A stretch of 47,253 nucleotides of DNA from Robiginitomaculum sp. (GTDB lineage: Bacteria; Pseudomonadota; Alphaproteobacteria; Caulobacterales; Maricaulaceae), in NCBI GenBank assembly GCA_021776675.1, contig JAJFFM010000078.1:1-47253 (forward strand), in the 5' to 3' direction. How positions within the stretch are numbered: position 1 is the stretch's first letter; the number at the start of each line of letters is the position of its first letter. The notes under the pieces were generated by a model, which was not told the DNA's origin, made no database searches, and was given only the letters and a program-made list of their open reading frames with translations. Both the position numbers and the translations under genes were made by a program. Of the stretch, positions 1-47,253 are shown piece by piece.

Positions 1-784
1 CAGCGCCCACGGCGATGTGCGCGCTGCACCCGACCCATTAGCCGCCGCCGAAATGGCTCTATTGCGCCTTGCTGTGGCCGCAGACTTGCCACCGCCAGAA
101 CTGGCTGCGCAATTACTCGCAAATTTGAAAGATGTTAGGGATGCACCAAAACCATCCGTAGGCGGGTCGTCTAGTTCTAGTGGAAATGCTTCTGGTGGTA
201 CTGGTTCTGGCGGTACTGGTTCTGGTAGTACAAGAGCTAAAATTTCAACCGCGCCCGTTTCGCGCGGAAATACCGCACCTCAAACAAACATACAGCCAGA
301 ACCTCAAACCACTCCGCAAGCACACGCCGTACAAGTGCAGGCTGTTCAGGCGGATGCGCCAAAGCTTATAATCAACACGCTGGAAGAACTGGTTTCCGCC
401 ATACCTAAAAACCAAACCGGTTTGCGTTACGATATTGAAAAATACATTCGCCCCATTCGTTTTGAGCCGGGCACATTTGTGTTTTCCCTTGCGCCGAACG
501 CGCCAAAAGATATCGAATACCAATTACGGGCATGGGTCACCGACGCTACATCAAGGCCTTGGCATATTGAGGTCGATACAAAAACCCAAGGCGCTCCAAG
601 CTTGCTTGAACGTCGCCGCGCCGCACAGGCCGCGCAACAAGACGCCGAAGACAATCACCCGGTCGCCACCGACGCCCGTGCATTATTTCCCGGTGTAGAG
701 ATTGAATTTCGTGACCGCGCCACCATATCTCCCCTATCTGGGTCTAATGTCATAGAAGCAGATTTCACGAATAGCGAGGAATAG
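1..784 (+). CDS. dnaX: DNA polymerase III subunit gamma/tau, C-terminal part (5' end outside window)
   Basis: This is the tail of the clamp-loader subunit that organises the replicative polymerase. The reading frame is open from the first complete codon at base 2, so the ATPase core lies upstream of the window and the ATG at 17 is internal. Visible are a helical stretch resembling the end of clamp-loader domain III (AEMALLRLAVAADLPPPEL), a low-complexity Ser/Gly/Thr linker (GGTGSGGTGSGS), and a C-terminal domain of about 130 residues of the kind that in tau binds the polymerase alpha subunit. The following gene is ybaB, the standard dnaX partner, which supports the call. The identity rests on neighbourhood and C-terminal style, since the Walker motifs are not in view. 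Confidence 0.85.
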   Translation, partial: SAHGDVRAAPDPLAAAEMALLRLAVAADLPPPELAAQLLANLKDVRDAPKPSVGGSSSSSGNASGGTGSGGTGSGSTRAKISTAPVSRGNTAPQTNIQPEPQTTPQAHAVQVQAVQADAPKLIINTLEELVSAIPKNQTGLRYDIEKYIRPIRFEPGTFVFSLAPNAPKDIEYQLRAWVTDATSRPWHIEVDTKTQGAPSLLERRRAAQAAQQDAEDNHPVATDARALFPGVEIEFRDRATISPLSGSNVIEADFTNSEE

Positions 785-789
785 CCGCG

Positions 790-826
790 CCAAAGGATAT
801 GCCCAAAGGATATGCCAAAGGATATA
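790..826 (+). repeat. Three tandem copies of a 12-13 bp unit covering the ybaB ribosome-binding region
   Basis: The unit CCAAAGGATATG occurs at 790-801 and 803-814, and a third copy ending in A occurs at 815-826. Each copy carries an AAAGGA Shine-Dalgarno-like core. The first two copies end in an ATG-containing TATG, and the third sits just before the conserved ybaB start at 829. The ORF track starts at the first ATG, which adds a repeat-encoded decapeptide. Confidence 0.85.
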
Positions 827-828
827 CA

Positions 829-1164
829 ATGAAAGACATTATGGGCCTGATGAAACAGGCAAAACAAATGCAAGAAAAGATGGAAGTCGCCAAATCCAAG
901 GTTGCCGATTTGGTAGCCGAAGGTATTAGCGGCGGCGGTATGGTGCGTATCACCTTATCTGGCGAAGGTCATATGCAGTCTATCAATATAGACCCCAGCA
1001 TGGTTATCGCAGACGAAGCCGAAATTCTAGAAGACCTGATCATAGCCGCCTTCCACGACGCCAAGGTCAAATTAGACCAAAAGCAGTCAGAAACCATGCA
1101 AGATGCCCTAGGGGAATTCGGGGGCGACATGCAATTACCCGAAGGTATGAAACTCCCGTTTTAA
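829..1164 (+). CDS. ybaB: YbaB/EbfC-family nucleoid-associated protein
   Basis: This is a small dimeric DNA-binding protein of the YbaB/EbfC family, 111 residues from the chosen start. The sequence opens MKDIMGLMKQAKQMQEKME and contains the family's glycine-rich turn (EGISGGGMVRITLSGEG) and the acidic C-terminal helix region (EDLIIAAFHDAKVKLDQ). I chose the ATG at 829 because family members begin near this motif and an AAAGGA lies just upstream. The ATG at 799 would add ten residues encoded by a tandem repeat. It follows dnaX by 44 bp and is probably co-transcribed with it. The usual third gene, recR, is absent: the stop codon overlaps the stop of ptsP, which converges from the other strand. 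Confidence 0.93.
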   Translation: MKDIMGLMKQAKQMQEKMEVAKSKVADLVAEGISGGGMVRITLSGEGHMQSINIDPSMVIADEAEILEDLIIAAFHDAKVKLDQKQSETMQDALGEFGGDMQLPEGMKLPF

Positions 1165-3452
1165 ACAGGCACGCCTTCTTTTTCGCAAAACTCTTTCACT
1201 GCTGCGCGCAAGGAATTTGCATCTGACGCGGAGGCTATTTTTGGCTTAAGCAATTTGGCTAATTTACCTGCGTCTAGAGCCAAAAGAGCGCTTTTGACCG
1301 GGCCAACGCCTGTAACTGGCATGGATAAATTTTCAAACCCGAGGGCTGTTAGGCAAATAGCTTCAAGGGGTTTACCGGCTATTTCCCCACAAACCGTGAC
1401 TTGGGTGTTTGCCGCCTTACAGCGGTCTGCGATATGCGCCAACAAAGACAAAGCCGCCGGATGTAGGCCGTCATATAGCCCGGCGACGCGCGGGTTATCG
1501 CGGTCAGCGGCAAAGAAAAACTGCAGAAGGTCATTCGCACCAACCGAGACAAAATCTGCATGCTTGCAAATCGCGTCTATCTGCCAAGCTAGTGCGGGAG
1601 TTTCCAGCATGACGCCAACTTCCAACTTTTTGGGAAGCTCTCCGCCCAATTTTTCGATACGCGCAATTTCTTTATCCAACAAAGTCCGTGCCGCTTGAAA
1701 TTCTGATACAATTGCCACCATAGGGAACATGATACGCAAATGTTGGCCGGCGCCCGCCTGTAATAAAGCCCTGAGCTGATAACGCAGCATTCCAGGTCGG
1801 TCGAGACCAATACGAATTGCGCGCCAACCGATAGCCGGGTTTTCTTCCGGCACGGGATCAGCATAAGGCAGGATTTTATCACCGCCTAGATCAAGGGTAC
1901 GGAACGTTACCGGACGATCGCCAGCGGCCTTCAGGGCACGTTTATATAAATCAACCTGTTCACTTAAGTGCGGCATTCTCTGTGATACCATGAACTGAAA
2001 CTCGGTCCGGAACAACCCGATGCCGTCCGCGCCTACGGCATTTAGTCCCGGCAGGTCTACCAATAAGCCTGCGTTCAGCAATAAAGACACGGTCTTTTCG
2101 TCCTTAGTAACGGCTTTTAAGTATCGTTGTTTTTCAAACGCTAAGTCTAATTGAGCGCGGATGCCAACCCGCACCAAGAACTCATTTATATCTTCTGGGG
2201 TAGGGCGTATGCTGACCGCGCCGAGCTCGCCGTCGACCAATATTTCGTCATCCGCCTCCACCCTGTCTAAAATACTGTCAGCCAACCCGACAAGCGGGAT
2301 ACCCAAGGTGCGGCAAATTATGGTAGCATGCGCAGTGGCCGCGCCTTCTTCCAGTACAATGCCCTTTAGCTTATCGTGGTCATAGTCCAGAATTTCCGCA
2401 GGCCCTAAATTGCGTGCAAAGACAATTGCGTTGTCCGGTAGCTGTCTTTGGCCCGGATCGAGGTCTTCCCCGCCTAATGAGCGTAACATGCGGTTGGCAA
2501 GGTCTTCTAGGTCATGTAGTCGCGCCCTTAAATATGGATCACGTGCTTTAAGCATGCGGGCTCTGTGTTCATTGCGGACACGCTCTACGGCGGCTTCGGC
2601 GGTTAGTCCGCTATGAACCGCTTCGTGTAGGCGGTCGAGCCATTGCCTGTCATAGGCAAACATACGGTAGCTTTCGAATATTTCTTTAGATGCAGCGCCC
2701 ATGCTAGCCATTTCACCGTTTACCATAGCATCTACAGAACGCCGCATTTTACGGATAGCTTTGGACAAGCGTGCTTGTTCTTCTGCGGTATTACTAGCAA
2801 TCATATGTCCCGCAGTAACAGGGGGTAAATGCAAGACGGCACGACCTTGCGCAAGCCCATCAGCAAAGGCCTGACCAGTAATTGTTTCCGCACCAGTTGG
2901 CGTGAGGCGAATACCTTTGAGGCGAGCTTCTGCACCGCCTGCGCGTTCGTCTTCGACGGCGATTTCTGCGAGTAAGGTGGCAGCGGTTAGTAGGTTTTCA
3001 ACCTCGGCCTCACCGTATATTCGTGCGCGCCTGCCTTGGACTACCAATACACCAAGATTGCGACCACCGCGTAAAAGAGGCACGCCTAAAAATGAATGAA
3101 ACCGCTGTTCACCCGTTTCTGCTTTAAAGGAAAAGTCAGGGTGTTCCGCTGCTTCGGCCAAGTTTAAAAGCCTTGCTCGTCTGGCTACGTTGCCGACCAA
3201 GCCTTCATTAAGGCCAAGGCGGGTTGTGTGGACGGCGGTTTGTTTCAAGCCTTTGGTAGCACAGAGCTCTAACTCATCGCCTGCGCGTAAATAGATCGAC
3301 GTTACATTGACCTTCATAGAAGAGCTGATGACTTTGACGAAATTATCCAGCCGCGCTTGTACCCCGTCTTCTGAGGCCATTAGCGCACGAATACGCTTAA
3401 GAAGAATAACGCCCGGATCGGACTTAATGCTTATGGGGCTCGGTATTTTCAA
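1161..3452 (-). CDS. ptsP: Phosphoenolpyruvate-protein phosphotransferase of the nitrogen PTS (EI-Ntr)
   Basis: Enzyme I of the nitrogen-related PTS takes phosphate from PEP and passes it to NPr and then EIIA-Ntr, a regulatory cascade in the cytoplasm. The 763 residues show an N-terminal GAF sensor domain (about 20-165), the phosphohistidine swivel domain (GAATAHATIICRTLGIP, His in TAHATI), and the PEP-binding barrel (NPAIGWRAIRIGLDRPGM, SVGANDLLQFFFAADRDN, VTVCGEIAGKP with the catalytic Cys). The start is TTG, directly after the lysC stop (TAG-TTG), with AAGGGTG as a plausible ribosome site inside the end of lysC. A lysC-ptsP pair is common in alphaproteobacteria. The NPr and EIIA partners are not in this window. 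Confidence 0.96.
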   Translation of the reverse strand: MKIPSPISIKSDPGVILLKRIRALMASEDGVQARLDNFVKVISSSMKVNVTSIYLRAGDELELCATKGLKQTAVHTTRLGLNEGLVGNVARRARLLNLAEAAEHPDFSFKAETGEQRFHSFLGVPLLRGGRNLGVLVVQGRRARIYGEAEVENLLTAATLLAEIAVEDERAGGAEARLKGIRLTPTGAETITGQAFADGLAQGRAVLHLPPVTAGHMIASNTAEEQARLSKAIRKMRRSVDAMVNGEMASMGAASKEIFESYRMFAYDRQWLDRLHEAVHSGLTAEAAVERVRNEHRARMLKARDPYLRARLHDLEDLANRMLRSLGGEDLDPGQRQLPDNAIVFARNLGPAEILDYDHDKLKGIVLEEGAATAHATIICRTLGIPLVGLADSILDRVEADDEILVDGELGAVSIRPTPEDINEFLVRVGIRAQLDLAFEKQRYLKAVTKDEKTVSLLLNAGLLVDLPGLNAVGADGIGLFRTEFQFMVSQRMPHLSEQVDLYKRALKAAGDRPVTFRTLDLGGDKILPYADPVPEENPAIGWRAIRIGLDRPGMLRYQLRALLQAGAGQHLRIMFPMVAIVSEFQAARTLLDKEIARIEKLGGELPKKLEVGVMLETPALAWQIDAICKHADFVSVGANDLLQFFFAADRDNPRVAGLYDGLHPAALSLLAHIADRCKAANTQVTVCGEIAGKPLEAICLTALGFENLSMPVTGVGPVKSALLALDAGKLAKLLKPKIASASDANSLRAAVKEFCEKEGVPV

Positions 3453-4775
3453 CTAGTTATCACCCTTGGAATCACCCGTGGAATCACCCATGGAATTACC
3501 CTTGGAATTACCCAGTGAAACACCAAGCTCAAAAGCACTGTGCAGAGCCCGCACCGCTAGTTCGGTCATGTCAGCATCAATCAACACGCTGATTTTAATT
3601 TCGGATGTGGCAATAACTTCAATATTGATATTACGCTCTGCCAGTGCAGAAAACATGGTGTGTGCAACACCCGCATGAGAGCGCATACCAATACCGACAA
3701 CAGACACCTTGCTGACCTTGTCATTGACAAGAAGGCCGTCGAATCCAATCTTTTCTTTGTTAGCCTCCAACGCAGCCAAAGTTTTATCGAGATCGCGGCG
3801 ACCAATGGTGAACACTAAATTGGCACTGTCTTCACGGCGTGATGTGCCTTGGACAATCATATCGACGCTAATATTGGCTTCAGACATGGCTCCGCACACA
3901 CGCGCGACAACGCCCGGTATATCATTTAACCGCAGCAATGAAATTTGCGCTTCATCGCGAGAATAAGCTACGCCGCTTACGACACGTTCTTCCATAATTT
4001 TGTCTCCTTTAAAGGATTCTTCTGAACAGACCAAGGTTCCGGGGTTGTCTTCATCGACATCCTTAAAACTGGTTAGTACCCTAATGGGTAAATTATTATT
4101 CATGGCCAGCTCAACGGATCTGGTCTGTAATACTTTTGCGCCTTGGGAGGCCAGCTCCAACATTTCTTCAAAGGCAATCCGGCCCAACCGTCTGGCTTCG
4201 GGCACAATGCGCGGATCCGTAGTATAGACACCGTCCACATCCGTATAAATATCACAGCGGTCAGCCTTTAAGGCTACGGCCAAAGCCACCGCAGACGTGT
4301 CCGAGCCACCACGGCCTAATGTGGAAACACGTCCCTGCGGGCTAATGCCTTGAAATCCTGCAACCACACCAACAACCCCGTCTTTAAGGGATTGGTTAAA
4401 AGCCAATGTTTCAATGCCTTTAATGCGTGCAGACGCATGGGCTCCGTCCGTCTGTAAGGGGATTTGCCAACCTTGCCAAGAACGGGCTTTTACGCCGCGC
4501 CTTCTCAGGGCAATGGACAAAAGCCCACTTGTGACCTGTTCACCCGATGCAACAATAGCATCATATTCGTCGTCTATTTCCCCGCCTGCGTTAGAATCTG
4601 CTGAAAGGTCGTCCACAAAGCCTACCAAGCGGTTAGTTTCGCCCGACATAGCCGAAACCACAACCGCCACTTCATTGCCATTCGCGTGCTCTGCGGCCAC
4701 TAGCGCAGCCACACGGCGGATCCTATCCAGATCAGCCACGGATGTGCCTCCAAATTTCATGACAATGCGTGCCAT
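3453..4775 (-). CDS. lysC: Aspartate kinase
   Basis: This enzyme phosphorylates aspartate, the first step towards lysine, diaminopimelate, threonine and methionine. The 440 residues start with MARIVMKFGGTSVADLDRI, the KFGGTS substrate/ATP motif, and contain GRGGSDTSAVALA and the YTDVDGVYTTDPR region. Two ACT regulatory domains follow in the C-terminal third (for example VVSGVAYSRDEAQISLL and VSVVGIGMRSHAGVA), so feedback control by lysine and/or threonine is likely. The last 20 or so residues are an unusual Gly/Ser/Asp repeat encoded by 12-bp tandem units, absent from ordinary LysC. It is followed immediately by ptsP. ubiG diverges upstream with only 63 bp between the two starts. Confidence 0.96.
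   Translation of the reverse strand: MARIVMKFGGTSVADLDRIRRVAALVAAEHANGNEVAVVVSAMSGETNRLVGFVDDLSADSNAGGEIDDEYDAIVASGEQVTSGLLSIALRRRGVKARSWQGWQIPLQTDGAHASARIKGIETLAFNQSLKDGVVGVVAGFQGISPQGRVSTLGRGGSDTSAVALAVALKADRCDIYTDVDGVYTTDPRIVPEARRLGRIAFEEMLELASQGAKVLQTRSVELAMNNNLPIRVLTSFKDVDEDNPGTLVCSEESFKGDKIMEERVVSGVAYSRDEAQISLLRLNDIPGVVARVCGAMSEANISVDMIVQGTSRREDSANLVFTIGRRDLDKTLAALEANKEKIGFDGLLVNDKVSKVSVVGIGMRSHAGVAHTMFSALAERNINIEVIATSEIKISVLIDADMTELAVRALHSAFELGVSLGNSKGNSMGDSTGDSKGDN
3460..3519 (-). repeat. Five 12-bp tandem units at the 3' end of lysC
   Basis: Plus-strand units are TCACCCTTGGAA, TCACCCGTGGAA, TCACCCATGGAA, TTACCCTTGGAA and TTACCCAGTGAA, head to tail. In the lysC frame they encode a repeated G-[ND]-S-x tetrapeptide that forms the extreme C-terminus. 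The period is a multiple of three, so copy-number change would keep the frame open. The end of the repeat also supplies the probable ribosome-binding site of ptsP. Confidence 0.9.
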
Positions 4776-4838
4776 AATGCCTCTTTGTTTATTCGCTTCA
4801 TTGTCTATAAGGGTTTTTCAAGATTGGAAAGACCGATT

Positions 4839-5609
4839 ATGCCCAGTTCCGCTAACTATTCTGCGAGCCACAAAACAGAAACAAGCGTTGATCCGTCCGA
4901 AATGGCACATTTCGCCAAGATGGCAGAGGATTGGTGGAACCCAAATGGTAAGTTCAAACCTCTGCATATTATGAACGGCTGTCGGGTGCGGTTTATCAAG
5001 GACGAAATTTGCGCCCATTTTCTGCGTGATCCTAATAGTGCATTGCCGCTTAAAGGCTTACGCATTTTGGATGTAGGGTGCGGCGGGGGATTACTGTGTG
5101 AGCCTATGGCGCGGCTCGGCGCGGAAGTTACAGGTGTTGATGCGCTGGAGAAAAATATCAAAACCGCAATGGTGCATGCGCAGAGCTCCGGCCTTGATAT
5201 TGACTATAGATATTCCACCATAGAAGCCTTGATAGACGGCAGTGAAAAACCTTATGATGTTGTGCTCAATATGGAAGTACTGGAGCATGTCACCGACCCG
5301 GCCGAGTTCACCAAATATTGCGCGAGGATGCTCAGAAGCGGCGGCATAACATTTTGCTCGACAATTAACCGTACCGCCAAAGCCTTTGCGCTGACCATTT
5401 TAGGGGCAGAATACATAATGAGCTGGCTCCCTAAAGGCACCCATCAATACGCAAAATTTATCAAGCCCATAGAGATGATACGGATGCTGAAAGATGCGGG
5501 GTTGGAGCCAGACGCACCATTGGGTATGACATATAGCCCGCTTGGTGGAAGTTGGGAAATTACGAATGATTCCAGTGTTAATTATCTGGTGCGTTCTGTT
5601 CAAAGTTAG
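4839..5609 (+). CDS. ubiG: Ubiquinone biosynthesis O-methyltransferase
   Basis: UbiG carries out the O-methylation steps of ubiquinone biosynthesis using S-adenosylmethionine. The protein has the Rossmann SAM motif LDVGCGGGLLCEPMARLGAEV and the UbiG-type opening EMAHFAKMAEDWWNPNGKFKPLH. The later parts (VLEHVTDPAEF, INRTAKAF, LPKGTHQYAKFI) also fit UbiG closely. I start it at ATG 4839 (256 residues) because GGAAAGA lies 6-7 bases upstream and UbiG proteins begin near there. The ORF-track start at 4785 would add 18 hydrophobic residues not expected in the family. It diverges from lysC, a common alphaproteobacterial arrangement. Confidence 0.95.
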   Translation: MPSSANYSASHKTETSVDPSEMAHFAKMAEDWWNPNGKFKPLHIMNGCRVRFIKDEICAHFLRDPNSALPLKGLRILDVGCGGGLLCEPMARLGAEVTGVDALEKNIKTAMVHAQSSGLDIDYRYSTIEALIDGSEKPYDVVLNMEVLEHVTDPAEFTKYCARMLRSGGITFCSTINRTAKAFALTILGAEYIMSWLPKGTHQYAKFIKPIEMIRMLKDAGLEPDAPLGMTYSPLGGSWEITNDSSVNYLVRSVQS

Positions 5610-5613
5610 CTTG

Positions 5614-5648
5614 TTCTGTGGGACAGAATAAGTGCGTGTCCGGACACG
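5614..5648. promoter_or_regulatory. Two adjacent palindromes upstream of the RHH/EF-hand gene
   Basis: TTCTGTGGGACAGAA lies at 5614-5628, a 6-bp inverted repeat with a 3-base centre. CGTGTCCGGACACG lies at 5635-5648, a perfect 14-bp palindrome. They sit 5-39 bases after ubiG and about 55 bases before the next start. There is no T-tract after either, so a standard terminator is not convincing. An operator for the downstream ribbon-helix-helix protein is possible. That role is inferred. Confidence 0.5.
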
Positions 5649-5702
5649 AAAAGCATTGAATTGCGCAAGGTTATTTCCTCTACTTAAAAACAGGAGATTG
5701 CT

Positions 5703-6677
5703 GTGGAACAAAACAATAAGACACAAGGCCATTTTGAGAAAAAGTCCGAGCGATTAGATATTCGGGTGTCCCATAAAAAGAAACAAGAGTTTACCGATGC
5801 TTGTCATGATCAAGGGGATACACCGAGTAACGCTGTACGGAGATTTATCACTTCTTATACGCGGCGGTCGAATTATGATAATCTCGGTGCAGCAATTCGC
5901 ACAAGCCCTCTACGTCGTATATTAGGGATACGGGGTTTGATTGGATTTGCTACGATAATAATGCTTGCATATGGGGGCCTTGTTGGCAAAAGGTATGTTT
6001 TGAAAGCCAATGAAACCCGTATCACAGATAAAGCCTTTGATATTTACGATCACAACAATAATGGCTTGATCGAACTCGGAGAAATTGCGCCTAACGACTT
6101 TCATCTCCACCGTGTTTTAAACATTGACGGGCAGGACGGGATAACTAGGGAGGAATTTGTAACCCATTCGACCATGATTTGGCGGTATGTCGACCCTGAC
6201 AACTTCCAAGTTATTGAGAATAAATTTAGCCGCTTCAAGCAAAAATCTGTTACTCGAACTATAACCGCCATCAGACAGGATGGGAAACCGTACAAACCGT
6301 CCGATAATACAAAGATGAAGAAATACATAATCGTTAACGGCGAACCGGTAGAACTAACAAGCGATAATATAATTTTGGAAAATGTTGGTGCAACCGAGGG
6401 AAATACCGATGGAAATTATAAGTATTTGCGTAAAAACGGTGGTCTTCCCAACTTTTCATCTGAAAGTTTTAAGACAAAAATAGTTAAGTTTGACTTGCGC
6501 AATCCTGACAAATTGGAACTGACTGTTTATGAGCAGCAGAGTCACAACTTGATATCTAAATCAATTAGCGTCCACCAAAGATCTGTTAGTTGGGTCGAAG
6601 GGCGGAAAACGCCAGAGTTGGTCGTGGGTATGGGGCGCGAAATGGCCGTCCTGACCAAGGAGTTACAAATCAATTAG
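5703..6677 (+). CDS. Predicted membrane-anchored ribbon-helix-helix protein with an external EF-hand
   Basis: I know no named family for the whole protein (324 residues). Residues 16-55 look like a ribbon-helix-helix DNA-binding fold: a strand (ERLDIRVS), a first helix (HKKKQEFTDACHDQGD), and a second helix (TPSNAVRRFITSYTRR). A basic segment and one membrane helix follow at about 75-95 (GLIGFATIIMLAYGGLV). By the positive-inside rule the N-terminus is cytoplasmic. Outside, residues 116-127 (DHNNNGLIELGE) match a 12-residue EF-hand calcium loop. A second, shorter EF-like loop follows (IDGQDGITREEF), then about 170 residues of unknown fold. The start is GTG with AGGAG upstream. This could be a membrane-bound regulator responding to calcium, or a non-DNA-binding protein with an RHH-like oligomerisation domain. 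Domain calls are by eye. Confidence 0.75.
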   Translation: MEQNNKTQGHFEKKSERLDIRVSHKKKQEFTDACHDQGDTPSNAVRRFITSYTRRSNYDNLGAAIRTSPLRRILGIRGLIGFATIIMLAYGGLVGKRYVLKANETRITDKAFDIYDHNNNGLIELGEIAPNDFHLHRVLNIDGQDGITREEFVTHSTMIWRYVDPDNFQVIENKFSRFKQKSVTRTITAIRQDGKPYKPSDNTKMKKYIIVNGEPVELTSDNIILENVGATEGNTDGNYKYLRKNGGLPNFSSESFKTKIVKFDLRNPDKLELTVYEQQSHNLISKSISVHQRSVSWVEGRKTPELVVGMGREMAVLTKELQIN

Positions 6678-6685
6678 ACGATTGT

Positions 6686-6714
6686 AATAATTGAATACTA
6701 TAAGTATTATTATT
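6686..6714 (+). terminator. AT-rich hairpin after the RHH/EF-hand gene
   Basis: AATAAT-TG-AATACT-ATA-AGTATT-ATTATT forms a 12-bp interrupted stem beginning 9 bases after the stop codon. It has no G/C clamp and only a mixed T-rich tail, so it is at best a weak terminator or a stabilising 3' hairpin. Confidence 0.3.
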
Positions 6715-6800
6715 GTTGCGTATTCTTACAATAAAACTTCTCGCAAAATGGCTTCATAGCATTTACAAGACGTTTCAAGCAAAGCACCTTATGAGCCAAC

Positions 6801-7955
6801 ATGTCAGACCCCGCCATCATCGACCCCATAGACCTCGCCCGTACTCTGATCCGCTGTCCGTCTGTGACACCTGCTGATGCGGGGGCGCTTGGGGTTTTGC
6901 AAAATGCGTTAGAGGCAATGGGGTTTGTTTGCACACGATATCCTTTTGCGGAAGTTGATAATCTTTATGCACGTTTAGGCAAGGCGGCACCAAATTTTTG
7001 TTATGCGGGGCATGTAGATGTGGTGCCTGTGGGCGATGCGACGCAGTGGCGGCATAATCCGTTCGGCGGTGAGATCGAAGACGGTAAAATTTGGGGGCGG
7101 GGCGCCGCAGATATGAAGGGCGGGATTGCGGCCTTTGTTGCAGCAGTTTCAGAATTTCTAGCGGACGGCAAACCATTTAATGGTTCTATCAGTTTCCTCA
7201 TTACGGGTGATGAAGAAGGACCGGCACTTAACGGGACTAAGAAAGTCCTTAAGGCTATCACTGAAGCGGGTGAAATTATCGATCATTGTTTGGTGGGCGA
7301 ACCGACCAATCCGAACACACTCGGCGAGATGATAAAAATAGGTCGGCGCGGTTCACTGAACGGCGTGTTACGTGTCATTGGCACACAAGGCCATGTGGCC
7401 TATCCGGATTTGGCAGGTAATCCAGTGCCGACTTTGATGAAGCTCTTGACGGCTCTTTCTAGTAAAAAGCTGGACGACGGCAATGATAGCTTCCAACCTT
7501 CTAATCTTGAGATAACTTCGGTTGATGTTAACAACCCTGCCCATAATATTATCGCAGGGGCTGCGACGGCAAGGTTTAATATCCGCTTTAACACGGAACA
7601 CACTGGGGATGATTTGCTGGATTGGATTAATAATGAAATAAGGATTGTAGGTGAAGGTTATTACGGACGTATAGAGGCTGATCTCTCTGTACCCGGCCAT
7701 CCTTTCCTCACCAAGCCATGTGTACTAACGGAAAAACTTTCTGCGGCTATCACGGATATCACTGGACGTAAACCTACGCTGTCAACAAGCGGCGGCACGT
7801 CGGATGCGCGTTTTATCACACATTATACGCCAGTGGTCGAGTTCGGCCTAATCGGTAAAACTATACACCAGGTCAATGAGCATGCAGAAGTTTCGGATAT
7901 AAAAAACCTGATGGAAATTTACAAATCGTTTTTAGTGCGCTACTTTAAGATATGA
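6801..7955 (+). CDS. dapE: Succinyl-diaminopimelate desuccinylase
   Basis: This zinc M20-family hydrolase removes succinate from N-succinyl-LL-diaminopimelate in the lysine/peptidoglycan-precursor pathway, the same pathway that lysC begins. The 384 residues carry the metal motif AGHVDVVPVGD (His71, Asp73), GRGAADMKGG (bridging Asp104), and GDEEGPALNGTKK (the catalytic and metal Glu pair at 138-139). The C-terminal part (STSGGTSDARF and a late FGLIGKTIHQVNEHAEV) supplies the remaining His ligand. Length and order are typical of DapE. It overlaps the next gene by four bases (ATGA), so the following membrane-protein genes are probably in its operon. Confidence 0.96.
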   Translation: MSDPAIIDPIDLARTLIRCPSVTPADAGALGVLQNALEAMGFVCTRYPFAEVDNLYARLGKAAPNFCYAGHVDVVPVGDATQWRHNPFGGEIEDGKIWGRGAADMKGGIAAFVAAVSEFLADGKPFNGSISFLITGDEEGPALNGTKKVLKAITEAGEIIDHCLVGEPTNPNTLGEMIKIGRRGSLNGVLRVIGTQGHVAYPDLAGNPVPTLMKLLTALSSKKLDDGNDSFQPSNLEITSVDVNNPAHNIIAGAATARFNIRFNTEHTGDDLLDWINNEIRIVGEGYYGRIEADLSVPGHPFLTKPCVLTEKLSAAITDITGRKPTLSTSGGTSDARFITHYTPVVEFGLIGKTIHQVNEHAEVSDIKNLMEIYKSFLVRYFKI

Positions 7956-8518
7956 GTTTATTAAAAGTTTTCAAAGGGTCGCTAAATGCCCTATTTGGTA
8001 ATACGGTGGGAGGTAAAGCCTGGGAAAGTGATTTTGATCTAACTGCTCCTGCCCTATCGCGTTCATTTATCGCAGTTGCCGCTTATGTTCCGCTCGGTTT
8101 GGTTGCCGCCTATGCAGCGGTAAAATATAATGATAATACAAGCCATATTCCTTACGGTCCGATTGTAATTACACTGACATTAATCGCTCTGACATTTCCG
8201 CTTATTGCTTATGTGCTGTGTATGGTGTTCGATAAAATGCAACGGTTTCGCCCATGGGTCATCGTGCGAAATTGGACGGTTTTGTTTGTCTTAATGCTTA
8301 TTGCTGCTGTGCTCGGGCTTTATCTTATTGGCCTGCTTCCGTTTTTCCCCGCCTATGTGATAGCGCTTACGCTGTATATTGGTACATTGGCCATAGATAT
8401 CAGATTGGCGTGGAAGGTAGCGGAATTTGACTGGATGGGGGCTATATTTGCCGGAATTTTGATAAGTGCCGCCACCATGATGGTGTTATCGCTTATTATA
8501 AGCCAATACATCGGGTAA
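7952..8518 (+). CDS. Integral membrane protein of unknown function
   Basis: This is a 188-residue protein starting at the ATG of an ATGA overlap with dapE, so translation is likely coupled. Hydrophobicity suggests about five membrane helices: RSFIAVAAYVPLGLVAAYAAV, IVITLTLIALTFPLIAYVLCMV, WTVLFVLMLIAAVLGLYLIGLLP, PAYVIALTLYIGTLAID, and AGILISAATMMVLSLII. I see no catalytic motif and do not recognise the family. The next gene (YihY/BrkB family) follows after six bases. No function can be assigned. Confidence 0.85.
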   Translation: MSLLKVFKGSLNALFGNTVGGKAWESDFDLTAPALSRSFIAVAAYVPLGLVAAYAAVKYNDNTSHIPYGPIVITLTLIALTFPLIAYVLCMVFDKMQRFRPWVIVRNWTVLFVLMLIAAVLGLYLIGLLPFFPAYVIALTLYIGTLAIDIRLAWKVAEFDWMGAIFAGILISAATMMVLSLIISQYIG

Positions 8519-8524
8519 TTTTGT

Positions 8525-9412
8525 ATGGCTGATCCAAAGCCAGATTTGTTTGACCTGATTATCAAGACGCCTGTTTTATTTTTGCGAGAAGTCCACCATA
8601 GGTTTGTCGCAGACGACGGGTTTGCGCTTTCTGGCAATATTGCTTTCTCGTCTCTGCTTGCCTTTTTTCCGTTTTTGATATTCCTGACGGCGCTGGCGGG
8701 TTTCATAGGCAATGAACTTTTGGCGCGCACCGTCATTGATTATTTACTATCAGTTGCACCTGCTGAAATTGTGGGGCCTGTATCAGATGATATCCATTCA
8801 ATTTTAACGGAATCCAATAAGCGGGTGTTGACGCTGTCTATTGCTTTTACTTTGTATATTGCAACGGGTGGAGTTGAAAGCTTGCGGGTAGGGTTTAACC
8901 GCGCTTACGGGTTAGGCGCAGATGATAGGCGGCCTTGGTGGATGCGGTTTTTACAAAATTTGGCATTTGTTATTGGCGGCGCAGCCGTTCTACTCATCTT
9001 GGCGGTATTTATTGTCTTTGCGCCCCTTTGGTGGGGCGCGGCTGAGGCTCGTCTTGTGTTTTTAGAAAATTTCTCCGGATGGTTTCACTTATTGCGTCTC
9101 CCTATTGGATTGTCTGTTATGTTTCTTGCCCTTTGTTTTGGGCATTTGTATCTACCACGTAAACGCTTGCGCCTCCGCCAAGTGTTGCCTGGTATATTGG
9201 CGACTATGGTGGTGTGGCTTTTCGCCGCTCAGATATATGCCAAATACACGGCCGAGTTTTCTCGTGCGCAAATCATGTATGCGGGGCTAGGGAGTGTTGT
9301 CATCGCTCTGTTATTTGTCTACATTTCTGCTGCATTGATTATTCTCGGTGGGGAGTTCAACGAGGTGTTGATTTTAAGAAGACAAAAAACTGAAAACAAA
9401 ACAGGAGACTAA
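8525..9412 (+). CDS. YihY/BrkB-family inner-membrane protein
   Basis: The 295 residues match the YihY/BrkB family of six-helix inner-membrane proteins, formerly called ribonuclease BN in error. Typical features are the N-terminal ADDGFALSGNIAFSSLLAFFPFLIFL segment, the GGVESLRVGFNRAYG region, and the late LPRKRLRLRQVLPGILATMVVW and YAGLGSVVIALLFVYISAALIILGGEFN segments. The family's biochemical role is unsettled, so no reaction is given. It lies in the dapE operon, with six bases before it and one base between its stop and the next start. Confidence 0.92.
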   Translation: MADPKPDLFDLIIKTPVLFLREVHHRFVADDGFALSGNIAFSSLLAFFPFLIFLTALAGFIGNELLARTVIDYLLSVAPAEIVGPVSDDIHSILTESNKRVLTLSIAFTLYIATGGVESLRVGFNRAYGLGADDRRPWWMRFLQNLAFVIGGAAVLLILAVFIVFAPLWWGAAEARLVFLENFSGWFHLLRLPIGLSVMFLALCFGHLYLPRKRLRLRQVLPGILATMVVWLFAAQIYAKYTAEFSRAQIMYAGLGSVVIALLFVYISAALIILGGEFNEVLILRRQKTENKTGD

Positions 9413-9413
9413 T

Positions 9414-9818
9414 ATGGAATCGATTATTGCTTATCACGGAACGGGGCTCGCTATGGGGGTCGCAGGGGGACTTTTGTTTCTCCAACTTTTGGTGGCGGAT
9501 ATTGCGGGCATGAAAGTTAAGCGGATTCCAGGAGCGCCTATTGAGCCAGATCATGATAGTTTCTTGTTCAGGGCCAGCCGCGCTCTGGGTAATATGAATG
9601 AGGGTGTCTCCATATTTATTATTTTCACACTGGTCGGCATATTATCAGCCGCAGATCCAATATGGCTTGGCCGCATGGCGTGGTTATATGTTATTGCAAG
9701 AACCGGTTATATGCTGTGTTATTGGTTCAATATCAAATTGATGCGGTCTGTGTTTTTCGGCATTAGTTTCTTAGCCCTCCTCGGTCTCGGTATAGTCATG
9801 GCCGGTGGGTTAATGTGA
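9414..9818 (+). CDS. MAPEG-family membrane protein
   Basis: This 134-residue protein has four probable membrane helices. Its FRASRALGNMNEG and ARTGYMLCYWFNI segments resemble the MAPEG fold (membrane-associated proteins in eicosanoid and glutathione metabolism), where the Arg/Asn/Glu pattern lines the glutathione site. Bacterial members are poorly characterised, and a glutathione-linked role is only a family-level suggestion. An AGGAG site precedes the ATG, and the gene follows yihY by one base, so it is the likely last gene of the dapE operon. Confidence 0.8.
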   Translation: MESIIAYHGTGLAMGVAGGLLFLQLLVADIAGMKVKRIPGAPIEPDHDSFLFRASRALGNMNEGVSIFIIFTLVGILSAADPIWLGRMAWLYVIARTGYMLCYWFNIKLMRSVFFGISFLALLGLGIVMAGGLM

Positions 9819-9867
9819 TAATGGGGTAATTGCGACCCGGAATATTTTTCTTGATTTAATTTTCTTC

Positions 9868-9896
9868 TTGACCATATGTGACAAACGTCGCATAAT
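9868..9896 (+). promoter_or_regulatory. Probable sigma-70 promoter and BlaI-type operator of the blaI/blaR1-like pair
   Basis: TTGACC (9868-9873) and CATAAT (9891-9896) are separated by exactly 17 bases. The spacer contains an inverted repeat, TGTGAC-AAAC-GTCGCA (9877-9892), positioned to let a dimeric repressor block polymerase. Transcription would begin about six or seven bases after the -10 box, practically at the ATG of the next gene (9902), so the mRNA may be leaderless. A similar sequence occurs near 31012-31034. Confidence 0.65.
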
Positions 9897-9901
9897 GAAG
9901 T

Positions 9902-10282
9902 ATGAAAAACATACCAAACCCGCCTGAACTGGTTCTGCTCAAAGCTCTTTGGGCTAAGGGCGCATTACCCGTGCGCAGCCTACACGAAACCTGCGCTGAT
10001 GAATTGGCGTGGTCATTCTCATCAACCCGTAAAACCTTGGAGCGCATGGCCGATAAGGGGTTTGTGGAGATTTCTAAGCTTGAGGGAAAAACGTCTGGCC
10101 CTGCTCATGCCAAGGCGCGCGTATCCAAAACCACAACGCTCGCCCATATGGCACGAGAGTTCTTTGGCCGCGTCCTAGAGGTCGACGGTGCCCTCCCTGC
10201 ATCCGCCTTCACAGGCAGCACGCTATTATCCGATGATGAGTTAGACGAGCTAGAAGGCCTTTTGGGCGGCGGCAGAAAATGA
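9902..10282 (+). CDS. BlaI/MecI/CopY-family transcriptional repressor
   Basis: This is a 126-residue winged-helix repressor. The N-terminal half matches the family: NPPELVLLKALWAKGALPVRSLHE, then LAWSFSSTRKTLERMADKGFV as recognition helix and wing. The C-terminal part (THLAHMAREFFGRVL-like, then LLSDDELDELEGLL) is the dimerisation and cleavage region typical of BlaI. It overlaps the M56 peptidase gene by four bases (ATGA), the usual sensor-repressor pairing, in which the peptidase triggers repressor cleavage. No beta-lactamase gene is in the window, so the regulated target is unknown. Confidence 0.93.
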   Translation: MKNIPNPPELVLLKALWAKGALPVRSLHETCADELAWSFSSTRKTLERMADKGFVEISKLEGKTSGPAHAKARVSKTTTLAHMAREFFGRVLEVDGALPASAFTGSTLLSDDELDELEGLLGGGRK

Positions 10283-11532
10283 GTCCAGAAAACTACATCC
10301 TTTTAAGTTCCCTTTGGGTATTGTTTGTTTGGATGTTATCAGTTGTCACCTCAAAGATATTTTCTTCATTGAGGAACTGGCCAGAGTTTTGGCTAGCTGT
10401 GATTTTCGCTGGTTTTTTCACACCCACAATATCTCTACTTTTGCTAACCATTGGCATGCATGCGCCCGCTGATATTGCTGTATTTAAACCCATAACAAAT
10501 CTACCCTTTGTTGGCACTGAACAAAATGGCCACATAAGCGCACTCATGCAATTTGCAGTGCCTATAAGCCTTTTGATTTATTTTGGTGGAACAATTATAT
10601 ATCTTTATCGCCTCTCAATAGGGTGGCGCCAGTTAAGAAAAGCTGTGCTGAACAAAAGCACAAAACTCATCCACGGCAATAATGTTGTTTTTACGGACGG
10701 CAATGAAGCGCCTTGTGCATTTGGTGTTTTTAAGCCCGTTATAATTATGCCTACGGCTTTACAAGCTCAATTAAAACCAAAAGTACTGGGGCTTATACTC
10801 AACCACGAAGCCGCACACATCCAATTTAAGGATCCCGTCATCATGTTATGCCTGCATGTAGCTAAGGCCTTGTTTTGGCCTCACCCCGCTATTCACGCCT
10901 TGGTAAAACACTGGCAATTTGCTGCTGAACTTCGCGCAGATACTATAGCGCTTATGGGTGAGGATAAAAATTTACGACAAGCTTACGGCCAGGTATTGGT
11001 CAAAATTTTGCGCACATATGGCGCAGAAAACCGCCGCAAGGAAGGCAAAGGGACACTGCCATGCCCCTCTGCTACCCTCAATCTCAACAACTATAGGAGT
11101 GCAAAAATGAGAGTGGAAAACATAATGAACCAAGAAGAAGGCTTTTTCAAGACTAAGCGCTTGAAGGTTGGACTATACGCATTGACTTGTGTCGCCCTAA
11201 TGTCTGGCTCATACGGGCTTGTAGCCGCCGCAGGACCCGGCCCAACATCCGACAGAGACGCCCAACCCATAGTCCGGTACCCCCCAATTTTTCCAGTAAA
11301 TTGTGTCGCAAACACTGGAAGTTTTGCCGCAAGTGTGAGCGTAATTTTTGATGTAGATAAAACGGGTAAGGTTGAAAACATCCACGTGACTAGTTCAGAC
11401 AACCCGTGCTTTAATCAGGCCACTATTGATTCTGTATCGCAGTGGAAATATGCCCCCGTTTTAAATCGCGGAAAGCCACGAAAGCGTACAGGTGTGCAAT
11501 CAATGATAAAATTCATGTTAACTAGCGACTAG
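10279..11532 (+). CDS. BlaR1-like M56 membrane metallopeptidase with C-terminal TonB-type domain
   Basis: The 417-residue protein has N-terminal membrane helices (about 6-26, 38-60, 92-112) and then a zinc peptidase domain with HEAAH at 176-180 and a downstream ELRAD (Glu about 217) as third ligand, as in M56/BlaR1. A fourth membrane segment lies near 298-318 (VGLYALTCVALMSGSYGLV). The outside C-terminus is not a penicillin-binding sensor domain. It resembles a TonB C-terminal domain (VIFDVDKTGKVENIHVTSSD, QWKYAPVLNRGK). The protein presumably senses an envelope signal and inactivates the BlaI-type repressor encoded just before it. The signal cannot be read from the sequence. Confidence 0.88.
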   Translation: MSPENYILLSSLWVLFVWMLSVVTSKIFSSLRNWPEFWLAVIFAGFFTPTISLLLLTIGMHAPADIAVFKPITNLPFVGTEQNGHISALMQFAVPISLLIYFGGTIIYLYRLSIGWRQLRKAVLNKSTKLIHGNNVVFTDGNEAPCAFGVFKPVIIMPTALQAQLKPKVLGLILNHEAAHIQFKDPVIMLCLHVAKALFWPHPAIHALVKHWQFAAELRADTIALMGEDKNLRQAYGQVLVKILRTYGAENRRKEGKGTLPCPSATLNLNNYRSAKMRVENIMNQEEGFFKTKRLKVGLYALTCVALMSGSYGLVAAAGPGPTSDRDAQPIVRYPPIFPVNCVANTGSFAASVSVIFDVDKTGKVENIHVTSSDNPCFNQATIDSVSQWKYAPVLNRGKPRKRTGVQSMIKFMLTSD

Positions 11533-11550
11533 AGAAACATTTAAATATAT

Positions 11551-11579
11551 TTTCTGTCCGGCTTTCAGCCGGGCAGAAA
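11551..11579. other. Strong stem-loop between the M56 gene and rho
   Basis: TTTCTGTCCGGC-TTTCA-GCCGGGCAGAAA forms a 12-bp stem (one G-T pair) with a 5-base loop, beginning 19 bases after the M56 stop. No T-run follows on either strand, so it is more likely an mRNA 3' end stabiliser or a Rho-dependent termination aid than a simple intrinsic terminator. Confidence 0.6.
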
Positions 11580-11645
11580 TGCTTGCCCAACACCTCGCCC
11601 GACACAAAGCTGTTGGCCACACAAATTTAACCCGTCCTTTTTCTC

Positions 11646-11675
11646 TTGACCCATGAAACGCTTGCAGCGTATATA
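11646..11675 (+). promoter_or_regulatory. Candidate promoter of rho
   Basis: TTGACC (11646-11651) and TATATA (11670-11675) are separated by 18 bases, giving an expected leader of about 90 bases before the rho ATG. rho is autoregulated in several bacteria and a leader would fit, but no attenuator structure is obvious here. Confidence 0.5.
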
Positions 11676-11772
11676 TTGGGTGTCTGATAGCAAAATGTTT
11701 CTGTTTTGCATCTCCCCAAAAATTACATCGTCCTGATGTGTTATGCTTTGCATTATTTTATAAAGAACACCC

Positions 11773-13086
11773 ATGAATATTACTAAAAAACTCGACCCTG
11801 CAGAAATAGATATCGACTCTATCACTAAACTTGGTCTTGATGATCTTAAAAACAAAAAGCCAGCGGAGCTGGTACAATTTGCCGAAGCTGTCGGCATTGA
11901 AAATGCGGGTGCAATGCGCAAGCAGGAAATCTTTGTTGCGGTCCTCAAGGAGCTCGCCGACCAAGATGTTGAAATTTCAGGCACGGGTGTTCTCGAAAGA
12001 CTGCAAGACGGTTTCGGGTTTTTGCGCTCCCCAGAAGCAAATTATCTGGCTGGGCCCGATGATATTTATGTTAGCTCCCAGCTCATCCAGAAAATGGGAT
12101 TGCGTACCGGAGATACATTATCTGGGGAAATTCTAAGCCCTCAGGGTGATGAAAAATATTTTGCTCTGACCAAAGTTCATTCCGTAAATTTCGAAACACC
12201 GGAAGAGGCCCGCAACAAAGTCCATTTTGATAATTTAACGCCGCTTTACCCTGACCAACGCTTGACCATGGAAATTGAGGACCCAACCCTAAAAGATATT
12301 TCTGGTCGGGTTATTGATATTGTTTCACCAATTGGCAAAGGCCAACGCTGCTTAATTGTCGCGCCGCCGCGGACGGGTAAAACGGTTATTTTACAAAATA
12401 TCGCCCACTCCATCGAAGCTAATCATCCGGAAATCTATGTTATTGTTCTTTTGATAGATGAGCGTCCCGAAGAAGTAACCGATATGCAAAGATCGGTTAA
12501 AGGCGAAGTTGTCAGCTCTACATTTGATGAGCCAGCAACACGCCACGTTCAAGTTGCCGAAATGGTTATCCAAAAAGCGAAGCGACTGACCGAACACGGT
12601 AAAGACGTGATTATTTTGCTCGACTCCATCACCCGTTTGGGCCGCGCCTATAATACGGTTGTCCCCAGCTCTGGTAAAGTTCTGACCGGCGGTGTTGATG
12701 CCAACGCTCTACAACGCCCGAAGCGGTTCTTTGGTGCTGCGCGAAATATTGAAGAAGGCGGCTCCCTAACAATTATTGCCACCGCTTTGATCGAAACTGG
12801 CTCACGTATGGATGAAGTTATTTTTGAAGAATTTAAAGGTACGGGCAACTCTGAGATTGTGCTCGACCGCAAAGTGGCAGACAAACGGGTTTTCCCAGCC
12901 ATTGATGTGACCAAATCCGGTACACGTAAGGAAGAGCTTTTATTGACGCCGGTTGAGCTTCAAAAAACCTATGTGTTGCGCCGCATCCTCAATCCTATGG
13001 GGACTATGGACGCTATCGAGTTTTTAATCGGCAAGCTTAAAGATAACAAAAACAACGCCGAATTCTTTGAAAGCATGAATACATAA
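11773..13086 (+). CDS. rho: Transcription termination factor Rho
   Basis: This is the hexameric RNA-dependent ATPase that ends untranslated transcripts. The 437 residues show the N-terminal helical domain ([21 protein letters not shown]), the cold-shock-like RNA-binding domain ([30 protein letters not shown]), Walker A ([15 protein letters not shown]), Walker B ([16 protein letters not shown]), and the Q/R-loop region ([21 protein letters not shown]). It is close to full family length, with a slightly long N-terminus. Rho genes are often found near the origin in alphaproteobacteria, which fits this window. dnaQ starts seven bases after its stop. Confidence 0.98.
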
Positions 13087-13092
13087 TTTATT

Positions 13093-13800
13093 ATGTCCGG
13101 TGTTCGCGAAATTGCTTTTGATACGGAAACCACGGGGTTTGATGCCAAAGGTGATGACAGGGTTACCGAAATCGGCTGTGTTGAGCTTATCGATTTTTTA
13201 CCAACAGGAAAAACTTGGCATGCCCATGTAAATCCGCAGCGAGAAATTTCGGCGCGGGTGACTGAAATCACGGGCTTGACCGAAGAGTTTTTGAAAGACA
13301 AACCGCTGTTTAGAGACGTCGCAGACGGGTTTTGTGATTTTGTCGCGGACAGCCCAATGGTTGCCCACAATGCTGATTTTGACCGTGGTTTTATCAATGC
13401 GGAACTTGAACGTAACGCGTTTGATCCCTATCCGCGCACCCGATTTATTGATACCTTAATTTTAGCAAGGCACAAATTTCCCGGCGCCAGTAATTCATTG
13501 GACGCTCTTTGTAAACGCTTTGATATATCGCTTGCGTCCAGATCTACCCACGGGGCTTTGATCGATGCAGAGTTATTAGCAAAAGTTTATCTTGAGCTTA
13601 AAGGTGGCCGCGCTAGGTCTTTTGATCTGCAAAGCGAAGAAACGGTCGTAGAGATAGTCGTACAAGCGGCGCAAGCTAGACCTAAGCCACTGGCGGCATT
13701 GCTAACCTCTGAAGAGAAGACTACACACGAGAAGTTTATTGCTGAAACATTAGGCGACAATGCAATTTGGAAACGTTCCGCAGATTATTCAGGCAAATAA
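13093..13800 (+). CDS. dnaQ: DNA polymerase III epsilon subunit (3'-5' proofreading exonuclease)
   Basis: This is the proofreading subunit of the replicative polymerase. The DEDDh exonuclease motifs are visible: IAFDTETTGFD (ExoI), VAHNADFDRGFINAE (ExoII), and HGALIDAELLAKVYLEL (ExoIII with its His and Asp). The 235-residue length is normal. The tail after about residue 180 is the region that in DnaQ binds the polymerase alpha subunit. It is only seven bases behind rho. In many alphaproteobacteria dnaQ follows coaE, but here coaE lies 22 kb away and is followed by pheS. Its last 16 bases overlap the 3' end of the convergent PhzF-like gene. Confidence 0.96.
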   Translation: MSGVREIAFDTETTGFDAKGDDRVTEIGCVELIDFLPTGKTWHAHVNPQREISARVTEITGLTEEFLKDKPLFRDVADGFCDFVADSPMVAHNADFDRGFINAELERNAFDPYPRTRFIDTLILARHKFPGASNSLDALCKRFDISLASRSTHGALIDAELLAKVYLELKGGRARSFDLQSEETVVEIVVQAAQARPKPLAALLTSEEKTTHEKFIAETLGDNAIWKRSADYSGK

Positions 13801-14633
13801 AAATTGCCGCGCATATAAGTAATTGCTTGTCCGGTGATATACACTTTATCCATTGCGAGCCTTAATTTTAACGCACCGCCGCGCGCTGATGCTTGATAGG
13901 CAAGCATTTCTTTTTTTTCCAATCGTTTAGCCCAAAACGGAGCTAATGATGCGTGGTTTGATCCCGTAACAGGGTCCTCGTCTATACCAAATGCAGGTAC
14001 AAAATACCGCGAAACGAAATCATAATTTGCAAAGCTTCCATTACCTGCGGCCATTATGACAATACCATCATCAACCCCTTTTTGCGCGGACAGTGCCTTG
14101 ATAGCGCTGAAATCCGGCTTGAAATCGGCAACCGCATCAGCGCTTGGAAACATTAGAAATATATTTTTTCTAGACTGCCACGCGGCCACAGGAAGGTCTT
14201 TAAAAGTGGCCTTTAACTTGTCTGTCAATTCGGTTTCGACCATGGGGAATATAGGCGCACACATCTCATAACCTTCACCGCCTAGCGAAACTTGTAGGCG
14301 GCCTATTTTAGTATGGAAGATTACAGGGGACGGTTTTTTCAACTCGGTCAAAATAACATGGGCCGAAGCTATAGTCGCATGTCCGCAAAAATCAACTTCA
14401 GCCGTCGGCGTAAACCAGCGAAGGTCGTATTGACCTCCTTTCTCACCGTCATTTTCCCCGTCAGGACGTGGCACCACAAAAGCCGTTTCAGATAGATTGT
14501 TTTCTGCTGCCAAGGACTGTAATTGCTCAGATGGTAGGAAATTTTCTAGCGGCACAACGGCGGCGGGGTTTCCTGCAAATAATGTGCTGGTAAATGCATC
14601 AACCTGATAAATGGGATATGTTTTCATACCCAC
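13785..14633 (-). CDS. PhzF-family isomerase-like protein
   Basis: The 282 residues match the PhzF fold, named for the phenazine-pathway isomerase and related to diaminopimelate epimerase. Diagnostic pieces are the start YQVDAFTSTLFAGNPAAVVPL, then LSETAFVV with its conserved catalytic Glu, DLRWFTPTAEVDFCGHATIASAHVI, and FGIDEDPVTGSNHASLAPFWAKRL. No phenazine genes are nearby, and most genomes carry PhzF paralogues of unknown substrate, so the reaction cannot be stated. It faces dnaQ tail to tail with a 16-base overlap. Confidence 0.93.
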   Translation of the reverse strand: MGMKTYPIYQVDAFTSTLFAGNPAAVVPLENFLPSEQLQSLAAENNLSETAFVVPRPDGENDGEKGGQYDLRWFTPTAEVDFCGHATIASAHVILTELKKPSPVIFHTKIGRLQVSLGGEGYEMCAPIFPMVETELTDKLKATFKDLPVAAWQSRKNIFLMFPSADAVADFKPDFSAIKALSAQKGVDDGIVIMAAGNGSFANYDFVSRYFVPAFGIDEDPVTGSNHASLAPFWAKRLEKKEMLAYQASARGGALKLRLAMDKVYITGQAITYMRGNFYLPE

Positions 14634-14650
14634 AGCTTATATTAGCCCAA

Positions 14651-17539
14651 TTAAGCTGACAACTGTTCGCTAGCATTGCGTAGTTTTTTCTCGCGCACAA
14701 ACCTGATTGATGCAAATAGTTCGCTAACAATAACTGGTTTTGTTAAAAATACGTCTGCACCTGCTGCCAAGCATTGTGCGTTATTTTCAGCTGAGGCATC
14801 AGCAGTAAGAGCAATTATTGGTACGTCTTGGTGAGGTCCAGCCTGCCTTCTTATAGCCTTAGTGGTTTCTATACCGTCCAAAATTGGCATACGAATATCC
14901 ATCAATACAACATCAAAAATTTGATCTTCCAGAAGCTTTAATGCTTCCCTACCTTCATTCGCCGCACTGACCGTGCATCCCGCTGGCTCCAATAGTGAGC
15001 GAACTACTTCTTGATTAGCAATTATATCTTCAACGATGAGGATATTTAGCCCCTCCAGTTGGTCTGGCGTTACACTTGTCTCATCTTTTCTAAGCACTCG
15101 TCTTGAAAACCCGCTGCGTTCATTCTTTTGCTTGGCCTCATTTTCTCGTTCTAAGCGTGCGCGCTCATGCACCAATGGTACTGCCGTTGAAGGAATAATA
15201 TCTTGGGCACTGTCTGCAGTTGCCTCGCGTAGTTGTTTTTCATCTTTAATGCGTTTGCGTTCTTCCATCTGTTCCATAGTGACACCTGGGCTAAAGGTAA
15301 TACCGTGATCCTCATGAGCAACACAGCTAAACATCGGCAGACCTGTGTCAGGCTCTTTAGTCGCTAAGCCTGCATCAATAGTTTTAAGGCTAAAGGCAAA
15401 TTCTGAGCCATATCCTGATTTACTCGTAACAACAACATCCCCGCCCATTACCCGTGCGAAGCCGCGCGTTACAGCAAGACCAATACCAGCACCGCCATAG
15501 TCTCTGGTCATAGAGCTATCCGCTTGAACAAATGGTTTGAACAGATTGGACTTCATTTCGTCGTTAATACCAATACCGGTATCAGCAATAATAATAGATA
15601 GACCTTGTACATTTGGATTGTCGCCCGGCTTAACATCAGCCTGTTGCATTGTTATGTGAATATGTATGCGTCCAGCGGAGGTAAACTTTACAGCGTTGGA
15701 AATCATATTGCGCATAGAATGTGTAACACGTTTGACATCCAGCATCATACTATCAGGTACGTTCTCAGCCACACCATATGTAAACATTACATTTGAACCA
15801 ACTTTGCTTTGCCATTTTTCATACAGATCGGCTGTAATTTTACGGATGTCTGCTGGTTCAGCAAATACTTGAAGGTCGCCCGCTTCCAAATAAGTCATGT
15901 CTAAAATCCCTGTTAACAGTTCGAGCAAACCTTCACCTGATTCCAGTATTATTTTGTTCTGGTTTCTCAGTGTTTCCGTTTGACCGTGATGTGACAATAG
16001 ATCAGCAATCCCTATTATACCGTTAAGAGGCGTTCGAAACTCGTGTGACATGACCGATAAGAACTGTTTTTTGGCTCTTTCGCCTGCTTCTGAGGCTATT
16101 TGTGCTAGTTCTAGCGTATGTACGACCTTCTTGCGCATATGGGCTATACCAAAGCCTGCAACCGCTAATGCAAATAAAGTCATTGCTAAAATACCTAAAA
16201 CATAGGCCTTTTGTTCATTAGCTGCAGCCTCCGCCCTCGCCATATCAGCTTCGCGCGCAAGGCCGTCCGCACGTTCTTTTTGGCGTTGTTTGTCATTCTC
16301 TAAGGATGCGTGCAGGCCCGATATGCCCTTGTTTTGAAAGCGTAGAAGGCGTTGTATTATGGTTTTTGCGCGTGAGTTTTGCAGGCTGGTTGCTGTTTTT
16401 ACATTGCCGTTGGCCAAGGCGATTAGCATTTGTGCGTGCAAACGCTTTCCTTGATATCCAGCTGGATCAATTTTATTGTCATTGGCAATTTTGTCAAATT
16501 TAGCAAATTCCTGTTCTGCGCCGCGCACTCGCCCCAATCCAGCCAAAGAAATAGCCCGTTCAGACACCAATCCTATTTGTCTTGTTGGGTCTTCTGTGTT
16601 TTTCAGTGCGGTATCAATAGTTGAGAGGGCGCCCAGATAATTTTCAGCATTGTTCTGTGCCTGAGCATAACGGTAATACACCAAAGCGTTGACGCCCTGA
16701 CTTGATTTATTGTTGATCCGAAACAGAATTTCAGCCAGTTTTTCCGCGGTTTCGTACTCACGCCAATTTTCAAAGGAATAAGCCATATTGTTAATGAGGC
16801 TGATACCATCGATTTGACGTCCGGACTTTAAACCGGTTTCAAGTACTAGCTCAGTCGTGCCAATACCGTCTTCCAGATTATATAGTATGAGCTGTAGATA
16901 GGATATAAAGTCATAGGTCTCATACCTAGCTTCATCATAATCAGCACCTAATTTATTGGGGATTAAGTTGAGAGCCGCTTGTGCATCATTTAAACCTACG
17001 TCAAACTGACGCCCATAAATTTGCAAGCTTGACTCCAACAGCGCAGCTCTTTGGGCAACAAACCAGTCTTTATCGTCCCAATAGTTATGCAATATTTTCA
17101 GGTTAGTTTGGTTTGGCTCAATACTATGGTCCGTATTCATTAGTTTGTTCTGCAGGGAAAATAACTTTACAAGTTTTATGTCTCTAAGGCTGTTTTGGGA
17201 TTCTGCGGCTCTTTTGTATTGTTCAAGTAATGCTTCCTTATCAGGGTCATTTCTAAGCATAGCTGCGTTCATAGCCATAATACGCAAGGCCTTTAGTTGT
17301 TCATTGACGGGTATATTTTCTAACGACTGCTCCTCATCGTATTCAGGAAGGTGCAAAATCAGGCCATCTTGTTCAATCTTTTGTGCAACCCGTAAGGCTT
17401 GCGAAATGGTTTTAGGTGGAACTAACGAGTCTGATTGCGCATGGGCGGGTGAGATAGCAATAAAAAAGGTAAGCAATAACGCACACAACAATAGGCATTG
17501 CTTTTGGCAAACCCCATATATGTACTGTAATTTAGGCAC
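14651..17539 (-). CDS. Hybrid sensor histidine kinase with large periplasmic helical-repeat-like sensor
   Basis: The 962-residue protein has a signal peptide (about 1-34, cut after AHA), then about 410 exported residues that look all-helical and TPR-like (NALVYYRYAQAQNNAENYLGA, RAISLAGLGRVRGAEQEF). A coiled stretch follows, then a membrane helix (about 446-466), the HisKA box SVMSHEFRTPLNGIIG with phospho-acceptor His499, an HATPase domain (MISNAVKFTSAGRI, ADTGIGI, GGAGIGLAVTRG), a charged linker, and a receiver domain with phospho-Asp881 (LMDIRMPILDG) and Lys934. It starts at GTG with AGGGGGA upstream. No response-regulator gene is adjacent, so the receiver probably passes phosphate on elsewhere or acts internally. 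It is immediately downstream of the double-glycine peptide gene and its terminator, making it a candidate receptor. That link is inference. Confidence 0.93.
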   Translation of the reverse strand: MPKLQYIYGVCQKQCLLLCALLLTFFIAISPAHAQSDSLVPPKTISQALRVAQKIEQDGLILHLPEYDEEQSLENIPVNEQLKALRIMAMNAAMLRNDPDKEALLEQYKRAAESQNSLRDIKLVKLFSLQNKLMNTDHSIEPNQTNLKILHNYWDDKDWFVAQRAALLESSLQIYGRQFDVGLNDAQAALNLIPNKLGADYDEARYETYDFISYLQLILYNLEDGIGTTELVLETGLKSGRQIDGISLINNMAYSFENWREYETAEKLAEILFRINNKSSQGVNALVYYRYAQAQNNAENYLGALSTIDTALKNTEDPTRQIGLVSERAISLAGLGRVRGAEQEFAKFDKIANDNKIDPAGYQGKRLHAQMLIALANGNVKTATSLQNSRAKTIIQRLLRFQNKGISGLHASLENDKQRQKERADGLAREADMARAEAAANEQKAYVLGILAMTLFALAVAGFGIAHMRKKVVHTLELAQIASEAGERAKKQFLSVMSHEFRTPLNGIIGIADLLSHHGQTETLRNQNKIILESGEGLLELLTGILDMTYLEAGDLQVFAEPADIRKITADLYEKWQSKVGSNVMFTYGVAENVPDSMMLDVKRVTHSMRNMISNAVKFTSAGRIHIHITMQQADVKPGDNPNVQGLSIIIADTGIGINDEMKSNLFKPFVQADSSMTRDYGGAGIGLAVTRGFARVMGGDVVVTSKSGYGSEFAFSLKTIDAGLATKEPDTGLPMFSCVAHEDHGITFSPGVTMEQMEERKRIKDEKQLREATADSAQDIIPSTAVPLVHERARLERENEAKQKNERSGFSRRVLRKDETSVTPDQLEGLNILIVEDIIANQEVVRSLLEPAGCTVSAANEGREALKLLEDQIFDVVLMDIRMPILDGIETTKAIRRQAGPHQDVPIIALTADASAENNAQCLAAGADVFLTKPVIVSELFASIRFVREKKLRNASEQLSA

Positions 17540-17669
17540 ACTTTCCCCCTGTTTTTTTCAACAGAGCATAAAACCGTTATTAATTTCCTACTTTTTTGAT
17601 AATTTGACCCTAAATGTATGACAAACCAGTATTTTTTGTAAATCACAACACTATCTAAACTCCAGACAC

Positions 17670-17699
17670 AAAAAAACCCGAACGCCGAAGCGACGGGTT
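17670..17699 (-). terminator. Rho-independent terminator after the double-glycine peptide gene
   Basis: On the minus strand AACCCG-T-CGC-TTCG-GCG-TT-CGGGTT forms a stem capped by a stable UUCG tetraloop and is followed by a run of seven T. It begins 29 bases after the stop of the 22-residue peptide gene and ends that transcript before the histidine-kinase gene. Confidence 0.9.
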
Positions 17700-17727
17700 G
17701 CCCACAAGGCCGTTGTTTGTATTTGGT

Positions 17728-17796
17728 CTAGTTTCTAATAACAATCGGTGTACCGCCTGTTACGATTTCTAGTTCTTCAATGGTAAGTTCACGCAT
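17728..17796 (-). CDS. Double-glycine leader peptide precursor (22 residues), candidate secreted heptapeptide
   Basis: This gene is too short for the ORF track. The minus strand reads MRELTIEELEIVTGG followed by TPIVIRN and a TAG stop. The first 15 residues are a classic Gram-negative double-glycine leader: an acidic/hydrophobic helix ending in GG, the recognition and cut site of C39 peptidase exporters. A GGAG lies eight bases before the ATG. A UUCG terminator follows the stop, and a C39 exporter gene ends 174 bases upstream on the same strand. Cutting after GG would release a seven-residue peptide. Most double-glycine bacteriocins have far longer cores, so a signal peptide is more likely than a pore-forming toxin. 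Expression, cleavage and export are inferred. An alternative is that it is a truncated bacteriocin gene. Confidence 0.8.
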   Translation of the reverse strand: MRELTIEELEIVTGGTPIVIRN

Positions 17797-17944
17797 AATG
17801 AAGTCTCCAAGGTTAGAGTTAAAGTAAATACTTTCCTACCACCAATGGTAAACAAAGCCTTACTAATTAAGGTTACTATAGAATTAATGGTGATAAATCA
17901 ATGGTTTAGTGAAAAAAGATTATCCAGAGCGTTAACCATAATTA
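17797..17944 (-). promoter_or_regulatory. Upstream region of the double-glycine peptide gene
   Basis: This is an AT-rich non-coding stretch between the exporter and peptide genes. On the minus strand TTTACC, 16 bases, then TATTTA lie just upstream of the ribosome site, and a second candidate (TTGATT, 15 bases, TATAGT) lies further up. Neither is strong. A local promoter would let the peptide be made in excess over its exporter. The ACCATTG motif occurs twice (ACCATTGATT and ACCATTGGTG), possibly as a regulator site. Confidence 0.35.
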
Positions 17945-17946
17945 AT

Positions 17947-17968
17947 GCCCATAAAATCGGGCTTTTTT
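17947..17968 (+). terminator. Hairpin with T-run on the plus strand beside the exporter stop
   Basis: GCCC-ATAAAATC-GGGC followed by six T reads as a short intrinsic terminator in the plus direction, directly opposite the 3' end of the minus-strand exporter gene. No plus-strand gene feeds it, so it may block antisense transcription or be fortuitous. Confidence 0.35.
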
Positions 17969-17970
17969 GC

Positions 17971-20073
17971 TTATTTGAGAGTAAATATTTCGTCTGCGCG
18001 ATTTATTAATTGCTGTCTATGTGCGATAATTATGCGGGTTATGGTCATTTTTCCTAAAACATCAGCAATTCTTTCTTCTGTCTCAGCGTCAAGGTTTGCC
18101 GTACCCTCATCAAGGAATAATATTTTTGGATCGTGATATAAAGCGCGCGCCAATAACACCCTTTGTTTTTGCCCGCCCGACAACACGCTGCCCATATCAC
18201 CGACCATAGATAAATAATGCATAGGGATAGCAGATATTTCGTCGTGGATTTGTGCGGCCATTGCGGCACGGTAGACCTTCTGCATATCTATCTGCGGGTC
18301 AAAAAAGCTGATATTGTCTGCGATTGTGCCTGACAACAACTGATCGTCCTGCATCACCACACCAATTTGTGCGCGCCAATTTAGCATGCCTATATCTGAC
18401 AAAGACTTTCCGTCTACTTCAATATGACCTGACGTGGGGGCGTAAAGTCCCAACAACAGCTTCATCAATGTCGTTTTACCACCACCGCTAAGGCCGGTAA
18501 TCGTCATCATCTTCCCTGCCGGAATTTCTAAGCTAAGGTCCTTAAGCACCCAAGGATCATTATCTGAATATCTGAAGCTTATGTTTTTAACAGAGATGGC
18601 ACCCTGTAAAGTCGACAGTATTTTATCATGTGTTTTTTCAGGTATTTGCTCTGATATATCTAAAGCCTCTGTCTTTTCATAAACAATGTCTGCCAAACGA
18701 TCGAGATGTAGCGTTAACAGCGACACTTTAATGCCTTCGCTCAATAGTTTTTTCACACTTTCCGTAAAATGTTGCTGATACCCCAAAAATGCAAATAACA
18801 TGCCCACCGAAAAAATATTTGGTTCAGCAATTATTAGCCTAGCCCCCAAATACACGGTTATTACGATCTGCCCGCCCATTAGTAATGTCTCAAAAAACTT
18901 TTGCAGGACTAGGTATTTACCGTGGCTCGTGGCCGCGTTGATTGTGTCAGCAAACAAATTCCTCCACGCGGCTTCGCGGGCGGCTTCACGTCCAAACAAT
19001 TTGACCGTAGTCGCAGCGCGAATACTTTCTATGACATGGGTGTTTTCAATGGCTTTAGTTACAATGGTTTCTTCTTCGGTACGGCGCAGACTTGGATATA
19101 TCAATATAGTCGCCAATGCCAAAACCGCCGTAAGAACAAGCACCACACATGCTAATGAAGGTGCGTAAATAAACATGATGACCAAAGTAAACACTGCCAT
19201 AAAGCCGTCCAGAACAATGGCAACGACACTTTCGGTTAATGCCTCTTGTATGGGCCGCGCAGAACCAATCCGCGAAATAATATCACCCACATGCCGTTTT
19301 TCAAACCAACCCGTTGGCAAACGAATGAGGTGCCTAAAAATATTGCCAACCATTTGAAAGCTAATCTGGTTTCCGTAAACCAATATAGCCCATCCCCGAA
19401 TTGCTTCACTAGCAGCACGAATTATCACCAAACCGCCAAACCCAAGAAGTAACGCAAAGAGTAAACCTAAATCCCCAGCACTGCCCTGTGGGCCAACCGC
19501 CCTGTCGACAACTAATTGTAAATAAAACGGTGCCGCCAATGCCACTATTTGTAATATAATGGACAAGGACAGGGTTTGCAAAACCGCACGCTTCATGCCG
19601 ACCAAGCGGCTCCATAAATCGCGCAAATGTGGCCGCAGGCGGTTTTCGAGCAAGTTGAAATCCGCAGAAGGTGACAGCTCCAATACTACACCAGAAAAAT
19701 GGTCTGACACTTTTTCCAACGCCATCACGCGTAGACCCCGCCCGGGGTCAATGAAATGTACTTTTCCGTTCGCTATTTTTTTCAGGACAACAAAATGGTT
19801 GAGGTCCCAATGTAAAATCGCAGGGGTTTGGACTTTGTTCAATTGGTCAAGCTCAACCCGCAATGGACGCGAAGACAAATGTAAATTCGCGGCTGTCGCC
19901 ATGACTTGCTTTAGACTCGCACCTTTAAGAGAAACCGATGCGGTTTTACGAAGCGCATTCAAATCGATATCGTGCCCATGATAACGCGCTATCATTACCA
20001 AACAGGCAATGCCGCACTCGGTCGCTTCGGTTTGCAATACGGTTGGTAGTTTTTTACGACCCAGCAAATTCAT
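17971..20073 (-). CDS. Peptidase-containing ABC exporter (C39 peptidase, membrane and ATPase domains)
   Basis: This is a 700-residue bacteriocin-type exporter that cuts double-glycine leaders and exports the rest across the inner membrane. The C39 domain has Gln14, Cys20 (QTEATECGIACLVMIARYHG), His93 (LNHFVVLKK) and Asp109 (FIDPGRG), so the catalytic set is complete. A six-helix membrane domain follows (about 155-440), then the ATPase with Walker A (GLSGGGKTTLMKLLLGLY), signature LSGGQKQRVLLARAL, Walker B (ILFLDEGTANLD) and the switch His (IIIAHR). I start at ATG 20073 rather than TTG 20100 because it overlaps the stop of the preceding gene as ATGA and has GGGTGG upstream. The peptide gene 174 bases downstream is the obvious substrate. 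Confidence 0.93.
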   Translation of the reverse strand: MNLLGRKKLPTVLQTEATECGIACLVMIARYHGHDIDLNALRKTASVSLKGASLKQVMATAANLHLSSRPLRVELDQLNKVQTPAILHWDLNHFVVLKKIANGKVHFIDPGRGLRVMALEKVSDHFSGVVLELSPSADFNLLENRLRPHLRDLWSRLVGMKRAVLQTLSLSIILQIVALAAPFYLQLVVDRAVGPQGSAGDLGLLFALLLGFGGLVIIRAASEAIRGWAILVYGNQISFQMVGNIFRHLIRLPTGWFEKRHVGDIISRIGSARPIQEALTESVVAIVLDGFMAVFTLVIMFIYAPSLACVVLVLTAVLALATILIYPSLRRTEEETIVTKAIENTHVIESIRAATTVKLFGREAAREAAWRNLFADTINAATSHGKYLVLQKFFETLLMGGQIVITVYLGARLIIAEPNIFSVGMLFAFLGYQQHFTESVKKLLSEGIKVSLLTLHLDRLADIVYEKTEALDISEQIPEKTHDKILSTLQGAISVKNISFRYSDNDPWVLKDLSLEIPAGKMMTITGLSGGGKTTLMKLLLGLYAPTSGHIEVDGKSLSDIGMLNWRAQIGVVMQDDQLLSGTIADNISFFDPQIDMQKVYRAAMAAQIHDEISAIPMHYLSMVGDMGSVLSGGQKQRVLLARALYHDPKILFLDEGTANLDAETEERIADVLGKMTITRIIIAHRQQLINRADEIFTLK

Positions 20074-20336
20074 TGATTGCCACCCAATACCCAGCGCCAA
20101 ATTGGTAAACTCTCTCCGTCAATTTGCACAACTCCAAAAGCCCCAAACGCAACAAGTCCGACAAGTATCACCGCCAACAGACCAGTAATCAACCAAGTAC
20201 TTAAGGGCGCGGCCAGGACTACATCCCCGAACAAAGCGCGGGTACGATGGCGGATGGCTTCTTCGCGGAACAAAGGCGTTTTGTCCCCAGCATTGTCATC
20301 TGTTTCTTTGGTGGTTGTCTTTTGCTTTTCTGTCAT
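20070..20336 (-). CDS. Very short HlyD-type membrane fusion protein (N-terminal anchor only)
   Basis: This 88-residue protein matches the start of bacteriocin-export membrane fusion proteins: a cytoplasmic LFREEAIRHRTRALFGDVVLAAPLSTW segment and one membrane helix (WLITGLLAVILVGLVAFGAF). It then ends after about 20 periplasmic residues (IDGESLPIWRWVLGG). Full-length relatives have roughly 400 residues, with a coiled-coil hairpin and lipoyl/barrel domains that bridge to an outer-membrane channel. All of that is missing. The frame is not simply broken: its TGA overlaps the exporter ATG (ATGA), and it has an AAGAAGAG ribosome site 13 bases after parB. So it is either a working miniature adaptor or a cleanly deleted remnant. 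No outer-membrane channel gene is present. Confidence 0.78.
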   Translation of the reverse strand: MTEKQKTTTKETDDNAGDKTPLFREEAIRHRTRALFGDVVLAAPLSTWLITGLLAVILVGLVAFGAFGVVQIDGESLPIWRWVLGGNQ

Positions 20337-20349
20337 TGGCTAGCTCTTC

Positions 20350-21375
20350 TTAACTTTGGCGTATCCGTTTAACCAGGTCGTCGAACTGCTCCATAGATTT
20401 GTACTTTATGGTCAGTGTGCCGTCCGGGTTTTTGTGTTTTATGCTGACATCCATTCCAATATGTTGGGATAATTTACGCTCTATGAAGGCTATATTTGCA
20501 TCCGGAGTTTTGCTGTCGGTTTTTATGTTTCCGAACTTAGCATAGGTATTTGCCCACTTTTCTGCGGCGCGCACGGATAGACCGTCTTTGACAATCGCTT
20601 CTGCCAAGGCTTGCTGGTCAGGCGCAGCAAGAATTGCGCGAGCATGTCCTGCGGTAATTTTTCCGTCTTCTAAATACTCCTGTGCCAATACGGGGAGGTT
20701 CAGCAAACGCAAGCTATTGGCGACATGGGAACGGCTTTTGCCTGTGGCTTCTGCGATTTCTATTTGTTTGCGGCCAAATTGCTCGACCAAATCATGATAG
20801 GCATTCGCCTCTTCCATGGGGTTTAAATCGGCTCGCTGTACGTTTTCAATGACACCTATTTCTAAAACTTCTTGGTCAGATAAGTCGCGTAGCAAAGCCG
20901 GCATGGTTTCCAGCCCAGCCGCTTGTGATGCATGCCAACGCCGTTCCCCGGCTACGATCTGGTAGCGGTTGTCTATGCGTTTTCCTTTGCTGCCGTAACT
21001 GGCGGGTAGTGGCCTTACTAAGATCGGCTGTAAGACGCCCTTTTGCTTAATCGAGTTTGTAAGTTCTTGTAATTTAGTTTTGTCAAAATGCCGCCTTGGT
21101 TGAGATGGGTTTCTCTCTAACTTATCAATAGGAACTTCAAACGTGCCGCCTTTTGTTGCGCTCGGACTGGGTTTTGAGCTATCAGCTTTTTGTTTAGCTA
21201 CAGGCTTTTTAACGGGCTTTTTATCAGATGTTTTTGCCGTTTTTTTAGCCTGTTTTTCGAGTGAGCCTTTTGGTGCTTCTTCTTCGGGCATTTCTTTAGG
21301 CACTTCTGGCACAGCAATATCAGCCATCAACGCAGACAGACCGCGCCCTAGTTTTGATGCAGGTTTCTTAGCCAT
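20350..21375 (-). CDS. parB: Chromosome partitioning protein ParB
   Basis: ParB is a CTP-dependent clamp that loads at parS and spreads to organise the origin region. The 341 residues begin with a short ParA-stimulating tail (KLGRGLSALMADI), followed by a Lys/Pro/Ala-rich linker, the ParB N-domain (VPIDKLERNPSQPRRHFD, VAGERRWHASQAAGLETMPALL, ENVQRADLNPMEEANAY), the helix-turn-helix (KQIEIAEATGKSRSHVANSLRLLNLP), and a C-terminal dimer domain. The start overlaps the parA stop by one base. Three matching parS sites are found 4-8 kb away. The small membrane fusion gene follows by 13 bases, so the export cassette may share the parAB transcript. Confidence 0.98.
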   Translation of the reverse strand: MAKKPASKLGRGLSALMADIAVPEVPKEMPEEEAPKGSLEKQAKKTAKTSDKKPVKKPVAKQKADSSKPSPSATKGGTFEVPIDKLERNPSQPRRHFDKTKLQELTNSIKQKGVLQPILVRPLPASYGSKGKRIDNRYQIVAGERRWHASQAAGLETMPALLRDLSDQEVLEIGVIENVQRADLNPMEEANAYHDLVEQFGRKQIEIAEATGKSRSHVANSLRLLNLPVLAQEYLEDGKITAGHARAILAAPDQQALAEAIVKDGLSVRAAEKWANTYAKFGNIKTDSKTPDANIAFIERKLSQHIGMDVSIKHKNPDGTLTIKYKSMEQFDDLVKRIRQS

Positions 21376-22187
21376 TATCTCTCTCCTTTATTCTTACCGT
21401 GTCGATTTAACAATTCCTTTGCCAGCGCCGTATAGGCAAGCGCACCTTTGCACGTTGGGTCATAGTCCGTAACCGGCTGTCCAAATGAAGGTGCCTCTGC
21501 GATTCGGACATTGCGCGGGATAACGGTTTTAAGAACTGCCCGCCCCAAATGTTTACGCACATCGGAAGCCACATTATCTGATAATCTGTTGCGCCTGTCA
21601 TACATAGTCAGCATCACCCCGTCGATGACCAGATCTGGATTAACGGACACTTTAGCGACTTCAATGGTTTTTAAAAGCTGCGACAACCCTTCCAGAGCAT
21701 AAAACTCACACTGCAAAGGCACCAATACGGAACGCGCGGCTGATAATGCGTTGACGGTTAAAAGCCCAAGTGCAGGCGGGCAATCAATTAGTACATAATC
21801 GGGCTTGGAGCCCGTTTGTTCAAAAAGCGTTTCTAAATAATCAGCCAATGCCGTTTTTAACCGTATAGTGCGCCCGACCTCATTACCAATAGCCAGCTCC
21901 GCGCCTGACATATCCATATCTGACGGCACAAGTGTTAGTCCGGGCACATCCGTATCCACCACTGTGCCCGCCAAAGCTTCCCCCTCGACGATCACATCAT
22001 ACAATGTGACATTAGTCGCGCCCCTCTGCCTACCGAGTCCCGTCGTCGCATTACCTTGGGGGTCAAGGTCGATTAACAGGACGGTTTGTCCTTGTTTAGC
22101 CAAGGCCGCCGCCAGATTGATAGACGTAGTCGTCTTCCCGACCCCGCCTTTCTGGTTCACAATAGCAATAGTGCGTGTTTTAGACAT
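21375..22187 (-). CDS. parA: Chromosome partitioning ATPase ParA
   Basis: ParA is the Walker-type ATPase that binds the nucleoid and moves ParB-parS complexes. The 270 residues show the deviant Walker A NQKGGVGKTTTSINLAAALA, LLIDLDPQGNATTGLG (switch I), and YVLIDCPPALGLLTVNAL (Walker B). AAGGAA precedes the ATG. It is normally directly behind rsmG. Here a restriction-modification gene, an HTH gene and about 330 bp of palindromic repeats intervene, and a repeat hairpin lies 18 bases upstream of the ATG, where the parA promoter would be expected. Confidence 0.98.
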   Translation of the reverse strand: MSKTRTIAIVNQKGGVGKTTTSINLAAALAKQGQTVLLIDLDPQGNATTGLGRQRGATNVTLYDVIVEGEALAGTVVDTDVPGLTLVPSDMDMSGAELAIGNEVGRTIRLKTALADYLETLFEQTGSKPDYVLIDCPPALGLLTVNALSAARSVLVPLQCEFYALEGLSQLLKTIEVAKVSVNPDLVIDGVMLTMYDRRNRLSDNVASDVRKHLGRAVLKTVIPRNVRIAEAPSFGQPVTDYDPTCKGALAYTALAKELLNRHGKNKGER

Positions 22188-22204
22188 TCATATTTCCTTT
22201 TGGC

Positions 22205-22242
22205 TGTAGGGCGGATTAACCGTAGGCATAATCCACCCTACA
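22205..22242. repeat. Imperfect 14-bp inverted repeat just upstream of parA
   Basis: TGTAGGGCGGATTA and TAATCCACCCTACA are inverted with one mismatch and a 10-base centre. It looks like a dispersed hairpin repeat of the kind found between genes in many bacteria, and no coding role is visible. Its closeness to the parA start means it could affect parA mRNA. Confidence 0.75.
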
Positions 22243-22322
22243 ATTATTTTGATGTTTATGTGTGTTTCTAGTCTCATAGATAACACTCTAAGTAAGTTTT
22301 TAAAATCAGGGATAATTATTTC

Positions 22323-22499
22323 TCCTTCCCCCACTTGTGGGGGAAGTGCCGAAGTAAAGCGAAGGCGATGGGGGCGCGCACATCTTGTGCGCCTCTTAAC
22401 TCAAAAATAAATCTCGGGCGCTGATAGGCGGACAAAAGTCCGCGCCCCCATCCCCCCTCTGAAGAACGAGGGGTACTTCCCCCACAAGTGGGGGAAGGA
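22323..22499. repeat. 177-bp composite palindromic repeat with perfect 24-bp terminal inverted repeats
   Basis: The ends TCCTTCCCCCACTTGTGGGGGAAG and its exact reverse complement bound the element, and each end is itself almost fully palindromic. A second inverted pair lies inside (GATGGGGGCGCG at 22367-22378, CGCGCCCCCATC at 22441-22452), as do two hairpins (GGCGCGCACATCTTGTGCGCC, and GCGGAC-AAAA-GTCCGC). It encodes nothing. The structure is that of a paired REP/BIME-type or MITE-like mobile repeat. Together with the 22205 hairpin it fills the 330 bases between the HTH gene and parA. Confidence 0.85.
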
Positions 22500-22518
22500 T
22501 AAAATATTGTGTCCTTCA

Positions 22519-22737
22519 TCATTCTCTCTCTTTTCTAAGCTCTTCCACCATCTTGATAAAAACCTCCCGTTTAGCAGGCCAAAGCTCAGCCTTACCGCGC
22601 TCCAGCCGCGTGATTTCATTATCCGCCGTGCGCTTACTGCCCTTAAAGCCAAGCGCCTGCGCAAATTCCAACCGCGACATCCCAAGCTTCCCCCGCGTCC
22701 GTTTAATCAAATTAGGTGTAATATGAATTTCAGTCAT
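22519..22737 (-). CDS. Small helix-turn-helix (XRE-type) protein
   Basis: This 72-residue protein has an XRE-like helix-turn-helix (LIKRTRGKLGMSRLEFAQALGF, then NEITRLERGKAELWPAKREVFIKMVEEL). Its ATG overlaps the stop of the restriction-modification gene as ATGA, so the two are translated together. Controller proteins of this kind often time expression of restriction-modification genes, though they usually precede the genes they control. Here it follows. The role as controller is inferred. Confidence 0.82.
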   Translation of the reverse strand: MTEIHITPNLIKRTRGKLGMSRLEFAQALGFKGSKRTADNEITRLERGKAELWPAKREVFIKMVEELRKERE

Positions 22738-25700
22738 GACTTTTCCTGCTTTGTATCCGGCAAATCCATTTTTATGGTTTTCATGATGCGGTCTGTCTCG
22801 GACAAGATTTTTATTATTTTTTGATAGTGACGGATATCTTCAAAACTGAGGGTTCTGCCTTTGCGGTCTTTGAGCCATTTTTGCGCTGGTTGATAGCCAC
22901 CAATATAAAATTCCCAAACCACAAGCGGCACATCTTCGAAATACTGGGTTTTGTTGATGTGGACAGTGCCGATTTTGCCTGCGCCGGGCGTGAACACGGG
23001 TTTCTCGACCACACTATCGCCGTCCTCATTTGGCGTACCGTCAAATTTATAAGGTGTCTTGCCAATAGCCGCGTCTTGCATCAGGTGTAGTTCGCGCAGC
23101 GTTGTGCCTTTCTTGCTGATATCCCAAAAGGATTTTGGCGTTGCAGGATAAGGCACACGCGGGAAATCAATTTTCAGAAACTCCTTATAAGTCTCGCGGT
23201 ATGCAGGGCAATGCAGCACCCCGTAAATATAATCAAAAATAGCCACCTCATCCGGCGTACCATGTTTTTTATCCGTCGCAGCTTTCTCTATTTTCGCCCG
23301 TATTTTTGGCTCCATATTGACCGTGCGATCCGTGGGTGCGAATGCATCTGATTGTATTGTTGTGTCGTCTGGGAAGAGGTAGAGGGGGAATATTGCAGAC
23401 TGCTTACTACTTTCCCCTAGCTTTGCCTCTGTCAAATACTTTGATATGAAAAAATGATTTATTTCCTGATTGCCAGTACTCCTACCTGTGACAAGCCCAA
23501 AGTTTGTTTGGTTTGATATATGCCTCATCACCTTAAACCTTCTTCGCGTCACAAATTCATCCGTATAATAAATATACCTAAAGTCAAAAGGACGGTAAGT
23601 GATTGGTTTTACATAGCTTTCATTTACAGTTTCGCTATGTTCTATAATCTGCTGAGAAAGTTCTTTTTTATTAAATGCGATAGATGTCTTATCTCTACCG
23701 GTTACTAATCCCACGGAATGTATTTGCATCATCTCCTTAACAGAAAAACCATGTTCATATTTCTCTGCCAGTTCCCAATTACGATGTATAAATGAGAATT
23801 GTGGCTTCCTAATATCAAGTAAAGTTTTTCGTACGAATGATGCGGTTTTCTGCCAAAGTACATCATACTTTTCTTTGCGCGCGCCCCATAATTCATCATG
23901 ATAGACTTTGGCTAATTTGCCTGATTTACCTTTGGTTTTCACTGCTATAATAATGCTGACGCCCTGCATAATATCAAACACGTTTTTATCCGGCGAACCA
24001 TCTGGTGAGACTTCCTTTTTCTTGGCATTTCCGTGCAAATCCAACACATGGATTTTATCAAAGGTTTTGAGCAAGTGCCAACGCATGCCCCGGAAAGTCG
24101 GGTTGTCGAGATAGCCATGATTGGTGATAAAAGCCAGGATGCCTTCACCGTTTTTCTCTATCAAATGTTCAGCGAAACGAATAAATTTAACATAATCATC
24201 ATTGATCCATTTTGGGTTTCTTTCGTTGAGTTTATCTACGCCGCCTGGTTCTTTCTTATAGGCCTGCATCAGGCCTTCAATCCACTCAAACCCCTTGCCT
24301 TTATTACCACTTTCGCCCGAATAAGGCGGGTTGCCGATTATGCACATTATTGGCTTGTCACGTTTAACCTCGTTGGCACCGCGGGCTTCGTCAGATAACC
24401 ATCTGGCCATGAACAGGTCGCGGACTTCGCGCTCACCTTCTTCTAGTGAATTTGTCAAAAATACATTGAGGCGCGGCGGGTTTTCGCTAGTCGGTTTATA
24501 GCCCATATCGGTGAGCATCATATCGAGCTTCATGTGGCACATTGAATAGGACGCCATCAACAACTCGAACCCGTGCAAGCGCGGTATGAGGTCGTCTTCT
24601 ACATATTTTGACCACTGGGCTGGTGCGATATCTTGAATTTTAGGTGCGATTTGTTTGATAACTTCGGCCAAGAATGTCCCCGTTCCCGTGGCCGGATCCA
24701 GAATTTGCACACGGTGCATTTCGCGCATTTCGGTTTTTGGTTTCCCTCTTTTATCGGTTTCGCCCGTATCGACTTTGACAGATATTTTCGACGTATCGGC
24801 CAAGCCATCACTAAGACCAAATTCGGTTTTTAATACATCATCAACGGCGCGGACGATGAAGTTTACTACGGGTTCCGGCGTATACCAAACACCGCGGGCT
24901 TTTCTTTTTTTCGGGTTATACTCCGCAAGGAACGTCTCGTAAAAATGAATGAACGGGTCATTGCGTTTGGTAAAGTTACCGAAGTTTTTAAACAATGCTT
25001 GCAAATTGGTGGCTTGGAATATTTCCGCTAATTCTTCGATATCTCGTCTTATACGGTCGTCCAATGTTGGCCCTGCAACATAGGAAAATAACTTGCGCAA
25101 GAACGGATTGGATTTGGGTAAAAGCTTTAGTGCTTCTTCGCGAGAAAAATCCTCTGGCGTGTCATCGTGTAGCCGCGCCGCAAACAAACCGTATGCGATC
25201 GTTTCGGCGTAAATATCGGCAAAATTTTCTATGGTGAGGTCGTGAATAAGTTGGTCTTTAAACGCCTTGTATTGTCCAGCCAGTTCCGATTCCAGCTCTT
25301 CGTCTTGCAGCAAAGTATTGGCCAATACCGTTTTTATCAATACGGCCTTACCTGCCATCATTTGTGCCAATGATTTTGCCGAAGTGATGGTTTGTAGGCG
25401 TTCTGCTGTGAAGTCCTTCAGCGCCGCATATAACGCGGCATAATTATCCGGTTTTGGCGCAATGCCCATGAGGAAATCTGCTATAGAGATTTCGCGGACA
25501 AATTCTCCTTTTATATAAAACCGAAAGTCCAGACCATTAGTATAAACCAAATTGGGTAAACCTTTTACATAACGGTCATATTGACCTTTGTTAAAAGGGT
25601 TCAGGCTGCGGGGATTTATGTCTTTATCAATATCCTTGGCTTCGCAATGCCCGACAGTTATTTGGCTTGTGCCTATAGTGCGCTTAAAAACAAAATCCGG

Positions 25701-25868
25701 GCGGCCAACATCAACCACTGCTTTTGGTTCATTGATACACCGTACATCATCAACAATACCGTTGAACAAGAACTCTAGAGCCGCGCGAAAGGAATGTTCT
25801 GTCGTTACACCCGTAGCATAAACCGATTGCACTTTAGCAAGATATTCTGCGATATGTTGTTGGCTCAC
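22734..25868 (-). CDS. Single-polypeptide restriction-modification enzyme (nuclease plus N6-adenine methyltransferase, type ISP/IIG-like)
   Basis: The 1044-residue protein carries a PD-(D/E)xK-like nuclease motif near the N-terminus (GRPDFVF about 56, GHCEAK about 75). The methyltransferase has SAM motif I LDPATGTGTFLAEVI (about 385) and catalytic IIGNPPYSGES (about 512). The C-terminal half (TYRPFDFRYIYYTDEFVTRRRF, AIFPLYLF) resembles the target-recognition part of type ISP enzymes. It lacks the SF2 helicase of long ISP enzymes such as LlaBIII, so it is closer to short ISP/IIG forms. Start: GTG at 25868, two bases after the rsmG stop with AGGAG at spacing 7. The ORF-track ATG at 26039 would lie inside rsmG. 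The recognition site is unknown. It interrupts the rsmG-parA linkage, which points to acquisition by transfer. Confidence 0.88.
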   Translation of the reverse strand: MSQQHIAEYLAKVQSVYATGVTTEHSFRAALEFLFNGIVDDVRCINEPKAVVDVGRPDFVFKRTIGTSQITVGHCEAKDIDKDINPRSLNPFNKGQYDRYVKGLPNLVYTNGLDFRFYIKGEFVREISIADFLMGIAPKPDNYAALYAALKDFTAERLQTITSAKSLAQMMAGKAVLIKTVLANTLLQDEELESELAGQYKAFKDQLIHDLTIENFADIYAETIAYGLFAARLHDDTPEDFSREEALKLLPKSNPFLRKLFSYVAGPTLDDRIRRDIEELAEIFQATNLQALFKNFGNFTKRNDPFIHFYETFLAEYNPKKRKARGVWYTPEPVVNFIVRAVDDVLKTEFGLSDGLADTSKISVKVDTGETDKRGKPKTEMREMHRVQILDPATGTGTFLAEVIKQIAPKIQDIAPAQWSKYVEDDLIPRLHGFELLMASYSMCHMKLDMMLTDMGYKPTSENPPRLNVFLTNSLEEGEREVRDLFMARWLSDEARGANEVKRDKPIMCIIGNPPYSGESGNKGKGFEWIEGLMQAYKKEPGGVDKLNERNPKWINDDYVKFIRFAEHLIEKNGEGILAFITNHGYLDNPTFRGMRWHLLKTFDKIHVLDLHGNAKKKEVSPDGSPDKNVFDIMQGVSIIIAVKTKGKSGKLAKVYHDELWGARKEKYDVLWQKTASFVRKTLLDIRKPQFSFIHRNWELAEKYEHGFSVKEMMQIHSVGLVTGRDKTSIAFNKKELSQQIIEHSETVNESYVKPITYRPFDFRYIYYTDEFVTRRRFKVMRHISNQTNFGLVTGRSTGNQEINHFFISKYLTEAKLGESSKQSAIFPLYLFPDDTTIQSDAFAPTDRTVNMEPKIRAKIEKAATDKKHGTPDEVAIFDYIYGVLHCPAYRETYKEFLKIDFPRVPYPATPKSFWDISKKGTTLRELHLMQDAAIGKTPYKFDGTPNEDGDSVVEKPVFTPGAGKIGTVHINKTQYFEDVPLVVWEFYIGGYQPAQKWLKDRKGRTLSFEDIRHYQKIIKILSETDRIMKTIKMDLPDTKQEKS

Positions 25869-25870
25869 TC

Positions 25871-26506
25871 TTATACTCCTGCTTTCCGCTGCAAGTTTGT
25901 CACCTGCAAAATCATGGCTTGGTCGTTGGTTTGGCTTTTTGTTGTGGTTAGATCGAAAGTGTAGTGTTTGCGGGCTTCGTCTAGTTCGGTTTGCCAGTTT
26001 TCTCCTTTTGGAAATATTGCGGTGGTTTTGTCGCTCCAAATAGGTAGGCTGTATTCCAGTAATTTTGGTAGGGGGGCGAAGGCTCGGGCTGTGATTACGT
26101 CATATTGATGTTCTTTAGTGGAGTTTAGGTTTTCGACGCGCTCTTGCACAGCTTTCGCAGGGAGGCCTAGCTCTCTGATTACCGTACGCAGGAAATTGCA
26201 TTTTTTACCGTTAGATTCGACCAGAGTTATTTGGGCATTTGGTATATTTTTGAGGCTTATTGCTAATGCTAAGCCAGGAAACCCTGCGCCTGCGCCCATA
26301 TCTAGGACGGTTTTTGTACTCTTTGGTAACAGGCCAACAACTTGCCAGCTATCCAATGCGTGGCGCAACCAAAAGTCGTGTATAGTTGAGTGTGCAACTA
26401 AATTTATCTTTTTATTCCAATGGCTTAGCAGGTTATACCAAATTTGATATAACTCTAATGTTTCACGTGAAACATTTGTTTGTCGCTGGAATTGCTCAGC
26501 ATTCAT
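25871..26506 (-). CDS. rsmG: 16S rRNA (guanine-N7) methyltransferase
   Basis: RsmG (formerly GidB) methylates G527 of 16S rRNA using SAM. The 211 residues contain the family motif [19 protein letters not shown], then [16 protein letters not shown] and [15 protein letters not shown]. Its ATG overlaps the mnmG stop as ATGA, the normal arrangement. A perfect parS site lies within the first codons and encodes NVSRET. The stop is two bases before the GTG of the restriction-modification gene. Confidence 0.96.
26459..26474. other. parS centromere site 1 (inside rsmG)
   Basis: TGTTTCACGTGAAACA is a perfect 16-bp palindrome identical to the canonical bacterial parS, the ParB loading site. It overlaps rsmG codons for NVSRET. 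Confidence 0.95.
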
Positions 26507-28404
26507 GCCGATTTCTCCGGATTTAGTTTAGAGCGCGAACCCCGTTTTATATATGCGAGCACCGCAGATAAAGCGCCGGGGGTGACACCTTCCATACGTG
26601 CCGCTTGTCCTAATGTTGCGGGACGAACAGCCGCCAACTTCTCGCGCACTTCATTGGAAATTCCGCCAATAAGGCCGTAGTCCAGTGTGTCAGGTAAGCG
26701 CAAACCCTCATCGCGTTTAAAGGCCGCAATATCCTTGGCTTGCCGCTCAATATAACCGGCATAGAGAGCGTCTGCTTCTAAGGCCGTTCTGGTGCTTTCC
26801 GGCATAGTCTCTAGTTCGGGCCATACAGCGATTAGGGTTTTTATAGTGGTTTTGGGGTATGCCAATAAATCTAGCAAAGTTCTGCGCACACCGTCTTCAT
26901 TGATCTTGATTCCTAATGATTTAAGTTCATTTGGTGTTTTGGACAAAGTTGTCGCCAAAGCGCGAGCTTCGGCAAGGTCTTTCATTTTGGCGGAGAATGC
27001 TTTTATGCGAGATTTGCTGATAATCCCTAATCTCTCTGCAATCGGGGTTAGGCGTTGATCTGCATTGTCAGCCCGCAGAGAAAGGCGGTATTCTGCCCGG
27101 CTGGTAAACATGCGGTAGGGCTCACTAACGCCTTTTGTGATCAAATCATCAATCATTACACCGATATAGGCTTCTGAACGGTCGAGTATGAAAGGCTCTT
27201 TGTTGTTCACTGCAAATGCTGCATTAAGGCCGGCCATCAAACCTTGGGCTGCCGCTTCCTCATATCCTGTCGTGCCGTTTATTTGTCCGGCCAAATACAA
27301 GCCAGGGATACGGCGGGTTTCTAGCGTTGCGCGCAATTCTCTGGGGTCGACATAATCATATTCTATAGCGTAGCCGTATCGCTGTACCTGCACGTTTTCT
27401 AAGCCTTTAATAGTCTTCAAAAAAGCGAGTTGGACATCTTCAGGTAATGAGGTGGAAATACCATTTGGGTACACTATTTCCCCGTCTTGCGTGCCTGGCA
27501 AGCCTTCTGGTTCTAAGAAAATTTGATGTTTGTCACGATCTGCGAACCGGTTAATCTTATCTTCTATGGATGGGCAATATCTCGGACCTCGTCCTGATAT
27601 ATGTCCCGCATGAATTGCAGATTTTTGTAAGTTTTTAGCAATTATCTTGTGCGTGTTGGCGTTGGTAAAGGTAATACCACAAGATAATTGAGGAACAGTG
27701 ATTTCGTTTGTCATGAAAGAAAATGGTATAGGGTTTTCATCCGGCTGCTGCATCTCCAACGCATCCCAATTTATACTCTTATAGTACAGACGAGCCGGAG
27801 TCCCTGTTTTTAGGCGGCCCATTTTCATGCCGCTATCATATAAACGTTCTGACAATCCTATTGCTGGTTTTTCTCCGTGCCTTCCTGCAGGGACTCTTTT
27901 GTCGCCTATATGGATCATTCCCTTAAGAAATGTACCTGTAGTTAATACCACACGCGAAGCTAACCATTTACGGCCATCCTCGGCAACAACACCCTTAAGC
28001 AAGTCACCATCTATTATTAGATCCTTTACAGCTGCAGCTTCAACGCATAAACTTTTACATGAAAACAATGCTTTTTGCATAGTTTTTTTATAAAGCGCTC
28101 GGTCAGACTGAGTACGAGGCCCACGAACTGCCGGTCCCTTTGAGCGATTAAGCAACCGAAACTGGATTCCGGATGCATCTGCTATTTTAGCCATTTCTCC
28201 GCCTAGCGAATCTATTTCTCTTACTAGGTGGCCTTTTCCGAGACCGCCAATTGCAGGGTTACATGACATTTCTCCAATTGTTTCTAATTTATGGGTAAGC
28301 AATAAAGTCTGCGCACCAGCACGCGCTGCTGAACTAGCCGCTTCACAGCCAGCATGGCCGCCGCCAATTACAATAACATCGTATTGTGTGGGTGTTTGTT
28401 TCAC
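26503..28404 (-). CDS. mnmG: tRNA uridine 5-carboxymethylaminomethyl modification enzyme, FAD subunit
   Basis: MnmG (GidA) works with MnmE to modify the wobble uridine of certain tRNAs. The 633 residues start with an FAD-binding motif ([22 protein letters not shown]) and contain [20 protein letters not shown], then [22 protein letters not shown] and the C-terminal MnmE-binding helices ([19 protein letters not shown]). Length is standard. The start codon is GTG, with GAGAGGA upstream. It heads the mnmG-rsmG pair, and mnmE lies upstream across a 125-bp gap that holds a parS site. Confidence 0.98.
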
Positions 28405-28491
28405 GGGTGAAATCCTCTCGATGTGACTTTTCTATCGCCAAACCATTGGTTTGTCATGGATTTTATCATTAGTAATGTTTGTAAATATGAA

Positions 28492-28507
28492 TGTTTCACG
28501 TGAAACA
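28492..28507. other. parS centromere site 2 (between mnmE and mnmG)
   Basis: A perfect TGTTTCACGTGAAACA lies in the gap between the mnmE stop and the mnmG start. Confidence 0.95.
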
Positions 28508-28529
28508 TTCTGCTAAATTTTCGGGATAC

Positions 28530-29870
28530 TTATTTTCCAATGCAAAACTGTGTGAAAACCCTATCTAAAACCGCCTCTATATCAGATTCACCCGCCAATT
28601 CTTTGATGGCGTGCAAAGCAACTCTTAAATCAGCCCCAGCAAGTTCAGGTGCTATAGATAGATTAGCAAGAGTGTTTTCAAGGGCTGAAAGCGCGCTACG
28701 CACACACTCCACATGCCGGGACCGCGTTAGTCCCGCTTGCTCCGTAAGTGAAAACCGGGATTTTATTTCCTGCTCTAAAGCATCTTCCAGTTCATCAAAT
28801 CCAGATCCAGTTGTAGCAGACAGTAAAAATGTTTCACGTGAAACATTTTTAGGAATTTTCACATCCCCTAGATCGGCTTTGTTATAAAGGGCAAAATCTC
28901 CTACAGTTAAAGTATCCAGTACCTCACTGTTATCGCTGGATAAGTCTATTACACCCAGACAAAGATCGGCATCTTGAGCACGGAGTCTTGCGCGCCTGAC
29001 ACCTTCAGCTTCAATCAAGTTTTCAGTTTCACGCAATCCTGCCGTATCAGAAACCCTTACAGGTATTCCTGAAATATGCATTTGTACTTCAACTATGTCA
29101 CGTGTCGTACCGGCCTCATCTGAGACAATTGCTGCATCGCGGCGCGCTAAACGATTGATAATACTAGATTTTCCTACATTTGGTGCGCCAATTATAGCTA
29201 TATCTAAGCCAGAACGAACCCGCTCACCGCGGTCAGATTTAGCCAACGCTTCTTTAAGTGCTTCAGATAATTCAGTTAAGTCCGCTACAGCACGATGCGC
29301 TAACTCCTCAGGTACGTCCCCTTCATCAGGAAAATCTATTTCGCCTTCTACCATTGCCAATGCATCCAGTATTTTAGAACGCCACCCTTCATAAACGTGC
29401 TTAAGGCCGCCTTCCATTTGTCGTAAAGCCTGTTTTCTTTGCCCTTCGCTTTCAGCATCTATTAAATCGGCCAAACCCTCGGCTTCTGTTAGGTCTAGTT
29501 TTCCATTTTCAAAAGCTCTGCGGGTAAACTCGCCTGGCTCTGCTTGTCGCAAACCAAGGTCGTAGAGTGTGTTAGATACAGCCTCGATAACTGCGGTACT
29601 GCCATGGGTGTGAAGTTCTACCATGTCTTCGCCGCTAAAACTCTTCGGGCCAACAAACCAAAACACCAGTGCCTCATCCAGTTTTATTCCATCAGCATTC
29701 TTTAAATGACGTAATGAAGCCATGCGCGGTACTGGAAGTTTTTTCCCCGTCAATTCTTGTAAAACCTTAGTAGATTTTGGACCGCTGATCCTTATAACTG
29801 CCACACCCGCTCGTCCAGATGCGCTGGCCAAAGCAAAAATTGTGTCTGGAATAACTGGCATATAACTCAT
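28530..29870 (-). CDS. mnmE: tRNA modification GTPase MnmE
   Basis: MnmE (TrmE) is the GTPase partner of MnmG. The 446 residues show the N-terminal tetrahydrofolate-binding domain (DTIFALASASGRAGVAVIRISGP), the G domain (IIGAPNVGKSSIINRLA, DEAGTTRD, VSDTAGLRETEN, YNKADL), and the ending FCIGK with the conserved C-terminal Cys. A parS site is embedded in the G domain and encodes NVSRET. Start uncertainty: an in-frame ATG three codons later is also possible. Confidence 0.98.
   Translation of the reverse strand: MSYMPVIPDTIFALASASGRAGVAVIRISGPKSTKVLQELTGKKLPVPRMASLRHLKNADGIKLDEALVFWFVGPKSFSGEDMVELHTHGSTAVIEAVSNTLYDLGLRQAEPGEFTRRAFENGKLDLTEAEGLADLIDAESEGQRKQALRQMEGGLKHVYEGWRSKILDALAMVEGEIDFPDEGDVPEELAHRAVADLTELSEALKEALAKSDRGERVRSGLDIAIIGAPNVGKSSIINRLARRDAAIVSDEAGTTRDIVEVQMHISGIPVRVSDTAGLRETENLIEAEGVRRARLRAQDADLCLGVIDLSSDNSEVLDTLTVGDFALYNKADLGDVKIPKNVSRETFLLSATTGSGFDELEDALEQEIKSRFSLTEQAGLTRSRHVECVRSALSALENTLANLSIAPELAGADLRVALHAIKELAGESDIEAVLDRVFTQFCIGK
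28830..28845. other. parS centromere site 3 (inside mnmE)
   Basis: A perfect TGTTTCACGTGAAACA lies within mnmE, 323 bases from site 2. It encodes NVSRET in the mnmE frame, the same hexapeptide that site 1 encodes in rsmG. Confidence 0.95.
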
Positions 29871-29901
29871 CTTCTAGTATTCGCTTTTGTATTTACTTAC
29901 G

Positions 29902-29928
29902 TATCTTATAAAGAAACGGTTTATAAGA
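29902..29928. promoter_or_regulatory. Perfect 10-bp inverted repeat between mnmE and the phosphodiesterase gene
   Basis: ATCTTATAAA-GAAACGG-TTTATAAGAT sits in the divergent region, 32 bases upstream of mnmE and about 60 bases upstream of the lipoprotein gene. No T-run follows, so an operator is more likely than a terminator. The binding factor is unknown. Confidence 0.5.
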
Positions 29929-29988
29929 TAGATAATGATAAATATAAACCCGTTCTGTGCATGCAGGATAAATTAATTGGAGATTTAT

Positions 29989-30999
29989 GTGACTAAGTTT
30001 TTAGGTTCAAATTTTTATAAAGGCTCTATTTTCAGCATCTTATTGCTTTCAGCAACAGCTCTCTCGTCGTGCCAAAAGGGTAATACTACCGATAAAATTA
30101 CTAAGGACGACGTCAGAGCAAGTAACAATACGTCAAATATCTCAAATAATACGACATATCCAGATGTAATCGACTTATTTGCCTGTAAACCCGCAGAAAA
30201 TGCATTTGTCGCAGCACACCGCGGAACTCATATTGGTAGTAAATTTCCAGAAAATTCGTTGATTAGCTTACAAGCGTTGGTAAAAAATAATGTGTCCTTT
30301 GCTGAAATAGACGTAGCGCAGCTTACTGACGGTAAACTAATTACTTTCCATGATGGAACCTGGGAACGGCGATCTGTCGGACCCAATGAAGTACTATCTT
30401 TACCAGTAGCAGCAACAACATGGGAGCAATCTCAAAAACTACTTTTAAAGGATACCAATGATGCTATAACTGCAACTCGTCCTAGCTCATTTGCCGATAT
30501 CCTTACCTATGCAAAGGATAAGATATATTTAGAAATTGATTTTAAGTCCTCCGCAAGTGAAGCAGATGTAATCAGCAAAATTAAATCGGCTGGTATGCTC
30601 CATCAAGTCATATTAATATCCTATACCACAGAGCAAGCACAACGTTTACACAATCTCGCACCAACGGCGGCTATATCGGTAGGAATTTTCAAACCAAACG
30701 ATATTAAAGACCTCGAAGCACAAGGAATTCCAATTAATGTTATGACTGCATGGACAGGTGAAGGCCCCCTAACTCTTGAGCTAGCAAACGCACTCCGCCA
30801 ACATAATATTCCCATTTTAGCAGCAAGTTTTTTCTCGATTGACAATCAAGTCAAACAATCAGGAAACACGTATATTTATACTGAATTTGCAAAACTACCG
30901 GATTTAATTGTTACTGATTCAGCTTTTCAAACACAGCAAGTCCTTGAGATTAAAGGTAACAACCTTCAAAATATGAAAACCTGTTTGGCACAACAATAA
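29989..30999 (+). CDS. Glycerophosphodiester phosphodiesterase-family lipoprotein
   Basis: This 336-residue exported lipoprotein has a signal peptide (FSILLLSATALSSC) with the lipobox Cys at 28. A GDPD barrel follows: AAHRGTHIGSKFPENSLISL (catalytic HR and the metal Glu), FAEIDVAQLTDGKLITFHDGTWERRSVG (metal Glu/Asp and catalytic His), and later IYLEIDFKSS. Such enzymes hydrolyse glycerophosphodiesters from lipid turnover. The substrate here is unknown. I start at GTG 29989 since GGAG lies six bases upstream and this gives a proper signal peptide. The TTG at 29977 is less likely. It diverges from mnmE. Confidence 0.88.
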   Translation: MTKFLGSNFYKGSIFSILLLSATALSSCQKGNTTDKITKDDVRASNNTSNISNNTTYPDVIDLFACKPAENAFVAAHRGTHIGSKFPENSLISLQALVKNNVSFAEIDVAQLTDGKLITFHDGTWERRSVGPNEVLSLPVAATTWEQSQKLLLKDTNDAITATRPSSFADILTYAKDKIYLEIDFKSSASEADVISKIKSAGMLHQVILISYTTEQAQRLHNLAPTAAISVGIFKPNDIKDLEAQGIPINVMTAWTGEGPLTLELANALRQHNIPILAASFFSIDNQVKQSGNTYIYTEFAKLPDLIVTDSAFQTQQVLEIKGNNLQNMKTCLAQQ

Positions 31000-31011
31000 T
31001 CAAATTAATAA

Positions 31012-31034
31012 GCGACAAATGTCACATATGTGAT
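31012..31034. promoter_or_regulatory. Second copy of the blaI-promoter operator-like sequence
   Basis: The bases GCGAC-AAA-TGTCACATATG match the minus strand of the blaI promoter spacer (GCGAC-GTT-TGTCACATATG) at 16 of 19 positions. It also contains the 12-bp palindrome TCACATATGTGA. It sits between the 3' ends of two convergent genes, where no gene promoter is expected. A weak hairpin with a T-rich tail is an alternative reading. Confidence 0.45.
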
Positions 31035-31059
31035 AATATTTTCTTTTACAAAAAGTTAT

Positions 31060-31686
31060 CTAAAGAATTAGCTCAGATACATCCCTAAAATCACCAATTT
31101 TTCCTCTTACAAATGAGTTAAATGCAATAGAAAATCGAGGTAGGGATGAAGTATTTTCTTCCACATAATGTTGTAGTCTTGAGGAAAACAATACAAGTTC
31201 TTGGCTTTCTGGCTCCACAACATTTATTTTAGTATTGTACAAATTTTGTTTCTCAGGATCATATGTGAACTCAAGCTGCTGATATCCACTATGTCTATGA
31301 AAGATCATCTTTGCACTAGGTTTTGGCAGGTCAGCAAAATAAAAAGAACCGTAAACAATAGAATTGGAATGGGAGTGACCATGCATACCTTTACCAGGGT
31401 CATTTCTTAAAACCCACGATTGGGTAACATGTAGTTTTTGCTTAATACCCATAATTGAACTTGCATATACATCCAAAGTTGCTTGAACAGCTTTTTTAAT
31501 GCTTTCAAGTTTAGGGTCTTCAAATATGTATAAGTCTTCGGAAATCAAATTCACCTGATTACCAACCATTTTAATATTTTTTAAATACTCAATTTGTTCT
31601 TCGGAAATAGCAGAAGCTAAATTTGTACGAAACAAAGGTTCAATAAACATAGGTTGAACTTCGTATTTATTGTCGGCATTTACCAT
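31060..31686 (-). CDS. Putative 2OG-Fe(II) oxygenase family protein
   Basis: The 208 residues resemble the short putative 2OG-Fe(II) oxygenase family. The FRTNLASAISEEQIEYLKNI start, then TQSWVLRNDPGKGMHGHSHSNSIVYGSFYFADLP with a candidate His iron ligand pair, and the late LVLFSSRLQHYVEENTSSLPRFSIAFNSFVRG with another His and a 2OG-binding Arg are all in expected order. Relatives occur in marine bacteria and phages. The substrate is unknown. GGGGG seven bases before the ATG supports the start, though an internal ATG (MFIEPLF) is also possible. It converges on the phosphodiesterase gene. Confidence 0.8.
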   Translation of the reverse strand: MVNADNKYEVQPMFIEPLFRTNLASAISEEQIEYLKNIKMVGNQVNLISEDLYIFEDPKLESIKKAVQATLDVYASSIMGIKQKLHVTQSWVLRNDPGKGMHGHSHSNSIVYGSFYFADLPKPSAKMIFHRHSGYQQLEFTYDPEKQNLYNTKINVVEPESQELVLFSSRLQHYVEENTSSLPRFSIAFNSFVRGKIGDFRDVSELIL

Positions 31687-31757
31687 ATTGTAACCCCCAT
31701 TAATTTATCTAAATTATAATATTTATATTCCAAAAATAGCAAGCTTCATTACAAAAT

Positions 31758-32378
31758 TTATATTTTACTAATCGCAAGCCAAGCGGATCGATCCGTAAGC
31801 GTATCCCAATAGTCTTCAATACGGTCCGTTATTTGAGCGTGAGCTTTAGCAAGTCTAGCTAGAAGTAGACAATAGCCGACTGAAATATCAGCAGCCGAAA
31901 AACCTGATTTAAGGATATAATCATGATCGCTTAGCTGTGTTTCAAGCATTGAAAAAACCTTAATTAATTCTGCCTCGGCCCATGTTTCAATATCTTTACT
32001 GCGTTTATCAGCTGCAAAAAAGTGACGTTGATACATTAAAGTCGCTATAACTGGCGCCAACGTACTTTCTCCGTAATGGAGCCATTGTAGATATGGTCCA
32101 TATTCAGGGTCTTCTATAGATGGGCTAAGTTTACCGTCCGCATATTTATCAAGCACATATTGCATGATAGCAATACTTTCAAACATCACCATATCCCCAT
32201 CCTTGATTGCAGGAACTTTATTAAGAGGGTGTATCTTGGTGTAATTCTTACCGCCAAATTTACCCGGGATAAAGTCAATACTTTCCACATTATATGACAG
32301 ATTAAGTTCTTCTAATAACCAAAGAACCCGTAAAGATCGGGAGCGCGGTAGATGATAGACAGTAATAGGCTTTACCAT
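31758..32378 (-). CDS. Glutathione S-transferase family protein
   Basis: This 206-residue protein is a two-domain GST: an N-terminal thioredoxin-like half (ITVYHLPRSRSLRVLWLLEELNLSYNVESIDF, NKVPAIKDGDMVMFESIAIMQYV) with the cis-Pro and Glu-Ser glutathione contacts, and a helical C-terminal half with the N-capping region SAADISVGYCLLLARLA. The exact class and substrate are not readable. Its start is the left edge of the probable origin region, and it is transcribed away from it. Confidence 0.9.
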   Translation of the reverse strand: MVKPITVYHLPRSRSLRVLWLLEELNLSYNVESIDFIPGKFGGKNYTKIHPLNKVPAIKDGDMVMFESIAIMQYVLDKYADGKLSPSIEDPEYGPYLQWLHYGESTLAPVIATLMYQRHFFAADKRSKDIETWAEAELIKVFSMLETQLSDHDYILKSGFSAADISVGYCLLLARLAKAHAQITDRIEDYWDTLTDRSAWLAISKI

Positions 32379-32643
32379 GAATAACTTTCGACTAAATACA
32401 TAAAATTTGGATTATGTTATAATTTAAAATAAGAAAATTTAAAAGACAAGTTAGTTAAACAAATAGCTAAGAGTAAAATATTAAATCACAAAACGGCTTC
32501 AATACCGAAAAGAAAAATAACTGGAAAAGAGACCGTACACACATATCTTATTCCCTCTTAATTTATTTATATAAGGAGTGATTGTAGTAGGGCCTGTGTG
32601 CATGTTTGTAATATTAAGGAATTGGCAAGAAACACTAATATTA

Positions 32644-32672
32644 TATTAATATACACACATGATATATTAATA
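32644..32672. repeat. AT-rich inverted repeat in the origin region
   Basis: TATTAATATA-CACACATGA-TATATTAATA has perfect 10-bp arms. Being almost pure A/T it is a candidate part of the DNA-unwinding element. Confidence 0.7.
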
Positions 32673-32759
32673 GAAAACGTCAACTAAAAATACAGTACAA
32701 AAAATCCATAAATATCAAAGTCTTAATAACGCTAGAAACAATAAAGCAACCGAATGAAG

Positions 32760-32768
32760 TTATCCACA
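32760..32768 (+). promoter_or_regulatory. DnaA box (perfect consensus)
   Basis: TTATCCACA equals the strongest DnaA-binding 9-mer. Confidence 0.8.
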
Positions 32769-32787
32769 TTCATACCCATTAACATTA

Positions 32788-32817
32788 TACAGTTTATCTA
32801 TATGTGCATAAACTGTA
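32788..32817. repeat. Inverted repeat enclosing a DnaA box
   Basis: TACAGTTTAT-CTATATGTGC-ATAAACTGTA has perfect 10-bp arms. The minus-strand DnaA box TTATGCACA (32803-32811) spans the centre and the right arm. Confidence 0.75.
32803..32811 (-). promoter_or_regulatory. DnaA box (TTATGCACA, minus strand)
   Basis: The plus strand reads TGTGCATAA, the complement of TTATGCACA, which fits the TTATNCACA consensus. It lies within the 32788-32817 inverted repeat. Confidence 0.65.
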
Positions 32818-32873
32818 CAAAAGAAACTATAAAATGCACACAATTCCATTTGCAGTAAAACGATCCAATGGGT

Positions 32874-32882
32874 TGTGAATAA
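32874..32882 (-). promoter_or_regulatory. DnaA box (TTATTCACA, minus strand)
   Basis: The plus strand reads TGTGAATAA, the complement of TTATTCACA, which fits TTATNCACA. Confidence 0.65.
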
Positions 32883-32961
32883 ATTAAAAACTATCCCCTA
32901 AAGGTAATAAAAAGTAGATAAAAAAGCTCAAAATTATAGATGCAGTTAAGGAAAACTCTAG

Positions 32962-32985
32962 CTAAGCTTGGACCTAAGCTTAGAC
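32962..32985 (+). repeat. Two tandem 12-bp units upstream of ppsR
   Basis: CTAAGCTTGGAC is followed directly by CTAAGCTTAGAC and then a partial CTAGATTTGG, ending about 20 bases before the ppsR start. The function is unknown. It may be a regulator site at the right edge of the origin. Confidence 0.7.
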
Positions 32986-33016
32986 CTAGATTTGGTTTGG
33001 ATAAGACGGATACAAA

Positions 33017-33871
33017 ATGACCCAAATTAACAATGAGAAAAAAGGAGATGCAATTCGCGACATTTTTTTCCATGTCCATCTTGTTTCAGACTCGACCGGA
33101 GAAACCTTAGTTGGCACATCAAGAGCTTGTTGTGCACAATACCAGCACGGCATTGCTGTAGAGCATTTACATGCACTGGTACGATCAAAGCTACAATTAG
33201 AAAAGGCACTCACCTCAATCCAGGGTTACCCGGGTGTTGTGTTTTACACATTGGTAAATCCGGAAAGACGAAAATTACTGGAGAATAAGTGTACTGAGTT
33301 AAATGTCCCAATGGTGTCAATTTTAGACCCTGCTTTGGCAACCCTCGGCCGTTATCTAGGTGCGCCCATGAGCTCGGAAATTGGTGCGCAGAGAACTATG
33401 GACGTAGAGTATTTTTCGCGTATCGGCGCTTTGGATTTTGCAATGAGCCATGATGACGGCCAAAATATTGATGGCCTCAAAGACGCAGATATTGTGCTCT
33501 TCGGAATTAGTAGGACATCAAAAACACCCACATGCATATATTTAGCCAATAGAGGCTTTAAGACTGGTAATTTTCCTCTAGTTCCAGGAGCAAAAATTCC
33601 GCCGCAATTGCTCGCTTTGAAAAAACCATTTATTGTCGGCTTGGTATCAAGCCCTGACAGAATAGTGCAAATTAGACGAAATAGAATCTCTTCATTGGGT
33701 GAAAACCAAAGCACACAATATATAGACAAACAGATGGTCCGCGCTGAAATGACAGCAGCCAAACGACTATATGCAAAAAATGGTTGGCCTGTAGTTGATG
33801 TAACCCGTCGCTCAATTGAAGAAACGGCCGCACGGATTATAAATTTATATCAAGACAGAGTTGGGAAATGA
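33017..33871 (+). CDS. ppsR: Pyruvate, phosphate dikinase / PEP synthase regulatory protein (bifunctional kinase/pyrophosphorylase)
   Basis: This family switches PEP synthase or pyruvate phosphate dikinase on and off by ADP-dependent phosphorylation and Pi-dependent dephosphorylation. The 284 residues have the N-terminal VHLVSDSTGETLVGTSRA, the P-loop-like LFGISRTSKTPTCIYLANRGFKTGNFPLVPG (about 157-190), and the family tail ENQSTQYIDKQMVRAEMTAAKRLY. Such a gene beside maf, aroE and coaE at the origin is typical of alphaproteobacteria. It overlaps maf by four bases (ATGA). Confidence 0.96.
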   Translation: MTQINNEKKGDAIRDIFFHVHLVSDSTGETLVGTSRACCAQYQHGIAVEHLHALVRSKLQLEKALTSIQGYPGVVFYTLVNPERRKLLENKCTELNVPMVSILDPALATLGRYLGAPMSSEIGAQRTMDVEYFSRIGALDFAMSHDDGQNIDGLKDADIVLFGISRTSKTPTCIYLANRGFKTGNFPLVPGAKIPPQLLALKKPFIVGLVSSPDRIVQIRRNRISSLGENQSTQYIDKQMVRAEMTAAKRLYAKNGWPVVDVTRRSIEETAARIINLYQDRVGK

Positions 33872-34479
33872 TAAGACCTCCATGCACACCAAAAATAATA
33901 CTGGCCTCCGCAAGTGCAATCCGGGCTGAAATAATGAGAAATGCAGGGATAACGTTTTCGGTAAATCCGACAAATATTGACGAAGAACCCATTAAAAAGA
34001 AATGTTTACAAAAAGGTCGCACCACAGCACAGTTGGTGGAAGAACTGGCCCTCGCAAAAGCAAGTGGTCTTAGACCATCTGGCAAGGAGATTATAGTTGG
34101 CGCAGACCAAGTACTGGAATTTAACGGTAAAGTTTTCGATAAACCTAGTTCGGTACAAGAGGCTCGCACAAGACTAATTGAGCTGCGAGGTCAGGAACAC
34201 AGGTTAATTGGCGCCGTGTGCATACTTCAAAAAGGCGCGAACCCTTGGTGCCACATTAGTACAACAAAATTAAGAATGCGCCAGTTCAGTGACGAATTCT
34301 TAAGGGGTTATATAGAGGTAGAAGGAGAGGCGCTGACTTCATGTGTTGGGGCTTATAAATTTGAAGGTAGAGGCGCGTTATTATTTGACAGGGTTGAGGG
34401 AGATTTCTTTTCTATACTTGGTTTGTCTTTATTGCCGCTATTATCAGAGCTAAGACGTCGTGGCGCACTGACTACATAA
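33868..34479 (+). CDS. maf: Maf-family nucleotide pyrophosphatase
   Basis: Maf proteins hydrolyse non-canonical or modified nucleoside triphosphates. The 203 residues begin KIILASASAIRAEIMRNAGI (the SxSxxR motif) and include IIVGADQVLEFNGKVFDKPSSVQEAR (catalytic Asp region) and EGEALTSCVGAYKFEGRGALLFDRVEGDFFSILGLSL. Which Maf subfamily, and so which nucleotide, is not certain. It is translationally coupled to ppsR and lies 50 bases before aroE. Confidence 0.94.
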   Translation: MIRPPCTPKIILASASAIRAEIMRNAGITFSVNPTNIDEEPIKKKCLQKGRTTAQLVEELALAKASGLRPSGKEIIVGADQVLEFNGKVFDKPSSVQEARTRLIELRGQEHRLIGAVCILQKGANPWCHISTTKLRMRQFSDEFLRGYIEVEGEALTSCVGAYKFEGRGALLFDRVEGDFFSILGLSLLPLLSELRRRGALTT

Positions 34480-34529
34480 ACCTGATCACTTAGAAGCAGG
34501 CTATATGGGTAAATACGGAAACAATTGAG

Positions 34530-35435
34530 ATGACACAGAGGTTAAAAATAGCAGGCGTAGCGGGTTGGCCCGTTCACCATTCTTTGTCGCCAATGCTGCA
34601 CAATTACTGGCTAAAGCACAGCACAATCAACGGTGCAATCAGAGGCGCCTATACTATGTTTGCAGTACACCCAAATGAAGCGCTATATGCGTTTAAAACC
34701 CTAAAAAAAGCTACTATCGAAGGACTAAATATCACCATCCCTCTCAAAGCTTTGGCCTTTGAGGCGGCGGACGAAGTCACACCGGACGCACAAAAACTAG
34801 GTGTGTGCAATGTGTTGTGTAAGCGAGACGGAAAATTAATAGGTCATAACACAGATATGGAAGGTTTTGCGGCCCCACTTTTGGCCCATATTGGTCATCA
34901 CTTTATCTTAAACAACGCCGTCACTTTAGTCGGTGCAGGTGGGGTTGCACGCGCAGTGCTTGGGTCTTTGTTGGCTTTGGGTGCACCGGAAATCAGGATA
35001 ATAAACCGATCGGATGAACGGGCAAAGAAACTTGCATCCAACATAAATATTCCGAGCCTACATGCTTATAATTGGTCGCAAAGACAAAGCGCCATAAAAG
35101 ACGCAGGGTTAGTCATAAATGCGACTGCAGCCGGTATGACCGGACACGATAAATTAGATATAGACGTAAGGGTAATGGCAAAGAACACGTGGGTGTATGA
35201 TTTAGTATACACTCCGCTAGAGACACCTCTCATGTTGCAAGCAAAAAACCACGGCCTTAACACCATAGGTGGCCTTGAAATGTTGATAGCGCAAGCAAGA
35301 CCATCTTTCAGATTGTTTTACGGTGCAGAACCACCCAAAAATATTGGTGCGAAAGACATGTTGATCAAACATTTACAGACTAAACATTTACAGACTAAAC
35401 ATTTACAGGCCAAGCATTTGCAGGCGGCAAAATGA
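34530..35435 (+). CDS. aroE: Shikimate dehydrogenase
   Basis: AroE reduces 3-dehydroshikimate with NADPH in aromatic amino acid synthesis. The 301 residues show the shikimate-binding start (AGWPVHHSLSPMLHNYWLKH), GLNITIPLKALAFEAAD with the catalytic Lys, GHNTDMEGFAAPL, the nucleotide loop LVGAGGVARAVLGSLLALGA with NRSDERAKKLA, and the NATAAGM region. The last 20 or so residues are a repetitive KHLQT/KHLQA tail encoded by 15-bp tandem units, which ordinary AroE lacks. The stop overlaps the coaE start by four bases (ATGA). Confidence 0.96.
   Translation: MTQRLKIAGVAGWPVHHSLSPMLHNYWLKHSTINGAIRGAYTMFAVHPNEALYAFKTLKKATIEGLNITIPLKALAFEAADEVTPDAQKLGVCNVLCKRDGKLIGHNTDMEGFAAPLLAHIGHHFILNNAVTLVGAGGVARAVLGSLLALGAPEIRIINRSDERAKKLASNINIPSLHAYNWSQRQSAIKDAGLVINATAAGMTGHDKLDIDVRVMAKNTWVYDLVYTPLETPLMLQAKNHGLNTIGGLEMLIAQARPSFRLFYGAEPPKNIGAKDMLIKHLQTKHLQTKHLQAKHLQAAK
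35367..35426 (+). repeat. Four 15-bp tandem units at the 3' end of aroE
   Basis: AAACATTTACAGACT occurs twice exactly, followed by AAACATTTACAGGCC and AAGCATTTGCAGGCG. In frame they encode repeats of KHLQ[TA]. The unit is a multiple of three, so copy number can vary without a frameshift. Confidence 0.92.
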
Positions 35436-36028
35436 TAATAATAGGTCTGACCGGATCCATAGGCATGGGTAAATCCACCACCGCTGAATTGTTTAGGGAT
35501 GCGGGAGCTTATGTGTTTGATGCAGATATGGCCGTGCATAATCTTTACGCCAAAGGCGGGGCGGCCGTACCTTTATTGGGCTCAGTGTTTCCTGATATAA
35601 TTGTAGATGATGCTGTTGATCGGGCAAAGCTGTCCAAACATTTACAAGCTGACCCATTGCAAATTCAAGTGCTCGAAAGTTTCATCCACCCTATGGTAGT
35701 GGAGATACGTGCCCAAGCGGTAGCAGAAGCCAAACGCCAAGGTAAAAGCGTTTTTGTCGCCGATATCCCGCTTTTATTTGAAACGGGCGGCGATGCTCTG
35801 GTTGATAAAACGGTCGTGGTAAGCGCGAGCAGCTCTGTGCAAAAAAAACGAGTGCTGGCACGAGACGGTATGACAGAAACCAAGTTTAATATGATAAAAA
35901 GTAGACAAATGCCAGACAAAGAAAAAAGAGCCCGCGCCGACTTTATAATAGAAACTGACAAAGGCATTGATAATGCACGTGGGCAAGTGCTTGAAATTAT
36001 GAATTCTCTGAATAATAAAGAGCATTGA
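35432..36028 (+). CDS. coaE: Dephospho-CoA kinase
   Basis: CoaE performs the last step of coenzyme A synthesis, phosphorylating the 3'-hydroxyl of dephospho-CoA. The 198 residues carry the P-loop [62 protein letters not shown] and [12 protein letters not shown]. It is coupled to aroE by ATGA overlap. dnaQ, which often follows, is elsewhere in the window. Here pheS follows after a 50-base gap. Confidence 0.97.
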
Positions 36029-36078
36029 CGCCCGCCCCTGCAATTGCCAAAACGAGCTCCAAATTAACGGAAGTAACA

Positions 36079-37146
36079 ATGGCCGATATTGAAACATTAA
36101 AATCTAAATACACAGGCGAGATACAAGCCGCCGCTGATCTAATGGCACTCGACGCTATACGGGTTGCTGCGCTGGGTAAAAAGGGTGAGGTTAGTTTGCA
36201 AATGCGCACGCTTGGTCAAATGTCTCCGGACGAAAAAAAGATAATGGGCCCAGCCCTGAACGGCCTTAAAAATGAATTGGCCGCATTGGTAGAGGCGCGT
36301 AAATTAGTCCTTGAAGGCGACGCATTAAACGCCGCTCTTGCATCTGAAACTCTGGACATGTCTTTACCGGTCACCAACAAAACCGGAACCTTACATCCGG
36401 TGATGCAGGTGATGGAAGAGATGGCGGTCATATTTGCTCATCAAGGGTTTTCTGTTGCCGAAGGGCCGGACATCGAAGACGATTTTCATAATTTTACGGC
36501 GCTTAATTTTCCGCCCGGACATCCGGCGCGCGATATGCATGATACGTTTTTCTTAAAACCGGACGAAAACGGTGAGAAGATGGTGCTCCGTACCCATACG
36601 TCTCCTGTGCAAATCCGCACAATGATGAACCAAAAACCGCCTATCCGCATTATCGTACCGGGGCGGACTTATCGCTGTGATAGTGATCAAACCCATACCC
36701 CGATGTTCCATCAAGTCGAAGGCTTGGTCATAGACAAGACAACTCATATGGGGCACCTCAAAGGCTGCCTGATGGATTTTGTCTCGGCGTTTTTTGAAAC
36801 CGATGTAGAAACCCGTTTCCGCCCGCATCATTTTCCGTTCACCGAACCTAGCGCCGAAATGGATGTGCGCTATGAACGGGTCGGGGATGAGATTCGTATC
36901 GGCCAAGGCGATAACTGGATGGAAATCCTTGGTTGCGGCATGGTGCATCCCAATGTGCTTATCAACTGCGGCCTCGACCCGGACGAATATCAAGGCTTCG
37001 CCTTTGGCATGGGCGTAGACCGCCTCGCTATGCTCAAATACGGCATGCCAGACCTGCGCGACATGTTCGCAGGCGACGGACGGTGGTTGGAGCATTACGG
37101 GTTTTCACCGTTACTCCAAGCTAATTTAGCAACGGGACTAAGCTGA
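36079..37146 (+). CDS. pheS: Phenylalanyl-tRNA synthetase alpha subunit
   Basis: This is the catalytic subunit of the alpha2-beta2 enzyme that charges tRNA-Phe. The class II motifs are present: [50 protein letters not shown] (motif 2 region), [11 protein letters not shown], and [17 protein letters not shown] (motif 3). I start at ATG 36079 (355 residues), with GGAAG five bases upstream. The ORF-track TTG at 36025 overlaps coaE and would add an atypical 18-residue extension. The stop overlaps the pheT start (TGATG). Confidence 0.97.
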
Positions 37147-39563
37147 TGAAATTCACATTAAGTTGGCTCAAAGAGCATTTGGATACTGATGCCAAAGAAG
37201 GCAAAATAAGCATCGACGAAGTTGTCGAAGCTATGACACTTGCCGGTCTTGAAGTTGAAGATGTTGAAAATCCGGCCGAGAAATTATCCGTATTTTCTAT
37301 TGCCAAAGTTATCTCTGCCGAGAAACACCCTGACGCAGACCGCCTCAAGGTTTGTCAGGTTGAAACCCGCGACGGCATGAAACAAATCGTCTGCGGTGCG
37401 CCCAATGCGCGGGCGGGTATGACCGCCGCATTTGCGCCGCTCGGTGCATTTATTCCGGGTCTTGATTTTGCGCTCGATAAAAAGCCGCGTAAAATTCGCG
37501 GCGTCGAAAGCTCCGGCATGATGTGCAGCTCTAAGGAATTAGAGATGGGCGACGACCATGACGGCATACTGGATTTGGATGATAGTTTCGAAATGGGCAT
37601 GCCGCTGGCTGATGCGCTCGAACTAAACGATCCTGTGATTGACTTCGAAGTCACCCCCAACCGCCCCGACTGGCTGGGTGTAGATAATATTGCTCGCGAC
37701 TTGGCGGCGACAGGTCTCGGTAAATGGATCACGCCAGAGGTTAAGCCCGTCAAGGGCCGTTTCCCGTGTCCCGTGACAATTGAAACAGATGTGCCAGACG
37801 CTTGTCCGGTATTTGCTGGTCGCGTAATTCGTGGCGTCAAAAACGGCCCGTCGCCAGAATGGTTACAAATGCGGCTGAAAGCTATCGGCCTACGCCCAAT
37901 ATCCACACTTGTCGATATTACCAATCTGTTGACCTATGACCGTGCGCGCCCCTTGCATGTTTATGATATTAGCAAATTAAGCGGTACGCTACGCGCGCGT
38001 ATGGCCAAAAATAATGAGGGAAGCGGCGAAACTTTTGAAGCTCTCGATGATAAAGAATATACATGCGATGAGACTATGTGTGTTATCGCAGACGATGCCC
38101 GCGTTCTTGGCCTCGGCGGCATTATGGGTGGGACTTATTCCGGCGTTACCGAAGACACCACTGACGTGTTGATTGAATGCGCATATTTTGACCCGTTAAC
38201 CACCCGCAAAACGGCCAAAAAACTCGGGATAAATTCTGACGCTAAATACAGGTTCGAGCGCGGCGTCGATACTGGTTTTGTTACTGGCGGCATTGAGCTT
38301 GCGACAAAATATGTACTAGAATTATGCGGCGGAGAAGCTTCGGATGTGACACTTGCGGGTGCGGTTCCTGAAACCCCTGCGCCCATTGAATTTGATCCTT
38401 TGCTTAACCAACGCCTAACCGGATTTGATTTGTCTGACAAAGAGATGATCAAAATTCTTGAAGACCTTGGTTTTGGTGTGAAAAAAAGCACGCCGACTTG
38501 GACGGTCACCGTGCCGAGCCATCGCCGCGACTGTACAATGGGCGCGGATTTGGTTGAAGAGATTGCCCGCATTCACGGTCTGCACAATATGGTGGCTGAG
38601 AGCTTGCCTGTATCAAGTGGTCGCCGCGAACCTCTTGCCACAGATTTACAAAATAAAATTAGGAAAGCCCGCCGCGCTCTGGCGCATCAAGGTTTATCTG
38701 AAACCGTAACTTGGTCATTTGTATCACAGGAACACGCCAAGAAATTTGACGGCGGAGACGAAGCACTTGTTCTTGACAATCCTATATCAAGCGAGCTTGG
38801 CTGTATGCGCCCTAGTGCGCTCATTCATCTATTATTGGCGGGACAGCGTAGTGCCGATAAGGGTTATCCGGGCGCAAACCTGTTCGAGGCTGGCCCAACT
38901 TATCAAAGTCCAAAACCAGACGGGCAATCTGCGACCATAGCCGGCATTCGCCGCGTAGAAACCACGCGTGATTGGCAAGGTGGCTCAGCACCAGATGCAT
39001 TCACCGCCAAAGCAGATGCGGTTGCAGCACTTGCTGCCATGGGTGCCAAGGTTGATAATTTACAAATAGCTAAGCCTTCTGGTAGCTATTGGCATCCGGG
39101 CCGTTCAGGCCGTTTGCAAATGGGACCAAAAAACATACTGGCAGATTTTGGGGTATTACATCCGGGCGTGTTGAAATCACTCGGTATAGAAGGCCGGGTT
39201 TGTGCCTTTGAAATATGGCCTGACAGAGTGCCATCTGGCCGTAAAAAAGCCACTAAGTCCAAAGGTGCGCTTAGCGTTTCAGATATGATGCCCGTCCACC
39301 GCGACTTTGCATTTATTGTAACGGATGACACACCAGCCGATAAATTACTCCGCGCCGTTAAAGGAGCTGACAAAGCTTTGATTAGCGATGTTGTTTTATT
39401 CGATGTCTATCAGGGCAAGGGCGTAGAAGACGGCCATAAATCATTGGCGCTCGACGTCACTCTATCACCAAAAGCGGACACCCTAACCGATAAAGACATA
39501 GAGGCCGTAACCACAAAAATTATCGCACAGGCGACGAAGGTTGGAGCGGTTTTGCGCGGCTAG
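37146..39563 (+). CDS. pheT: Phenylalanyl-tRNA synthetase beta subunit
   Basis: This is the partner subunit, which carries editing and tRNA-binding domains. The 805 residues have the N-terminal tRNA-binding (EMAP/OB) domain (SIAKVISAEKHPDADRLKVCQVET, IVCGAPNARAGM), B3/B4 editing domain (PNRPDWLGVDNIARDLAA, LVDITNLLTYDRARPLHVYD), B5 (KKLGINSDAKYRFERGVDTG), and the C-terminal anticodon-binding FDX-ACB fold (PVHRDFAFIVTDDTPAD). It is complete and coupled to pheS, and its 3' end meets the convergent acyltransferase gene with only two bases between the stops. Confidence 0.98.
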   Translation: MKFTLSWLKEHLDTDAKEGKISIDEVVEAMTLAGLEVEDVENPAEKLSVFSIAKVISAEKHPDADRLKVCQVETRDGMKQIVCGAPNARAGMTAAFAPLGAFIPGLDFALDKKPRKIRGVESSGMMCSSKELEMGDDHDGILDLDDSFEMGMPLADALELNDPVIDFEVTPNRPDWLGVDNIARDLAATGLGKWITPEVKPVKGRFPCPVTIETDVPDACPVFAGRVIRGVKNGPSPEWLQMRLKAIGLRPISTLVDITNLLTYDRARPLHVYDISKLSGTLRARMAKNNEGSGETFEALDDKEYTCDETMCVIADDARVLGLGGIMGGTYSGVTEDTTDVLIECAYFDPLTTRKTAKKLGINSDAKYRFERGVDTGFVTGGIELATKYVLELCGGEASDVTLAGAVPETPAPIEFDPLLNQRLTGFDLSDKEMIKILEDLGFGVKKSTPTWTVTVPSHRRDCTMGADLVEEIARIHGLHNMVAESLPVSSGRREPLATDLQNKIRKARRALAHQGLSETVTWSFVSQEHAKKFDGGDEALVLDNPISSELGCMRPSALIHLLLAGQRSADKGYPGANLFEAGPTYQSPKPDGQSATIAGIRRVETTRDWQGGSAPDAFTAKADAVAALAAMGAKVDNLQIAKPSGSYWHPGRSGRLQMGPKNILADFGVLHPGVLKSLGIEGRVCAFEIWPDRVPSGRKKATKSKGALSVSDMMPVHRDFAFIVTDDTPADKLLRAVKGADKALISDVVLFDVYQGKGVEDGHKSLALDVTLSPKADTLTDKDIEAVTTKIIAQATKVGAVLRG

Positions 39564-39565
39564 TT

Positions 39566-40747
39566 TTAGCGCCCCCATTTTGGTTTTCTAAATGGCAGGC
39601 CGAAAAGCGGCCTTAATATCCGTATGCGCCTAATAAGTAGTTCATGAAGTATGGCACAACCCGCTATGGTGCCGATAATGACGAGTGCGCTTTCGGCGCC
39701 TAAGCTTAGATTGAATTTTGTTACCAATGCATAGCCCATTATAATGGTCACTGTTTGGTGTAAAATATACCACGGAAAAATAGCTTGGGTCATATAGGTC
39801 AAGGCTTTGGAGGGACGGTTGAGAAAGGCCTGCCCCAGACCAAATATCGTGATGATCATCATCCATGCATAAGCCACACGCAATATTTGCACAGCGGTAA
39901 GTATATAGCCATTTTGCTGCACCAGTTCCCAATTTTCATAGGCCACAACCAGAACAATAATAGAGATTAACGTCAGTATGGCTGCGGTTTTCCAAATTTT
40001 GGTAATAGCATTCCAGAAAGCGGGGCTTTTTGCCCAAAACCAACCCATTAAAAACACGGTGAAACTTATGGTATGGTTGGCCCAGTCATTGACGAAATCA
40101 TGGGTAGTTTCAAATCGTGTAACGAGTGTAAATCTGTAGAGTAAAAACAGAGCAATTGGCACGAACAATAAGCGCCAACCCTTGGTAATAAACGCAAAAG
40201 TTTTACCAATTTTACCGCGCTGTAAGCGGTTCAGCGCAGGCGCCAACAACAACACCAGCATGGTGTAAGGCAAGATATAGACAACATACCAAAGATGGTT
40301 CCAAGTCGGGGTAATAACTGACCATTCTTGGTTCAAATCGAGATAGGTTTTGTAAAAACCGACTATGTCCGCATCGATAGTACCCGCCATACGCAATTGC
40401 AAATAAGTTTGCGGCGGGACGATAACCAATATTCCAAACACAATTGGAATAAACAAACGCCAGAACCGGGTTTTGACGAAGCCCTGTCCCCCAGACGCTT
40501 TACTGTACTTTTCCGAAGCGTAGCGTACAGCTATACCTGAGACAAAAAACAAAATACTGAGCCGCCACGCATTAAGAAGCGTCATGGGTGTGCTCAAAGC
40601 TTTAACCTCATAACTACTGGCGATATGCCAATTCCACGGCACATACATCATGCCTATATGGTAAAATATCAGCAGTAAAAAGGCTCCGACCCGTATCCAG
40701 TCCAAATCATATCTACGTGTATTTCTAATGTTATCCGTGATTTGCAT
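39566..40747 (-). CDS. Acyltransferase-3/OpgC-like integral membrane protein
   Basis: This is a membrane acyltransferase of about 393 residues with ten or so hydrophobic segments. The start YDLDWIRVGAFLLLIFYHIGMMYVP has the acyltransferase-3 Arg/His pattern (DWIR then YHIG), and RLSILFFVSGIAVRYAS fits the same family and the glucan succinylase OpgC branch. It probably transfers an acyl group to an envelope carbohydrate, but the acceptor is unknown. I prefer the second of two tandem ATG codons (40747), six bases after AAGGAG. The ORF-track GTG at 40783 lies upstream of this ribosome site. Confidence 0.85.
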   Translation of the reverse strand: MQITDNIRNTRRYDLDWIRVGAFLLLIFYHIGMMYVPWNWHIASSYEVKALSTPMTLLNAWRLSILFFVSGIAVRYASEKYSKASGGQGFVKTRFWRLFIPIVFGILVIVPPQTYLQLRMAGTIDADIVGFYKTYLDLNQEWSVITPTWNHLWYVVYILPYTMLVLLLAPALNRLQRGKIGKTFAFITKGWRLLFVPIALFLLYRFTLVTRFETTHDFVNDWANHTISFTVFLMGWFWAKSPAFWNAITKIWKTAAILTLISIIVLVVAYENWELVQQNGYILTAVQILRVAYAWMMIITIFGLGQAFLNRPSKALTYMTQAIFPWYILHQTVTIIMGYALVTKFNLSLGAESALVIIGTIAGCAILHELLIRRIRILRPLFGLPFRKPKWGR

Positions 40748-40881
40748 CATGTTCTCCTTATTTTCCTTTACACTACCAAGCACAAATTTATACCGCAGTT
40801 ATTAAGGGCTCTGAGATAACATGGCTGGGGTGAAAGGCAGAGTTACAGTGACAAAAATAAGATTATTAGGGACGAGCGGTT

Positions 40882-41763
40882 GTGGCTTTCACACATTGGC
40901 TCTGGTCAAAACAGGTGTTCTTGCCTCATAATAAGAACATGGAAAAACGCCTAGGACCAAAATCTGCCTTTATAATATTTGGTGATAATGACCGCATATT
41001 TATGGTTGTAATGACTGCACTCATTTTTGTAAAAATTACAGTTGATGCTTTTAGCATGTATAGCCGAGATATTAGCGATGGTGTGGGGGCAGATAGATGG
41101 TTGCCGTTTGTAGAGCAATACACCAGTTTCGTATTTATTATTATTGCAATACCGTTTATTATGTGGGCTGTGTGCCGTTACCCGCTAAATACAAGGTCTT
41201 GGGCAAAGGGTGCGGTTTATCATTTTTTATTCAGTGTTATTTTTTTCATTATACATGTCGCGGGGTTTATTGTCTTGCGCAAGGCAATTTTGTACTTGCT
41301 TGGTGGTCGATATGATTATGATGGATGGCCAAAAAGCGCTCTGTTGGAGTATCCGCTCGATATGGCAACATATTTGATCATTGCGGTATCTTATTTAATC
41401 ATGACACAATTACCTGGCAGCAAAACTGAAGACGAACAGGCGGTAGAGCTTAATTGCGGTAGTCGCACACTTTGGATCAAACCATCAGAAATTATATATG
41501 TCAAAGCTGCGGGAAATTATGTGGATGTTGTGTTGTCAGACAAAACCCATCTTGTGCGTTCGACAATGGAAGGTTTTCAATCACTGGTAAATAAGAAGGA
41601 CGGAGACTTACGCCGCGTTCACCGGAGCACTTTGGCTAACCCCTCACAAATTCGCGAGCGCACAACGGCAAAAAATGGGAGCCGAAAGCTGATTATGAGC
41701 AATGGTGATGAGATTACAATGAGCAGACGCTATTCCAAAGCCTTAAATAATACTGTGGATTAA
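40882..41763 (+). CDS. Membrane-anchored LytTR-type transcriptional regulator
   Basis: The 293-residue protein has about four membrane helices in its first two thirds (IFMVVMTALIFVKITVDAF, SFVFIIIAIPFIMWAVC, GAVYHFLFSVIFFIIHVAGFIVL, DMATYLIIAVSYLIMTQLP) and a C-terminal LytTR DNA-binding domain (LWIKPSEIIYVKAAGNYVDVVL, RRVHRSTLANPSQIRE). It likely binds DNA from the membrane without a separate kinase. The start is uncertain: GTG at 40882 has a GACGAG upstream, while ATG at 40939 would drop 19 residues. Its stop overlaps the stop of the convergent EipA-like gene. Confidence 0.87.
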   Translation: MAFTHWLWSKQVFLPHNKNMEKRLGPKSAFIIFGDNDRIFMVVMTALIFVKITVDAFSMYSRDISDGVGADRWLPFVEQYTSFVFIIIAIPFIMWAVCRYPLNTRSWAKGAVYHFLFSVIFFIIHVAGFIVLRKAILYLLGGRYDYDGWPKSALLEYPLDMATYLIIAVSYLIMTQLPGSKTEDEQAVELNCGSRTLWIKPSEIIYVKAAGNYVDVVLSDKTHLVRSTMEGFQSLVNKKDGDLRRVHRSTLANPSQIRERTTAKNGSRKLIMSNGDEITMSRRYSKALNNTVD

Positions 41764-42410
41764 AACGGCAAAATACCTTTTTTGCGTTTATATGCCACAT
41801 ACCCTACATTAGCACCTAGCCTTGCACCAACACCTGTACGGATGGGCGCGAGAGTTACGCCTTCGGCCCGTTGATAGTTTACGCCCATGCCGCCAACAAT
41901 ATAGGCGGAACCGTCTACACCGGGGAAGCGGCGGTAAATATAATTTGGATCCTCAAGGCCGTAAACCAAGGTGAACACCTTGGAGGCATTGCCGCCCCAA
42001 TCCCAACCAACACTAGGGCCGCGCCAATAAACCTTTTGGCTTCTTCCGTCTTTCATCCAAAGTGTGCCATCGCCGTAACGAAGACCAACAACAAGGGCTC
42101 CACCGCCCTCTTGTCCAGTAATATAACCAACTGGACGACCTTGTTTCCGGAACAACCGCTCAATCATAGTGCCTGCACTCTCAGAGGTCACACCCAAATG
42201 GGTTGACAGGGCTGAGGTCAATTCATTTTCATTATAGGTGCCGTCGGTTGAGGTATTCATTTGCTGCTCGGTGCGGATATCAGAATGACCCACTGGATCG
42301 CTTTGTGAGGTCGCACAGCCTGAAAGCCCAAGGGCTGTCGCCAAAATAAATGCCAGCAAGACATGGGGCAAATAGCGGGCGATTCGTTGATAGTGCGTAA
42401 ACGTCAACAT
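41760..42410 (-). CDS. DUF1134/EipA-like envelope lipoprotein
   Basis: This 216-residue exported protein has a lipobox (ALGLSGC, Cys at 32). The mature part matches the DUF1134 family known as EipA in Brucella, a conserved alphaproteobacterial envelope-integrity factor: LTSALSTHLGVTSESAGTMIERLF, GYITGQEGGGALVVGLRYGDGTLW, SVGWDWGGNASKVFTLVYGLED, GGMGVNYQRAEGVTLAPIRTGVGARLGANVGYV. The molecular role is not established. The start is ATG 42410, six bases after GGAG, rather than the ORF-track ATG four codons earlier, which overlaps that ribosome site. Whether the family is usually lipidated I cannot say. Confidence 0.88.
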   Translation of the reverse strand: MLTFTHYQRIARYLPHVLLAFILATALGLSGCATSQSDPVGHSDIRTEQQMNTSTDGTYNENELTSALSTHLGVTSESAGTMIERLFRKQGRPVGYITGQEGGGALVVGLRYGDGTLWMKDGRSQKVYWRGPSVGWDWGGNASKVFTLVYGLEDPNYIYRRFPGVDGSAYIVGGMGVNYQRAEGVTLAPIRTGVGARLGANVGYVAYKRKKGILPF

Positions 42411-42988
42411 AATATTCTCCATATACAGATACCAATTTTAGATATCAATTTCAGAAACCAGATTTAGGCATCAACATGTCGTCTTCGCCGTTAAACTATG
42501 GTTAATAAAAGGCAAAAATATGACGATCATGCAGTTAATATTTTGCATAAATATATTATGCACTTATCGTAAAACGTGTTGACGGTCTTTTATCGGCAGT
42601 ATTTTGGGAATGAGTAAAACGGCAAAATAAAGCGGGATGAAAAAATTGATTGCGCTGCATCGCACAATTCCTTGGCCTTATTTTGCCGTAATATCGACCA
42701 GTGATTTGATAAGGCATGAATATGCCGTCCGCTTGACCGATTAACAAAAACCCAACGGCTCACAAGTTTTATTGTTGAGCCAATTGTGTATTATTAAAGA
42801 AAACCACATGTCCTACATTTGCGTTAGAGCTTTCCTTTGTGGGAATGCACTCAGCGCAAGTCTTGTGGCAAAGTTTACGGTACTTAAAAAGTACTAAAAC
42901 GTACAAAAACGTTACAATCTATGCTGAAACAGCTTAACAAATAAGACCAGTTTGTTTAAGAGCATAGGTGGGATGGGAAACTTAAATT
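42411..42988. other. 578-base intergenic region with inverted repeats
   Basis: No convincing gene is seen. The region separates two divergent genes and carries a long inverted repeat at 42619-42689 (annotated separately). A possible hairpin follows, GGCTCAC-AAGTTTTATT-GTTGAGCC, near 42754-42778. An A-rich tract with TAC/GTAC repeats (AAAAAGTACTAAAACGTACAAAAACGTTAC) lies about 80 bases before the winged-helix gene, which may be that gene's operator. The ORF-track minus-strand 63-residue frame looks non-coding. Confidence 0.5.
42619..42689. repeat. Large inverted repeat (possible structured RNA or repeat element)
   Basis: ACGGCAAAATAA at 42619-42630 and its exact reverse complement at 42678-42689 enclose a centre that itself pairs (AATTG/ATTGCG with CGC/CAATT around CTGCAT). 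A transcript would fold into one 71-base branched or extended hairpin. Confidence 0.65.
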
Positions 42989-44587
42989 ATGAACTACGGC
43001 GTTCAAAATATTGTGAATGTGGTAAAAGCCTCGGGCTGTTTGGGTAAATCCAAAAGACAAAACAACTTATTATTATATCTGCTCGAGCAAATGGAACGGG
43101 GACGCTCAGAAGACATTACACAATACAGTATTGCCACGGCGGTATTGGGTCGAGGTAAAGACTTTGATCCGACAACGGACAGTATTGTTCGTGTTGAAAT
43201 GCACCGTCTACGCAAAAATTTGAAAATATTCAACAAAGTGTCAGATGCCATTCAAATTATAATCCCCCCAGGGAGTTTTGAAATAATTGTTACTGAGAAA
43301 GAAAAACCTTCTCTATTCTCTTTTTCAAATAACAATAAAAAGCGGCTAATTTATACGGCAGCGGTTATAGCGATTTCTGGTATTGGGTTTTTCTCTTTCA
43401 GTTCCTATGAAAGTTTGAATGCGGTGAAAACTAGCTGTTCCTCCATAATTCCAAATATAAATGTGGTAAATTCAGGAAGCGTTTCCGACCTCCAATTATA
43501 CGTAAATAAATTAACCCGTTCAACATTGACACAATACTCCAATATAAGGCTTGTGGATAATATTGCTGATTGCGCCAACAGCGGTACGCCCTCTTACACA
43601 TTAGATTATGTCGTGTTTGAAGAAAACGGCAATCACAGAGTGGCGCTAACAACTTATAATGAACAAGCATCAAATATTATTAACTTCAAAAACATCAATG
43701 GAGACATTACGGGCGCTGAAGATAAAGACGGCTTATATTACGCAATTGTTAGAACGATTGCTGATTTGGCAAAACCATATGGAGCGCTACCAAGGCACTC
43801 TATGACTGTAACATGGGGATCCAAGCAAGCGGCGAGTAACTATGAATGTCTTATATTAAAATATGATAGTTATACAACTGACACACTCGATGACTTTGAG
43901 AGTGCTTCTAAATGTTTAAGCCGTGCGGCCAAGACTAAAATAGCATCTCTGGACATAAAGGCAGGAGCAGCTGAAAAATATATTTCTCAGGCAAGGGGCT
44001 ATAGACAAAAAACGGTTGAAAATCCATTGGCAGTGGTTGAGAAAGTTCTTGAAGACGCAGGAGAGAGCTGGATTAATAATGTTGAAATGGCCATTATTAA
44101 ACTAACGTATGAGGTTGAGAGACGAGATTTCAACGCTGTTAGGCTAGAAGAAATTTTAAATGTAGCCGAAGCTAAATATAGTGAGAACCCACTCATACTT
44201 ATATATGTATCTATGTATTATGGGTATAGGCTTGGGGATTGGGATAAGGCAAAAAGTATATCAGACAAAATAAAACTTATTCATTCTGAAAGAGATGAAA
44301 CTATATATTATGTTGACGCAGCTTATGCCTTATTACGTTTTCCACCTGATGAAATAATGGATACATGTGTTCTGATACATTCTGAACATTTATTGCTTTC
44401 AAACTTAGTTCTTAATGCCTGCGCTCGCCGTGCAAAAAACACGCGTTGGTTAGAAAAAACAGAAGATAATTTATCAAAATTAGGATACCAAGCAAAACCT
44501 AAAAGAGTACAATTTATTGAAAACAAAAACCTAGATGAAAAGTTTGCGGACGAACTTATAAAAGCCTTAAGTCTACCACAAGATTAA
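42989..44587 (+). CDS. Winged-helix DNA-binding protein with membrane helix and exported repeat region
   Basis: This 532-residue protein has an N-terminal region (about 15-100) with LGRGKDFDPTTDSIVRVEMHRLRKNL. That pattern is seen in winged-helix domains fused to adenylate cyclase or TPR modules, and IIPPGSFEI resembles the usual wing end. A single membrane helix at about 119-138 (RLIYTAAVIAISGIGFFSF) puts the DNA-binding part inside and the rest outside, a CadC/ToxR-like plan. The exported part resembles a degenerate solenoid. I do not recognise a named family. The function is probably one-component membrane signalling. The ligand is unknown. Confidence 0.8.
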   Translation: MNYGVQNIVNVVKASGCLGKSKRQNNLLLYLLEQMERGRSEDITQYSIATAVLGRGKDFDPTTDSIVRVEMHRLRKNLKIFNKVSDAIQIIIPPGSFEIIVTEKEKPSLFSFSNNNKKRLIYTAAVIAISGIGFFSFSSYESLNAVKTSCSSIIPNINVVNSGSVSDLQLYVNKLTRSTLTQYSNIRLVDNIADCANSGTPSYTLDYVVFEENGNHRVALTTYNEQASNIINFKNINGDITGAEDKDGLYYAIVRTIADLAKPYGALPRHSMTVTWGSKQAASNYECLILKYDSYTTDTLDDFESASKCLSRAAKTKIASLDIKAGAAEKYISQARGYRQKTVENPLAVVEKVLEDAGESWINNVEMAIIKLTYEVERRDFNAVRLEEILNVAEAKYSENPLILIYVSMYYGYRLGDWDKAKSISDKIKLIHSERDETIYYVDAAYALLRFPPDEIMDTCVLIHSEHLLLSNLVLNACARRAKNTRWLEKTEDNLSKLGYQAKPKRVQFIENKNLDEKFADELIKALSLPQD

Positions 44588-44628
44588 CGCCAAATTGACG
44601 CCAGACGGATTAACCATATTGGGTAAAA

Positions 44629-45477
44629 CTAATCCAAAACCTCTAACCTGTTAGGGTCGTTGAGCCAGATGATGGGGCCGCCGAAAAGCTCCACATAGCC
44701 GCGCACCCGCACGCGCGCACCGGTTAGAGCAAGTGGATCATAGCTTGCTTTTTTAAAAGCCCTACGGGATTTTTTAGGAATGGCGATGGTAAAATCAGTT
44801 TTGTAATCTGAACCAAAATTTAAATAAATTGTCCGCTGCACATCAGCGGTTTTAACAATGACACCTTCGATAACCTGTACGGTGTCAATATATTGAGCTA
44901 AAGGGTCAGGATTAGGGCTGTGAATTTTGTAAAACCCATTTGTATTTTTCGTATTCCATATGCCCCGCCCTGCATTTCGCGCTTTGGTTTCTGCTTGGTA
45001 TAGGGCTTGCGTATCTTGGCGGTAATCTTTCCAGCTATAAACCCGCGCCATGCCTGCTTTGATCATGGCTTCTTGTAGCCAGACATCCGGTGCTCCGTTT
45101 ACGTCCAATGTATAAATTTGCGCTATGGCGCGGTCATAGCGGTCACGCTTGTCGCCACCGTAAAACAGTTTAACCGTCTTCCCCGCAGTCAATGCCCGCA
45201 AAGTGTCCCCCGCTTCATCTGCGAGAGGCCATGATAAAAACTCGTCAATCCGTTCAGATTTGGGTGCCTGTATAGCAGATAATGAAACCCTTAGACCACC
45301 CGCAAGCACCAAACTGTCCCCATCAATAACCCGCTCAACCAACCCGCTTTCCCCCGCTACTAACTTGGCCTGAGCATGTTTACTGGCCGTAGTTCTTGCG
45401 GTGGTGGCTTGCGGTATAGAGGCGGCCATAGTTATAATCACTACCGCGTAGATTATCGATTTATACCAATGCACCAA
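44629..45477 (-). CDS. Exported thermonuclease-fold (SNase-like) protein, possibly inactive
   Basis: The 282-residue protein has a signal peptide (IYAVVIITMAASIPQATTA) and an SNase domain: VERVIDGDSLVLAGGLRVSLSAIQAPKSERI, LTAGKTVKLFYGGDKRDRYDRAIAQIY, LQEAMIKAGMARVYSW, ARNAGRGIW. In staphylococcal nuclease the stretch after the Asp/Pro turn carries the catalytic Glu43 (PE). Here that position reads PK, so catalysis is doubtful, although both Arg-bearing segments remain. The C-terminal 90 residues look like an OB-type domain that follows SNase in related proteins. The start is TTG 45477 or GTG 45474. AAAGG lies 5-8 bases upstream. Confidence 0.85.
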   Translation of the reverse strand: MVHWYKSIIYAVVIITMAASIPQATTARTTASKHAQAKLVAGESGLVERVIDGDSLVLAGGLRVSLSAIQAPKSERIDEFLSWPLADEAGDTLRALTAGKTVKLFYGGDKRDRYDRAIAQIYTLDVNGAPDVWLQEAMIKAGMARVYSWKDYRQDTQALYQAETKARNAGRGIWNTKNTNGFYKIHSPNPDPLAQYIDTVQVIEGVIVKTADVQRTIYLNFGSDYKTDFTIAIPKKSRRAFKKASYDPLALTGARVRVRGYVELFGGPIIWLNDPNRLEVLD

Positions 45478-45593
45478 TAATGCCTTTTGTTATTTAGATA
45501 ACTCTATGCGTAATTTTGGCAAAGGTAAACACCCGCTAAGCCCTAAAAAACAAGCTGGGCAAGCCTAAATTTACGGCCTACAATACCAAATCA

Positions 45594-45670
45594 GGTCCCG
45601 TAGCTCAGGTGGATAGAGCGCAAGATTCCTAATCTTGAGGCCGGTGGTTCGAGTCCACCCGGGATCACCA
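45594..45670 (+). tRNA. tRNA-Arg (anticodon CCU)
   Basis: The cloverleaf is complete over 77 bases. The acceptor stem GGTCCCG pairs with CGGGATC (one G-U). The D arm is GTAGCTCAGGTGGATAGAGC. The anticodon stem CAAGA/TCTTG encloses the loop TTCCTAA with anticodon CCT, read as AGG arginine. The T arm is GGTGG-TTCGAGT-CCACC. The CCA end is encoded. Confidence 0.97.
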
Positions 45671-45716
45671 TTTTATTTAACAAAATCTCTTGGTTGTGTA
45701 CTACAAAGTATGCCGC

Positions 45717-46043
45717 TTAAATCTCAAGTGCAGCGAATAGTTTTTTCTCAGCGATAGCGCGTGCTTCTTGGTGCTTTACCATTTGTATTTTGGCTTTTTC
45801 TTGCACATCTGCAGCCGCTTTTTTAACTTTAGCAATAGCATTTTCCTTCACTTCATCAGGCGGGCTTTTAAAGCCGTAATCTTTAGCGATCTTTGCAATT
45901 AATCTTGCTGCATAAACTTTCTCATTTTTATCTGCAATTGCGCGTTCTCTCGCTTGGGTGTTAGCCGAGGCCTGTTTAGTGGCATCAGCAACAACATCAC
46001 TGATCAATTTACGCTTTTGTGCTTTGGTAAGATTTTTCGTCAT
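45717..46043 (-). CDS. Small Lys/Ala-rich helical protein of unknown function
   Basis: This 108-residue protein is dominated by Lys, Ala, Glu and Gln and should be almost entirely helical, possibly coiled-coil (AKVKKAAADVQEKAKIQMVKHQEARAIAEKK). It has no signal peptide or membrane helix. AGGAG lies eight bases before the ATG, and an independent terminator precedes the gene, so it looks like a real single-gene unit. The basic Ala/Lys composition recalls histone-H1-like nucleoid proteins, but no motif confirms this. Confidence 0.78.
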   Translation of the reverse strand: MTKNLTKAQKRKLISDVVADATKQASANTQARERAIADKNEKVYAARLIAKIAKDYGFKSPPDEVKENAIAKVKKAAADVQEKAKIQMVKHQEARAIAEKKLFAALEI

Positions 46044-46094
46044 AATATACTCCTAATAATTAAAACTGACGCGAACATATGACGGCACTTGGAC

Positions 46095-46125
46095 AAAAAG
46101 TAGTTGATAAATTTATATCAACTAC
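46095..46125 (-). terminator. Rho-independent terminator after the symporter gene
   Basis: On the minus strand GTAGTTGATA-TAAATT-TATCAACTAC has perfect 10-bp arms and is followed by TTTTT. It lies 58 bases after the symporter stop and ends that transcript ahead of the Lys/Ala-rich gene. Confidence 0.8.
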
Positions 46126-46182
46126 CCAATGGTCAGTCATCTTTTGTATGAGGTAAATGGTTAGCGGGTTACAATTTACCGG

Positions 46183-47253
46183 CTAAGAACGGTTGGCACC
46201 CGGGACTCTTATTTTTTCTACCAAGTCTTGGACGCTTTGCTGTGGTGCGGGTGTAACCAAGGAAACGCAAACCCCAATTGCCATTGCGCCCCACATAAAG
46301 AGGAAGCCAATCCCTTCTGGTGATACGCCGAACCACCAGCCGTTTTGTGTGCCCCCTAAAAACTTGAAATATATAATATATGAGAGCGTAGTGATAAGGC
46401 CGAATAACATAGCCGCAATCGCACCTTCCTTATTCATGCGTTTCCAAAAGATCCCTAAGAAAATAATGGGAAAGAGAGAAGCTGCCGCGAGACCAAATGC
46501 GAATGCAACCACCTGTGCAACAAACCCCAGCTTGGAAGCAAACAACCCCAGCAATCCAGCGCACACTACGGCGCCAGCCGCAGAAAACCGTGCTACACGC
46601 AGTTCCGTTATATCGTTCATTCCAGGGAATAAAGTTCGGCGGCATAAATCATGACTAACGGCGGAGGCGATTACCATTAAAAGCCCAGCTGCCGTAGATA
46701 ATGCGGCAGCGAGGCCGCCTGCTACTACAAGTCCGATCACCCATCCGGGGAGCTGCGCAATCTCTGGATTGGCAAGCACAAAAATATCCCTATTGGGGTT
46801 AACCTCATTGGCAATACCGTCTGGCGCATTTGGCCCGCGGTATTGCATAATACCGTCGCCGTTCTTGTCTTCAAAATCAAGCAGGCCCGTCTTTTCCCAA
46901 GACTTATACCATTTCGGAACGGGCTTATCCCCTTGCGCTATAATATTGGCGGCGCTGGCATCATAATCTTCTGCGTCCGTTATATATACCGCCTGATTGA
47001 CGGTATCTATAAAATTAAGTCGCGCAAAGGCCCCAACCGCAGGTGCCGTCGTATAAAGAACGGCGATAAACACCAAAGCCCATCCCGCAGAAACCCGCGC
47101 AGCCTTGGCGGACTTAACCGTGAAAAAGCGGATGATGACATGGGGTAGGCCGGCCGTACCGAACATCAGTGCTGCGGTGATGCAAAACACATCAAATATG
47201 GATTTATTGGTAGAGGTATATTCACGAAAACCCAAATCAGTAACGACCGAATT
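46183..47253 (-). CDS. Sodium:solute symporter (acetate/ActP-like), C-terminal part, 5' end outside window
   Basis: The frame stays open to the window edge, so the N-terminal helices are missing. The ORF-track TTG at 47235 is internal. Remaining segments match the SSS family (GTAGLPHVIIRFFTVKSAKAARVSAGWALVFI, then GLVVAGGLAAALSTAAGLLMVIASAVSHDLCRRTLFPGM). A long extracytoplasmic loop contains an EF-hand-like DFEDKNGDGIMQYRG, a feature I recall from the VC_2705-type symporter branch. The exact solute cannot be read. Acetate or a related organic acid is the usual guess. Confidence 0.9.
   Translation of the reverse strand, partial: NSVVTDLGFREYTSTNKSIFDVFCITAALMFGTAGLPHVIIRFFTVKSAKAARVSAGWALVFIAVLYTTAPAVGAFARLNFIDTVNQAVYITDAEDYDASAANIIAQGDKPVPKWYKSWEKTGLLDFEDKNGDGIMQYRGPNAPDGIANEVNPNRDIFVLANPEIAQLPGWVIGLVVAGGLAAALSTAAGLLMVIASAVSHDLCRRTLFPGMNDITELRVARFSAAGAVVCAGLLGLFASKLGFVAQVVAFAFGLAAASLFPIIFLGIFWKRMNKEGAIAAMLFGLITTLSYIIYFKFLGGTQNGWWFGVSPEGIGFLFMWGAMAIGVCVSLVTPAPQQSVQDLVEKIRVPGANRS

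Follow-up and report, generated by a model that had tools for sequence, protein, structure and literature searches.

Ribbon-helix-helix (RHH) proteins are usually regarded as small soluble repressors and antitoxins. Among them, NikR is a soluble metal-sensing repressor that binds nickel in the cytoplasm through an ACT-type domain. Here we describe a previously undescribed family of RHH/EF-hand proteins. Like NikR, the protein studied here joins an RHH domain to a domain of metal-binding type; unlike the soluble, cytoplasmic, ACT-type arrangement of NikR, this second domain is an EF-hand and is predicted to lie across the membrane. The family also resembles RelB/DinJ-type RHH antitoxins (PDB 9lew, 2k29) in its RHH sequence and in the palindromic predicted operator in its own promoter, but the toxin partner is absent, and a membrane helix and a periplasmic domain replace the toxin-binding tail.

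Transmembrane transcription regulators such as ToxR, CadC and TcpP likewise combine, in one polypeptide, a DNA-binding domain in the cytoplasm, one membrane-spanning helix and a part in the periplasm; the main text of a survey gives the single-pass layout as the commonest among them (PMC10269533). Unlike the regulators treated there, the present family uses an RHH domain, and the terms RHH, ribbon and CopG are absent from that main text. The family also differs in that it would mostly target its own gene, and in that a second product, which is exported, seems to be encoded in most relatives. The initial annotation had stated that no described protein has this order of domains. This agrees with our literature search, in which 'ribbon-helix-helix' and 'EF-hand' were never combined, but the order is not unique, being common in the lineage. 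The RHH/EF-hand plan is new within the literature searched, its kind, the one-component transmembrane regulators, is known, and the two-product gene of most relatives appears unusual.

The gene under study lies in the window, the whole stretch of 47,253 nucleotides of Robiginitomaculum sp. DNA that was analysed, and has the following features.

5703-6677, plus strand: whole gene, 324 amino acids, GTG start with the ribosome-binding site ACAGGAG directly 5' of it
5739-5858, plus strand: RHH DNA-binding domain of RelB/DinJ type, residues 13-52, with the strand KSERLDIRV and two helices (profiles, model)
5919-5975, plus strand: single transmembrane helix, residues 73-91, preceded by RR (hydropathy; a helix in the model)
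6048-6083, plus strand: EF-hand loop 1, canonical, DHNNNGLIELGE, residues 116-127 (ligand pattern, conservation)
6120-6155, plus strand: EF-hand loop 2, degenerate, NIDGQDGITREE, residues 140-151 (conservation, model)
6156-6674, plus strand: predicted periplasmic remainder, beta-rich, poorly conserved (low-confidence model)

The Shine-Dalgarno sequence of the GTG start, ACAGGAGATTGCT, scores -7.4 kcal/mol. The N-terminal part shows the strand-helix-helix order of about 45 residues, with a conserved strand and turn, that characterises the RHH superfamily. It matches the Pfam families RHH_9 (residues 12-52, E 3.8e-4) and RelB (residues 17-50, E 1.6e-3), both under the curated cut-offs, and a 14-sequence family profile matched the DinJ antitoxin 9lew (E 1.1e-5). 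The RHH domain is very probably a working DNA-binder. The sole hydrophobic 19-mer comprises residues 73-91 (mean 1.79; runner-up 0.54), and the charge of the RR on its N side points to an N-in orientation. The prediction thus places a DNA-binding domain and a transmembrane helix in one chain, which is the layout of transmembrane transcription regulators.

Beyond the helix, loop 1 holds all ligand positions, and a comparable loop arose in 0.075% of shuffled window proteins. The canonical DxDxDG..I..E loop between two helices, usually paired in EF-hands, is present in loop 1, and the pair is seen in the model. The Pfam EF-hand score of the window protein falls under the cut-off, and those of several relatives are over it; close relatives keep both loops. 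In an AlphaFold2 model of residues 11-168, the two RHH helices (pLDDT ~80) are followed by one long helix spanning the membrane and by paired EF-hands, whose loops each contain the short strand typical of the fold; overall confidence was low because the input consisted of 5 sequences only. A Foldseek search of the PDB returned mostly calmodulin-type chains, with no match at E < 0.001. The arrangement proposed in the initial annotation, with an RHH domain inside, one helix and an EF-hand outside, is therefore backed by profiles, hydropathy, model and conservation, and structure prediction recovered both the RHH helices and the membrane helix at modest confidence.

Homologues of the window protein were found in 22 of 99 relatives, with Robiginitomaculum, Hellea and an uncultured Caulobacterales bacterium among the named close ones. 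A search for the same architecture with a profile of the RHH domain, linker and membrane segment, as initially suggested, revealed relatives throughout Caulobacterales (158 of 398 genomes). More widely, the profile matched 10 of 385 class-level and 22 of 299 phylum-level genomes, and the distribution in other Alphaproteobacteria outside Caulobacterales is sporadic. The full architecture outside the order was seen in L120, L121, L122, L129, L130 and L132; other matches were mostly short RHH frames. Among the 107 distinct ORFs of the family set, some have one or several EF-hands in the periplasmic part, some have a TonB-C domain there (E 6.6e-8), and some have neither. One subgroup of the order, f3, probably Caulobacteraceae, consists of short members with a single EF-hand. 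Tandem family genes with a shared or repeated operator occur in L060, L038, L073, L085, L014 and L021, and in some of these pairs an EF-hand member is followed by a TonB-C-like one. Since the RHH-membrane module also carries TonB-C domains or no EF-hand, calcium was rejected as a family-wide signal.

Upstream of the window gene lie two copies of a predicted operator.

5637-5646, no strand assigned: operator palindrome TGTCCGGACA, with GTGTCCGGACAC at 5636-5647, conserved upstream of family genes
5616-5626, no strand assigned: second operator copy CTGTGGGACAG, half-site GGACA at 5621-5625, about two helical turns from the first

The window gene and its nearest relative (L002) both have the second copy upstream at equal spacing, with half-sites 11 bp apart (GGACA-N11-TGTCC). 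Every family subgroup whose upstream regions were aligned contained TGTCCGGACA or a close variant. Within 260 bp upstream of each gene, a perfect TGTCCGGACA occurred in 44 of 106 family genes and a site with at most one mismatch in 72, compared with 0.06 and 0.64 expected from dinucleotide shuffles. In 52 of 87 family genes (~2 expected), the best second site stood downstream of the first at a distance of exactly 22 bp. When the 2.36-Mb window genome was scanned, the tandem operator was found with 0 mismatches at the window gene only, the next best place having 2. The two other perfect single sites both fall within coding frames, and a wider regulon in this genome was rejected on that ground. 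A single perfect site was also found in each of three other genomes: in the complete 3-Mb genomes G308 and G379 it falls at the family locus, and in G038 it lies some 0.9 kb away from a second family gene. When 398 genomes were scanned without bias for a strict two-site pattern, 17 places emerged (0 for the reversed control pattern): 13 adjoin a family gene, one falls in a lepB promoter, with a family gene 2.7 kb from that lepB, the one in G275 has only a weak family-like frame nearby, and two are elsewhere. Autoregulation is not universal in the family, as most f3 RHH genes lack an upstream site and the neighbouring lepB carries one. Among the literature matches listed for the operator string, only p53-family or unrelated eukaryotic work appeared.

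Named by reading of translations, the genes flanking the window gene are ubiG and dapE, and those in different relatives are htrA/argD, coq7/insulinase, hemB, uppP and kelch genes; a conserved neighbourhood was rejected, the neighbours differing between genomes and the RHH gene alone being constant. In two genera (L011, L013), a kelch-repeat-like gene is divergent from the family gene, and the operator could also control it. In a Hellea MAG (L059, 827-1246), the family gene overlaps an OmpR/ToxR-type winged-helix gene (Trans_reg_C, E 6e-17) by 4 bases, suggesting possible translational coupling of two regulators. Elsewhere in the window, an aspartokinase gene carries repetitive sequence at its end, GNSKGNSMGDSTGDSKGDN (3453-3530, minus strand).

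The operator varies together with the RHH strand, and its variants are often palindromic again. The variant TGTCATGACA was found in eight of nine genes with a Lys in the strand, all eight having this Lys before the Leu/Ile/Val (SEKIE), and its centre in no non-Lys family gene. Counted by cluster, the pairing holds in 6/6 versus 0/22 clusters (Fisher p 2.7e-6). Similarly, a TGTAC half-site accompanies 5/6 genes with SER[LF]E strands, compared with 1/81 of the remaining genes, and TGTACGTACA occurs with the only Gln variant (SETLQ). On a poorly resolved tree built without the strand, Lys changes only about three times, so the covariation is suggestive and not phylogenetically independent proof. 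Combined with the varied gene neighbourhoods, it provides the strongest in-silico evidence suggesting that the RHH domain itself reads the palindrome. Of the 'calcium-responsive regulator' initially proposed, the regulator is thus strongly backed, since the gene's promoter contains a conserved predicted operator that varies in step with the RHH strand; calcium as a family-wide signal is not, given the TonB-C and EF-less members.

As a whole, these results are best explained by a membrane-tethered, autoregulating one-component regulator with a periplasmic EF-hand calcium input, a reading we consider probable. That the protein is an autoregulator, taken by itself, is very likely; calcium as its input is a more tentative element that we would rather doubt than assume. 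The cytoplasmic RHH domains would pair and bind TGTCCGGACA and the second copy about two helical turns away in their own promoter, thereby setting transcription of their own gene, presumably by repression rather than activation. One uncleaved helix is predicted to anchor the protein in the inner membrane. The periplasmic EF-hand pair may bind calcium and, via the helix, alter RHH dimerisation and hence operator occupancy. Since the only clear target in the window genome is the gene itself, the output would be the amount of a periplasmic calcium-binding protein. The support is computed in silico and comprises the domains, the operator site, its conservation and near-uniqueness, and the covariation; calcium as a rule for the family is contradicted by the TonB-C and EF-less members.

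Most relatives seem to add a second product. An in-frame ATG lies within 28 codons before the membrane core in 76 of the 107 members, and a Shine-Dalgarno sequence of -5 kcal/mol or lower precedes 84% of internal ATGs, versus 12% of the remaining in-frame ATGs and 14% of those out of frame, in a comparison that used the best ATG per ORF and favours the internal ATG somewhat. The internal Shine-Dalgarno sequence is spelled in different frames, as AAG GAG (Lys-Glu), AGA AGG AGA (Arg-Arg-Arg) or CGG AGT (Arg-Ser). The rare Arg codons AGA/AGG are enriched in the six codons before the internal ATG (24/42 versus 172/1554, odds 10.7, p 1.8e-12 in a pooled test that ignores kinship among members). Taken by itself, per-sequence codon resampling round the internal ribosome-binding site is weak evidence (median p 0.24), since AAGGAG is a frequent spelling of Lys-Glu; the pooled test, with kinship ignored, is the stronger of the two. 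The internal start is present in 20 of 37 clusters at 50% clustering and is found again in members belonging to other families within the class. A conserved internal Shine-Dalgarno sequence and ATG ahead of the membrane segment, and then a signal peptide, were seen in L008, L010, L013, L048, L050 and others, and 57 of 64 such main-group members have a signal-peptide-like segment with a cleavage motif after the internal start.

The internal start is absent in the window clade and in f3 members. It was rejected for the window gene, which has no such ATG with a ribosome-binding site; the best candidate is TTG codon 79 (-5.6 kcal/mol), which lacks a positively charged n-region. In most relatives, an internal ribosome-binding site and ATG are followed by a signal peptidase motif, and one gene would therefore give both a tethered regulator and an exported protein. 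A bolder version is that these are dual-product, self-sensing export genes, encoding a membrane-inserted RHH regulator and also, initiated internally, an EF-hand or TonB-C protein that lacks the RHH domain and is exported; where the helix bears a signal-peptidase site, as in f3 with its operator on a signal peptidase I gene, the regulator would report its own processing and tune export capacity. We regard this version as speculative and somewhat unlikely.

A related alternative moves the signal away from calcium altogether. The protein could be an export-coupled autorepressor, an RHH domain fused to an exported protein, whose free cytoplasmic RHH represses until it is removed or relocated as the helix is inserted into the membrane or undergoes signal-peptide processing; synthesis would then track export capacity. 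Consistent with this, almost all members outside the window clade have a signal-peptidase-like motif at the helix end (LPSAA|D, APSLA|Q or similar), and the periplasmic domains vary (EF-hand, TonB-C) as expected of cargo. A further point in its favour comes from f3, where a signal peptidase I paralogue runs convergently to the RHH gene and holds two operator copies in its promoter, at about -130 and -108 from the matched domain.

L096, 818-1618, minus strand: signal peptidase I paralogue (likewise in L165, L166 and L167), site in L096 at 1649-1658

This suggests the hypothesis that, in f3, a regulator with a signal-peptidase motif may control a peptidase. However, the operator is absent from ordinary lepB promoters of other genomes, and signal peptidase was rejected as a general target. 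The cleavage motif is also missing from the window protein and most of its clade, and the window protein is therefore predicted to stay anchored. We consider the export-coupled explanation unlikely.

Still less likely is that the EF-hand is merely structural and the protein an ordinary constitutive autorepressor, membrane-bound by chance. The operator at a single locus, the pairing of one canonical with one degenerate loop and the poorly conserved C-terminus fit such a protein, but the ligand positions of loop 1 are conserved in close relatives at 31-55% overall identity. An antitoxin with an extra domain fused is highly improbable: the RelB/DinJ-type RHH and the predicted operator in its own promoter are antitoxin-like, but a membrane helix stands in place of the toxin-neutralising part, and a toxin-antitoxin pair was rejected because no small toxin-like gene adjoins the window gene (ubiG and dapE here) or its relatives (other genes in each).

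If the membrane-tethered autoregulator is correct, RHH proteins join the one-component transmembrane regulators, and the predicted operator and specificity residues make the regulator claim directly testable. The internal starts suggest that, in many Alphaproteobacteria, two proteins, one a regulator and the other exported, have been annotated as a single product. Finally, the link to signal peptidase I in f3 could expose feedback on protein export.
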